Virus record (IMG/VR): IMGVR_UViG_3300003937_000296
Span: 1 to 42,506 of that record
Length of the DNA: 42,506 nucleotides
Direction: 5' to 3' (one strand)
Source: a virus
Numbering within the stretch: position 1 is the stretch's first letter; the number at the start of each line of letters is the position of its first letter. Of this stretch, positions 1 through 42,506 are shown in pieces. Under the pieces are notes generated by a model. That model was not told the DNA's origin and ran no database searches. It saw only the letters and a list, made by a program, of their open reading frames with translations. A program made the position numbers and the translations under genes.

Positions 1-359
1 AGAAGTTTGACAACAAGAAGCCATACTCAGCACCGAGACCAAGAATTCCAGGTACAAGTGTTGAAGTGAGAAATGGTGATGTTAACGGAGCAATTCGTAG
101 ACTAAAAAAGATTCTTGAAAACGACAACCGTCAAAAAGAATTAGCAAAAAGAGAGTACTACGAAAAACCAAGTGCTAAACGTAAACGTGTTAAAGATCAA
201 GAAATCCGTAGACACAAAAAAGAACTACTTAAAAAGATTCAATCCGGTTCTGAACCATATCAGGAAACAGGCGGACTCAAACATCTTAAGGGTAAAAGAT
301 CAAGAAGAAAACACGCAATGCTAAAGGATATGTTTAGCAGAGCTAACCGCAGAAGGTAG
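1..359 (+). CDS. rpsU: Ribosomal protein bS21, 5'-truncated by the window edge
   Basis: Small-subunit ribosomal protein bS21, which in bacteria sits near the mRNA exit/anti-Shine-Dalgarno region of the 30S subunit. The reading frame (codons from base 3) is open to the left edge, so the start lies outside. After about 20 residues of basic, proline-rich extension comes the bS21 core: a VEVRNGD..GAIRRLKK segment, then the hallmark REYYEKPSAKRKR and a Lys/Arg-rich helix. The tail of about 40 residues is longer than in typical bS21. A GTG at 66 is internal to the conserved core and is not the start. bS21 is the ribosomal protein most often reported in phage genomes, including marine ones; a role in steering host ribosomes to phage mRNAs is a hypothesis. 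The next gene starts 2 bases after the stop. Confidence 0.88.
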   Translation, partial: KFDNKKPYSAPRPRIPGTSVEVRNGDVNGAIRRLKKILENDNRQKELAKREYYEKPSAKRKRVKDQEIRRHKKELLKKIQSGSEPYQETGGLKHLKGKRSRRKHAMLKDMFSRANRRR

Positions 360-361
360 AC

Positions 362-1141
362 ATGAAAATTGTTGTTGTTAGTGGAGGATTCGATCCACTG
401 CACTCTGGTCATATAAGTTATTTAGAAAGTGCCGCAAAATACGGTAATAAACTTGTAGTACTTGTAAACAGTGATGAGTGGCTTACAAGAAAGAAAGGCA
501 GACCTTTTATGCCTTTTGAAGAACGTTCCCTAATTATACAACGCATGGACATGGTAGACAATGTTTATGCAGTCAGCGACGATGATAACAGTGTAACCAA
601 AGGACTTGTTCAAGTCAGAGACGCATTCGGACATCAACATGAATATGTATTTTGTAATGGCGGCGACAGAGGCAAAGACAACATACCAGAAATGGATGTT
701 GAGGGTTATGAGTTTGAATTTGCTGTAGGTGGTGATAACAAAGCCAACAGCAGTAGTTGGATATTAAAGGAATGGAAGTATCCAACAGAACGCAGAGTAT
801 GGGGTGAATTCAGCAACCTATTCGAAGACGGTGTTGTAAAAGTTAAAGAGCTTGTGATAGAACCAGGCAAAGGCATCAGTTATCAACGTCACTTTAAGAG
901 ATCAGAAATATGGTTTGTGAGTAAAGGTGAATGTGAGATTAAGTATGGTGCAGACACTGAATTGCCAGAACATTATTCATACCATGTATTAAAAACAGAT
1001 CAATCGTTTACTGTAAGAGCAAAAGCATGGCATCAGATTGTAAACAAAGGTAAAGTACCTTGCCATATAATAGAAATACAGTACGGCGAAGAAACAACAG
1101 AAGACGACATAGAGCGTCTTGAATATTACGACGGAGAATAG
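362..1141 (+). CDS. Cytidylyltransferase-like nucleotidyltransferase fused to a cupin domain
   Basis: Two-domain protein of 259 residues. Residues 1-135 form a nucleotidyltransferase fold with the HxGH nucleotide-binding signature (H14-S-G-H17) preceded by GGFDPLH, as in glycerol-3-phosphate/ethanolamine-phosphate cytidylyltransferases. Residues about 145-255 form a cupin of the mannose-6-phosphate isomerase type 2 kind, with an RHFKRSEIWFVSKGE segment and a later AWHQIVN segment that would supply the metal-binding histidines. Such a fusion suggests activation and modification of a sugar phosphate, possibly for a glycan on virion or host surface, but the substrate cannot be read from sequence. 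Start is ATG, 2 bases after the bS21 stop, so the two are probably co-transcribed. Confidence 0.8.
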   Translation: MKIVVVSGGFDPLHSGHISYLESAAKYGNKLVVLVNSDEWLTRKKGRPFMPFEERSLIIQRMDMVDNVYAVSDDDNSVTKGLVQVRDAFGHQHEYVFCNGGDRGKDNIPEMDVEGYEFEFAVGGDNKANSSSWILKEWKYPTERRVWGEFSNLFEDGVVKVKELVIEPGKGISYQRHFKRSEIWFVSKGECEIKYGADTELPEHYSYHVLKTDQSFTVRAKAWHQIVNKGKVPCHIIEIQYGEETTEDDIERLEYYDGE

Positions 1142-1142
1142 T

Positions 1143-1217
1143 ATGGAATATGTATTTGCAGGAATGTTTTTTACTTTACTGGTAGTTTGGGTAGTAATAA
1201 AAAATCAGGACGAATAA
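1143..1217 (+). CDS. Micro-membrane protein, 24 residues
   Basis: A tiny ORF starting one base after the previous stop and ending in a TAATG overlap with the next ORF. It encodes one hydrophobic segment (about residues 4-19, FAGMFFTLLVVWVV) followed by a charged NQDE end, so it would be a single-pass membrane peptide. It has no recognised family. Support comes from the tight packing on both sides and from the similar plan of the next micro-ORF; the length alone is weak evidence. Confidence 0.45.
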   Translation: MEYVFAGMFFTLLVVWVVIKNQDE

Positions 1218-1294
1218 TGTACGAATTAGTATTACTGATATGCATTATGGTTATCGGAACTATAATATTAACAATTTTAAACGACGACGAGTAA
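1217..1294 (+). CDS. Micro-membrane protein, 25 residues
   Basis: ATG overlaps the preceding stop (TAATG). The peptide is almost entirely hydrophobic (LVLLICIMVIGTIILTIL) with an acidic NDDE end, the same plan as its upstream neighbour (hydrophobic helix, then NQDE). The two may be a tandem pair of related single-pass peptides. Function unknown; it ends 3 bases before the bacterioferritin-like gene. Confidence 0.45.
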   Translation: MYELVLLICIMVIGTIILTILNDDE

Positions 1295-1297
1295 ACA

Positions 1298-1732
1298 ATG
1301 AGAGAATTAAACACACAGAAAGTATGCGAACTATTAAATGAAATAGTTGAATTGGAAATGGCTGGTGTGGTAAGGTATGCACACAGTTCATTAATGATTA
1401 GCGGTCCTAACAGGATACCTATTGTAGCATTCCTACAGGAACAGGCAAACGAAAGTTTAGCACATGCCTTACAAGCAGGCGAATACATCACAGGATTTGG
1501 TGGACACCCAAGTCAGAAAATTGCAAAGATAGAAGAAAATCACGATCACAGTGTTAATCAAATACTCACTGAAAGTTTAGAACACGAAGTACGTGCTGTA
1601 GGAAAATACAAAGAACTGCTAATGGAAGTAGCGGATGCAAGTATCATGCTTGAGGAATATGCCAGAGGACAAATAGGCCAAGAGGAGCAACATGCATTAG
1701 AACTTAGCAAGATGTTGAAGGATTTTGCGTAG
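1298..1732 (+). CDS. Bacterioferritin-like (ferritin-superfamily) protein
   Basis: Predicted four-helix-bundle ferritin-like protein of 144 residues, which would oxidise Fe(II) and store iron in the cytoplasm. Candidate diiron ligands are E20 in helix A, E52 and H56 (NESLAHA) in helix B, E97 (EHE) in helix C and E129/E130 with H132 (EEQH) in helix D. The spacing fits bacterioferritin-like proteins annotated in proteobacteria rather than classical Dps. The helix B motif is E-x3-H rather than the canonical E-x2-H, and no clear haem-ligand methionine is seen, so haem binding is doubtful. A Bfd-like ferredoxin lies at 18793, and Fe-S assembly genes follow at 3217, which makes an iron-supply role likely. 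The stop overlaps the GTG start of the next gene. Confidence 0.78.
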   Translation: MRELNTQKVCELLNEIVELEMAGVVRYAHSSLMISGPNRIPIVAFLQEQANESLAHALQAGEYITGFGGHPSQKIAKIEENHDHSVNQILTESLEHEVRAVGKYKELLMEVADASIMLEEYARGQIGQEEQHALELSKMLKDFA

Positions 1733-2517
1733 TGCCCAAACTGGTTGTAGCAGGTTGCAGTTTTTCTGACAGAACACTTGTAGAAGAGTGCTACGGCGAC
1801 CATTTATCAAAATTATTAAATATAGACTATTTACATCTTGCAGGTGGATGTGGCAGTAATGATCGCAGTATGCGATTAATAGTTACAAACGTTTTATTAA
1901 ATAAGATTAATGAAAACGATCATGTAATTATTCAACTTACATCACCTGAAAGAAAAGAAGTATTCTCAAATTATTTAACGCACACAAGAATTGGCAAAAC
2001 AACATTTGATCACAGTGTATTCATTACACAACAAGAAACACCAGTAGAAAGCAATCCTAACATTAAAGCCATACATCCTTGGGACAGTATGCCATTGAAT
2101 GATCTTGTAGATAACACAGTAAAAGATTTTAGGTGGGGCCGTTTTAAAATGCACAGTTGGACGTGGCAAGAAAACAAAACGGATGAGCTGGTTCAAAAAA
2201 GCATAGAAGAAGCAACAGTGGATATCACTGCTGATACTTATATTACTTGGACCAGACTTGCTATGCTTATGTCATTCCTTGAAAGTAAAAACATACGTTA
2301 CACAGTTCTCCACCCACACAGTTATTTTCATCCAGATAATTTTGAAAAGATGGGACTCACACGTTTATTTAGAGAAGGCAAGGATATAGCAACACACCCT
2401 GAATTAATATCAATGTGGAGTCAAATACAACATTCCCCCGATGATGCGTCACACCTAAGTGAAAGTGGTCACGAATGGTTTGCAAGATGGTTAAATGACA
2501 AAATAATATGGACATAA
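1732..2517 (+). CDS. SGNH/GDSL-hydrolase-like protein
   Basis: 261 residues. The GTG start shares its G with the TAG of the bacterioferritin-like gene. Block I of the SGNH fold is visible near the N terminus (GCSFSD, with nucleophile candidate S11), then GGCGSNDR (Gly/Asn blocks) and, near the C terminus, a DASHLSESGHEWF segment that would give the Asp-x-x-His dyad. SGNH proteins are esterases, acyltransferases or non-catalytic glycan binders; in phages they often sit near structural or glycan-modifying genes. It overlaps the next gene, a second SGNH-like protein, by 10 bases, so they are one translational unit. Confidence 0.65.
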   Translation: MPKLVVAGCSFSDRTLVEECYGDHLSKLLNIDYLHLAGGCGSNDRSMRLIVTNVLLNKINENDHVIIQLTSPERKEVFSNYLTHTRIGKTTFDHSVFITQQETPVESNPNIKAIHPWDSMPLNDLVDNTVKDFRWGRFKMHSWTWQENKTDELVQKSIEEATVDITADTYITWTRLAMLMSFLESKNIRYTVLHPHSYFHPDNFEKMGLTRLFREGKDIATHPELISMWSQIQHSPDDASHLSESGHEWFARWLNDKIIWT

Positions 2518-3215
2518 TGCTAATTGGTTGTAGTTGGCTTGTACCAAACTATTATTATGAAGAGAATCTTAGAAACAGTGATATCGATACTCCAGGTGCA
2601 CCACCAGAAATTCATATTAGAAGTTTATTAGAAGCAGAAGGTCATTCTATTATAAATTTTGCAATAAACGGTTATGGCAATGATCAACTTCTTTCTGATG
2701 CATTAATGACACTAACACCAGAACAAAACATTGACCTCATAATATTTTGCCAATCAGATCCTGTAAGAGATTATATTCGCAATGGCACAACAGACATAAT
2801 AAGTGAAGTTTTACCACATGATAAGTTACTTGAGAAGACATATCATAAACTTAATAAACTAAAGAAATTATTACCCAAATCTAAATTAGTTGTAATAGGC
2901 GGCCTAACACCTATTGAAGATTCTATTAATAACATAATGGAATATAAGCCAGACTATCAATTACGTTGGTGGATAGAGGAATTTTTTAACAAAGATGATT
3001 TCTCTGAGATGGGACCACTTCCTACAACAGCATATGGGTATAGCATATTAGAAATGGACGTATTGTCACACAACGAAAAAAATAACACTGTAACAGTAAT
3101 GGACTACATGAGGGAATCAAAATATTATCCAGATCACGGACACCCAGGCGAACACATGCATTCATGGCTTTTTCATGAATTAAAAAACAACAACCTAATA
3201 GATAATAAATACTAA
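2508..3215 (+). CDS. SGNH-hydrolase-like protein
   Basis: 235 residues, starting inside the end of the previous gene. The fold signature is weaker than in its neighbour: GCSWL near residue 7-11 (Ser in the nucleophile position), NGYGND for the Gly/Asn block, and a histidine-rich [12 protein letters not shown] near the C terminus. Its similar layout suggests it is a distant paralogue of the upstream gene, perhaps acting as a pair. Substrate unknown. Its last bases contain the late promoter-like box that serves iscS. Confidence 0.55.
3205..3211 (+). promoter_or_regulatory. T4-type late promoter box upstream of iscS
   Basis: ATAAATA lies exactly five bases before the iscS ATG. In T4 the late box TATAAATA occupies about -13 to -6, so transcription would begin at the A of the start codon, giving a leaderless message. 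No Shine-Dalgarno sequence precedes iscS. Confidence 0.6.
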
Positions 3216-3216
3216 T

Positions 3217-4434
3217 ATGAAAAGAATATACTTAGATTACGCATCAACTACACCCTGCGACCCAAATGTTGCAGAGTTAATGACCAAATTCCTCACATTT
3301 GACGGCGAGTTTGGAAACCCTGCAAGTAGAAGTCACAGTTTCGGTTGGGAGGCTGATCAAGCAATTGACACAGCAAGACAACAAGTAGCAGACCTTATTG
3401 GTGCTGACCCAAGAGAAATCGTATTCACCAGCGGTGCCACTGAAGCAGATAATCTTGCTATCAAAGGTACAGCACAATTTTACGAAACAAATGGTAAACA
3501 CATTGTCACAAGTAAGATTGAACACAAAGCAGTACTTGATCCTTGCAGAGAACTTGAACGTGATGGATTTGAGATTACATATCTTGAACCTAACGAAGAT
3601 GGTATAATCACAGCAGACATGATTGCTGAAGCAATCAGAGAAGATACAATACTTGTAAGTATTATGTTTATCAATAATGAACTTGGTACACTTAACGACA
3701 TAGAAGGTATTGGTAAGTTATGCTTTGATAAGAAAATTATGTTCCATGTGGATGCGGCTCAGGCCACAGGCAAAGTAGAAATAAACTTAGCAGAACTTCC
3801 TGTACATTTAATGAGTTTATCAGCACATAAAACATATGGCCCAAAAGGCGTAGGTGCATTGTATATTCGACGTAAGCCACGTGCAAGAATCAGAGCACAA
3901 ATGCATGGTGGTGGACACGAAAGAGGAAATAGGAGTGGCACACTTCCTACACATCAAATTGTAGGAATGGGGGAAGCATACAGAATTGCCCAAGAGCGAT
4001 TCGAACAAGACAAAGCTCATGTAGGTATGTTACATGATCGTTTGTTAGAAAGAGTTAAAGAAGTTGAGGAAGTATACTTAAACGGCAGTCTTGATCACAA
4101 AGTTAAAAACATTTTAAATGTCAGTTTTAACTTTATTGAAGGCGAAAGTTTGATTATGGCTTTAGAAAATGTTGCTGTTAGTAGCGGTAGTGCATGTACA
4201 AGTGCAACACTTGAACCAAGTTATGTATTACGTGCATTAGGCAGAGCAGACGAGTTAGCACACAGCAGTATACGATTCAGTTTCGGAAGACAAACCACGC
4301 TCGAAGACATTGACCAAACAGCAGATACGTTGCTCGATGTAGTTGAGAAATTAAGAGAACTATCCCCATTGTGGGACATGTACCAAGACGGTGTTGATAT
4401 GGACGCATTCGATTGGGACGAATACATGCATTAA
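3217..4434 (+). CDS. iscS: Cysteine desulfurase IscS (group I NifS family)
   Basis: PLP enzyme that converts cysteine to alanine and passes persulfide sulfur to IscU and other acceptors. At 405 residues it has bacterial IscS length (404 in E. coli). Visible: H103 stacking on PLP, HVDAAQ (Asp179/Gln182), the Schiff-base lysine K205 in [10 protein letters not shown], the RSGTLP loop, and the sulfur-carrying C327 in SSGSACTSA on the long mobile loop typical of group I. The C-terminal tail [12 protein letters not shown], the IscU-docking end in E. coli IscS, is kept. Similarity to bacterial IscS is high throughout, arguing for recent acquisition or strong selection. It is preceded by a late promoter-like box and followed 18 bases later by iscU. 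No iscR, hscA, hscB or fdx is adjacent, so host partners would be needed. Confidence 0.96.
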
Positions 4435-4439
4435 AAAAA

Positions 4440-4447
4440 GATAAATA
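4440..4447 (+). promoter_or_regulatory. T4-type late promoter box upstream of iscU
   Basis: GATAAATA is followed by five bases and the iscU ATG. It lies in the 18-base gap after iscS, so iscU could be transcribed separately as a leaderless late mRNA, in addition to read-through from iscS. Confidence 0.6.
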
Positions 4448-4452
4448 ACATT

Positions 4453-4854
4453 ATGGCATATTCAGAAGAAGTAACAAAAAGATTCAAAGGCGTATTATCA
4501 AATCCTAAGAAGTTTAACGTTGGTAAGTTTGATCCAACTGATCCTAAGGTAGCAACTGGCATGACCGGTGCTCCAGCATGTGGTGATGTAATGAGACTAC
4601 AACTTAAACTTGATGACAATGATCGCATAGAAGATGTTATGTTCAAAACATACGGTTGCGGTAGTGCAATTGCAAGTTCAACTATGTTTGTAGAAATGTT
4701 AAAAGGTAAAACAATGGAAGAAGCAAGGCAAATCAAAGACAAAGATATTGCCGCGGCATTGGATTTACCACCAATTAAAATTCACTGTTCAGTGTTAGCA
4801 GAAGACTCAATCAAAAAAGCAATTAAAGATTGGGAAGGCAAATCTTCAGAATAG
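4453..4854 (+). CDS. iscU: Fe-S cluster scaffold IscU
   Basis: Scaffold on which [2Fe-2S] and [4Fe-4S] clusters are built from IscS sulfur. The 133-residue protein keeps the three cluster cysteines C43 (GAPACGDVM), C69 (YGCGSAIASS) and C112 (KIHCSVLAED), the Asp at 45 that tunes cluster release, and LPPIK at 105-109, the equivalent of the LPPVK motif recognised by the HscA chaperone. It therefore looks functional and able to use a host HscA/HscB. It lies directly after iscS. There is no Shine-Dalgarno sequence, only the late promoter-like box. Confidence 0.95.
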   Translation: MAYSEEVTKRFKGVLSNPKKFNVGKFDPTDPKVATGMTGAPACGDVMRLQLKLDDNDRIEDVMFKTYGCGSAIASSTMFVEMLKGKTMEEARQIKDKDIAAALDLPPIKIHCSVLAEDSIKKAIKDWEGKSSE

Positions 4855-4894
4855 ATCAAAACAACCGCTTATAATTAAGTAATCTGTTTTTCAT

Positions 4895-4902
4895 CATAAA
4901 TA
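4895..4902 (+). promoter_or_regulatory. Possible late promoter box before the micro-ORF cluster
   Basis: CATAAATA lies in the 100-base gap after iscU, about 55 bases before the first micro-ORF. The surrounding gap is AT-rich with a short TTATTATAATAA palindrome and nothing else that I can identify. Matching by chance is possible in sequence this AT-rich. Confidence 0.35.
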
Positions 4903-4955
4903 TCGTGTATAAGTTATTATAATAATTTCTTATGTTACTCCAATCTTAGAAAAAA

Positions 4956-5066
4956 ATGAAACACAGATTTAAAATAGATTTCAACCGCGTCAAACATGAT
5001 GCAGAATTGGTTGTGCTTGCCGCGGTTTTCTTATTATCGATAATAAGTGTTTCTCCGAGCTTATAA
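4956..5066 (+). CDS. Micro-membrane protein, 36 residues
   Basis: ATG follows a run of A residues. The peptide has a basic N-terminal half (KHRFKIDFNRVKHD) and one hydrophobic segment (about residues 18-33, LVVLAAVFLLSIISV). It ends in a TAATG overlap with the next small ORF. Unknown family; supported mainly by overlap packing in a chain of five small genes. Confidence 0.45.
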   Translation: MKHRFKIDFNRVKHDAELVVLAAVFLLSIISVSPSL

Positions 5067-5191
5067 TGTTTAATGCAAGAGTATTATTCTACAGTTTTTT
5101 AATTGTATCATTACACACACTTGACAGTGGTGCTGGTATAAATCGTGCATTAAGAGACTTTGCTCAGGCAGAACACGAATACAAATCATGA
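5066..5191 (+). CDS. Small protein, 41 residues, N-terminal hydrophobic segment
   Basis: Start overlaps the previous stop. Residues 6-17 (VLFYSFLIVSLH) form a short hydrophobic stretch followed by a polar tail rich in Ala/Glu/Arg; it could be a signal-anchor or small secreted peptide. Its end overlaps the next ORF by 4 bases (ATGA-type). No recognised family. Confidence 0.4.
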   Translation: MFNARVLFYSFLIVSLHTLDSGAGINRALRDFAQAEHEYKS

Positions 5192-5256
5192 ACAAACTTT
5201 TAAAAACTTTTTACAAATACTGGATAGCACCATGGACACCAATACCTTACAAGTAA
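5188..5256 (+). CDS. Possible micro-ORF, 22 residues
   Basis: An ATG overlapping the preceding stop opens a 22-residue basic/aromatic peptide (NKLLKTFYKYWIAPW). It overlaps the next gene by 25 bases. It may be a real micro-protein or only a translational-coupling device that brings ribosomes to the 5232 start. Weak support. Confidence 0.3.
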   Translation: MNKLLKTFYKYWIAPWTPIPYK

Positions 5257-5420
5257 GAGACGCAACACCTGAAGAACAAGCAGAGTGGTTTGAAACAGAC
5301 TACTTTATGAAAGGAGACTTCAGCCCTATGCAATTGTTTGTGGTTATACCGGCAGTCATACAGATAGTGGTATTCTTTTCCATGTTAGCCGTGTTTGCCC
5401 TAAACAGTGTCTTATTTTAG
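5232..5420 (+). CDS. Small single-pass membrane protein, 62 residues
   Basis: I choose the ATG at 5232 over an in-frame TTG at 5160, because the longer version would run through two upstream micro-ORFs. The N-terminal half is acidic and soluble (VRDATPEEQAEWFETDYF); residues about 37-60 are a strong transmembrane helix. No recognised family. The next small membrane ORF begins inside its last 14 bases. Confidence 0.6.
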   Translation: MDTNTLQVRDATPEEQAEWFETDYFMKGDFSPMQLFVVIPAVIQIVVFFSMLAVFALNSVLF

Positions 5421-5574
5421 AAACACATTTAGATTACTAATAGGTGTAGGTAAGTCACATAACAACACTGTAACACCCTCACAGATCCTCATAACAGCAA
5501 TAGCAGTAGGCTTTGCATTCTTAGGCTCCATCTCTATACTATTATTACTTGCAAGTCTTGTAATAAACGGTTGA
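5407..5574 (+). CDS. Small membrane protein, 55 residues, GTG start
   Basis: Frame opened by a GTG at 5407, overlapping the end of the previous gene by 14 bases and ending at TGA in the -35 region of the next promoter. The N terminus is basic (FRNTFRLLIGVGKSHN) and the C-terminal 30 residues are hydrophobic (LITAIAVGFAFLGSISILL). The uninterrupted hydrophobic coding argues for a real gene, but the start codon is uncertain. Confidence 0.5.
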   Translation: MSYFRNTFRLLIGVGKSHNNTVTPSQILITAIAVGFAFLGSISILLLLASLVING

Positions 5575-5598
5575 CAAACTACTACAATTTGCTATAAT
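5571..5598 (+). promoter_or_regulatory. Sigma-70-type (early) promoter
   Basis: TTGACA at 5571-5576 and TATAAT at 5593-5598, 16-base spacer, with an extended -10 (TGC before TATAAT). The AATTTGC spacer end is shared with the promoters at 20668 and 21155. It would use unmodified host RNA polymerase and drives the gene at 5637. Confidence 0.85.
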
Positions 5599-5636
5599 AA
5601 TAGACTAAATTAGGTTAGAACGAGAGGTGGCCGTAT

Positions 5637-6098
5637 ATGACTATGCATCTTCAACAGGGCATGACAACCATACGTAATAAGAAGTATGCACCCAAATACA
5701 CTAAGGCAAACGTTGCCAAGTGGGAAAGGGGCATGATTGAGCATAACAGAATATGCAAACGTATTGGTGAGCCAAAATTAACATTCGAACAGTATGTTGA
5801 TTACTGCCATGGCATTCGACCTAAAGTAGACCCACGTAGTAGAGAAGCATTTAAGCCTATGGACACCAGCACACAAAACTCTGCATATCGTGAAACAAAG
5901 CACTATCCTTCTGCAATGGAAGAGCAAATGAAGGCTGGTACATTTAACACCGACAGTATGAGCAGAGGCACAAAGAAGGAGCCTATGAAGTACACAGGCG
6001 ACCTTATAACAGGCATTGCCACAATGCATAAGTCTAACGCAGTACCAGTAATGAAAGGCACCACACAGGCTGTTGATATTGCAAGGATGCGTAGATGA
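5637..6098 (+). CDS. Hypothetical basic protein, early promoter
   Basis: 153 residues, rich in Lys, Arg and Met, with many short polar segments and no recognised domain. An internal ATG three codons in (ATGACTATG) leaves some start ambiguity. A GAGGTGG ribosome-binding site precedes the ATG. The strong early promoter immediately upstream suggests an early host-takeover role, but the sequence gives no function. It overlaps the next gene by 4 bases (ATGA). Confidence 0.7.
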   Translation: MTMHLQQGMTTIRNKKYAPKYTKANVAKWERGMIEHNRICKRIGEPKLTFEQYVDYCHGIRPKVDPRSREAFKPMDTSTQNSAYRETKHYPSAMEEQMKAGTFNTDSMSRGTKKEPMKYTGDLITGIATMHKSNAVPVMKGTTQAVDIARMRR

Positions 6099-6238
6099 GA
6101 GCATTACCGTGTGCTACATGCGGACAGAATGTTCCATTACCTGCAATTAAATATCACACACCAGATAAGAAAAATATCTTTTGTGATGCACAATGCAGTT
6201 TAAAATGGTTCCAGGAGAACAAACATGAACAAGAATGA
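6095..6238 (+). CDS. Small zinc-ribbon-like protein, 47 residues
   Basis: ATGA overlap with the upstream gene. The peptide has C-x2-C at residues 6-9 (PCATC) and a second pair C30-x3-C34 (FCDAQC), a treble-clef or zinc-ribbon-like arrangement that resembles very small zinc-finger proteins such as MYM/FLZ or YacG types. It may bind nucleic acid or protein. It overlaps the next gene by 14 bases. The tight overlaps on both sides make it likely to be real. Confidence 0.6.
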   Translation: MRALPCATCGQNVPLPAIKYHTPDKKNIFCDAQCSLKWFQENKHEQE

Positions 6239-6518
6239 TCACAGAGTAGCGGAGTATACAGAAACTCCAAATCATGGTGGTCAACAGAAAACATGGCATT
6301 TCGTTAATGGTTATGGTGCAAGTGTTATTAGACATCAGTATTCTTATGGTGCTAACAAAGGCTTATGGGAAGTTGCTCTACTTAAAGGTGACGACTTGTA
6401 CTACATCAGAGAAAATGCCAACATGACAGTATTTGATGATGTTGTTGGATACTTGAATGATCCAGAAGTAGATAATTTGCTCCAAATGATAGCCAATTGG
6501 GATAAGGACCAGTACTAA
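6225..6518 (+). CDS. Hypothetical protein, 97 residues
   Basis: A compact alpha/beta protein without recognised family. Notable segments are a TWHFVNGYGASVIRH strand region and an acidic C terminus (DDVVGYLNDPEVDN). It starts inside the zinc-ribbon gene, so is translationally coupled to it, and ends just before the late box of apt. Confidence 0.6.
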   Translation: MNKNDHRVAEYTETPNHGGQQKTWHFVNGYGASVIRHQYSYGANKGLWEVALLKGDDLYYIRENANMTVFDDVVGYLNDPEVDNLLQMIANWDKDQY

Positions 6519-6521
6519 ATA
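6515..6521 (+). promoter_or_regulatory. Late promoter-like box upstream of apt
   Basis: CTAAATA, a one-base variant of ATAAATA, then five bases and the apt ATG. Same N5-ATG geometry as the iscS, iscU, nadE and sufE boxes. Confidence 0.45.
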
Positions 6522-6526
6522 TAAAC

Positions 6527-7072
6527 ATGTTTAATTCAGACGAAATCAAAAAATCAATTAGAACAGTTCTCGATCATCCGATCCCAGGCATACAGTTTAG
6601 AGACATTACCAGTCTACTCGAAAAGCCATGGGCATTTAAAAGTGTAATGACAGAACTAAAATCACGCAGTGCTATGTTTGGTGCAGATTGTATTGTAGGT
6701 ATAGAAAGCAGAGGATTTGTATTTGGTACACCCATTGCCGAAGAAGCAATGCTACCACTTATACTTGCACGTAAGCCTGGTAAATTACCTAACGATACAT
6801 ACAGCAAAGCATTCTCATTAGAGTATGGTGAAACAGAAATCCACATACAAAAAGTATCTCCAATACAAGGCAAAGTTGTTATTGTAGATGATTTAGTAGC
6901 AACAGGTGGTACAGCAAAGGCATGTGCAGAACTTGTACATGAAGAGTTTGGCATTAGTAAAGATAACATACTTATTTTAGCAGTGATTAATTTACCTGAC
7001 TTAGATGGTACAGAATCATTAGAATATGACGGATACAATGTCGAAACACTGATAGACTTCGAAGGGGAGTAA
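6527..7072 (+). CDS. apt: Adenine phosphoribosyltransferase
   Basis: Converts adenine and PRPP to AMP. 181 residues, the usual bacterial length (183 in E. coli). The PRPP-binding signature VVIVDDLVATGGT occupies residues 117-129; the N-terminal PIPGIQFRDIT and the GIESRGFVFG flexible-loop region are typical of Apt and not of hypoxanthine or xanthine enzymes. The next gene, two bases downstream, is an MTA/SAH nucleosidase that releases adenine, so the pair forms a direct adenine-salvage unit. With metK at 22951 and two radical-SAM proteins at 38522 and 40296, it may recycle the adenine of spent SAM. Confidence 0.93.
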   Translation: MFNSDEIKKSIRTVLDHPIPGIQFRDITSLLEKPWAFKSVMTELKSRSAMFGADCIVGIESRGFVFGTPIAEEAMLPLILARKPGKLPNDTYSKAFSLEYGETEIHIQKVSPIQGKVVIVDDLVATGGTAKACAELVHEEFGISKDNILILAVINLPDLDGTESLEYDGYNVETLIDFEGE

Positions 7073-7073
7073 A

Positions 7074-7595
7074 TTGAGAGACGTAATTTTAATTGCATTA
7101 GAACAAGAAGCGCCAGAAATGGCAAAATGGGATAATGTGTATTTTACAGGTGTAGGTAAAGTTAATGCCGCACTACAGGCCGCAAGAATTATTGAAAGAC
7201 TTAATCCACGAACAGTGTGGAACTTTGGCACAGCAGGTGGTATATTGTTAGAGTCAGGATGCCACGAAATGTTAAATTTTGTTGAACGTGACAAAGGTAA
7301 ATGTCCTCCTGCGTTAGAAGTAATGATACCAACAGAACCAAATGTAATAAACAATGGCGTAGGATATACATGTAGTACAGGTGATAACTTTGTCACTGAT
7401 CCTAATTTAGAAATACCAGCACACGTAGTAGACATGGAAGCATTTGCAATTGCTAAAGCATGTCAAACTGCTGGAGTAAGTTTCAAATGTTTTAAGTATG
7501 TTAGTGACAGTGCAGATTCAGATGCTGACACAAACTGGATAGAAAACGTATCTAAAGGTGAAGAGCATTTTATAAGAATTTATAATGACCGATAG
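7074..7595 (+). CDS. MTA/SAH nucleosidase-like phosphorylase-superfamily protein
   Basis: Hydrolyses methylthioadenosine, S-adenosylhomocysteine or 5'-deoxyadenosine to adenine in the bacterial MtnN family. 173 residues, shorter than E. coli MtnN (232). The VVDMEAFAIAKAC motif (Met and Glu contact ribose) and the downstream KYVSDSAD...N segment, whose first Asp after SDS acts as general acid, are present. The N terminus ALEQEAPEM resembles the MtnN start. The start is TTG at 7074, one base after the apt stop. The missing length lies in the middle of the fold. Adenine-specific salvage is supported by apt next door; exact substrate is inferred. Confidence 0.75.
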   Translation: MRDVILIALEQEAPEMAKWDNVYFTGVGKVNAALQAARIIERLNPRTVWNFGTAGGILLESGCHEMLNFVERDKGKCPPALEVMIPTEPNVINNGVGYTCSTGDNFVTDPNLEIPAHVVDMEAFAIAKACQTAGVSFKCFKYVSDSADSDADTNWIENVSKGEEHFIRIYNDR

Positions 7596-7788
7596 ATTGG
7601 AGAATACAATGACTGAATTGGAAAAAGATCAAACCAGAGGTGAGAGAATAGCCAAGTCTGAAAAGGCAAGGTCTAAGAGAAAAATTATTAAAAGAATAAG
7701 AGCAAAGATACAACGTAGTTACTATGCTCACATGCGTCATCTAAGGCAAAAGTACCAAACTATCAGAGGAAGGCACCATGACGAGTAA
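7585..7788 (+). CDS. Hypothetical very basic small protein
   Basis: 67 residues dominated by Lys/Arg in the middle (SEKARSKRKIIKRIRAK) that would form an amphipathic, nucleic-acid- or ribosome-binding helix. The start may instead be the ATG at 7609 (MTELEKDQ), eight codons in. Overlaps the upstream nucleosidase by 11 bases and the next gene by 11 bases. No recognised family. Confidence 0.5.
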   Translation: MTDRLENTMTELEKDQTRGERIAKSEKARSKRKIIKRIRAKIQRSYYAHMRHLRQKYQTIRGRHHDE

Positions 7789-8035
7789 GAACGATATCAC
7801 TGGTGATTCTATTAGAACCAAGGGTACGTTGTCCAAGCAAGGCAGAGATAATTGGGACGCAATTTTTGGCAAGAAGGATGATGCCGATCTTGGTCTCGAA
7901 GGCGATACCAGAGATGAATTCCCTCACCGTGCAAGGCCCGATGGACTTGTTTGGGAAAAGACTAAAGATCACGAAGGTTCGTTAGGCACTGATCGTAATC
8001 CGCCAAGTGGCACAGATAATATTTCAAAGGAGTAA
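7778..8035 (+). CDS. Hypothetical acidic/polar protein, 85 residues
   Basis: Polar and Asp/Gly-rich throughout, with no hydrophobic core or known motif, so probably disordered or a structural/accessory peptide. Starts within the end of the basic protein above; together they could form a basic-acidic pair, which is speculation. Followed by an AAAGGAG ribosome-binding site for the next gene. Confidence 0.5.
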   Translation: MTSKNDITGDSIRTKGTLSKQGRDNWDAIFGKKDDADLGLEGDTRDEFPHRARPDGLVWEKTKDHEGSLGTDRNPPSGTDNISKE

Positions 8036-8037
8036 AA

Positions 8038-8208
8038 ATGTTTGAAATGCAAAAAATGTTAGCATCACAATATAAGAAGTTTTTTAAATGGCATGAAAAA
8101 CTAACGTGGCAAGTTATAGATTATATCAACATCAGCGACTATACCGCATTATGGTTAGCCTTTGCTAAAGGTATTATCACAGTTCTACTTATACAGTGGA
8201 TATTTTAA
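8038..8208 (+). CDS. Small membrane-anchored protein, 56 residues
   Basis: A strong Shine-Dalgarno AAAGGAG sits just before ATG 8038. The N-terminal part is basic and aromatic (QYKKFFKWHEKLTW) and the C-terminal end (TALWLAFAKGIITVLLIQW) is one transmembrane helix. The next gene starts immediately after the stop. No recognised family. Confidence 0.6.
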   Translation: MFEMQKMLASQYKKFFKWHEKLTWQVIDYINISDYTALWLAFAKGIITVLLIQWIF

Positions 8209-8508
8209 ATGTCAAAATTTGACCCGAAGGAATTGGAAAACAGTAAAAGAATATATAAAAGTGCAACTCCAAAGTACGACATAAGTTGGTACGTTAAATG
8301 GATAGCAAGTTGTTTTATTCTTAGCAGTATGAGTATGCGAGGCATAGAAGGCTTGCAATTTTACGATACCATACTAAGTTTAATTGGCGTTACAGGTTGG
8401 ATGATTGTTGGCCTACTGTGGAGAGACAGAGCGTTAATAATGTTGAATGGTGTAGGCATAGTTTTATTTGTGAGGACATTAATTGTGGAGTATTATTTAA
8501 TTGGCTAA
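8209..8508 (+). CDS. Small membrane protein, three predicted helices (paralogue of 21936)
   Basis: 99 residues. Hydrophobic segments at about 28-44, 52-69 and 75-95, with a conserved Asp-Arg between the second and third (WRDRALIML). By eye it aligns with the protein at 21936-22301: both have VKW(I/V)A, an SM pair, a GL...DR motif and a final Gly-Val/hydrophobic helix. They belong to one phage membrane-protein family of unknown role. Overlaps the next gene by 8 bases. Confidence 0.6.
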   Translation: MSKFDPKELENSKRIYKSATPKYDISWYVKWIASCFILSSMSMRGIEGLQFYDTILSLIGVTGWMIVGLLWRDRALIMLNGVGIVLFVRTLIVEYYLIG

Positions 8509-8797
8509 CTACATAACAAATATAATTAAAAGTAAAGTCAGTGACGATGCAGATTACGAATGGATAATGGATGGAGCAATACACAACACCATTAGGAAAT
8601 ACCGTAACTGGGTAGAAGATCAACAATGTAATGTAGATTTTACTAAGCATTTAGAACCAGACGGTTACGGATTAGGCTTAACTGTTACTGCTGAATTTGA
8701 AACTGCAGAAGACTTAGCAGTGTTTAATTTAACATTCTTAAATGAATTACCAAAGACATCAATGAAACATTCTGAGAAAAATTGGGAATTTATATAA
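8501..8797 (+). CDS. Hypothetical protein, 98 residues, TTG start
   Basis: Starts at TTG (8501) within the end of the previous membrane protein. A soluble alpha/beta protein; KHLEPDGYGLGLTV and an FETAEDLAVFNLTFL segment give a ferredoxin-like or small alpha/beta sandwich appearance, but no family is recognised. It is the last gene before a gene-free stretch of nearly 500 bases. Confidence 0.55.
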   Translation: MANYITNIIKSKVSDDADYEWIMDGAIHNTIRKYRNWVEDQQCNVDFTKHLEPDGYGLGLTVTAEFETAEDLAVFNLTFLNELPKTSMKHSEKNWEFI

Positions 8798-8809
8798 ATT
8801 TTTACCAAA

Positions 8810-8829
8810 AAAACCCTATGAGTGGTTTT
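8810..8829 (+). terminator. Possible weak terminator
   Basis: AAAACC (8810-8815) pairs with GGTTTT (8824-8829) around an eight-base loop. The T tract is only four bases, so this is a weak intrinsic terminator at most, but its place directly after the gene cluster is suitable. Confidence 0.4.
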
Positions 8830-8834
8830 AAGAT

Positions 8835-8842
8835 GATAAATA
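8835..8842 (+). promoter_or_regulatory. Late promoter-like box before the hsp20 leader
   Basis: GATAAATA directly after the weak terminator. If active it would start a transcript with a leader of about 450 bases before hsp20. Confidence 0.4.
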
Positions 8843-9291
8843 AAATTACAATATTAGCAATACAAAGTTATATTGAAAAGGTGTATTCCTACAAGTAGCA
8901 ATACTTGGACATATAATTATTGTATACGCAATATTGTACGTTGCAAACTAACAGAGTATGTAAAACTGCTTTGATACTTTCGAGTATAATTTGGAACACC
9001 GGAAGATTAAATCTTCAAAAGAGCACGGGCCTTTAAATGTAGGTCTTCAAAAGTGCTCGGGTTTATTCATCCAAGTTTAGAATGATGTAACTGCTATATG
9101 CAAATACATTATTTTTTGGGATTGCCCACTAAAAGAATCTAAATGGCAACATGAAGACAACTTACAAGTGCAATCAAGTAGAATAGAGCGACAGGACACA
9201 CACTAACGAATGCCGCTCTACTCCGCGAACTTTTAATTCGCCATACGGGTTTTAAAAGTTTAAATTAACTTGCTTACTAAAGGAGATTATT
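8843..9291 (+). other. Gene-free, hairpin-rich leader upstream of hsp20
   Basis: No convincing ORF. Visible structures: a 6-bp hairpin GAAGAT/ATCTTC with a 3-base loop (9002-9016); a direct repeat TCTTCAAAAG at 9012 and 9044; GAGCAC (9021-9026) with GTGCTC (9053-9058); a 7-bp stem TAGAGCG/CGCTCTA (9184-9190 and 9214-9220); and a 9-bp stem AACTTTTAA/TTAAAAGTT (9228-9236 and 9252-9260). A TATAAT at 8985-8990 lacks a good -35. The last stem ends about 20 bases before the AAAGGAG ribosome-binding site of hsp20. It may be a regulatory leader or a non-coding RNA; I recognise no known RNA family. Confidence 0.5.
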
Positions 9292-9732
9292 ATGACAAAG
9301 CAATTACGTTTCACGACCGAAACATTAACCCCACTATTTAAATCCTCAATTGGTTTCGACCGTTTGGTCAACGAGTTCTTCAATGACCCAGGTTTCACCA
9401 ATGCACAAACAGGTTACCCGCCTTACAACATCAGCAAAGACAATGATGATATCTATGAGATTACACTTGCAGTAGCAGGCTTTAAGAAAACAGATATTGA
9501 TATTGAACTCGAAGATGGCACACTTAAAATAACAGGCAAGTCTGAAGTCCTTGACTCAGATGAAAAAGAGTACTTACACAAAGGAATTGCTGAACGCAAT
9601 TTTGTGAGAACCTTTAAACTTGCTGAATATGTAGAAGTGAAGAAGGCAAGCCTCGAGGATGGTATATTGAGAATTTCACTGTTTAGGAATATTCCAGAAG
9701 CAATGAAACCACAATCTATTGACATTTCATAG
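9292..9732 (+). CDS. Small heat-shock protein Hsp20 (alpha-crystallin family)
   Basis: ATP-independent holdase that keeps unfolding proteins soluble for refolding by DnaK/ClpB. 146 residues with the expected layout: an N-terminal arm containing SIGFDRLVNEF, an alpha-crystallin domain at about 38-130 (YNISKDNDDIYEITLAVAGF, DIDIELEDGTLKITGK) and the A-x-L-x-x-G-x-L signature late in the domain (ASLEDGILRISL). Resembles bacterial IbpA and Hsp20 genes known from T4-like marine phages. Strong AAAGGAG site before the ATG and a long structured leader upstream. It heads a stress-protein block with clpS and peroxiredoxin. Confidence 0.93.
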   Translation: MTKQLRFTTETLTPLFKSSIGFDRLVNEFFNDPGFTNAQTGYPPYNISKDNDDIYEITLAVAGFKKTDIDIELEDGTLKITGKSEVLDSDEKEYLHKGIAERNFVRTFKLAEYVEVKKASLEDGILRISLFRNIPEAMKPQSIDIS

Positions 9733-9748
9733 AATCCTTATTAAATAA

Positions 9749-9772
9749 TGGGAGGGATATAAATTCCTCCCA
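9749..9772 (+). other. Intergenic hairpin between hsp20 and clpS
   Basis: TGGGAGG (9749-9755) pairs perfectly with CCTCCCA (9766-9772) around a 10-base AT loop. There is no following T tract, so it is more likely an mRNA processing or stabilising hairpin than an intrinsic terminator. The first arm also contains a Shine-Dalgarno-like GGGAGG. Confidence 0.55.
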
Positions 9773-9788
9773 ACTAAGAAAAACTATT

Positions 9789-10085
9789 ATGGCACAAACT
9801 AAAGCATCAACAAGAGAACGCACTAAACTATCATATCCTAAACAATGGAATGTGATCTTTATGAACGATGACTACACTCCTATGGAGTTTGTTATCCAAT
9901 TGTTAATTGAAGTGTTTAACAAAGACTTAGACAAAGCAAGACAAATAACAATGGCTATTCACGAAGAAGGTTCAGCAGTTGCAGGCACATATAACTTTGA
10001 AGTTGCAGAACAAAAAGTTTATGAAGCATCAACGTTAGCAAGACACAGTAATCATCCATTAAAAATTGACATGGATGAAGTTTAA
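9789..10085 (+). CDS. clpS: ClpS N-end-rule adaptor
   Basis: Adaptor that delivers proteins with bulky N-terminal residues to ClpA/ClpP. 98 residues; the WNVIFMNDDYTPMEFVI core corresponds to the VNDDYTPMEFV signature whose Asp residues bind the alpha-amino group. Later AIHEEGSAVAGTYNFEVAEQK matches the conserved H..G.A..G....E.AE.K of ClpS; the His contributes to substrate binding. A disordered N-terminal tail of about 17 residues precedes the core as usual. ClpP is encoded at 28785, but no ClpA ATPase is visible, so host ClpA would be needed. Confidence 0.93.
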   Translation: MAQTKASTRERTKLSYPKQWNVIFMNDDYTPMEFVIQLLIEVFNKDLDKARQITMAIHEEGSAVAGTYNFEVAEQKVYEASTLARHSNHPLKIDMDEV

Positions 10086-10087
10086 TA

Positions 10088-10094
10088 ATAAATA
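10088..10094 (+). promoter_or_regulatory. Late promoter-like box upstream of peroxiredoxin
   Basis: ATAAATA at 10088-10094, 31 bases before the peroxiredoxin ATG, leaving room for a short leader with a GGAG ribosome-binding site. Unlike the iscS-type starts this one would not be leaderless. Confidence 0.5.
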
Positions 10095-10125
10095 TTCGCA
10101 CATACACATATACACGGAGAAATAA

Positions 10126-10659
10126 ATGTTTGTAGTTAAAGTACCAGAAGTTACTTTCAAAACAAGAATATCAATCGATGAAGCACCTGGCTTTGCTTGG
10201 AAAGACTTAACAACCAGAGATATATTTGCTGGCAAAAGAGTTGTGCTGTTTTCATTACCCGGAGCATTTACACCAACTTGTTCAAGTACACACTTGCCAG
10301 GTTACGAAGATGCATATGATGATATCCTCAAAGAAGGCGTCGACGAAATTTATTGTTTAAGTGTTAATGATACATTTGTTATGAACTCATGGATGGGTTC
10401 ACAGGGCATTGAAAAAGTAAAACCTATTCCAGATGGAGCAGGAGAATTTTCACGTAAAATGGGATTCCTTGTAGATAAAACTAATATTGGTTTTGGTATG
10501 AGATGTTGGAGATACAGCATGGTTGTTAATGACGGTGTTGTTGAACAATTCTTTATTGAACCAGGCTTAGGCGATAATGCAGAAGGCGACCCGTTTGAAG
10601 TATCCGATGCTCAAACATTGTTAGCATATTTACAAGGCGTTGAAGTAGTTTCTGAATAA
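10126..10659 (+). CDS. Peroxiredoxin (Prx5/AhpC-TSA family)
   Basis: Thiol peroxidase that reduces H2O2 and alkyl hydroperoxides. 177 residues. The peroxidatic site [12 protein letters not shown] holds T49 and C52 (P-x3-T-x2-C); the later Arg in [11 protein letters not shown] fits the catalytic arginine of the Prx5 class. The overall length and the absence of a second C-terminal CP motif fit Prx5. The reductant would be host glutaredoxin or thioredoxin. In this setting it may protect Fe-S biogenesis and iron release from peroxide. Followed by a strong terminator. Confidence 0.92.
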
Positions 10660-10677
10660 AGATACAGATTAATAAAG

Positions 10678-10702
10678 AAGCAACTTTTTAGTTGCTTTTT
10701 TT
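10678..10702 (+). terminator. Rho-independent terminator after peroxiredoxin
   Basis: AAGCAACT (10678-10685) pairs with AGTTGCTT (10690-10697), four-base loop, followed by a T tract to 10702. The A-rich left flank makes it potentially bidirectional, closing the convergent GNAT gene as well, which ends at 10701. Confidence 0.85.
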
Positions 10703-11168
10703 ATGACAAAAATTTGTATGCGTAGATATTTGCTTCTGATGTTTCTGTTTCTATAAAGTCACCCACAGTTTGGAAGCCAGCATTGGTATAAGCCTGTAAC
10801 GCACTCTTACGTGGAATGCTCCATACTTTATCACAACCTTCTATTTGTGCTTGATGTGTGAGCAAGGCAAACAATGTTTGTGAAATGCGTTTACCTCTAT
10901 GTGCAGGATCTACCCAAATGCCTCTACTACGATATGCCTCATCTGTTGTACGGTGACCACTGTTAACACCAATAAGTTTATCATCTATGTACACACCCCA
11001 GAATGTAGGAGTATAGTCAAATATTGCCATATCGATTGGAGCAGGGTCGCCATCAAAAGGCCACGTCATTGCACTCATTGGTTCTATGGCACTTTCTCTG
11101 TCTGGCCACAGTTTATCTTTCCATATTGGCAGTATTTCATCGAACGTGATACGTTTAGTTAAGATCAT
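10701..11168 (-). CDS. GNAT-family N-acetyltransferase
   Basis: 155 residues with the GNAT core. The acetyl-CoA-binding V-x-P-x-x-R-G-x-x-I/G segment is seen as IWVDPAHRGKRISQTLF, preceded by a SRG strand, and the C-terminal A(L)QAYTNAGFQTVGDF matches the usual A...Y...GF motif. Substrate is unknown; it could modify a protein, nucleotide or amino sugar. Lone minus-strand gene convergent with peroxiredoxin. A perfect TATAAATA on the minus strand lies five bases before its ATG, so its message would be leaderless. Confidence 0.85.
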   Translation of the reverse strand: MILTKRITFDEILPIWKDKLWPDRESAIEPMSAMTWPFDGDPAPIDMAIFDYTPTFWGVYIDDKLIGVNSGHRTTDEAYRSRGIWVDPAHRGKRISQTLFALLTHQAQIEGCDKVWSIPRKSALQAYTNAGFQTVGDFIETETSEANIYAYKFLS

Positions 11169-11173
11169 AATTA

Positions 11174-11181
11174 TATTTATA
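11174..11181 (-). promoter_or_regulatory. Consensus T4 late promoter for the GNAT gene
   Basis: Minus-strand TATAAATA, the exact T4 consensus, then five bases and the GNAT ATG at 11168. Confidence 0.7.
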
Positions 11182-11195
11182 TATGCTGTTTAATA

Positions 11196-11202
11196 CTAAA
11201 TA
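11196..11202 (+). promoter_or_regulatory. Late promoter-like box upstream of the sulfotransferase-like gene
   Basis: CTAAATA, one mismatch to the ATAAATA box, six bases before the ATG at 11209. Divergent with the GNAT late promoter 15 bases away. Confidence 0.4.
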
Positions 11203-11208
11203 TGTATT

Positions 11209-11760
11209 ATGAAACATATTGTATTAAGTAATTATAGGTGTGGCACCACATGGTATTGTGAAAATCTTGCTAAACAAGAACAATGTGAAAATCTTGATGA
11301 GTTTATACACGAGCAATGTTCGTATAATCAAAAGGTAAAAAATCTCAGTTATTTTATCACATCAAAGTCAGTTGTCGGCAAAGTATTTCCTTACCACATA
11401 AACAATCTTGAACCTGCAGGACATCACAGCACATGCAGAAAAATATTTGACGAGATACTTGGTTTAAGTAAACTCACAGTTATTAAACGTAAAGATACTG
11501 ATGCACAGATTAAAAGTTATGTGGTTGCTAAACTGTTAGGTAGATCTAATAAAGCAGGGTGGCATGATGAATTTGAAGACGAAGTAACAATACATTGTGC
11601 TAAAGGCGTATATGAAGAGTATGCTAATTTTATTACTAATCAAAATGCTCAATTAGAAAAAATAATCAAGCACTATGAACATGATGTTGTTTATTATGAG
11701 GATTTTGCTTCTGACGAATTGCGTTACAATCGACCAGTTAAATTACATATAACTGACTAA
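11209..11760 (+). CDS. Sulfotransferase-like protein
   Basis: 183 residues. The N terminus NYRCGTTWYCENLA resembles the 5'-phosphosulfate-binding P-loop-like motif of PAPS sulfotransferases (S/P-R-S-G-T-T-W/L), and the central LTVIKRKDTDAQIKSYVVAK resembles the 3'-phosphate-binding arginine/serine block (RD...A.S). At this length it is small for the family, and the nucleophile-activating His is not obvious. It could sulfate a lipid, carbohydrate or protein. Its stop overlaps the converging virion gene by 18 bases. Confidence 0.55.
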   Translation: MKHIVLSNYRCGTTWYCENLAKQEQCENLDEFIHEQCSYNQKVKNLSYFITSKSVVGKVFPYHINNLEPAGHHSTCRKIFDEILGLSKLTVIKRKDTDAQIKSYVVAKLLGRSNKAGWHDEFEDEVTIHCAKGVYEEYANFITNQNAQLEKIIKHYEHDVVYYEDFASDELRYNRPVKLHITD

Positions 11761-12810
11761 TACTGTAGCATTACCTTGTGTTGCAGTTCCCTGAGTTACA
11801 TACACTTTAAGAGTATTATCTGCATCTAAGGCATTCTGATATACATAGTTTGGATTAGTAATAAACGTTATTGTCTCACCTAAGTCAACATAAGCATTTG
11901 TCATTAATCTTTCGTTATCGTTATCGTCACCAACACTTATTGAATAACCTGTACCGTCAAATGCAGTAGTAACATCTAATACAACACTTAATGGTCTTGA
12001 TGTAGCACTTAAATCTCCAAGTGTTACTGTACCACTTGATTCATGTATGTTAGCACTCAACGTAGCGGCATCGGCGCCTGCACTGTCTTTAGAACTAATT
12101 AATGTTAAGTGTCCTGTTGATGTTGGGTTATCTTGTTTAGCAAGGTATACAGCATATTCACCGTCACCGTTATCTGCTACTTCAATGATGTCACCAGTTG
12201 CAATAGCACTGTCTGAGTACACAGCACTTAATGATGACTTACGATATGTTTGAGTTGCACCATCATCTGCTAAACCAACTGCACCTGAGTATCTTGCACC
12301 ACTGATGTAAATTACATTACTTGTACTTGTGCCAATTGCAGTAGGTAAGTTATTACCAATAAAGTTCAGTGTACCTGATTGATAGTCAAAGAACCATTGG
12401 TCGTCACTGCCGGAACCAGTTTCAAATAATTGTGTTCCGTTAGTTTGTGGAGAACTGTCACCTGATGTAGATGCGTATACTTTCAACTGATATGTAGCAC
12501 CAAATAGAGGTGGTATCCAGTTTGTACTACCTGCTTTCCACGTTCTGTTATTACTTGATGTTGCATCTTCTGTACACTCTACAGTGTTACTTAATGTATC
12601 GGAGTACACAGTTACAAGGCTTGAACTTGCAGAAGGTATTACAACTGGTATCGAAGCACTTTGGTTCCATATCTGTGATGGTCTAATAATTGCTTCTGAA
12701 ACAATTGCTTCGTTGGGAGCCTTTTTATTTGCATTGGTATCAGTTTTAGCCTTACTAAAACCTACCTTCTTCCAAAGTAAATCGACCTTTTGACTGTCTG
12801 ATATTGCCAT
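11743..12810 (-). CDS. Virion structural / adhesin-type protein
   Basis: 355 residues, Ser/Thr/Asn/Gly-rich with long beta-strand-like stretches, almost no cysteine, low charge: the composition of phage tail fibre or capsid-decoration proteins. The first 45 residues are charged and helical (DSQKVDLLWKKVGFSKAK) and could be an assembly or attachment region; this opening is repeated in many T4-like marine phage structural genes as I recall. No enzymatic motif is visible. Its ATG overlaps the stop of the upstream 874-residue gene, so both form a two-gene minus-strand late operon. Confidence 0.65.
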   Translation of the reverse strand: MAISDSQKVDLLWKKVGFSKAKTDTNANKKAPNEAIVSEAIIRPSQIWNQSASIPVVIPSASSSLVTVYSDTLSNTVECTEDATSSNNRTWKAGSTNWIPPLFGATYQLKVYASTSGDSSPQTNGTQLFETGSGSDDQWFFDYQSGTLNFIGNNLPTAIGTSTSNVIYISGARYSGAVGLADDGATQTYRKSSLSAVYSDSAIATGDIIEVADNGDGEYAVYLAKQDNPTSTGHLTLISSKDSAGADAATLSANIHESSGTVTLGDLSATSRPLSVVLDVTTAFDGTGYSISVGDDNDNERLMTNAYVDLGETITFITNPNYVYQNALDADNTLKVYVTQGTATQGNATVLVSYM

Positions 12811-15434
12811 TATGATATACTCACTGCTGTTAATGAGTCACCTGACTCAAGTTTTATTCTCACAAGAATGTTATTACCTGTAGCACCTGTACCGTTCTGA
12901 TCACCTAATGTCATTGTGTAAGTTCCACTTGATGAACCACTTGTTGGTATCCTATCACCTGATGTAAATGCACAACCGTTACTGCCGTTACCACCTGCAC
13001 CTGTATCAGCACCTGGAGTACCAGCACCACCGTAAGTGATACTTGAATCTATCCAACCGTTAATTGTACTGGTGTCATCTATGTCAGTGCCTGGAGCCGC
13101 AACCCATAATCCGCTAATTGAACCACTTAGTGTGATATCAAAGTTAGCCATTGTGGTTCTTCTAAATGCAAAAGTAAAGTATTGATCTCCACTTCTTCCA
13201 GATAAGTCTGGCCCTACTGGCAAGTAACCTGTACTTAAATCAGTGTTAAAGTGAGCTAAGTCACCAAAACGTGTTATTGCTTCTGATGTTCCTGCAACTG
13301 TTACAGCACCGCTCCATGCGTTTGCTGTATAGTAATTAGTTGAACTACTGAAAGTTGGTGTATCGTCTGAACCACCAAAGCCTGTAATTCTTTTACCGTC
13401 ATCATCATGTGTAGCACCTAAACTGTCTGCTACTGGAATGATTTCGCTAACACCACTGCTACTGTTCTTGGTTTGTATTTTCTTGTCTGTGATTTCTGAG
13501 TATGAAGATGTTCCGTTAACATTTTCTACTCTCACCTTAATTTGTTCTACACCAGTTTGTCCACCATTTACATTAACTGATAAGTCACCTAAACTGTATG
13601 CACTTGATACACCTACGTTAACATTTGGTATACTACCAGTTAACATTGAGCTTGTACCGTCAATCTGTGCATATGAATAACCTTGGTTATTCACAGTTCT
13701 ACCTGATGTGCCTTCATAGTTAGTACCGTTAGTGAGGTCTACTGGAGTTGATGTATTCTTATATGTTTGACCTGTTAAGTTCTGCACAGTTAGTCCTGAC
13801 AATGTTAATGTAGCATTGTTTGTGTAGTAAGGAATACCTGATTCATATGCAAGTGTTCCTGCACTTGATTCAACTAATGTTGCACCAGTTGTGCTAATAC
13901 TTGGACTACTTGTCATATCATCTTTCACAAATTTTACTGTATTTGTGCTATGCTCTGAACCGTCAAAGTCATGTCTTAATTTAATTTCGTGTACACCAGT
14001 TGCTACTTGTGAGTTCGTAAATCTTGCTCTTGGCTTGAATCCTTTGTACAAGTTTGGTGTGTAAATACTGTTACTGAAACTTGTACTTGAACCCGAACTG
14101 GTTAATAAGTTATAATCACTCTTGTTAATTAATTGTACGTTAGCATCAGTGTCACCGTCACCTGCTGTAGCAAGTGTTAATGAACCTGCTTCAGTGTCAC
14201 CGTCAAACACTTTAATGTCACCGTCATCACCATCATATGAATATGAATCATCTGCACTTGCTTCAATATATGTTCCACCACTGCTGGATGTAATTCTTGT
14301 TACAGTATCACCTGCACTTGAACTTGATGCATTAAAGTTTTGTGTAAAGCCTACAGCAAGTTTTGGACTTGAACCTGAACTGCTTTCGTCTAATACCAAT
14401 GTCTTTGTACTTAAATTGTTTGGAGCCGCTTCTGCTGGATCGTAAACTTTAATTGAGTCTGATGTAGTTGAACCAACTTCACCTGGATCAGCAGTGTTAT
14501 GAGCTGTTTGTTGCATTGTAATGGTGTAGGACGAGAAGCCACTATCTGCAGAATATGTGTGACTTACTCGTGATTGTCCTACGTCTCCAGCCTCTCCAGA
14601 TGCTACTGAAGTATTGGCGGAGCCATCCCCCCAACTAATTTCGTATGTACATGTTGCTGTACTTGAATTTGATGTTGTATTTTCAATGTATATTGTTTCA
14701 CCAGCATCAATGTGTCTATTGTTACCAGTTAATGCACTACCACCACTTGAAGCCGCATACAGATCAAAGTCTGCTACTGGCGTTGCAGTGTATAGTGTTA
14801 TGAAATTGTCTTTTGTTGTACTTGCAGTACTGCCTTCACCTGAACCACTAACATTAAATGCTGTTACGGTTACACTGTATGGTGAATTAGTATTGTCAGT
14901 ATATGTATGGCTTGGAGTACTGTCTGATGTTGCAGTAGTTGTTTGGCCATCTCCCCATGCAATAGTGTATCTGTTTGCACTACCAACAACACTTGTTGAT
15001 AATGTTACACTTAAAGGATTACCACCTGAAGTCACGTTAGTTGAAAAATCAACACTCTTAACAAAGGTATTGTTTCTAACGTTTTCTAATGCTTCATTAA
15101 TCTTATCTAAGCCTTCTGAAACAGTTGTGGTATTCGTTAATGTTTGTACTGCTCCATCTGTCCAACTTGCATCTCCTTCTGTTGAGATGTCACCAAGTTG
15201 TAGGTTGAAACCGTCACTTAATATTGTGCTACTAAGTGCATCTAATTGTGCCTTAGTAACTAAGTCGGAGGCCGTTGTAGCATTTGCTCCTTGAGCTCTT
15301 GTTAAAGTTGTGCCGTCTTCTGAAGTAAAGACAAACACACTTGTATCTGCATTACCAACAAGTTTAGGGCCTTGTTTACCAAGTTGTAAACTTCTGCCTG
15401 AACCTGCCAGTCCGTAATCTTTATGTTCTGCCAC
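12810..15434 (-). CDS. Large PKD-domain virion/adhesin protein
   Basis: 874 residues, Ser/Thr/Gly/Asp-rich, nearly free of Cys. Two PKD-like Ig folds are recognisable by their hallmark W-G-D-G motif followed by an HTY strand: one at about 120-205 (IAWGDGQTTT, SHTYTDN) and one at about 240-320 (ISWGDGSANT, SHTYSAD). The rest is tandem beta-sandwich-like material ending in a Gly-rich loop region (GGAGTPGADTGAGGNGSNG) and a short C-terminal strand domain. The N terminus GLAGSGRSLQLGKQGPKL resembles a virion-attachment segment. GTG start with an AGGAGT ribosome-binding site. A host-recognition or capsid-decorating fibre is the best guess. Confidence 0.7.
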   Translation of the reverse strand: MAEHKDYGLAGSGRSLQLGKQGPKLVGNADTSVFVFTSEDGTTLTRAQGANATTASDLVTKAQLDALSSTILSDGFNLQLGDISTEGDASWTDGAVQTLTNTTTVSEGLDKINEALENVRNNTFVKSVDFSTNVTSGGNPLSVTLSTSVVGSANRYTIAWGDGQTTTATSDSTPSHTYTDNTNSPYSVTVTAFNVSGSGEGSTASTTKDNFITLYTATPVADFDLYAASSGGSALTGNNRHIDAGETIYIENTTSNSSTATCTYEISWGDGSANTSVASGEAGDVGQSRVSHTYSADSGFSSYTITMQQTAHNTADPGEVGSTTSDSIKVYDPAEAAPNNLSTKTLVLDESSSGSSPKLAVGFTQNFNASSSSAGDTVTRITSSSGGTYIEASADDSYSYDGDDGDIKVFDGDTEAGSLTLATAGDGDTDANVQLINKSDYNLLTSSGSSTSFSNSIYTPNLYKGFKPRARFTNSQVATGVHEIKLRHDFDGSEHSTNTVKFVKDDMTSSPSISTTGATLVESSAGTLAYESGIPYYTNNATLTLSGLTVQNLTGQTYKNTSTPVDLTNGTNYEGTSGRTVNNQGYSYAQIDGTSSMLTGSIPNVNVGVSSAYSLGDLSVNVNGGQTGVEQIKVRVENVNGTSSYSEITDKKIQTKNSSSGVSEIIPVADSLGATHDDDGKRITGFGGSDDTPTFSSSTNYYTANAWSGAVTVAGTSEAITRFGDLAHFNTDLSTGYLPVGPDLSGRSGDQYFTFAFRRTTMANFDITLSGSISGLWVAAPGTDIDDTSTINGWIDSSITYGGAGTPGADTGAGGNGSNGCAFTSGDRIPTSGSSSGTYTMTLGDQNGTGATGNNILVRIKLESGDSLTAVSIS

Positions 15435-15467
15435 TTAAAGTACTCCTAAGTTGAATTTTTACATAAG

Positions 15468-15475
15468 TATTTATC
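15468..15475 (-). promoter_or_regulatory. Late promoter for the minus-strand virion operon
   Basis: Minus-strand GATAAATA about 34 bases before the GTG of the 874-residue virion gene, leaving a leader that contains AGGAGT. A late box before a structural operon is what T4-type control predicts and helps validate the motif across the window. Confidence 0.7.
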
Positions 15476-15506
15476 TAATTGACCAAACAATAATAGGACT
15501 ATTTTA

Positions 15507-16634
15507 ATGCATTACTTTGACCCTAAGTGGAACAATAAAACACTTGATTATGACTTACAAACACACGATTGGCCCACTTTTTGGCTCGATGTTGCTAAAG
15601 AAAAATTCCCACAAATAGAAACACTTGAAACAATACACAAAGTATTAACACCAATTCAAATAAGTGAATTAGGTAGACATTTACAATTTGCTTGTGATAG
15701 ACCAGAGTTCATGGATAGAGTTGATGCATTCTATACACAATATGTTCCAGATCTAATCGACAGCGACGAATGGATGGTACAACGTTTCTTTACAATCAGA
15801 ATGGTTATACCAGACCAAGCAAAGGCAGGTAGGCTACTTGCATTCCATCAAGGTGTATGGGTTGGTAATGGTTTAGGACTTAGAACTATATGGACACCAT
15901 TCACAAAATGTTATGAGAGTAACAGTATGCAGATGCTTGAACGTGATGTGTCAGAACGTATAACACACGATTCAATCAGAGAGGATTGGGACTACGATAA
16001 ATTACAAAAAGAATGTGTTAAACATTGTTGGCCTGTTACACTTGAACCAGGTCAATCTCACTTATTTGATCAAACAATTGTACATGGTAATATCAACAAT
16101 GACACAGATATCACACGTTGGAGCATGGACGGTAGGATATTAATTAAGGGCGGTGATTACCATAGAAAATTACCTGGAGGCTATTTCCGTTTCCCAGGTG
16201 AAAGACCAGATAACAGACCAATCGACACTGATAAGGTATGGATTAGTTATGCTGGTTGGAACAGCAAGTGGAGTAAAGAATTACCATTGCCTATGCAACG
16301 TAGAGTTATTAATGACTATTGCGAGAAACACGGCATTAAAATCAACGACTATCAATTTGAAAACGAATACTTCGATCTCATGCCAGGACTTGAACAATAT
16401 ATTGGCCTGGAAAAGGTTGACGGAATAGTACTTTGTAGTATATACTGTTTACCAGACAATCCATTTAAACGTCATGAATTATTACAGAAGGCACTGGATT
16501 GTAATGTAGAATTGCATTTTGCCAATGAGCTATGCAGTTTGAGAGATGAAAAAGATTTGGAACACATCAAACGTATATTTGGATTTGTACACGATAATGT
16601 TCCACCAAACGAGGTATTAGGTTTTAGCAAATGA
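15507..16634 (+). CDS. 2OG-Fe(II) oxygenase-like domain fused to a 'sporadic carbohydrate cluster' domain
   Basis: 375 residues in two parts. Residues 1-225 resemble phytanoyl-CoA-type 2-oxoglutarate/Fe(II) oxygenases linked to carbohydrate clusters: FHQG at 113-116, a W..P strand, distal H193 in VHGN and Arg204/Arg210 for 2OG. Residues 245-370 resemble the family annotated as sporadic carbohydrate cluster protein (TIGR04323-like): SYAGWNSKW, a P-x-x-x-QRRVINDYC segment, ENEYFDLMPGLEQ, ELHFANELC. In separate genomes the two families occur as neighbours; here they are fused. The usual metal-binding Asp of HxD is Gly116. Likely modifies a sugar or surface glycan. Overlaps the next gene by 4 bases. 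Confidence 0.65.
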   Translation: MHYFDPKWNNKTLDYDLQTHDWPTFWLDVAKEKFPQIETLETIHKVLTPIQISELGRHLQFACDRPEFMDRVDAFYTQYVPDLIDSDEWMVQRFFTIRMVIPDQAKAGRLLAFHQGVWVGNGLGLRTIWTPFTKCYESNSMQMLERDVSERITHDSIREDWDYDKLQKECVKHCWPVTLEPGQSHLFDQTIVHGNINNDTDITRWSMDGRILIKGGDYHRKLPGGYFRFPGERPDNRPIDTDKVWISYAGWNSKWSKELPLPMQRRVINDYCEKHGIKINDYQFENEYFDLMPGLEQYIGLEKVDGIVLCSIYCLPDNPFKRHELLQKALDCNVELHFANELCSLRDEKDLEHIKRIFGFVHDNVPPNEVLGFSK

Positions 16635-17089
16635 AATTACATTACAAAGACTGCGGAAAGATAGGATTCACTTGTAGCACATTTGATTTACTACATGCAG
16701 GACATGTTACAATGTTAGAAGAAGCAAAACGACATTGTGACTTTTTAATTGTTGGCTTACAAAACGACCCCACAGAAGATAGACCAGAGAAGAACAAACC
16801 AGTACAAAGCATTGTTGAAAGACAAATACAATTAGCGGCAGTTAAATATGTAGATGAAATTGTTATCTACAACACAGAGCAGGACTTAATGGACTTGTTA
16901 CTAACACTACCTATTGATGTTCGCATACTGGGTGACGAATACAAAAACAAAGACTTTACAGGCAAGGACATTGCTAAACAACGTGGTAGCAAGATTATTT
17001 ACAACGGCAGAGATCATTCATTTAGTTCAAGCAGTTTGCGTAAGCGAGTTGCATTTGCTGACAGTGACTTCGTAAACAATAACAAGTAA
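16631..17089 (+). CDS. Cytidylyltransferase (glycerol-3-phosphate/TagD-like)
   Basis: 152 residues, complete single-domain nucleotidyltransferase. HxGH is H22-A-G-H25 in STFDLLHAGH; the C-terminal HSFSSSSLRKRV corresponds to the TxGISTT..R signature that closes the CTP site. It would attach a CMP moiety to a phosphorylated polyol or sugar. The ATGA overlap with the oxygenase fusion ties it to glycan synthesis; the gene at 362 carries a related domain. Confidence 0.82.
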   Translation: MKLHYKDCGKIGFTCSTFDLLHAGHVTMLEEAKRHCDFLIVGLQNDPTEDRPEKNKPVQSIVERQIQLAAVKYVDEIVIYNTEQDLMDLLLTLPIDVRILGDEYKNKDFTGKDIAKQRGSKIIYNGRDHSFSSSSLRKRVAFADSDFVNNNK

Positions 17090-17101
17090 TCTAAAAAGGT
17101 A

Positions 17102-17108
17102 ATAAATA
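17102..17108 (+). promoter_or_regulatory. Late promoter box upstream of the membrane protein gene
   Basis: ATAAATA followed by five bases and the ATG at 17114; same leaderless geometry as iscS and iscU. Confidence 0.55.
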
Positions 17109-17113
17109 CATAC

Positions 17114-17563
17114 ATGAACAACACAATTAAAGCAGGTTTAATTTTATTTGGTGCATTAGTAGTCAGTAGATTTTTACCATTACCACCAAACAGTGAACCT
17201 CTATTAGGTTTAGCAGTACTAACACCATACCTAAGTAAAAACAATTTAGCATTCTTGTTTCCATTAGCAGTTATGTTTGTGAGCGATCTATTCATTGGAT
17301 TCCACAACAGCATGTTAATGACATATGGTGCATTAGCATTAGCACCCTTTATTAGTAGAGCATTAGACAGCAAGTATATGGCATTGGGCAGTAGTTGGTT
17401 AGTATGGCATGTAATGGCAAATGCCGGACAGTGGTTCCCACCATTTAGTCCAGAAGCATTATTATTTGATATGAGATTGCTTGCCAGTGGATTAACAGTG
17501 GTTGTACTGTATGATGTCGCTAATCGTATGCTAAGCCAAAATTCACAAACTATCAGCAAATAA
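17114..17563 (+). CDS. Polytopic membrane protein (DUF6580-like)
   Basis: 149 residues with four or five hydrophobic segments. The layout, a first helix followed by PPNSEPLLGLAVLTPYLSKN, then a FPLAVMFVSDLFIGFH segment and an alternating set of helices, resembles the DUF6580 family of small membrane proteins, which look like ECF-transporter substrate-binding (S) components. A transport role would be an inference. Followed by an early-type promoter within 30 bases, so it is probably the last gene of its transcript. Confidence 0.6.
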   Translation: MNNTIKAGLILFGALVVSRFLPLPPNSEPLLGLAVLTPYLSKNNLAFLFPLAVMFVSDLFIGFHNSMLMTYGALALAPFISRALDSKYMALGSSWLVWHVMANAGQWFPPFSPEALLFDMRLLASGLTVVVLYDVANRMLSQNSQTISK

Positions 17564-17566
17564 TAC

Positions 17567-17594
17567 TTGACAAGCACTCTATAAGTGCTATAAT
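17567..17594 (+). promoter_or_regulatory. Sigma-70-type promoter with predicted leaderless start
   Basis: TTGACA at 17567-17572 and TATAAT at 17589-17594, 16-base spacer, extended -10 (TGC). The ATG at 17601 lies six bases after the -10, where transcription should start, so the message would be leaderless. Confidence 0.8.
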
Positions 17595-17600
17595 ATCACT

Positions 17601-17946
17601 ATGAAAATCTTACTAAGACTTTTAGACCGATTGGGTCGCAAAAGAGTAATAATGGATAGACTCAGCAATGAGCCATATCTAACCAGATACTACTTGTTCA
17701 TTAAAGAACGCAAGTGGTTCCCATTTAATATATTTTTACACAACTTTCATAAAGGAGATCCAGATGATTTACATGACCATCCTTGGCCTTATTGCACTAT
17801 TATCCTTAAAGGTGGGTATTGGGAGCATCAACCAACTGGCGAGCGAAAGATTCATTCCCGGTCCATCAGTAAGAGAGTGGGGATTCATAGACAACGGGGA
17901 GTGGAAACAACACGAACAATACTTATCCGAGAGGTACAAAGGATGA
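17601..17946 (+). pseudogene. Broken cupin-like gene (internal deletion with frameshift)
   Basis: Residues 1-80 from ATG 17601 match a phage cupin-like family: a RYYLFI segment, FNIFLHNFHKGDPDDLHDHPWP and a LKGGYWEH strand that give the metal histidines. After about base 17845 this frame turns into an implausible Arg-rich sequence. The family's expected C-terminal signature (P-x-V-R-E-W-G-F...W...Y) is instead found in the +1 frame at 17852-17943 (PGPSVREWGF, then GEWKQHEQYL). The stretch between, normally a few dozen residues, is missing. So the gene seems to have lost an internal segment out of frame. The +1 frame ends with TGA at 17944-17946, overlapping the start of the next gene. Sequencing error or programmed frameshift are alternatives, but neither explains the lost middle. 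Confidence 0.65.
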
Positions 17947-18584
17947 AAAGAAAAATAACTATAATTTTTGCTATTGTATTAGGTATGCTGTTTACTTGGG
18001 AAGTAAACGCAACAGGCAATATCAAAGTGGGTGGAACATTTGTAAATGACACTGACAGTACATTTAATGCAAGTTGGGATCAGAAATGGGAATCGTTTAA
18101 TGTATCTGTAGACTACACTTATAAGGAAAGCGATAACGTTGTTAAGTTAGACAAGTTTAACACAGTGGGAAAATACAATTACAAGTTCAGTGAAGAATTT
18201 TATGCATTTGCAATCACCAGTTACGACACAGATAAATTTAGAAGCTCAGGTGATAGGACTGTGTTTGGTAGCGGTGTAGGTTACAACTGGTATAGCACAG
18301 AAAACTTTAAATTAAGCACAGAGAGTTCTATTGCATTGTTAACAAACGACTTTGTTGATGAAGCAATATTTAGACAAAATATTACATCCTCATATAAGTT
18401 ATCTGATGCACTTGAAGTATCTAATAAACTATTGTTTGAATCAGGCACAGAAACATACTTAAAAAGTGAGACTGATATCACATATTTAATTGGTACTAAT
18501 TTAACAGTTGGTCTTAGAAATAGATACACACAAGATCCTGAGAGCAATAACGTATTGAGTTTTAATGTAGGTTACAAATACTAA
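17943..18584 (+). CDS. Outer-membrane beta-barrel protein with signal peptide (DUF481-like)
   Basis: I start this gene at ATG 17943 (ATGA overlap with the cupin remnant, AAAGG upstream), not at 17601: the longer reading is a chance in-frame join with the broken cupin. The 213-residue product begins with a classic signal peptide (basic KRK, hydrophobic core, cleavage near VNA-TG). The rest is amphipathic beta strands with aromatic girdles and the last residue pair Lys-Tyr after a GYKY strand, like YdiY/DUF481 outer-membrane proteins. Such a protein would be exported to the host outer membrane; superinfection exclusion, altered uptake or lysis are possible roles. Confidence 0.7.
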   Translation: MKRKITIIFAIVLGMLFTWEVNATGNIKVGGTFVNDTDSTFNASWDQKWESFNVSVDYTYKESDNVVKLDKFNTVGKYNYKFSEEFYAFAITSYDTDKFRSSGDRTVFGSGVGYNWYSTENFKLSTESSIALLTNDFVDEAIFRQNITSSYKLSDALEVSNKLLFESGTETYLKSETDITYLIGTNLTVGLRNRYTQDPESNNVLSFNVGYKY

Positions 18585-18793
18585 TGAAAAGTATTTCCAA
18601 GAAACGTCATTTAGCAAAAACATTAACATGGCGTGTTCTTGCAACAACTGATACATTTATTATTGCATGGATTATCACAGGCACGTTTTCATTTGCGGCA
18701 AGTATTGCCAGCATAGAAGTTTTAACAAAAATGGTGTTGTACTATTGGCACGAAAGAGCATGGTACAAGTATAGTAGATTTGGGGTAAAGTAG
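18584..18793 (+). CDS. DUF2061 membrane protein
   Basis: 69 residues. Contains the DUF2061 hallmarks: KRHLAKTLTWRVLATTDT at the N terminus, two hydrophobic segments and the closing E.LTKM.LYYWHERAWYK. In bacteria this family of small inner-membrane proteins is often found next to cysteine/sulfur-metabolism genes; its biochemical role is unknown. ATG overlaps the stop of the barrel gene and its own stop overlaps the GTG of the Bfd-like gene, so the three are one unit. Confidence 0.85.
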   Translation: MKSISKKRHLAKTLTWRVLATTDTFIIAWIITGTFSFAASIASIEVLTKMVLYYWHERAWYKYSRFGVK

Positions 18794-18960
18794 TGTATGT
18801 TTGCATCTGTAATCAAATTACAGATTCTATGCTCAAAGATAAACCAGAACTAATAAAAGTGTGTGGAACAAAATGTGGTAAATGTTTGGAATGGATAGCA
18901 CAAGGCAAGATACCAGGAACGGATATAACTATAAAAAATATTAAAAGAGAACAGAAATGA
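18793..18960 (+). CDS. Bacterioferritin-associated ferredoxin (Bfd)-like protein
   Basis: 55 residues from GTG 18793, which shares its G with the TAG of the DUF2061 gene. It begins M-Y-V-C-I-C-N, the same opening as E. coli Bfd (MYVCLCN), so cysteines 4 and 6 are in the right place, and ends the cluster site with C24-G-T-K-C28-G-K-C31, where Bfd has a CGKC pair. Bfd-type [2Fe-2S] proteins donate electrons to bacterioferritin to release Fe(II). The sequence is short at the C terminus relative to Bfd (64 residues). With the ferritin-like gene at 1298 it completes a storage-and-release pair. The dCMP deaminase starts within its stop. Confidence 0.78.
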   Translation: MYVCICNQITDSMLKDKPELIKVCGTKCGKCLEWIAQGKIPGTDITIKNIKREQK

Positions 18961-19406
18961 AACTAAAATATGTAGATGCATTCCTCGATGTAGCAGAAAG
19001 ATTTGCACAACTTAGCAGTGCCAAACGTGCCCAAGTAGGTGCAATCATTGTAAAGGACAATCGTATTATAAGCATTGGATATAATGGTATGCCCAGTGGA
19101 TGGGATAATAGATGCGAAGATGAATACCAGTATGAGGATGGCGGCTACGAAATGAAATCAAGGCCTGAGGTATTACATGCAGAAGCAAACGCCATAGCCA
19201 AAGTAGCACAAAGTAATGAAAGCAGTACAAACGCAACGTTGTTCTGCACACACGAACCTTGTATCGAATGTGCTAAATTAATTCACCAAGCAGGCATAAG
19301 TAAAGTATACTATAGTAAAAAATACGATGCCGCAAAAGGAACAGGCAGTGAATTCTTAGAGAAGAGTTCCATAGAAACATTTTATATACAAAAGGATCAA
19401 ACATGA
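18957..19406 (+). CDS. dCMP deaminase
   Basis: Zn enzyme converting dCMP to dUMP for dTMP synthesis, common in T4-type phages. 149 residues; zinc ligands are in HAEANAI and PCIECAKLI, with the catalytic Glu in HAE. The N-terminal half carries the AKRAQVGAIIVKDN and GYNGMPSGWDN segments typical of dCMP rather than cytidine deaminases. The ATG overlaps the stop of the Bfd-like gene (ATGA), and its stop overlaps the next gene by 4 bases. Confidence 0.93.
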   Translation: MKLKYVDAFLDVAERFAQLSSAKRAQVGAIIVKDNRIISIGYNGMPSGWDNRCEDEYQYEDGGYEMKSRPEVLHAEANAIAKVAQSNESSTNATLFCTHEPCIECAKLIHQAGISKVYYSKKYDAAKGTGSEFLEKSSIETFYIQKDQT

Positions 19407-19987
19407 ATACAATCACAGTCAGCGAATCTGCACAAGACTTTTTAGTTAACCTATTAGAAAAACAAGAGAACACGATTGGTGTTAGGATGTTTGTGGACAA
19501 CCCAGGAACACCTAAAGCAGAAACCATACTGACATACGTGAAAGCAGACAATCCACCTGCAGATGTAACACTCGAAGAGCATGGTAAACTTGCAGTGTAT
19601 TTGCACAACGACTGCATTAAGTTTTTAGAAGAAGCATTAGTAGACTTCAACACAGAGTTAGGGTCAGGTACACTAACAATCAAAGCACCAAACAGCAAGA
19701 TGACTAAGTTGGGAGAAGATGCAACATTACAAGACAAAGTCAATTATCTATTGTGGAATGAAGTAAACCCAGGACTTGCCGCACACAGCGGAGAAGTTAA
19801 TCTTGTAGAAATTACCAAAGACGATGTAGCAGTATTGAGTTTTGGTGGTGGGTGCCAAGGATGTGCCCAAGTGGACCTAACACTAAAGCATGGTGTTGAG
19901 AACACATTACTTGAAAGCATACCAGAGCTAAAGGGTGTATTAGATGTTACTGATCACTCTAACAAGGATAATGCTTACTATAAATGA
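19403..19987 (+). CDS. nfuA: NfuA-like Fe-S cluster carrier
   Basis: Carrier that hands [4Fe-4S] clusters to target enzymes, important under oxidative and iron-limiting stress. 194 residues (E. coli NfuA 191). The N-terminal domain (1-95) is a degenerate A-type fold, lacking its cluster cysteines as in NfuA, and the C-terminal Nfu domain (about 105-190) has GGGC151-Q-G-C154, the C-x-x-C that binds the bridging cluster. The linker TLQDKVNYLLWNEVNPGLAAHSG is characteristic of NfuA. ATGA overlap with dCMP deaminase. Confidence 0.92.
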   Translation: MNTITVSESAQDFLVNLLEKQENTIGVRMFVDNPGTPKAETILTYVKADNPPADVTLEEHGKLAVYLHNDCIKFLEEALVDFNTELGSGTLTIKAPNSKMTKLGEDATLQDKVNYLLWNEVNPGLAAHSGEVNLVEITKDDVAVLSFGGGCQGCAQVDLTLKHGVENTLLESIPELKGVLDVTDHSNKDNAYYK

Positions 19988-19993
19988 TAAATA
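19986..19993 (+). promoter_or_regulatory. Late promoter-like box before the glutamine riboswitch
   Basis: GATAAATA immediately after the nfuA stop. Transcription from here would begin just upstream of the first aptamer at 20013. Confidence 0.6.
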
Positions 19994-20012
19994 TTTGTGT
20001 AATGCAAATTAC

Positions 20013-20065
20013 ATCGTTCATTCACTCTAAGTGAACGGAAGTAGTCAGTAGACGAAGGAACGCAT
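20013..20065 (+). promoter_or_regulatory. Glutamine riboswitch aptamer 1 (glnA / downstream-peptide class)
   Basis: Contains the conserved landmarks of the glutamine-binding aptamer: CGTTC opening helix strand with matching GAACG at the 3' side, a small hairpin (CACT/AGTG), GGAAGTAG in the core, a stem around AGTC/GAC and the GAAGGAACGC closing strand. In the GlnA/downstream-peptide RNA class these elements bind L-glutamine. It is followed 3 bases later by a second copy. Confidence 0.88.
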
Positions 20066-20068
20066 TGT

Positions 20069-20120
20069 TACGTTCATCTGGAAACAGACGGAAGTAGGCA
20101 ATGAAGCCGAAGGAACGCAT
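20069..20120 (+). promoter_or_regulatory. Glutamine riboswitch aptamer 2
   Basis: Second, better-matching copy: CGTTCATCTG, hairpin with GAAA loop (CATCTG/CAGACG side), GACGGAAGTAGG core, then AGCC/GGC stem and CGAAGGAACGC. Tandem glutamine aptamers are known in some cyanobacteria and marine phage/metagenome sequences; two sites could sharpen the response to glutamine. Confidence 0.9.
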
Positions 20121-20134
20121 CTCTATTGGAGATG
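20118..20134 (+). promoter_or_regulatory. Hairpin that would mask the ribosome-binding site of the downstream peptide
   Basis: CATCTC (20118-20123) pairs with GAGATG (20129-20134) around a five-base loop. The Shine-Dalgarno GGAG (20128-20131), five bases before ATG 20137, falls in this stem. The left arm touches the end of aptamer 2, so glutamine binding could influence whether the site is open. The direction of control is not deducible by eye. Confidence 0.55.
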
Positions 20135-20136
20135 AC

Positions 20137-20301
20137 ATGACTAAGTATCAAGAAGTAGCACAATTCAAACGTGCTATCAAAAGAACCCTAAAGAATAAAA
20201 AGGCTATGGCAAGACTATACCACTTTCCGCATGTTGAAAAACAAAAGAAAGTAGACACTGAATGGCCTGCGTATATCACAGATAATCCGTTTTATCCTTA
20301 A
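20137..20301 (+). CDS. Riboswitch-controlled small basic protein ('downstream peptide')
   Basis: 54 residues from ATG 20137. An ATG at 20101 in the same frame lies inside aptamer 2 and is not used. The peptide is basic at its N terminus (FKRAIKRTLKNKKAMARLY) and ends WPAYITDNPFYP. The glutamine riboswitch downstream-peptide class is defined by exactly such short ORFs of unknown role; some have been suggested or shown to act on glutamine synthetase regulation in cyanobacteria. A terminator follows at once, so this peptide is the only output of the riboswitch. Confidence 0.72.
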   Translation: MTKYQEVAQFKRAIKRTLKNKKAMARLYHFPHVEKQKKVDTEWPAYITDNPFYP

Positions 20302-20310
20302 GGTAACAAA

Positions 20311-20335
20311 AAAGGGCCATTGAGGCCCTTTTTTT
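20311..20335 (+). terminator. Strong intrinsic terminator after the downstream peptide
   Basis: AAAGGGCC (20311-20318) pairs with GGCCCTTT (20324-20331), five-base loop, T tract to 20335. Confidence 0.9.
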
Positions 20336-20347
20336 ATGTCAACTAAA

Positions 20348-20479
20348 TTATGAAACTCGAGGCAATATGTTTTCCATATGTCCGGATTTCATTATAGAGT
20401 CAAATTTTTCGAAGTAGTCAGATGCCGTGTCACGTAATGGACGAGTTAATCTGGCTACTATTCCTAATGGATTCGCCAT
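20348..20479 (-). CDS. Small minus-strand protein, 43 residues
   Basis: Minus-strand ORF with a near-perfect AAGGAG seven bases before its ATG at 20479. Product begins MANPLGIVARLTRPLRDTA and continues with an amphipathic helix (SDYFEKFDSIMKSG). Compact, plausible as a small virion or regulatory peptide. It faces the terminator at 20311, and a late box (20591) sits upstream. Confidence 0.55.
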   Translation of the reverse strand: MANPLGIVARLTRPLRDTASDYFEKFDSIMKSGHMENILPRVS

Positions 20480-20590
20480 TTTATTCTCCTTAATTTGGTA
20501 ACCAAACTGTATTACAAATGCATGTAACTTTAACCCTAAAGGGCACTGTTACGTTTTTGCAACTGTAATGTTACAATTATGTTACAGAAT

Positions 20591-20598
20591 TATTTATC
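20591..20598 (-). promoter_or_regulatory. Minus-strand late promoter-like box
   Basis: Minus-strand GATAAATA about 110 bases before the 43-residue ORF. The intervening bases contain a TTTGG/CCAAA hairpin next to the ribosome-binding site and three TGTTAC/GTTACA repeats of unknown meaning. Confidence 0.45.
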
Positions 20599-20667
20599 AT
20601 CATTAACAGGAACGTTAACTGATTACAGAATGACTGTATAATCAATGACTTACACACATAAAAAAGG

Positions 20668-20695
20668 TTGACAGATCCTCAAAATTTGCTATAAT
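20668..20695 (+). promoter_or_regulatory. Sigma-70-type early promoter, cassette copy 1
   Basis: TTGACA (20668-20673), 16-base spacer, TATAAT (20690-20695), extended -10. The region from the spacer end through the leader (AATTTGC, TATAATATATGTATAG, TTAAATAAA, then GTAGGAG) is nearly identical to copy 2 at 21155. Confidence 0.9.
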
Positions 20696-20730
20696 ATATG
20701 TATAGATTAAATAAAAAGGTAGGAGTTTTT

Positions 20731-21123
20731 ATGTTTGTAATAGTAAATAAGAAGAACGGTTCGATCCACAGAGAGCCAAGCAAAAGATCTTATGCAAGTA
20801 CCGAGTACAAAAGTGCTGGTGCGGCTAAGGCAGGAATCACAAGAACTATCAAGTTCTATAACAAAGCAATTGCTGATGTAAAAGCAGTTGTCAAGTCTGG
20901 TAAGTCAGAGTTTTACTCACCTTACTATAACCACTTCAGAGACGCAACTGATAAGGCGTTAGGCAGAACTCACCGTGCTGATGTAAACAACTATAAGGTT
21001 GTTCCTTTAGCAGAGTACAAAGAGCCGATGATTACCAGAACAGGTACTTGTCCGGGTACTGGTAAGAAAATTACTGTAACTGAAGGTATTAATCCACTAA
21101 GCGAATCTTATTGGAGTATGTAA
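20731..21123 (+). CDS. Hypothetical early protein, 130 residues
   Basis: The start is ATG 20731, seven bases after GTAGGAG; an in-frame ATG at 20698 lies between the -10 box and the expected transcription start and cannot be used. The product is basic with an N-terminal VIVNKKNGSIHREPSKRSY segment and a long helix (AAKAGITRTIKFYNKAIADV). No recognised family. Early promoter expression suggests a host-interaction or early replication role. Confidence 0.72.
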   Translation: MFVIVNKKNGSIHREPSKRSYASTEYKSAGAAKAGITRTIKFYNKAIADVKAVVKSGKSEFYSPYYNHFRDATDKALGRTHRADVNNYKVVPLAEYKEPMITRTGTCPGTGKKITVTEGINPLSESYWSM

Positions 21124-21154
21124 TTATAACATGCGATTTGTTAGCCTAAAACGG

Positions 21155-21182
21155 TTGACAGATCGCAGAAATTTGTTATAAT
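21155..21182 (+). promoter_or_regulatory. Sigma-70-type early promoter, cassette copy 2
   Basis: TTGACA (21155-21160), 16-base spacer, TATAAT (21177-21182), extended -10 (TGT). Shares the downstream TATATGTATAG and TTTAAATAAA leader with copy 1, though the genes driven are unrelated. Confidence 0.9.
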
Positions 21183-21217
21183 ATATGTATAGTTTAAATA
21201 AAGTAGTAGGAGATTTT

Positions 21218-21589
21218 ATGCAAAACGTTAACACAACAAACCAAAACCCGGACAAGATTGTATCTATACCAGGTTACCACATCGGGTCATTGACTTGCTA
21301 TAATGCAAACAATGATGATAGTGCTAATATTCAACTTACAGCACTTGAAGAAATGTGGTACAGTCATGAAGAGAATGTAGACCACCCAGAAGGTTCTGAA
21401 TACCCTGTAAGTATTAATGTTCCTCATATGAAGATTATGAGAGACAGAGTTATTGACAGTGTTTTTAACAGAACTGGTATCAACGTTAGAGATTTTGACA
21501 GCATTATTCATGCTTCATCATCACCTGGTAGAGATGAGAACGGTAACATTATCGACCATGGTAACGAAAACGTTGTGAGGAATGTATAA
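21218..21589 (+). CDS. Hypothetical early protein, 123 residues
   Basis: Start is ATG 21218 after TAGGAG; the in-frame ATG at 21185 is too close to the promoter. Acidic, Asn-rich product with IPGYHIGSLTCYNANNDD near the N terminus and an HASSSPGRDENG loop near the end. No recognised family. TAATG overlap with the next gene, suggesting translational coupling. Confidence 0.7.
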   Translation: MQNVNTTNQNPDKIVSIPGYHIGSLTCYNANNDDSANIQLTALEEMWYSHEENVDHPEGSEYPVSINVPHMKIMRDRVIDSVFNRTGINVRDFDSIIHASSSPGRDENGNIIDHGNENVVRNV

Positions 21590-21936
21590 TGATTAAGGAT
21601 AGAAATACAACTGTTCTTGCTTCTGACATTCAGACCACAGAGCAAATGAAGAAGTTCCTTGTGCATTGCACAGGTGCTAAGTTAACTCCGGTTGCTAATA
21701 ACAATGATGCATTTTGGATCAGCGGAGATAACCGTGGTAACTTTTATGAGAACAAATACTACAAGGTAGTGTTTGGTTATGTAACAGAAGAGTTCAGAGC
21801 AGGTAAGCCGACTAAGTCAGGTTACGGATTTGACATTCAAGCAACAGGCGATTACAATGCTTGGAGTTTGATGGGCGAGTTTAGGACTATGATCAAAGAA
21901 GCAATGGCTGAATACAAACAAACGCAAAGTGCATAA
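21589..21936 (+). CDS. Hypothetical protein, 115 residues
   Basis: Second gene of the early transcript from 21155. Alpha/beta protein with a central NKYYKVVFGYVTEEF strand pair, a GYGFDIQATGDYNAW segment and a C-terminal helix. No recognised family. Start and stop overlap neighbours by one base each. Confidence 0.7.
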   Translation: MIKDRNTTVLASDIQTTEQMKKFLVHCTGAKLTPVANNNDAFWISGDNRGNFYENKYYKVVFGYVTEEFRAGKPTKSGYGFDIQATGDYNAWSLMGEFRTMIKEAMAEYKQTQSA

Positions 21937-22301
21937 TGACTAAGAAGCAAAAACAAAATTTACTTAACAGCATTTCAAATGTGGTTAAGTGGGTGGCAAC
22001 TGTTTTTGTTGCTGTTGGTCTTTCTATGCAACTTACAATTAGTTCAGAGGAAATGCTGTTAGCATCACTGGGACTAATATTCACAGGTACTGTATGCTTT
22101 ATAGTGTACGGCCTTATCGCACATGATAGAAGTATACAATTATTATCAACCATAGGGTTTGTGGTAGTTGTAGGTTCTCTATTAGACACTGAAACAGCAC
22201 AAATTATTGCCGCCCATTCAGGCTTAGCAATCAATGATGAAGTTGGATTCTTTACCAAGTACGGTAAAATAATTATAACTGTCCTCAAGGAATTTGTATA
22301 A
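21936..22301 (+). CDS. Membrane protein, three helices (paralogue of 8209)
   Basis: 121 residues. Hydrophobic segments at about 15-30, 40-60 and 67-85, then a soluble tail of about 30 residues. VKWVA, SM, GL..HDR and a GFVVVVG helix align with the protein at 8209-8508, showing a phage-internal family of small membrane proteins. Third gene of the early operon. Confidence 0.6.
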   Translation: MTKKQKQNLLNSISNVVKWVATVFVAVGLSMQLTISSEEMLLASLGLIFTGTVCFIVYGLIAHDRSIQLLSTIGFVVVVGSLLDTETAQIIAAHSGLAINDEVGFFTKYGKIIITVLKEFV

Positions 22302-22356
22302 TGTGTGCTAATTCAATAAAACAACTGTTAACCACACATAGGAACTAAGTAGTAGT

Positions 22357-22569
22357 ATGAAAAAGAGTACCACGCAGATGACAAAGGCAGAATTACTTGA
22401 AGTGCTTAACGACAAGAACATAATTATTGCTGATCTCAACGCCAGAATCGACGAGTTGGAAGGCATGGCTATAACAAGCCAAGCAGTGCCCATGGATGCA
22501 GATAGCAGTAGATTATTAACAGTAATGAATCAACGCATTAAAACACTCGAAGAAAAATTAAATGGCTAA
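22357..22569 (+). CDS. Small coiled-coil protein, 70 residues
   Basis: Two helical segments with heptad-like hydrophobics: KAELLEVLNDKNIIIADLNA and, at the end, LLTVMNQRIKTLEEKLNG, joined by an Ala/Pro/Ser-rich linker. Likely a small oligomerising protein. Overlaps the next gene by 8 bases. The 55-base gap upstream holds only a 15-codon ORF (22301-22348), which I do not annotate. Confidence 0.6.
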   Translation: MKKSTTQMTKAELLEVLNDKNIIIADLNARIDELEGMAITSQAVPMDADSSRLLTVMNQRIKTLEEKLNG

Positions 22570-22936
22570 AGTATTTGTATACGGAACTTTAAAAAAAGGT
22601 AACAACATTAGAGGATTAGACTTCTTTGGAGAAGGCTCTAAATTTGTTGGTACCGCAACAACAGTAGATTCCACATACGCACTATATGACTTAGGTGCCT
22701 TTCCTGCAGTAAGCATCAAAGGTAAACAAAACATTGTGGGTGAAGTGTGGGACGTCAACAAAGCAACCATGAAGGTATTGGATGGCATCGAAGGATATCC
22801 TAATTTCTATAACCGTAAAAAAGTTAAAACAACACGTGGCGACTCGTGGATGTATTTCATAGAAGGTATCGAAACAGCAGATGATGTTGTACAAATTAGT
22901 CCTCAACAGCAGGACGCAGAATGGAGCAAATCTTAA
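22562..22936 (+). CDS. Gamma-glutamylcyclotransferase-like (AIG2/GGCT fold) protein
   Basis: 124 residues. The N terminus VFVYGTLKKGN is the YGxLxxG substrate-binding loop of GGCT-like proteins; the catalytic Glu is expected in DGIEGYP, where LDGIEGYPNFYNRKKV matches the family. These enzymes cleave gamma-glutamyl-amine or peptide bonds to 5-oxoproline, or in ChaC types degrade glutathione. Which reaction applies here is unclear. It overlaps the coiled-coil gene upstream, and metK follows 14 bases later. Confidence 0.8.
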   Translation: MAKVFVYGTLKKGNNIRGLDFFGEGSKFVGTATTVDSTYALYDLGAFPAVSIKGKQNIVGEVWDVNKATMKVLDGIEGYPNFYNRKKVKTTRGDSWMYFIEGIETADDVVQISPQQQDAEWSKS

Positions 22937-22950
22937 TCAAAGGAAAAATT

Positions 22951-24048
22951 ATGAGTTATGAATTTACAAGTGAGAGTGTAAGCATTGGACACCCAGACAA
23001 AGTAGCAGATTTAATTTCTGATGCTATAGCAACATATTTGATTGACGGCAATATTAATCATAGAGCCGCAATTGAAACATTGGTAACAACAAATATGGTC
23101 ACAGTTGCAGGTGAATACAAAAGTGATAAGTTTAACAAATCAGTGATCGAAGAGATTATTCGTGCTGTAGTAAAAGAGATTGGTTATGAACAGGAAGGTT
23201 TCCATTGGGAAAATCTAAAAGTTTATAATGAATTACACGGACAATCACCAGACATTGCATTAGGCACAGATGATTTTGGTGCAGGTGATCAAGGACTTAT
23301 GTTTGGCTATGCATGTAAAGAAACAGACCGTTACATGCCAAGTGCTATTTACTACAGTCATAAGATCCTACACAGACTGCAAATTGAAAGAGAAAATGGC
23401 GAAGAATGGTTAGGACCTGACAGCAAAGCACAGGTTACATTCAGATACAGCGGAACTAATCAACCAGAAGCAATTACTAAGATTGTGTGTAGCACACAGC
23501 ATAGCGATGATGTAAGCACACAAATGGTACGTGATAGGGTTGAACAAATTATCAGAGAAGAGATTACAGATTACGATCTCAAAGACACAGAATTTTTAAT
23601 TAACCCAACAGGCAGATTTGTAATAGGAGGACCAGATGGAGACACTGGACTTACTGGACGTAAAATTATTGTTGATACTTATGGCGGGTATGCTCCACAT
23701 GGTGGGGGTGCATTTAGCGGTAAGGACTGTACTAAAGTCGACCGATCAGCCGCATATATGGCTCGCTATTTGGCAAAGAACATTGTAGCATCAGGTAAAG
23801 CAGAAAATTGCACAGTACAATTAAGTTATGCTATTGGTGTTAAAGAACCAACCAGTGTTTATGTATATGCTGACGGTGAAGTTAGAACCGACTTAGCAGA
23901 TTTGATTTGCTCTAAAGTAGACTTAACACCCAAAGGTATTGTTGATAGGTTTGATCTATTTTCATTAGACCTCACACAAACAACAGTATATGGACACTTT
24001 GGCAAGAACAATGGATTACCATGGGAAGAAATAAATTTAGCACTATGA
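22951..24048 (+). CDS. metK: S-adenosylmethionine synthetase
   Basis: Makes SAM from methionine and ATP. I start at ATG 22951 (AAAGGA upstream, MSYEFTSESVSIGHPDK), not at 22921, which adds a non-family extension overlapping the previous gene. 365 residues (E. coli 384). Visible: GHPDK loop (with Ile in place of the usual Glu before it), GAGDQGLMFGYA, the GGPDGDTGLTGRKI ATP loop and the GGGAFSGKDCTKVDRSAAY phosphate loop. All catalytic segments are intact. It would raise SAM for methylases and the two radical-SAM proteins; Apt and the MTA/SAH nucleosidase lie in the same window. Its stop overlaps the lipoprotein start. Confidence 0.95.
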   Translation: MSYEFTSESVSIGHPDKVADLISDAIATYLIDGNINHRAAIETLVTTNMVTVAGEYKSDKFNKSVIEEIIRAVVKEIGYEQEGFHWENLKVYNELHGQSPDIALGTDDFGAGDQGLMFGYACKETDRYMPSAIYYSHKILHRLQIERENGEEWLGPDSKAQVTFRYSGTNQPEAITKIVCSTQHSDDVSTQMVRDRVEQIIREEITDYDLKDTEFLINPTGRFVIGGPDGDTGLTGRKIIVDTYGGYAPHGGGAFSGKDCTKVDRSAAYMARYLAKNIVASGKAENCTVQLSYAIGVKEPTSVYVYADGEVRTDLADLICSKVDLTPKGIVDRFDLFSLDLTQTTVYGHFGKNNGLPWEEINLAL

Positions 24049-24545
24049 ACAAATTATTCACTATCAGTTTAGTAATGTTATTACAGGCATGTGCCACTGG
24101 CAACTCTTACACACCAACTGCTCCAAGCATTGGTGATGCCAGAGACTCATGCCCTGTAACCGCAGGCACAATAATTGATCTACTTAATGTAACGTTAGAA
24201 GAAAGTAGACAAACATCAAAAACAGTTGGTGCAGGCATTGGCGGATATATAGCCAATGAAGCAACAGAAGATGAGAACGATGCAACACAATTAGTAGCCA
24301 CACTTGCAGGAGCAGTTATAGGTGATGCTGTTGGTAATGCTGTTAGCAAATCCAAAGATAGAAATGGTATTGAATTGATCATAGAAGTCAAAGGCAAAGC
24401 ACGAAGTATAATTCAAGAAGTAGATCCAAATTTACAATATCAGAAAGGTGATGCAGTTTGGGTAACAGGTTTTCTTGACACAAACAAGTATTCACGTTAT
24501 AATACTTGCTCATCCGGAATTAGAGTTATACCAAGGAGTTTATGA
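24045..24545 (+). CDS. Outer-membrane-type lipoprotein with glycine-zipper domain
   Basis: 166 residues from ATG 24045 (ATGA overlap with metK); an in-frame ATG at 24021 lies upstream but gives no signal-peptide improvement. The N terminus has a lipobox (MLLQAC16) after a hydrophobic core, so Cys16 would be lipidated. The middle has Gly/Ala zipper helices (VGAGIGGYIANEA, LAGAVIGDAVGNAVS) as in 17-kDa surface antigen/SlyB-like lipoproteins, followed by a beta domain. A phage lipoprotein could alter the envelope or block superinfection. Overlaps the next gene by 4 bases. Confidence 0.75.
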   Translation: MNKLFTISLVMLLQACATGNSYTPTAPSIGDARDSCPVTAGTIIDLLNVTLEESRQTSKTVGAGIGGYIANEATEDENDATQLVATLAGAVIGDAVGNAVSKSKDRNGIELIIEVKGKARSIIQEVDPNLQYQKGDAVWVTGFLDTNKYSRYNTCSSGIRVIPRSL

Positions 24546-25240
24546 TGGCAAAATATAGATATAGAATTGAAGCAGGCAACTACGGTGGTGAATTAACCAT
24601 CGGGGAAGTATCAGAAGCATTTGTAGAGTACTGGAAACATGAGGATCAAGAAGACCTCATAGAAGCAGTAACAGATTTTGATGATTACAGTGATGAAGAA
24701 CCAGAGGATGCATTACAGAATCCTGATGCACCACCTATGTTAGACAGTTACTGGCATGACGTTGATGACCTTGAACATCAAAATGGCACATACTCAGATG
24801 GCACTTGGACAATTATCCCTGTACCAACTGACGGTTCAGATGATTGGGCATGGGAAAATGAAATCACTGTTGAACCTACTCACATGTACAGCAGAGAATG
24901 TTATAGTTCAGATGAAATTAGTGAGGAATATGCAGACCAAACAGTGCCTGTATTAGCATTCCACAGTTCAGAGAAAGGTACGTTTGCAGTTTGGTTCTTA
25001 GATACCGACGAAGAATTTGATGCAGAGAAATTGAGATTTGGCAGTTGTGAAAGTGACCTTGCAGATCTTGTTGAAGCAGTTTACTACGGTAAAGAAGAAC
25101 TTGAAGCAAACTATGATTACAACGACACAACTGGCAAGGCATACTATGCCCATGTTGGTTACGTCAACCGAAAGTGGCATGACCAAATGGATCATTACAC
25201 TATCGAACAGTTAGAGGAAGACGGATACTTTGACGAATGA
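24542..25240 (+). CDS. Hypothetical very acidic protein, 232 residues
   Basis: Strongly acidic (many Asp/Glu), with long unstructured acidic stretches in the first half and a more globular second half (TVPVLAFHSSEKGTFAVWF). The start could be ATG 24542 or 24545. DNA-mimic or charge-sink roles are conceivable, but no motif supports them. Overlaps its neighbours by four bases on each side. Confidence 0.65.
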   Translation: MMAKYRYRIEAGNYGGELTIGEVSEAFVEYWKHEDQEDLIEAVTDFDDYSDEEPEDALQNPDAPPMLDSYWHDVDDLEHQNGTYSDGTWTIIPVPTDGSDDWAWENEITVEPTHMYSRECYSSDEISEEYADQTVPVLAFHSSEKGTFAVWFLDTDEEFDAEKLRFGSCESDLADLVEAVYYGKEELEANYDYNDTTGKAYYAHVGYVNRKWHDQMDHYTIEQLEEDGYFDE

Positions 25241-25446
25241 GTGTATACGGTCATCCTGTTTACGCTCGATACCCACACCTGATAACAAAGACAGCATGGA
25301 AGAAAGTGTTTATAGTAAAGCCGAGGAAAACTGTAAGTGGTAAAACAGTTTTTTGTAGGTATGTATACACAAGAACAGTAGTTGATCAGGTAGAATACGA
25401 AACCAAAGATAATATAGTCATAAGGAAATTAAAAGGTGAGGATTGA
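25237..25446 (+). CDS. Hypothetical small basic protein, 69 residues
   Basis: Lys/Arg/Tyr-rich beta protein ([36 protein letters not shown]), possibly a small SH3/OB-like nucleic-acid binder. Overlaps the acidic gene by 4 and guaC by 11 bases. No family recognised. Confidence 0.6.
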
Positions 25447-26488
25447 ACGAGATATTAAATTAGACTACAGTGATGTGCTGTTTAGACCTAAACGTAGTGA
25501 AATGGGTAGCCGTAAAGAAGTAGACCTCAATCGATCATATACATTTAGGAACAGCGGTAAAACATACAGTGGTGTGCCTATTATGGCCGCTAACATGGAT
25601 GGCGTTGGCACTACATCAATGGCACTGCCTTTAGCAAAGCACGGACTATTCACAGTGCTTAAAAAGGATTACAGTTCAGCAGAGGTTTGGGATTGGTTAA
25701 ATAATAATCAACACAAAGATGATTTATGTAGAACCATTGCAGTCAGCACAGGTATTACTGCTGACGAAATAGAAAGAACAGAAAAAACATTAAAACTAAG
25801 TAGAGCAATAGATTATCTGTGTATTGATGTTGCTAATGGATACTCAGAACGTTTTCTCGAAGCAGTAAGTTTGTTCAGAGAAAAGTTTCCAACTACAACA
25901 ATAATTGCAGGCAACGTTGTAACGCCTGATATCACAGAGGAGTTAATTTTACGTGGAGCGGATATCGTTAAAGTGGGCATTGGCCCTGGTAGTGTTTGCA
26001 CTACTCGTATTAAAACTGGTGTGGGTTATCCACAATTATCAGCAGTCATTGAGTGTGCCGATGCCGCTCATGGTCTTGGCGGACACATCATTGCCGATGG
26101 CGGATGTAGTAGTTCGGGAGACGTAGCAAAAGCATTTGGAGCCGGAGCAGACTTTGTGATGCTGGGTGGAATGTTAGCAGGCACAGATGAAGGTGGCGGC
26201 GAAATAGAAGGTGGCGTGGTTAAATTCTACGGCATGAGTTCAAACGAAGCACAGGAGCAACATGGTGGTACAAAAGAATATAGAGCAAGTGAAGGCAGAG
26301 TCGTACAGGTTCCTTACAAAGGTCCAGTTGGACCCATTGTTGGAGACATACTTGGCGGTCTCCGCAGTACTTGTACTTATGTTGGCGCAAAGAGTTTAAA
26401 AGAACTTAGTAAACGCACTACATTTGTGCAAGTAAACAACGGCAGGCAGTATAATACGGTTTACGAGAACCTAACCGTAGGCGACTAA
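25436..26488 (+). CDS. guaC: GMP reductase
   Basis: NADPH-dependent conversion of GMP to IMP, the only direct route from guanine to adenine nucleotides. 350 residues (E. coli GuaC 347). GMP-reductase-specific features: [15 protein letters not shown] start, [12 protein letters not shown], catalytic C188 in [29 protein letters not shown], the YGMSS and [11 protein letters not shown] segments and [14 protein letters not shown]. No CBS domains, which IMP dehydrogenases carry. GTG start within the end of the preceding gene. In a phage with an AT-rich genome, this would shift purine supply toward A. Confidence 0.92.
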
Positions 26489-26522
26489 CGGCCATATTAT
26501 TAATTTAACAGGGTTATAACAC

Positions 26523-26529
26523 ATAAATA
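26523..26529 (+). promoter_or_regulatory. Late promoter box upstream of nadE
   Basis: ATAAATA, five bases, then the nadE ATG at 26535; leaderless geometry as for iscS. The 46-base gap after guaC holds nothing else visible. Confidence 0.6.
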
Positions 26530-26534
26530 AACGT

Positions 26535-27479
26535 ATGAACTTAAAAGACAATATCCTAAAACTAAATAGGAATCCAGAATTAAGCGACTGGTTTAGCACA
26601 ATGCTTGACGAACAAATAGCATTTGGCTTGTATCACAACGATATATCAGTATTACGCAGTAGACTTGTAACAGGTCTTGCAGAGTATCGCATAAAGCATA
26701 ACATTGAAAATATCACTATTGGTATGAGTGGTGGCATTGATAGTGCCGTAACAGCCGCATTATTTAAAGAGGCAGGGTGGAATGTAACAGGCGTTGTTAT
26801 GCCAATACATCAAGATCCAACCGAGACGGCAAGAGGGGAAGAGGCATGTGAGGCACTGGAGATCAACAAAGAAGTGATCGACCTCACATCTGCATTTGAT
26901 CAATTAGTAGAATTTTATAAAAACATTGATGTTGACTTTAACAAAGAACTTGTTGATAACAACATGAAAGACCAAAACATTAGAAAGGGTAACATTCGAG
27001 CAAGACTTAGAATGATTACACTTTATAATTTAGCAAGTAAACTTGGAGGTTGTGTGGCAAGTACAGATAACTTCTCAGAACTTGCGGCAGGTTTTTGGAC
27101 ATTGCATGGTGACGTTGGTGACGTCTCACCTATCCAAGCATTGACCAAGAGCTGGGAAGTTCCTGCATTAGCAGAGCTTCTTGGTGTTCCGCAAAGTATT
27201 GTGGAAGCAAAACCCACAGACGGTTTGGGTATTGCAAACGGTGACGAGGACCAATTTGGTTTTAGTTACCTTGAATTTGATCTTGCACTTTTCAAAATTA
27301 TGAGAGGAGGAATTGATTTAGATTCATTAACCGAGAGAGATAGAGAGATAGTCGAGGCTGTTATTAGTCGAGTGAGGAGTACTACTTACAAACGATCAAA
27401 TCCTTTCAATCTTGATCACCCCATGGACTCATCGAGATATGAGGACTTGGATAAATTAGATATCTATATAAGGAGTTAA
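26535..27479 (+). CDS. nadE: NAD+ synthetase
   Basis: ATP-dependent amidation of deamido-NAD to NAD+. 314 residues, single synthetase domain without a glutaminase domain, so ammonia-dependent. The PP-loop SGGIDSA begins at residue 65; KGNIRARLRM and STDNFSELAAGF are typical NadE segments, followed by GDVGDVSPIQALTKS and a C-terminal PTDGLGIANGDEDQFGFSY. Phage NAD synthesis genes can restore NAD+ drained by defence systems; whether other pathway genes are present elsewhere is unknown. Confidence 0.94.
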   Translation: MNLKDNILKLNRNPELSDWFSTMLDEQIAFGLYHNDISVLRSRLVTGLAEYRIKHNIENITIGMSGGIDSAVTAALFKEAGWNVTGVVMPIHQDPTETARGEEACEALEINKEVIDLTSAFDQLVEFYKNIDVDFNKELVDNNMKDQNIRKGNIRARLRMITLYNLASKLGGCVASTDNFSELAAGFWTLHGDVGDVSPIQALTKSWEVPALAELLGVPQSIVEAKPTDGLGIANGDEDQFGFSYLEFDLALFKIMRGGIDLDSLTERDREIVEAVISRVRSTTYKRSNPFNLDHPMDSSRYEDLDKLDIYIRS

Positions 27480-27481
27480 CA

Positions 27482-27796
27482 ATGGAATTTATTATTATTG
27501 GAGCACTTCTTGTTGCAGGTGGATTATACTGGTACTTTAACAAGGACGCTGGTTCTTTAGACATTAACAAAGATGGCGACATCAATGTTTTAGATCTTAA
27601 AGAAGCAACTAAAAATGTTAAGGCTGGTGTAAAAGCAGAACTTAAAAAACTGCCTACTCCTGGACAACTTAAAAAGAAAACTAAGGCACAACTCGTAGAG
27701 ATGGGTCTGGAATTTGGAATTGAGTTAGACAAGAAGAAAAACAAAGATACAATGATTGCAGATCTTAAAAAAGGTCATAAAGCAAAACAGAAGTAA
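27482..27796 (+). CDS. Membrane-anchored protein with EF-hand-like loop and basic C-terminal domain
   Basis: 104 residues in three parts: one transmembrane helix (about 3-18, IIIGALLVAGGLYWYF); a Ca2+-binding EF-hand/dockerin-type loop with D27, N29, D31, G32, I34, N35 and D38; and a Lys-rich helical C terminus (TKAQLVEMGLEFGIELDKKK) resembling HeH/Rho-N-type DNA- or RNA-binding helices. Could be a small membrane-linked, calcium-regulated component, e.g. of lysis or virion assembly. A strong terminator follows. Confidence 0.65.
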   Translation: MEFIIIGALLVAGGLYWYFNKDAGSLDINKDGDINVLDLKEATKNVKAGVKAELKKLPTPGQLKKKTKAQLVEMGLEFGIELDKKKNKDTMIADLKKGHKAKQK

Positions 27797-27810
27797 CTTT
27801 ACCAAAAATT

Positions 27811-27839
27811 AAGCATACTTTTCCGGTATGCTTTTTTTT
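27811..27839 (+). terminator. Intrinsic terminator
   Basis: AAGCATAC (27811-27818) pairs with GTATGCTT (27826-27833), loop of seven, followed by a run of T to 27839. Confidence 0.9.
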
Positions 27840-27880
27840 GATCAAAATACCCGGAAAACTTAACACATCAGTTAATGATT

Positions 27881-27888
27881 GATAAATA
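27881..27888 (+). promoter_or_regulatory. Late promoter-like box with long leader
   Basis: GATAAATA, 194 bases before the ATG at 28083. A late transcript starting here would carry the leader described next. Confidence 0.55.
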
Positions 27889-28082
27889 CTCATGGAAGAT
27901 GAACTAACTCTCTCTTCCACAACGGGACGGTTGATTGATTGTCGGTTGAAGCGGTGTGTATCCGCTGTAGATCTCATCGTGAAGATACAACAATACGAAG
28001 TCAATATAAAAGTTTAGGAACTTTAACCCCCGAGCAGAGTTCGTAAGAATCTGTGAATGAGAGTGCTTTAAAAGGAGGCAAT
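27889..28082 (+). other. Long 5' leader, possibly structured
   Basis: No ORF of note. Features seen: an imperfect direct repeat GACGGTTG/GTCGGTTG around 27926-27948, a hairpin AGCGG/CCGCT (27950-27954 and 27962-27966), and a CCCCC run at 28026-28030 that could interact with the AAAGGAGG ribosome-binding site near 28073. No known riboswitch family is recognised by eye. Confidence 0.35.
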
Positions 28083-28262
28083 ATGACTGCTATCGTAAAT
28101 GGTAGTAAGGATTTGCTCCGTAGCACTTATAAGTCAATGCAGACATTCAAAGAGAAGTTTTGTCCAGATGGACAAACTTGTCAGGACTTAGGCGCCTTAG
28201 GCGGCTTAATGTTTACATTATGGTTTATGTGGTTGGCTATGGAACCGATTATCGTATGGTAA
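28083..28262 (+). CDS. Small membrane-anchored protein, 59 residues
   Basis: Start ATG 28083 after a perfect AAAGGAGG; an in-frame earlier start (28053) lacks such a site. Product has a soluble N terminus with two cysteines (FCPDGQTC) and a C-terminal transmembrane helix (LGGLMFTLWFMWLAM). It has the strongest Shine-Dalgarno in the window and a dedicated long leader, suggesting heavy or tightly controlled expression; holin-like or virion roles are guesses. Confidence 0.65.
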   Translation: MTAIVNGSKDLLRSTYKSMQTFKEKFCPDGQTCQDLGALGGLMFTLWFMWLAMEPIIVW

Positions 28263-28308
28263 TCTAAACCGCAAATCTTTTCTACCCACTAAAAATAAGA
28301 ACAGTACC

Positions 28309-28341
28309 AAGCCAGTGTTAGTCATTAATACTGGCTTTTTT
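28309..28341 (+). terminator. Intrinsic terminator
   Basis: AAGCCAGT (28309-28316) pairs with ACTGGCTT (28330-28337), followed by a T tract to 28341. The GTG sometimes called as the start of the next ORF (28315) is inside this stem. Confidence 0.85.
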
Positions 28342-28352
28342 ATATCTGCACC

Positions 28353-28360
28353 TATAAATA
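28353..28360 (+). promoter_or_regulatory. Consensus late promoter upstream of sufE
   Basis: TATAAATA, exact T4 consensus, right after a terminator, then five bases and the sufE ATG (28366). Confidence 0.7.
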
Positions 28361-28365
28361 GTTGC

Positions 28366-28746
28366 ATGTCAAGTATATTAGAAAAATACAAAACAGCAGT
28401 AAACAGTTTCCAATCGCAGAATGATTTTGATGCATGGTTGGTTACTTTGGGTAATGCATTATCGACATCCAACACCAGTGAATTGAGAGTGCGATCCAAT
28501 TACATCAAAGGGTGTAAAAATAATTGTTGGATTGACAAAGTAGATGACAACATTGTGTTTGACAGCGATGCAATAAAAACAAAAGGCTTGGGAAAAATTT
28601 TAACTGATGTTTATAATATGACCGACAACACTGCCGGTATTAATTTTATAGACTTCAAAGATATAACACGTGGATTAAGCAGAGATGAACTAATAGGTTT
28701 TTCTAAAATGCTTAACCGCATTCATAACTTGACAAACAACAGTTAA
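28366..28746 (+). CDS. sufE: SufE-family sulfur acceptor
   Basis: Takes persulfide sulfur from a cysteine desulfurase and enhances its activity. Starts at ATG 28366 (the upstream GTG at 28315 lies in a terminator). 126 residues (E. coli SufE 138). The active Cys is C50 in YIKGCKNNCW, matching the I-x-G-C-x-x-x-x-W core of SufE/CsdE; a second Cys (C54) is nearby. The C-terminal GLSRDELIGFSKMLNRIHN matches the SufE L-x-x-x-R helix. It usually serves group II SufS/CsdA; here the phage desulfurase is group I IscS, so it may instead stimulate a host SufS. Confidence 0.88.
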   Translation: MSSILEKYKTAVNSFQSQNDFDAWLVTLGNALSTSNTSELRVRSNYIKGCKNNCWIDKVDDNIVFDSDAIKTKGLGKILTDVYNMTDNTAGINFIDFKDITRGLSRDELIGFSKMLNRIHNLTNNS

Positions 28747-28757
28747 GCATGTATAAT
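28729..28757 (+). promoter_or_regulatory. Sigma-70-type promoter for clpP
   Basis: TTGACA (28729-28734), 17-base spacer, TATAAT (28752-28757). It overlaps the 3' end of sufE. The clpP ATG follows with an AGAGGA ribosome-binding site, giving a leader of about 20 bases. Confidence 0.85.
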
Positions 28758-28784
28758 GTGTAACTTAACTAAAGAGGAAATTAA

Positions 28785-29375
28785 ATGAACTTTGTACCAT
28801 ATGTAATTGAAAAAACAGCACAAGGCGAACGTAGTTACGATATCTATTCGAGACTGCTCAAAGAACGTATTGTGTTTTTAAACGGCGAAGTAAATGATGC
28901 AGTATCAAACAGCATTTGTGCCCAACTACTTTTCCTCGAAGCAGACGACCCAGATGCTGATATTAACTTTTATATCAACTCACCGGGTGGTGCAGTAACA
29001 TCAGGTATGGCAATGTATGACACAATGCAATACATTAAGCCAGACGTTAGTACTATTGTAATGGGACAAGCGGCCAGCATGGGTAGTTTCCTTGCTAACA
29101 GTGGTGCGGCTGGTAAACGTTTTATGTTACCAGGTGCAAGGCACATGATTCATCAACCATTAGGTGGTGCTCAAGGACAAGCAAGTGATATCGAAATCCG
29201 TGCTAAAGAGATTGTGCGTATCAAACGTGAACTCACAGAAGCATACGTTAAGCACAACACCAAGGGCAAAACATACGAACAATTTGAATCAGCAATGGAT
29301 CGTGATAACTTTATGACGGCTCAAGAAGCACTTGACTTTGGTTTAGTAGACGAAATTATCTCTAACAGAGCATAG
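28785..29375 (+). CDS. clpP: ClpP protease subunit
   Basis: Serine protease ring of ClpAP/ClpXP. 196 residues (close to the E. coli mature subunit). Catalytic triad in order: S98 (GQAASMGS), H123 (HMIHQP) and D172 (AMDRDNF). The INSPGG oxyanion-hole strand, [11 protein letters not shown] and the DIEIRAKEI handle region are all present. It lacks a long propeptide. With ClpS at 9789 it forms a partial N-end-rule system; the ATPase must be host ClpA/ClpX or lie outside. An early-type promoter contrasts with the late box of its neighbours. Confidence 0.96.
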
Positions 29376-29382
29376 GGAATGT

Positions 29383-29883
29383 TTGGTGATAACCAAGTCT
29401 AAAAACCTTTTAACGTCTGATTTAACAGCATTTTTATTAGACCTATATAGGACTTTACCTAACCGAGTTTCAATAGAAAACCAAATTAGAGACAGACATT
29501 ATCCAAGTGGAATTGGGCATTTTATGGTGTCAGAGTTCTCAAAAGACGAGTTTAAACCTTATTGGGAACACATAGAACCACGTTTAAACCACCGCTTAGA
29601 GCTAATATACGCCCGTGTGCTGAAGTATAACGTTGGATGCTACATAGAACCGCACTTAGACACATACAACAGCACAACGCAGTCGCAAAGTGACGTTAGT
29701 TTGATAATACAATTAAATGACCCTAACGAATACGAAGGTGGGGACATGGTTATAAATAATAGAAAGCAGAAACTTAATATAGGAGATGCCGTTTATTATA
29801 CTTACGATGCAGAACACGGTGTAACACCAGTGACAAAAGGCATCCGATACGTAGCAAATTTAAGACTAAAAACGGTTAAATAG
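29383..29883 (+). CDS. 2OG-Fe(II) oxygenase (prolyl 4-hydroxylase-like)
   Basis: 166 residues, TTG start at 29383 (GTG 29386 is possible). Double-stranded beta-helix with the iron facial triad: H-L-D in EPHLDTY and distal His in AEHGVTPVTKGIRYVANL, where the Arg binds 2-oxoglutarate; YEGGDMVI matches the P4H loop between them. Phage P4H-like enzymes are common in marine T4-like genomes; the substrate (protein Pro or nucleic acid) is unknown. It needs Fe(II), linking it to the iron genes. Confidence 0.85.
   Translation: MVITKSKNLLTSDLTAFLLDLYRTLPNRVSIENQIRDRHYPSGIGHFMVSEFSKDEFKPYWEHIEPRLNHRLELIYARVLKYNVGCYIEPHLDTYNSTTQSQSDVSLIIQLNDPNEYEGGDMVINNRKQKLNIGDAVYYTYDAEHGVTPVTKGIRYVANLRLKTVK
29876..29882 (+). 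promoter_or_regulatory. Late promoter-like box upstream of the A-type carrier gene
   Basis: TTAAATA, one mismatch to ATAAATA, five bases before ATG 29888. Weaker box but the same N5 spacing as iscS, iscU and sufE. Confidence 0.45.
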
Positions 29884-29887
29884 TAGT

Positions 29888-30253
29888 ATGGAAATGAAAA
29901 CATTTAATCCACAGGAAGAACTAATCACTCTCACTGATGGCGCCCAAAAACACTTTAAGCAAGTATCACAAGACAGTGAAGCATTAGGTGTACGATTAAA
30001 ATTAACAGGCGGCGGCTGTGCCGGATATGCCTATGAATGGGAACTGGTCAAGGAACTGGGTGACATCAAACTTACCGAGTGGTCCAAAGAATACGAAGGT
30101 TTTCAATTTTGGTTAGACGACATGAGCAAGCCTTATCTTGCAGGCAGTGTGGTTGATAAGATCACAGGCATAGCAGGCAACATGATAGATATAACTTCAC
30201 CTTTAGCCAGTAGTAAATGTGGCTGTGGTGAGAGCGTGACATTTGAAATATGA
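29888..30253 (+). CDS. A-type Fe-S carrier (IscA/SufA/ErpA family)
   Basis: Accepts clusters from IscU or SufB scaffolds and passes them, often as [4Fe-4S], to apoproteins. 121 residues. All three family cysteines are present: C44 in GGGCAGY and C111-G-C113 near the C terminus (SKCGCGESVTF). Features cannot separate IscA from SufA or ErpA, so no symbol is given. With iscU and NfuA it completes the carrier branch of the pathway. Overlaps the next gene by 4 bases. Confidence 0.93.
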   Translation: MEMKTFNPQEELITLTDGAQKHFKQVSQDSEALGVRLKLTGGGCAGYAYEWELVKELGDIKLTEWSKEYEGFQFWLDDMSKPYLAGSVVDKITGIAGNMIDITSPLASSKCGCGESVTFEI

Positions 30254-31092
30254 TAGGAAATTACAGTTTCATCGAATACAGTTACAATCCATTACAGAAT
30301 TCCAGAGATGAGATTCAGGATAGATTAGGACAACTAAAATTCAACCCCAGAACCACAAACGAGGATGGCAGTATTACTATGTGGGTGCAGGGTTTGTGCA
30401 TCATGCTAATCAGAGAAACAGACAACGTAACAATGCCGGGCATTACTGGATTAGGACTTACCAGCAATGAAGACCCCGACACATTAAACGCATGGTTAGA
30501 TGAAGACTTGGGAATGTTTATATCCAATGATACATGCGGCACACGAATCATACACGTCAATCTCAATGACATAGACACTGAAACAAAGTTAAACATATTC
30601 TCATTGGTCAGTCCAAACAACGAAGACCAAACATTAGGATTAACTAACATGAATGGTGTTGTGTACAATGCATGTACAAATACCATGATGGACTTCTACC
30701 AAGACGCAATGGGATTCAAATTCTCATCAAGCAGTGATACTTATAATATGTTAACCAGTGAGAACAATAGATTCACTATTTTAGTTAACAAAAGTAATAT
30801 CAGCAGAAACATGCCTACACTGATATGTGAAACGCATGACGTATGGCACACTACATCTGCATGTGCATTTGCAAACATAGAACTTAAGAAATTTGACAAG
30901 CCTGAAAAACTAAACTACGGCACAATGAATCACAAGATTGTAGGATATAATTGTATTGCAGTAGGCACAGAAAACAGTTACAGTATTGAAAACCTAATAC
31001 CCAATGCATTGCCTGGAATGGATTTGATCTTTAGAATGCGTAAGCAATACCTATCTATCAAAGAAGATTCACTGAGGCAACACTATGCATAG
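30250..31092 (+). CDS. Hypothetical protein, possible VOC-fold domain
   Basis: 280 residues. The segment MDFYQDAMGFKFSS followed by an ENNRFTILV strand resembles the F-Y-x-x-x-L-G-F...  hallmark of vicinal-oxygen-chelate (glyoxalase/dioxygenase) repeats, and the C-terminal YNCIAVGTENSYSIENLIP adds a second such half. Metal ligands are not certain. It starts within the end of the A-type carrier gene (ATGA). Low confidence in function. Confidence 0.45.
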   Translation: MIGNYSFIEYSYNPLQNSRDEIQDRLGQLKFNPRTTNEDGSITMWVQGLCIMLIRETDNVTMPGITGLGLTSNEDPDTLNAWLDEDLGMFISNDTCGTRIIHVNLNDIDTETKLNIFSLVSPNNEDQTLGLTNMNGVVYNACTNTMMDFYQDAMGFKFSSSSDTYNMLTSENNRFTILVNKSNISRNMPTLICETHDVWHTTSACAFANIELKKFDKPEKLNYGTMNHKIVGYNCIAVGTENSYSIENLIPNALPGMDLIFRMRKQYLSIKEDSLRQHYA

Positions 31093-31387
31093 TAAAACAT
31101 ACTCAGAAATATTTGACAAGGATTTAATGCGTGAATATTTCAACAACGAGTATGAACTTGCTGATGTGCGTAAGCGAACAGCAGTATTTTTTGAGTTGTG
31201 GATGGACTGGAGACAAACCAGAGTTAAGTTAAAAAAGAACAAGATGTTACCAGTACAACGAATGCTCAAACAATTAGGTTACAAAGAGTTTTTCCACTTC
31301 CAAGTGAGGAGCGGCGAAGTTAGGTTTCGTGATACAGAAACTAAAGCATTAGCCTTACTAAGTGGATTGCAGGAGTACGAACGATGA
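31085..31387 (+). CDS. Hypothetical small basic protein, 100 residues
   Basis: Charged helical protein (MREYFNNEYELADVRKRTAVF, TRVKLKKNKMLPVQRMLKQLG). No recognised family; overlaps the upstream gene by 8 and the downstream gene by 4 bases. Part of a five-gene block of conserved-looking phage unknowns. Confidence 0.65.
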   Translation: MHSKTYSEIFDKDLMREYFNNEYELADVRKRTAVFFELWMDWRQTRVKLKKNKMLPVQRMLKQLGYKEFFHFQVRSGEVRFRDTETKALALLSGLQEYER

Positions 31388-31707
31388 GCGAACATTTTGA
31401 TTACTATGATTATGTCAATAATCTCAAAGAAGATAAAATAGGCGATGAGATATCTAAGATAACAAAACGTATGCACAAAGTACCGCAGGGTACACCTATG
31501 TTTAATCAATTATCAGCAATGTTAGAAATGGCAATGCAGGCAAACAACGATAGTTTTGCAAGAGCAAGACTCAAAGCGGATAAGAACCAAAACACAGCCT
31601 TAGACATAGGCGAAATGGAAAGCACTGTAACAGAACCTGAGTACGATGAAACAGTGATGTTAGATATTATGGTACACAGTTACCTACCAAAGGACAAAAA
31701 CACATGA
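31384..31707 (+). CDS. Hypothetical acidic protein, 107 residues
   Basis: Helical, acidic, with a MFNQLSAMLEMAMQANNDSF amphipathic helix and an acidic C terminus (EPEYDETVMLDIMVH). No recognised family. Overlaps its neighbours by four bases each. Confidence 0.65.
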   Translation: MSEHFDYYDYVNNLKEDKIGDEISKITKRMHKVPQGTPMFNQLSAMLEMAMQANNDSFARARLKADKNQNTALDIGEMESTVTEPEYDETVMLDIMVHSYLPKDKNT

Positions 31708-32441
31708 GCAAATTTACATTAGAAAAAACATTCCCAATACAACTGCTGATATACTCGCAGGAAGGTAAGAGCATTTTAATACAAAACGTTGATTTAACAT
31801 TTGATATGTTAACATCAGTAAGTGCTGTAGATGAAGACTCAATAATGAATGCACAGATCAAACAAAATGTAAGTTTTGGTAAAGCAATGGGTTGGATAGA
31901 AGGAATACTAAATCAGTCTCTTATGTTTGAGGGTACTGAGTTAGACTTTTACGAACTAAACAATAATTTTGTATTGTTACCAGACCTCACAGAAAATACA
32001 GTGTGTGCGGCAATACATTGCAAACTGAATAGTATCATAGAAGAAGATTCCTACATTACCAGAGTAACCATGTACGACAAAGACGACAAGGTAAAATACA
32101 GTTACTCAGCAGATGCCGAAGACGATTACCCATTACCTACATTAAAAGAATGGTTAGGTGATAAAACATATTGGGATATACCATGGTGGTATAGAGAAGA
32201 TGTTACAACATATGATAAAGTTGCTAAGACACAAGAAGAATACAGTGACTGGATAAAGAAAAAATCAGAACTAAACATTGATCAAAAGAACATGCAGATG
32301 TTTGACGACATTGAAAGCGAAGTAGAAAATGTGTTTAAGAGTGTAATGCTGGAACTTGCAGGCAAGGATATTAAAGAAGAAGCACCTATGCCCAAGGAAG
32401 GTAAGATTATTAACTTATTTGATAAACCCACAAATAAGTAG
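31704..32441 (+). CDS. Conserved-looking phage protein of unknown function, 245 residues
   Basis: Soluble; an N-terminal beta region (FPIQLLIYSQEGKSILIQNV), a central WYREDVTTYD segment and an acidic helical C terminus. Could be an assembly chaperone or replication accessory protein, which the sequence cannot decide. Last gene before a strong early promoter. Confidence 0.65.
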   Translation: MSKFTLEKTFPIQLLIYSQEGKSILIQNVDLTFDMLTSVSAVDEDSIMNAQIKQNVSFGKAMGWIEGILNQSLMFEGTELDFYELNNNFVLLPDLTENTVCAAIHCKLNSIIEEDSYITRVTMYDKDDKVKYSYSADAEDDYPLPTLKEWLGDKTYWDIPWWYREDVTTYDKVAKTQEEYSDWIKKKSELNIDQKNMQMFDDIESEVENVFKSVMLELAGKDIKEEAPMPKEGKIINLFDKPTNK

Positions 32442-32442
32442 G

Positions 32443-32470
32443 TTGACATATTGACTAATCACTGTATAAT
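32443..32470 (+). promoter_or_regulatory. Sigma-70-type promoter with predicted leaderless start
   Basis: TTGACA (32443-32448), 16-base spacer, TATAAT (32465-32470), then six bases to the ATG at 32477, so the start codon sits at the expected +1. Confidence 0.85.
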
Positions 32471-32476
32471 AAACTA

Positions 32477-32947
32477 ATGACACATACCTATTCTGAGAAC
32501 ACAGGCATTGAATTATTATATAGGACACGTTACATAGAAGACGTGCCGTTCAGTGAAGATGTTGTAAACAAATTTAATGAGTTTTGTACTGAATTAGAAT
32601 TGCCAGTGTTATCCGAAACAGGCAACTACAGTAAGGACTTTAACATTCCGCAACACTACAAGAACATTGATGTTGAGGAATATATTAGAGGGTTAGTTCC
32701 ACAAAGCGGCGATTCAGATATATCTGTCAATGCGAGAGTAGAACAGGAATTAGCAGAATTTAGTGCCAGGAACCTATTTCCGGTGCTACAATTACTGATA
32801 TATATAGTTGATACCCTGAGAATGAATAATCTTGTTTGGGGTGTTGGAAGAGGCAGTTGCGTAGCAAGTTACTGTCTTTATCTAATAGGCATACATAAAG
32901 TAGACAGTATAAAATACAATTTGGATATTAGAGAATTTTTAAAGTAG
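32477..32947 (+). CDS. DNA polymerase III alpha (DnaE)-motif fragment protein
   Basis: 156 residues. The C-terminal segment VWGVGRGSCVASYCLYLIGI followed by VDSIKYNLDIREFL closely follows the V-G-R-G-S...G-S-L-V-A-Y-L-L-G-I...D-P-L-K-Y-N-L-L-F-E-R-F-L block of DnaE/PolC, which links the PHP and palm domains. The rest of the polymerase, including the catalytic aspartates, is absent. It is therefore not a polymerase; it may bind the host replisome or be a co-opted remnant. Start codon and promoter argue that it is expressed. Confidence 0.6.
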   Translation: MTHTYSENTGIELLYRTRYIEDVPFSEDVVNKFNEFCTELELPVLSETGNYSKDFNIPQHYKNIDVEEYIRGLVPQSGDSDISVNARVEQELAEFSARNLFPVLQLLIYIVDTLRMNNLVWGVGRGSCVASYCLYLIGIHKVDSIKYNLDIREFLK

Positions 32948-32955
32948 AGGAAAAA

Positions 32956-33459
32956 ATGGTAAACAGAAGATCAAACAAAGGCACGATAATTGATATGGAT
33001 GCTATAATGGCGGCTAATGAAAAGTCAGTAGCAGTCGGCAACATGGGCGTTAATGCTAAAGGCGAAACAGTGCGAGATGGTGTTGTTGTGCAATCCTCGG
33101 AAGAGCGTGTTAGAGCATATTATAAAAATAATCCTAAGAGTAGTACTGCACAGGCAAGTATTAAAGGTCAAAGACCAACACTAACACCTGACGCTAACGA
33201 ACAACCAATAATGGATGTTAAAACTGCTAAGACAGCCGCAGAAAATCTACGCACAATGCAAGAACCTTCTGTAGCAGACACAGTAGACGAAGTTATTGCA
33301 GACAAAGAAAATTTAAGTATCTCAGATATTCCACCGGAAGTTAATGAACCAGATGAATTTGATGCACCAGAAGGAACAGAGCCTCTTGGTTTCAAAGAAG
33401 TAGAGTTACCAAACGGTGATATTGACATGGTTCCATATTATAGAGAAGAGGATAAGTAA
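32956..33459 (+). CDS. Hypothetical phage protein, disordered/assembly type, 167 residues
   Basis: AGAGGAAAA before the ATG. The N-terminal VNRRSNKGTIIDMDAIMAAN is a pattern I associate with conserved proteins in T4-like marine phages, followed by a long low-complexity acidic region and a C-terminal PLGFKEVELPNGDIDMVPYY. Probably a virion or assembly component. No enzymatic motif. Confidence 0.6.
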   Translation: MVNRRSNKGTIIDMDAIMAANEKSVAVGNMGVNAKGETVRDGVVVQSSEERVRAYYKNNPKSSTAQASIKGQRPTLTPDANEQPIMDVKTAKTAAENLRTMQEPSVADTVDEVIADKENLSISDIPPEVNEPDEFDAPEGTEPLGFKEVELPNGDIDMVPYYREEDK

Positions 33460-33464
33460 AAACC

Positions 33465-33806
33465 TTGACAAATTCAATTGAAGATTCGTCGATAGTTTTG
33501 GATTTAGACTTGAGCAAATTGGACACAATTTACAGTGGCTCCACAGTTTATAGTAGCGACACTACTACCACTACTAATTGGTCTGTTTGTGATAGTGATT
33601 ATTTTTCTTTAGACAACACTATCACTATTTCAGATCCTACTACACCTGCTGGTAATATAACAATAGGCAGTCATGTTTTAACTGAAGATAAAATACAAAA
33701 GTTGGATGCATTACTTGATGTAATTGAGAGTGCAGAAGGCAGTGAGATAAAAGCAATGTTCGATACAGCATTAGCATTGAACAAATTAAAAGGAACAAAC
33801 AAGTGA
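33465..33806 (+). CDS. Hypothetical Ser/Thr/Asp-rich protein, 113 residues, TTG start
   Basis: The TTG at 33465 is also the start of a chance TTGACA. First 60 residues are Ser/Thr/Asp-rich and beta-like (SGSTVYSSDTTTTTNW, ISDPTTPAGNITIG), the end helical (LTEDKIQKLDALLDVIESAE), as in small virion or trimerisation proteins. Overlaps the next gene by 4 bases. Confidence 0.55.
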   Translation: MTNSIEDSSIVLDLDLSKLDTIYSGSTVYSSDTTTTTNWSVCDSDYFSLDNTITISDPTTPAGNITIGSHVLTEDKIQKLDALLDVIESAEGSEIKAMFDTALALNKLKGTNK

Positions 33807-34180
33807 AACTAAGAGCAATCAGAGACAACATTTTATGCATCAATGGTGACTTTGGTGATATGACAACTGAGTCAGGGTTGATTATTAAATCCACTGCTGG
33901 CAAGAGTGAAGGTATCACACCACGTTGGTTTCAAATATTTGAATTAGGTCCCGAAGCAGACAAAGAATTAACAGTAGGTCAGTGGGTATATGTTGCTTAT
34001 GGTAGATGGACCGAGGGACTTGAATGTGAGGATGAGCGTTTTCCAGATGGTAAAACAAAAGTTTGGAAAATAGATCCTGAAGGATGCCTTGCAGTAAGTG
34101 ACGAACAACCATCGCAACAATTAAATTACAACAAGAGCACAGCATTCGATGGCTCTTACTCTAACGTATTAGATCAATAA
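33803..34180 (+). CDS. GroES/gp31-like co-chaperonin
   Basis: 125 residues with the GroES fold outline: an N-terminal strand MKLRAIRDNILC (GroES MNIRPLHDR), a mobile-loop region around ESGLIIKSTAGKSEG, then the beta barrel ending in a V.Y..YG.W, and a KVWKIDPEGCLAV C-terminal strand. T4 gp31 replaces GroES to fold the large capsid protein; this gene is the likely counterpart. The C-terminal 25 residues are an extra tail. Overlaps the next small ORF by one base. Confidence 0.8.
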   Translation: MKLRAIRDNILCINGDFGDMTTESGLIIKSTAGKSEGITPRWFQIFELGPEADKELTVGQWVYVAYGRWTEGLECEDERFPDGKTKVWKIDPEGCLAVSDEQPSQQLNYNKSTAFDGSYSNVLDQ

Positions 34181-34335
34181 TGAAATTTCCAGAAAGTAAA
34201 ACAGGCATAGGCACAACTGGAGCAGTAGGATGTATCTTACTGGTTGCCATCATAGGAGAGTTTATTTCCGGATGGTGGTTGCTGTTAGCAATACCACTGC
34301 TAATGAGTGCCGTGGGGCAAGAATCAGGTAGATAA
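34180..34335 (+). CDS. Small membrane protein, 51 residues, two helices
   Basis: ATG overlaps the stop of the co-chaperonin gene and its stop overlaps the start of the next gene. The product is hydrophobic in two blocks (VGCILLVAIIGEFIS and WWLLLAIPLLMSAV) joined by Gly-Trp. No recognised family; packing on both sides supports it. Confidence 0.55.
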   Translation: MKFPESKTGIGTTGAVGCILLVAIIGEFISGWWLLLAIPLLMSAVGQESGR

Positions 34336-34916
34336 TGTTTAATTATATTGAGAATGTATTTCCGCAGGATGTAATAGACTCACTACATAATAAATATATC
34401 ACAGTCAAAGAAGACGACTTATTAAGTTACGACATATGGCCTCCGCTAATGACCGAACAGAATACTTTACCTGTTAACTACACAGAACATATATCTAAAA
34501 AAGATAAACTATTAGTACTATCTTTACTGTTCGACAATGAAAACTCACCGTTTCATAATGATGCTCGTTTAAGATACACTAATATAGCAATACAAAAAAT
34601 CTCACCAGGAAGTAGAATACCGAGACACACTGATACTGCCCTCGGTAGTTTAACAGTATTTCTAAACAAAGAGTATGACACTTCTAACGGTGGAGAATTT
34701 CTTTGGTGGGAGAATGAACAGTCAAAAGAGTCATACTCTGTCATACCAAAATACAACTGTGGCGTTTGGGCCTTATACAATGAGGGAGATGTTATGCCAC
34801 ATGAAGTTACAACAGTCAACAATTATCACAGAGTATCAATACAATTTTTTATATGGGGTAAAGATCAAGACCCCACAGTTAAATACGCACCGAGGGACGA
34901 AAATGCCGTACATTGA
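34335..34916 (+). CDS. 2OG-Fe(II) oxygenase (P4H/AspH-like)
   Basis: 193 residues. Iron triad H-x-D in IPRHTDTALG, then GGEFLWW, and the distal HEVTTVNNYHRVSIQFF with the 2OG-binding Arg after a second His. It resembles prolyl hydroxylases and aspartyl/asparaginyl beta-hydroxylase-type phage enzymes. Third iron oxygenase of the window. Overlaps the next gene by 14 bases. Confidence 0.82.
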   Translation: MFNYIENVFPQDVIDSLHNKYITVKEDDLLSYDIWPPLMTEQNTLPVNYTEHISKKDKLLVLSLLFDNENSPFHNDARLRYTNIAIQKISPGSRIPRHTDTALGSLTVFLNKEYDTSNGGEFLWWENEQSKESYSVIPKYNCGVWALYNEGDVMPHEVTTVNNYHRVSIQFFIWGKDQDPTVKYAPRDENAVH

Positions 34917-35148
34917 AAAAACAGGTAACAAAGCAATACAAGAACAACTATGGCAATGGGAAGGTGTAATGCACGACCCAAACATAGATGGCTTTAATGG
35001 ATTTGGTTGTAAGCAAAAGATTTACAAAGTATTGTGGCAGGCACAGAAGGCACTTGAAAATTCTCCACACTACTTCGGAGAAGAGGATTGGATACAAGAA
35101 CAAAAAGACAAAGAAGCAATTAAAAAACTTGGAGGCAGAGATGAATAA
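34903..35148 (+). CDS. Hypothetical small protein, 81 residues
   Basis: Starts at ATG 34903; the longer frame (34675) is a shadow of the oxygenase gene. A soluble helical protein (NKAIQEQLWQWEGVM, YKVLWQAQKALENS), charged C terminus. No recognised family. Overlaps the lipoprotein gene by 8 bases. Confidence 0.6.
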   Translation: MPYIEKTGNKAIQEQLWQWEGVMHDPNIDGFNGFGCKQKIYKVLWQAQKALENSPHYFGEEDWIQEQKDKEAIKKLGGRDE

Positions 35149-35521
35149 AACAACTTTAGCACTAACAATAGCAATAACATTTTTTATGGTATCGTGTACA
35201 AACCTTAACAAGTACATACCAGAGAATTTTGACGGCAACGAATATATGAAACTATCTGAACTGGCAGTGATGTCAACTCTTAGCGAGTCATGTAACAGTA
35301 TGGAATTATCCGCTATGAGATATCACAGTGCGGTATTGATGAAGTACAGCGAAGGCACACTAAAAGAAAACATCGCAGACATATATGAAGGCATACACAC
35401 AGAAATTATGCAACTGGTAGAACGAACAGATCCTTCTCCAGCATATTGCAAAATAAAAAGAAACAACATAACAGCATTGATTGACCAAGCAATGGATACA
35501 TTTGGAGATAGAAAGAAATGA
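35141..35521 (+). CDS. Small lipoprotein, 126 residues
   Basis: ATG 35141 gives a signal peptide with lipobox (FFMVSC19). The mature part is helical (YMKLSELAVMSTLSESC, AVLMKYSEGTLKENI) with two more cysteines. The longer reading (34988) overlaps the previous gene and has no signal peptide at its start. Second lipoprotein of the window; could be a spanin-like (o-spanin) or envelope protein. Confidence 0.7.
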   Translation: MNKTTLALTIAITFFMVSCTNLNKYIPENFDGNEYMKLSELAVMSTLSESCNSMELSAMRYHSAVLMKYSEGTLKENIADIYEGIHTEIMQLVERTDPSPAYCKIKRNNITALIDQAMDTFGDRKK

Positions 35522-35736
35522 GCGACTATACAAAATTACAAGAAGAAATGATAGCACAGGTAACTGAATTAAAAGGATTGCATGAGGCTGGAGATTTATC
35601 AGAAAGTGAATACAATGAGCTTGTAGAAGACATCACAGACTCTGCTAAAATCAGTGCTAAGATTGGCACTGAAGCAGATGCCATAATGGTAGGTAAAATC
35701 ATTGATGCAGTTAAGTTGGTAGCGAGTTTAGTATAA
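35518..35736 (+). CDS. Small SHOCT-like helical protein, 72 residues
   Basis: The LKGLHEAGDLSESEYNELVEDI segment resembles the SHOCT short C-terminal oligomerisation motif (L..L...G.I...EF...K). The C-terminal half is hydrophobic-helical. Overlaps the lipoprotein gene by 4 bases. Confidence 0.6.
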   Translation: MSDYTKLQEEMIAQVTELKGLHEAGDLSESEYNELVEDITDSAKISAKIGTEADAIMVGKIIDAVKLVASLV

Positions 35737-35737
35737 T

Positions 35738-36541
35738 ATGAAGATTGGTGTTATTGGCGCAGGCTTTGTAGGCGGCAGTGTTATAAACGGATTCGACACA
35801 GAATCTGTAGACTTATACATTGTTGATCCTGTTGTGAGCGAACATAACAACATACAAGATCTGGTAGGTGACTTTGATCCACAGATAACCTTTGTGTGCG
35901 TACCTACACCAGAAACTGATAATGGTGATGTTGATGTATCTATAGCAAGACAAGTAGTAAGTGACTTGTGGGATAGAAACTATAAAGGCATTGTGGTAAT
36001 GAAAAGCACAATCACACCAGATCATCTTACTAAAATGAAAAAGGACTTTGGCATACGTTTAGTTTACAATCCAGAGTTTCTCACAGAAGCAAATGCCCAC
36101 AACGATTTTATTAATCCTCAAATGCAAGTGTTGGGTGGCAAATGGAAAGACTGCGACATAGTAGAAAAGGCTTATGTGAGATACAGCAAAGTAAAAGTTG
36201 TACCAACATTTAAAACTGATTTAATCAGTGCAAGTTTATTAAAGTATACCATTAATAGTTGGTTAGCAACCAAGGTATCATTCTTCAACGAGTTGTACGA
36301 TTTACACGAAGCCAGTGGTGCAAATAGTTCATGGTCTCAGTTCACTGACATGCTGACCAGAGATAGTCGCATAGGAAACACTCACATGCAAGTACCAGGT
36401 CCAGATGGTAAGTTTGGTTTTGGTGGACACTGTTTTCCTAAAGACACAGCAGGTATTTTAAAATATGCTGACAGTAAGAATCAAAAATTAAAAATATTAG
36501 AAACATCCGTAAAACTAAATCAAAAACATCGTAGCAAATAG
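35738..36541 (+). CDS. UDP-glucose/GDP-mannose dehydrogenase-like protein lacking the C-terminal domain
   Basis: NAD+-dependent sugar-nucleotide 6-dehydrogenase core, 267 residues against about 430 in full enzymes. Rossmann motif GAGFVGG at 7-13, CVPTP (54-58), STITP, the YNPEFL...A loop at 110-115, K169 in LLKYTIN and the catalytic C232 in FGFGGHCFPKD. The last third, which binds the UDP-sugar from the partner side, is absent. Short variants of this kind exist in marine phages. It could still oxidise a smaller substrate. Neighbour of a GT4 glycosyltransferase, suggesting glycan synthesis. Confidence 0.85.
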   Translation: MKIGVIGAGFVGGSVINGFDTESVDLYIVDPVVSEHNNIQDLVGDFDPQITFVCVPTPETDNGDVDVSIARQVVSDLWDRNYKGIVVMKSTITPDHLTKMKKDFGIRLVYNPEFLTEANAHNDFINPQMQVLGGKWKDCDIVEKAYVRYSKVKVVPTFKTDLISASLLKYTINSWLATKVSFFNELYDLHEASGANSSWSQFTDMLTRDSRIGNTHMQVPGPDGKFGFGGHCFPKDTAGILKYADSKNQKLKILETSVKLNQKHRSK

Positions 36542-36544
36542 CAC

Positions 36545-37522
36545 TTGAATATTAATCACGTCAAAGGAACCCATATTCTAATAGTTACTGATTATTGGGA
36601 ACACACTAACGGAGTTGTTACAGCATTAAAAACCACTGTCAACGAATTAGAGAATAAAGGATTTTCAGTACAAGTAATCTCAAAATACATAGCAGGAGAA
36701 GAACGCAAGTGGTGTGCTTGGGCTAATGCTATTTACATAGCAACACCAGAAAGCAAAATAGGATTTAAGTTTTTAAAACATTGTGTATTTAATCGCATAC
36801 CATTTACCACAGGATTCCATACCAATTGGCCTGAGTACATAAAGCAAAAATATTATATACCTACTACCTGGACTTTTAAAATATTTAGATTGTTACATTG
36901 GTTCAGCACAGCAATATTAGTTCCAACGGACAGCGGTAAACAAGAGTTACACGATAACAAGTTTAAGAACATACGTGTTTGGTCAAGAGGTGTTGATCAA
37001 GAAATATTTAATCCAAGTAAAAGAAATGCTCTTACCACAGTGGGTAGACCTATATTGTTATGTGTAAGCAGAGCTATCAAAGAAAAAGGTTTGGATGATT
37101 TTTGTAGTTTAGACACTACACAATTTGGCGATAGGGCAACAAAGATAATGTGCGGTGATGGACCGTACTTGCAAGAACTAAAAAGCAAATACCCAGACGT
37201 TATTTTTACTGGGGAGCAAACAAAAAGCCAGTTAGCAGTTTGGTATGCATCTGCAGACGTATTTGTATTTCCAAGCAAGTCGGATACGTTTGGTAACGTT
37301 ATGTTAGAAAGTATGGCGTGTGGTACACCAGTTGCGGCATATCCAGTAACAGGACCAATAGATATCATTGAGCCAGGCATCACAGGATGCACCAAAGAAA
37401 ATTTACACGAAGCAGTAGAGATTGTTTTGAATTATAACAGGACGTTATGCGAAACGCAGGCATTAAAGCATTGCTGGGAAAAATCTACAAATCAATTTAT
37501 AAAGTCATTAACTTATCGTTGA
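36545..37522 (+). CDS. GT4-family glycosyltransferase
   Basis: 325 residues, TTG start at 36545, three bases after the dehydrogenase stop. GT-B fold: TGFHTNWPEYI and RVWSRGVDQEIFNP resemble the mannosyl/sulfoquinovosyl transferase branch, and the E-x7-E donor-site motif is in DTFGNVMLESMACGTPVAA. CGDGPYLQEL is the typical strand before it. It would transfer a sugar from a nucleotide donor to a lipid or glycan. Confidence 0.85.
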   Translation: MNINHVKGTHILIVTDYWEHTNGVVTALKTTVNELENKGFSVQVISKYIAGEERKWCAWANAIYIATPESKIGFKFLKHCVFNRIPFTTGFHTNWPEYIKQKYYIPTTWTFKIFRLLHWFSTAILVPTDSGKQELHDNKFKNIRVWSRGVDQEIFNPSKRNALTTVGRPILLCVSRAIKEKGLDDFCSLDTTQFGDRATKIMCGDGPYLQELKSKYPDVIFTGEQTKSQLAVWYASADVFVFPSKSDTFGNVMLESMACGTPVAAYPVTGPIDIIEPGITGCTKENLHEAVEIVLNYNRTLCETQALKHCWEKSTNQFIKSLTYR

Positions 37523-37547
37523 CAAAACATTATTTTTAATGTATAAT
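37519..37547 (+). promoter_or_regulatory. Sigma-70-type promoter for the clamp-loader gene
   Basis: TTGACA (37519-37524), 17-base spacer, TATAAT (37542-37547), overlapping the end of the glycosyltransferase gene. Confidence 0.88.
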
Positions 37548-37580
37548 GCTAAGACATTTTGAACACACACAGGTATACAC

Positions 37581-38510
37581 ATGAAAGAATTATGGACAGA
37601 AAAATATAGGCCCAACAACGTAGACGGCTACGTTTTTAGAGATCAGAAACAAAAAGAGCAGGTACAGAGTTGGATATCAGAGGGTGCATTGCCTCACTTG
37701 TTGTTTAGTGGTGCGCCTGGAACTGGTAAGACCACTTTGGCAAAACTACTGTTAGCAGAATTAAATGTAAGTCCTATGGACATCATGATGATTAATGCCA
37801 GTAGTGAGAACGGTATCGACGTTATTAGGCACAAGATAACAAAGTTTAGTAGCACGTTACCGTTCGGTGAATTGAAATACATCATACTTGATGAGGCTGA
37901 CTATGTGACTAAAGACGGTCAAGCGGCTATGCGTGGAGTGATGGAAGCATACGCATCAACATGTAGATTCATTCTCACTTGTAATCATGTCCATATGATT
38001 ATTCCAGCAATACAAAGCAGGTGCCAAGGCTTTCATATTGAGAAGTTAGATATCAATGAGTTCACAAGTCGTGTTGCAACCATATGCATAGATGAGGGTG
38101 TTAGCATTGATATAGAAACACTTGATACTTATGTACAAGCAAGTTATCCAGATTTGCGTAAGTGTATTAACCTTGTTCAACAAAATGTAAAAGACGGTGT
38201 ACTAAACAGACCCGAAGTGGGAGATCAAAAAGGCACTGCTGAATGGATGCTGAGTGTAGTAGAATTATTTAAGCAAGGCAACTTTAAAGAAGCACGTGAA
38301 CTAATTGTTACCCAAGCAAGACCAGAAGAATACGAAGATGTGTACAGATTTATGTATCGCAATATTGGACTGTGGGGAACAACAGACTTACAACAAGACC
38401 AAGCAGTGGTTATTATTAGAGATGGTTTAGTAAAAAGTGTTAGTTGTGCTGATCCTGAAATTAATCTTAGTGCTACCCTAATTGAGTTACAGATGAATGC
38501 ACAAGGATAA
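37581..38510 (+). CDS. Sliding-clamp loader ATPase (T4 gp44 / RFC small-subunit-like)
   Basis: Loads the sliding clamp during phage replication. 309 residues. AAA+ features: Walker A GAPGTGKTT (44-52), Walker B LDEAD, SRC-type SRCQGF arginine-finger region, and the opening WTEKYRPNNVDGY that is typical of RFC/gp44. The rest forms the clamp-loader collar. It is the clearest T4-type replication gene in the window. Early promoter is suitable for a replication gene. Confidence 0.9.
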   Translation: MKELWTEKYRPNNVDGYVFRDQKQKEQVQSWISEGALPHLLFSGAPGTGKTTLAKLLLAELNVSPMDIMMINASSENGIDVIRHKITKFSSTLPFGELKYIILDEADYVTKDGQAAMRGVMEAYASTCRFILTCNHVHMIIPAIQSRCQGFHIEKLDINEFTSRVATICIDEGVSIDIETLDTYVQASYPDLRKCINLVQQNVKDGVLNRPEVGDQKGTAEWMLSVVELFKQGNFKEARELIVTQARPEEYEDVYRFMYRNIGLWGTTDLQQDQAVVIIRDGLVKSVSCADPEINLSATLIELQMNAQG

Positions 38511-38516
38511 TAAATA
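38510..38516 (+). promoter_or_regulatory. Late promoter box upstream of radical-SAM gene 1
   Basis: ATAAATA spanning the stop codon region of the clamp-loader gene, five bases before ATG 38522. Confidence 0.6.
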
Positions 38517-38521
38517 CAAGT

Positions 38522-39964
38522 ATGAAATTAATTGTAATGTCAGATTTAGGTGCCAAGCCTACACGTGTAGGTACATTATTAAATAATAATAGGCCAGCAG
38601 GTGTTCACCATATTGTAAACATAGCCAACAACCACGGTGTAGATGCTGAGGCTATTGACTATTGGAAAGATTGGCCTGAAGAACTACTCATAGAAAGTAT
38701 TGTGAGTTTCTTTGGTGATGATCCAACGTGTTGGATTAGTCTAAGTGGCAGTATCGATGGTAGTAGCACAGAAGCATTCAAAGAACTTGTTGTTAAAATA
38801 AAAAAACACTGCCCTGTTAAAGTAATGTTAGGTGGGTATCGTGTTACTGTAGGTGATAGCAGTTGGGTTGATTTAGCATTCATGGGTAGATGTACCAACA
38901 TATTCACAGATTGGCTTGAAGGTAAAGACTTAGATCAATACGTTCATTCAACTAACCCACTAACATACAAAAACCCAGACAAAATCATACGTGAAACTGC
39001 TGTCAGTGTTGTTCCTAAAGACGGTGACTTTTGGAGTCCCAGAGAAACAATGTCATTAGAGATGGCACTTGGCTGTAAGTTTAATTGCAGTTTTTGTGGC
39101 TACGACTATCGAGGTAACAAGAACAGTGTATTCGTAGACAAAGAATTGTTAACAGAAACTATGCAAACAGCATATGATAAGTTTGGCATCAAGCATTTTT
39201 ATCTTGCAGACGACACCATGAATGAGATTGACGATAAGTTAGAACTATTAGGTGATGTATGTGAGGATTTAACATTTGAGCCTGACCTAATGGGATTTAT
39301 TAGATTAGATGTACTTGGTGGACAGCCGCATCAAATGGAACTAATAAAACGTGCTAATATTAAAAGCATGTTCTTTGGCATAGAAAGTTTTTCTACCAAC
39401 GTAACCAAGTTAATACGTAAGGGTGGTAAACCAGAAAAGAACATGGATACACTGGCAAAGATTCGTGATGAGCACCCAGACATATTTACATATGGTAATT
39501 TTATTATAGGCTTAACTGGCGACTGTGAGAAAGATATTAGATACTATGCTGAAAAAGTTGTTAACGAACAACTGTTAACCAGTGCAGGATGTAATACATT
39601 AAGGCTTTATCAAGGTCTTGATAACACTGAGATAATGAGTGACATTGATTTAAATCCTAAAAAGTTTGGATACGAAGTTATAGGCACAGACAGGAATTGG
39701 CCGGAGTTAGGTTACAGTTCTCAATCATGGGCTAATGATTGGACATCGTCTACCGAGGCAGGCCGTATTACAAGTTGGCTCGATGATTACTATGATAAGA
39801 ACTTACAAAGCAGATACACTGGTCACGAGTTCCAAAGTATTAAAAGTTGCTTACCAGGACTTAGTCATGCTGAATATAACATGGCTTTACCAGCACACAA
39901 CGTAAGACGTACTAAATTAGTTCAAAAGTACATTAAGCAGAAAAGTGCCTACTTAATTGGATAA
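38522..39964 (+). CDS. Radical-SAM protein, B12-binding-like N terminus (paralogue 1)
   Basis: 480 residues. The [4Fe-4S] site is C185-x3-C189-x2-C192 in LGCKFNCSFCGYDY; a GGE-like FFGIES strand and FIRLDVL follow in the TIM barrel. The first 150 residues have a Rossmann/B12-binding-like outline, but no clear cobalamin-ligand DxHxxG. The protein shares collinear motifs with 40296-41822 (SLE..LGCKFNC, DDT.NE, GQPHQ/RPHQ, YFGIE, IRKG). Reaction unknown. It would need [4Fe-4S] clusters and SAM, which this phage seems equipped to make. Confidence 0.85.
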   Translation: MKLIVMSDLGAKPTRVGTLLNNNRPAGVHHIVNIANNHGVDAEAIDYWKDWPEELLIESIVSFFGDDPTCWISLSGSIDGSSTEAFKELVVKIKKHCPVKVMLGGYRVTVGDSSWVDLAFMGRCTNIFTDWLEGKDLDQYVHSTNPLTYKNPDKIIRETAVSVVPKDGDFWSPRETMSLEMALGCKFNCSFCGYDYRGNKNSVFVDKELLTETMQTAYDKFGIKHFYLADDTMNEIDDKLELLGDVCEDLTFEPDLMGFIRLDVLGGQPHQMELIKRANIKSMFFGIESFSTNVTKLIRKGGKPEKNMDTLAKIRDEHPDIFTYGNFIIGLTGDCEKDIRYYAEKVVNEQLLTSAGCNTLRLYQGLDNTEIMSDIDLNPKKFGYEVIGTDRNWPELGYSSQSWANDWTSSTEAGRITSWLDDYYDKNLQSRYTGHEFQSIKSCLPGLSHAEYNMALPAHNVRRTKLVQKYIKQKSAYLIG

Positions 39965-39967
39965 ATA
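39960..39967 (+). promoter_or_regulatory. Late promoter box upstream of the small gene between the radical-SAM genes
   Basis: GATAAATA, overlapping the stop of radical-SAM gene 1, then five bases and ATG 39973. Confidence 0.6.
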
Positions 39968-39972
39968 GTATT

Positions 39973-40296
39973 ATGAAGAAGCCAACAAACACAACAAAGA
40001 AAACAGTTATACAGGATACGGAAGTACTCGTAGTCAAATTAGTATGGTACAAACGACTGTGGCAATGGTGGTTGAGCTTGTGGAAAGAAGAGTATGAAGT
40101 AGTTGTTTGGTTTCACACTGAAACAACTATTAATGCGGAAGGCCTTAAAACAGTAAAACGTAATCGCAAAGAGTTCCAATTAAAAGATATCAGCAAGAAA
40201 ACAGCCACGCACATAGTGGGTAAAGATATATTTGGTAAGCCATTTGAGATTAAAACTGTTGAGCCATTTGATTACCAAATACGCAAAATATTATAA
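39973..40296 (+). CDS. Hypothetical basic protein between the radical-SAM genes
   Basis: 107 residues, Lys- and Trp-rich (WYKRLWQWWLSLWKEEYE), with a beta-rich second half (EFQLKDISKKTATHIVG). It may be a partner or substrate peptide for the flanking radical-SAM proteins, given its position, but no precursor-peptide leader or conserved core Cys/Ser run is seen. TAATG overlap with the next gene. Confidence 0.6.
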   Translation: MKKPTNTTKKTVIQDTEVLVVKLVWYKRLWQWWLSLWKEEYEVVVWFHTETTINAEGLKTVKRNRKEFQLKDISKKTATHIVGKDIFGKPFEIKTVEPFDYQIRKIL

Positions 40297-41822
40297 TGAA
40301 TCCATATCTTGACGGTGCGATTATAATCGACTGCACCAACTCCTCTAATATGAGTGGTGAGAGAGCTCAAGTAATTAGGCCATTAGCACCAATGGCAATC
40401 CATCATGAAATAGTAAAAAGAGATTACTCTGCAACACTGTTTGACTATTTTTATGACTGGGATAACGACACACTGTTAGAAAACATTGTGACATGGTGCG
40501 AATCGCAGAACGTTACAAACCCTTTGTTGTTAAGCACATCATTGTTTAATAAATTCTTAATAAGCAAAGGCAACAAGTTGTACGACTTTGTTAATAAATT
40601 TAAACAACACTTCCCCGACAGTAAATACTTCACAGGAGGACCTATTGCTGTTCTCGATCCAGACTGTGACATAGTGCCTGATGCAGTGTTCAGAGGCAGA
40701 AGTCTACACTTGTTTACACGATGGCTCGATACTCCACATGAACCTTTGTTGAATACTATTACTATGAAAGGCGATTGCACAGTGTATCACAGGACTGGCA
40801 CAGACATAGTTGAGAAACCCATAGTGCCAATACTGTATGATGATTACTGTCTAACAGAAAATGATATAGTGAGTTTTGAAACAAGATTAGGTTGTAAGTT
40901 TAATTGTACATTTTGTAACTTTGAATTCCGCAATGCTAAAAACACACACGATGCTGACCCAAAAGATTTACAGCATTATTTTGAAACAGCAAAAAACAAA
41001 TATGGCATACAGCATTTTAGTTGTGTGGATGACACATTCAACGAGGACGATGTTAAGATAGAAAACTTGCTGAGTGCTGTTACACAATTAGACTATCAGC
41101 CAAAGATAATTGGATACACACGATTTGATTTACTTAAAGCAAGACCTCACCAAGCAGAGATGCTTGACCGCTGTGGCTTCCATGGACATTACTTTGGCAT
41201 AGAAACGTTGCACAGAGAAGCAAGTAAACGCATACGCAAGGGTATAGAACGTGTGAGTAGTTTGAACTACTTGGAAGAATTACGTGAGAAGTACCCTCAT
41301 TGGTGGATATGCAGTGGCTACATAGTTGGCCTACCACCAGAACCCATTGAACATGTATTAGATGTGTGGGAAGAACTAACTGAAAGAAAACTGTTAGACT
41401 CTGCTATTATACAACCACTGGGTGTGTATGCAGTAGAGGATAATGAATTAAACTATGCAGAGATAAACAAAAACCCTGAGAAGTTTGGTATAACTATAAA
41501 ACCTAAAAAGCCTGGCAGTAATGAACATATACTCGATTGGGAACACGGTACTATGAATTTCAAACAGGCAACAATATATTCAAGAAGGCTGTCATCTAAC
41601 GTGTTCAAGAAAGGTATCACAATGTTAGATAGTTGGGAGGCTGTGAGTCGTAGAGCCTTAGGTTTGAATGATTTGTTGAGTGTAGAAGGCAAGCAACAGT
41701 TTAAAGAACAAGTACTGAAGCAAGGTAAAAAATTCTACTACAGTGATAAATTCTATGCATCGAGCAACGATCATGTTACTCGATACATAAAACTAAAACA
41801 AGATTATATTTCGTCGTTGTAG
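40296..41822 (+). CDS. Radical-SAM protein (paralogue 2)
   Basis: 508 residues. Cluster motif C200-x3-C204-x2-C207 in LGCKFNCTFCNFEF; then DDTFNEDD, the GYTRFDLLKARPHQ strand and YFGIETLHREASKRIRKG, matching paralogue 1 in order and spacing. The N-terminal 190 residues again look like a B12-binding-like domain without a recognisable cobalamin His. The C-terminal 100 residues are specific to this pair. The 3' end converges with phoH, overlapping by 19 bases. Confidence 0.85.
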   Translation: MNPYLDGAIIIDCTNSSNMSGERAQVIRPLAPMAIHHEIVKRDYSATLFDYFYDWDNDTLLENIVTWCESQNVTNPLLLSTSLFNKFLISKGNKLYDFVNKFKQHFPDSKYFTGGPIAVLDPDCDIVPDAVFRGRSLHLFTRWLDTPHEPLLNTITMKGDCTVYHRTGTDIVEKPIVPILYDDYCLTENDIVSFETRLGCKFNCTFCNFEFRNAKNTHDADPKDLQHYFETAKNKYGIQHFSCVDDTFNEDDVKIENLLSAVTQLDYQPKIIGYTRFDLLKARPHQAEMLDRCGFHGHYFGIETLHREASKRIRKGIERVSSLNYLEELREKYPHWWICSGYIVGLPPEPIEHVLDVWEELTERKLLDSAIIQPLGVYAVEDNELNYAEINKNPEKFGITIKPKKPGSNEHILDWEHGTMNFKQATIYSRRLSSNVFKKGITMLDSWEAVSRRALGLNDLLSVEGKQQFKEQVLKQGKKFYYSDKFYASSNDHVTRYIKLKQDYISSL

Positions 41823-42506
41823 ATATTCAGCACTTCATCGACCACTGGATGCCTTGCTATATCTCCTTGATTAAACTGTACCAGTTTAATACGATCACTC
41901 TTTGATCTCATTAATTTTTCAATGAACAACTTTAATCCGTTGCTCTCGAAACCTCTGTCATGCTGTGCCAAGTCGCCAGTAACAACAATTTTACTATTGT
42001 CACCTATTCTTGTTAACAGCATTTTCATTTGACTGTCTGTTGCATTCTGCATTTCGTCTGCAATAATGAAACTGTTTTTAAATGTACGTCCACGCATATA
42101 AGCCAGAGGTGCTATCTCTACTTTATTATCGTTCAACATATATTCTATTTGCTCAGGGGAATAATACTCCTCGAACACATCAAAGATAGGTCTCGTCCAT
42201 GGCGCCATCTTTTCCTGTAACGTGCCTGGTAAGAAACCGTGTTGCTCATCTACGCTCACAGCAGGACGTGTGACAACAAATTTATCTATGTCATTTTCCT
42301 TTAATGCTTTGATTCCTGCGAGTGTTGAGATTAGTGTTTTACCCGTTCCTGCTGGACCTACTGCAAACACTATATTGATATTTCGATCTTCTAATAAGCC
42401 AAGTAACTCGTCTTGATTAAAGTTCCTTGGTGTTATACTTACTTTAGTATTTCTTTGGCGTTCTATGGCGCCACCCTGTATTACTCTCAAATAGTTATCT
42501 CCGTTT
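41804..42506 (-). CDS. phoH: PhoH-like P-loop ATPase, 5' end outside the window
   Basis: PhoH family ATPase (RNA-helicase/NTPase-like domain, frequent in marine phages). Walker A GPAGTGKTL, TRPAVSVDEQHGFLPG, YMRGRTFKNSFIIADEMQNATDSQMK (Walker B) and GDLAQHDRG are the family signatures. A TTG at 42490 can serve as start, but the frame stays open to 42506 (codons for NGDNY precede it), so the true start may lie outside. Function in phages is unproven; a link to phosphate stress is traditional rather than demonstrated. Confidence 0.92.
   Translation of the reverse strand, partial: NGDNYLRVIQGGAIERQRNTKVSITPRNFNQDELLGLLEDRNINIVFAVGPAGTGKTLISTLAGIKALKENDIDKFVVTRPAVSVDEQHGFLPGTLQEKMAPWTRPIFDVFEEYYSPEQIEYMLNDNKVEIAPLAYMRGRTFKNSFIIADEMQNATDSQMKMLLTRIGDNSKIVVTGDLAQHDRGFESNGLKLFIEKLMRSKSDRIKLVQFNQGDIARHPVVDEVLNIYNDEI

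Follow-up and report, generated by a model that had tools for sequence, protein, structure and literature searches.

NifU combines in one chain an IscU-like module, a central module of Fer2_BFD type and an Nfu module. It depends on the [2Fe-2S] cluster in the core ferredoxin domain (PMC13382767), and Bfd docks directly above the heme of bacterioferritin, which relays its electrons (PMC7760384). Marine T4-like phages carry IscU and A-type carriers; the report on them describes no Bfd or ferredoxin, and the words "ferredoxin" and "ferritin" are absent from its text (Nishimura et al. 2017, PMC5332604). A literature search found no phage Bfd. Here, we analysed the whole 42,506-nucleotide stretch of the virus record IMGVR_UViG_3300003937_000296 (hereafter referred to as the window), in which a short gene encodes a shortened Bfd-like protein (hereafter referred to as mini-Bfd) in the following setting:

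18584-18793, + strand: DUF2061 membrane protein (Pfam PF09834, 4.7e-22), directly upstream of mini-Bfd
18793-18960, + strand: mini-Bfd, shortened Bfd-like protein of 55 aa with a GTG start; presumed [2Fe-2S] ligands C4, C6, C28 and C31
18957-19406, + strand: dCMP deaminase (PF00383, 1.4e-23), directly downstream of mini-Bfd
19403-19987, + strand: NfuA-like Fe-S carrier with an A-type and an Nfu domain with CxxC (TIGR03341 7.2e-73, 244 bits, below the cut-off of 269; PF01106, PF01521)

The predicted product of the mini-Bfd gene is MYVCICNQITDSMLKDKPELIKVCGTKCGKCLEWIAQGKIPGTDITIKNIKREQK (55 aa). As an earlier note on this DNA had described, the DUF2061 gene ends at 18793, overlapping the mini-Bfd start by one base, and the dCMP deaminase starts at 18957, overlapping the mini-Bfd end by four bases (ATGA). 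The gene is retained in two near-identical phage records (L001 and L002), and comparison of eight more distantly related pairs gave 21, 14 and 62 differences at codon positions 1, 2 and 3, a third-position excess that marks a translated gene and bears out the note's view that it is almost certainly translated. With 46 distinct sequences of common architecture and coding-type differences among them, the reading frame is real and not a chance occurrence; it is also easily missed, as the note had supposed. Further upstream, a 327-aa ORF (17601-18584) combines a cupin resembling cysteine dioxygenase with a membrane/beta-barrel-like protein, the two being brought into one frame by the loss of 86 bases at about 17849/17850. 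These bases are present in L001 and L002, the latter with two distinct reading frames at this place; the loss is either a strain deletion or an assembly error.

We then compared mini-Bfd with known families. Searched alone, the window protein formally fails against Fer2_BFD (PF04324; 14.2 bits, gathering cut-off 26 bits), the family in which the earlier note had placed it, and likewise falls short of the NCBIfam Bfd model (17.3 bits, cut-off 75) and of significance in the PDB, where it finds Bfd at E 0.016 with a ten-residue gap. Searches with its relatives gave a different picture. PF04324 matched 25 of 28 relatives, mostly weakly, and the relative L317 reached 26.0 bits; alignment of the mini-Bfd profile with a cellular Bfd profile (hhalign, 98.6%, E 1e-15) covered both ligand loops with a ten-residue gap between the ligand pairs; and a PDB profile search returned four Bfd sequences (E 1.1e-6 to 4e-5), the remainder lying at E ≥ 0.3. 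The AlphaFold model (pLDDT 84, pTM 0.62) places two short helices between the loops (residues 11-16 and 18-23), and its best five PDB matches in Foldseek were all Pseudomonas Bfd (prob 0.66-0.95; next 0.04), with modest TM (about 0.5) and E (0.02 and up) because the protein is short (55 residues). A match to the Bfd fold was thus found by both profile and structure.

The MYVCxCxxxT opening, whose first residues (M-Y-V-C-x-C-N) the earlier note had read as Bfd-like, is indeed common to mini-Bfd and Bfd. In an alignment of 38 mini-Bfd sequences, C4, C6, C28, G29 and C31 are invariant, an invariance partly built in by search patterns that demanded an MYVC or MYIC start and CGxC. The C-x3-C-x2-C run highlighted previously is present in the window protein as C24-x3-C28-x2-C31, but C24 is absent from most relatives, and the run was rejected as a conserved motif: of its three cysteines C28 and C31 alone are invariant, alongside C4 and C6. 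Mini-Bfd is probably a [2Fe-2S] protein, with one cluster most likely held on C4, C6, C28 and C31. Four-cysteine sites can also bind zinc, and a zinc-ribbon model matches two members weakly; however, the CxC and CGxC spacing and the loop sequence are of Bfd type and Fe-S genes occur among the neighbours, so that a zinc-binding mini-domain that has lost Fe-S chemistry appears a remote prospect.

Gene order provided independent support for this homology, through a related phage record (L322) with a full-length Bfd:

L322, 3975-4163: full-length phage Bfd, x29 spacing (31.1 bits with PF04324, above cut-off; PDB Bfd E 1.3e-6)

The order in L322 is ferritin, then after an interval CTP-transferase-like, cupin, DUF2061, Bfd, dCMP deaminase and NfuA, which puts the full-length Bfd in the slot that mini-Bfd occupies between DUF2061 and the dCMP deaminase-NfuA pair. 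Mini-Bfd lies in the corresponding region in the window, L279/L300, L280/L283/L302, L291 and L293/L323, with one extra gene before the dCMP deaminase in L291 and L293/L323; the upstream DUF2061 recurs in L279, L322 and L323, and the downstream dCMP deaminase in L279/L300, L280/L283 and L322. The slot directly upstream of the dCMP deaminase holds a beta-ketoacyl-synthase-like gene in L323 (confirmed by Pfam), and the proteins upstream of the deaminase in L313, L314 and L319 resemble one another in sequence and are likewise beta-ketoacyl-synthase-like. Taken together, profile, predicted structure and synteny establish mini-Bfd as a Bfd homologue; the ferredoxin assignment of the earlier note stands in this respect, but the note had not noticed that the protein belongs to a shorter, phage-specific class.

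This class is defined by its ligand spacing, CxC-x21-CxxC against about x31 in Bfd, and the ten-residue difference corresponds to a loss of about that length at the end of the first helix and the start of the second. A scan of IMG/VR for MYVCxC ... CGxC yielded 57 loci (47 with x21, 8 with x19 and two with x24 or x25), and the MYIC pattern yielded 28 loci, 23 of them x21; the 47 and 23 x21 loci comprise 46 distinct sequences, and members with other starts (e.g., MILC in L334) are under-counted by these patterns. The MYVC short-pattern scan of 84,980 prokaryote genomes, confined to MYVC starts, hit 46 places, of which 40 encode an in-frame Bfd-like protein, with x27-x33 spacing in 39 and x21 in one. 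That sole x21 match is identical to a phage copy and lies on a 6.3-kb contig of a metagenome-assembled genome (L100). Conversely, scanning IMG/VR for full-length spacing gave nine places, seven with a real Bfd. The window protein has no match in PHROGs, where its relatives gave weak and scattered hits (best E 0.005); tblastn of two members against 50,697 phage records returned nothing believable, and a viral-protein structural library gave no convincing match. On these sequence comparisons, mini-Bfd represents a branch of the Bfd/Fer2_BFD family specific to phages and widespread in environmental ones, and the shortened family is apparently undescribed so far.

The earlier note had paired mini-Bfd with a ferritin-like gene as an iron storage and release system carried by one phage:

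1298-1732, + strand: ferritin-like protein (PF00210, 2.6e-17; closest solved structure Dps-like, 8w1d, E 5e-9)

This pairing proved weak. Outside the window, PF00210 hit a single mini-Bfd record among 43, one that nearly duplicates the window phage, and one of 18 further records (G127), giving 2 of about 61, and consistent ferritin pairing across mini-Bfd phages was not supported. PA4880, a Dps-like protein of Pseudomonas, is the closest match to the window ferritin, which has S-L-A-H in place of the E-M-D-H of bacterioferritin 9qq4 and so carries Leu instead of the heme Met and Ser instead of one ferroxidase Glu; in an alignment with L322 and L361, the copies from L322 (84% identical to that of the window) and G129 agree with it in this region. 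Given that Bfd acts through the heme, the lack of the heme Met leaves such a pairing possible only in an undescribed form or with a host protein, and host bacterioferritin could be a client of mini-Bfd. A role in docking on the phage ferritin-like protein and reducing stored ferric iron to Fe2+ for the infected cell would suit the Bfd homology, and in three related phages (window, L322 and G127) ferritin is found alongside a full-length or shortened Bfd. We nevertheless consider it decidedly unlikely given the scarcity and Dps-like character of the ferritin, the deletion from mini-Bfd of the Bfd segment holding R26, and G129, a related phage with ferritin in which no Bfd was found.

Mini-Bfd also occurs as part of larger proteins. 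In eight loci (L007, L008, L029, L034, L035, L040, L047 and L050) it is fused N-terminally and in frame to a PD-(D/E)XK nuclease, for example:

L007, 766-2715: mini-Bfd-nuclease fusion
L040, 8209-8955: mini-Bfd-nuclease fusion (PF12705, 1.5e-7)

An unnamed phage domain that starts with MKVVIN is the fusion partner of the x19 form, in frame in L011, L020, L025, L031, L043 and L057, and also in L045. These fusions suggest that the module may also act as a sensor or tether. Its general function could then be that of a four-cysteine docking or sensor domain, with Fe-S or zinc, regulating a partner, for example the fused nuclease, but the majority of members are unfused, searches matched no DNA-binding family and the only good structural matches are to redox Bfd, which makes this reading very unlikely.

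We further focused on Fe-S assembly genes. Alongside NfuA, the window encodes the following, a set unusually full for a phage (IscS, IscU, NfuA, SufE-like and A-type carrier):

3217-4434, + strand: IscS cysteine desulfurase, proposed partner (TIGR02006 1.7e-202, above cut-off)
4453-4854, + strand: IscU scaffold, proposed partner (PF01592 3.4e-41; TIGR01999 7.8e-49, below cut-off)
28315-28746, + strand: SufE-like sulfur transfer protein (PF02657 4.8e-9, above cut-off)
29888-30253, + strand: A-type Fe-S carrier, IscA/ErpA-like (TIGR00049 4.7e-18, above cut-off)

IscU was present in 15 of the 25 stand-alone mini-Bfd records of at least 25 kb (window included). Grouping these records by mini-Bfd identity gave 15 lineages, and IscU occurred in 8 of them versus 1 of 45 control records (Fisher's test, P = 2e-5), where the controls were found via the clamp loader of the window and are unmatched in host and habitat, and lineages with several records had a greater chance of scoring. 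In several lineages (e.g., L016, L017, L044 and L306) IscU lies 0.4-2.5 kb upstream of mini-Bfd on the same strand; the distance from IscS-IscU to mini-Bfd in the window is 14 kb. NfuA lies two genes downstream of mini-Bfd in the window, and the two lie near each other with the dCMP deaminase between them in the window, L279, L280, L291 and L293, a synteny that may reflect phage kinship only. Seven of the 15 lineages, as well as the nuclease-fusion group, lack IscU in records that are partial. The reverse association is weak: mini-Bfd was found in only 1 of 38 IscU-bearing records and within 10 kb of IscU in 0 of 80 loci, so the proposition that every IscU phage carries it was rejected, and its scarcity there indicates that phage IscU can do without it. 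Isolate phages with IscU are few, at least one such record being a bacterial contig, and phage C48C1 has IscU with no mini-Bfd. Overall, mini-Bfd goes with Fe-S-building genes rather than with ferritin across phages, a better link though not a tight one.

Two neighbouring radical-SAM-like proteins with CxxxCxxC (38522-39964 and 40296-41822) are candidate users of phage-made clusters. Radical-SAM enzymes usually receive electrons from ferredoxins with a different fold, which argues against mini-Bfd being a general small electron carrier that substitutes for a [2Fe-2S] ferredoxin in serving these or other phage oxidoreductases, apart from Fe-S assembly. The varied gene content of mini-Bfd phages, the two radical-SAM-like proteins and the lineages without IscU would all fit such a carrier, but it leaves the IscU enrichment and the nuclease fusions unexplained, and we regard it as unlikely.

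We favour, tentatively and at slightly below an even chance, a role for mini-Bfd with a [2Fe-2S] cluster as a small donor of electrons or clusters to phage Fe-S assembly. During infection, it would donate electrons or its cluster to phage-borne assembly proteins, which in the window phage would be IscS-IscU-NfuA and an A-type carrier, a role matching that of the central ferredoxin domain of NifU. The new clusters would feed Fe-S enzymes of the phage, for which the radical-SAM-like proteins at 38522-41822 are candidates, or alternatively host enzymes whose activity is maintained to support phage growth. The window contains IscU-like, Fer2_BFD-type and Nfu modules together as separate genes, and by analogy mini-Bfd may take the part of the NifU core domain. 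The fuller proposal of a NifU-like line taken apart into IscS, IscU, mini-Bfd and NfuA, in which mini-Bfd, as a viral ferredoxin class, gives electrons or a catalytic cluster and elsewhere serves as a redox-sensing nuclease cap, is possible but doubtful.

These findings extend the iron-sulfur toolkit known from marine phages by a family of small proteins that appears not to have been described, and indicate that the Bfd domain can shrink to about 33 residues yet persist over wide divergence; they also illustrate why single-sequence Pfam calls overlook such genes. If mini-Bfd powers the assembly of clusters, phages supply an electron donor of their own, with consequences for iron allocation in infected cells; if it caps a nuclease, it may form a redox switch. 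Compared with Bfd of P. aeruginosa (PDB 4e6k and 6e6r; NCBIfam PRK10509), mini-Bfd shares the opening, the presumed CxC and CGxC ligands and the modelled fold, but differs in its spacing (x21 vs x31), in lacking the R26 segment and in its C-terminal tail, and the window phage has no heme-type bacterioferritin. The full-length Bfd of L322, in the equivalent slot, differs from it in its x29 spacing and its score above the Pfam cut-off. Fer2_BFD, which includes the central domain of NifU, is homologous to mini-Bfd although the window protein scores below the curated cut-off, and the three module types that NifU unites in one chain are encoded in the window by separate genes.
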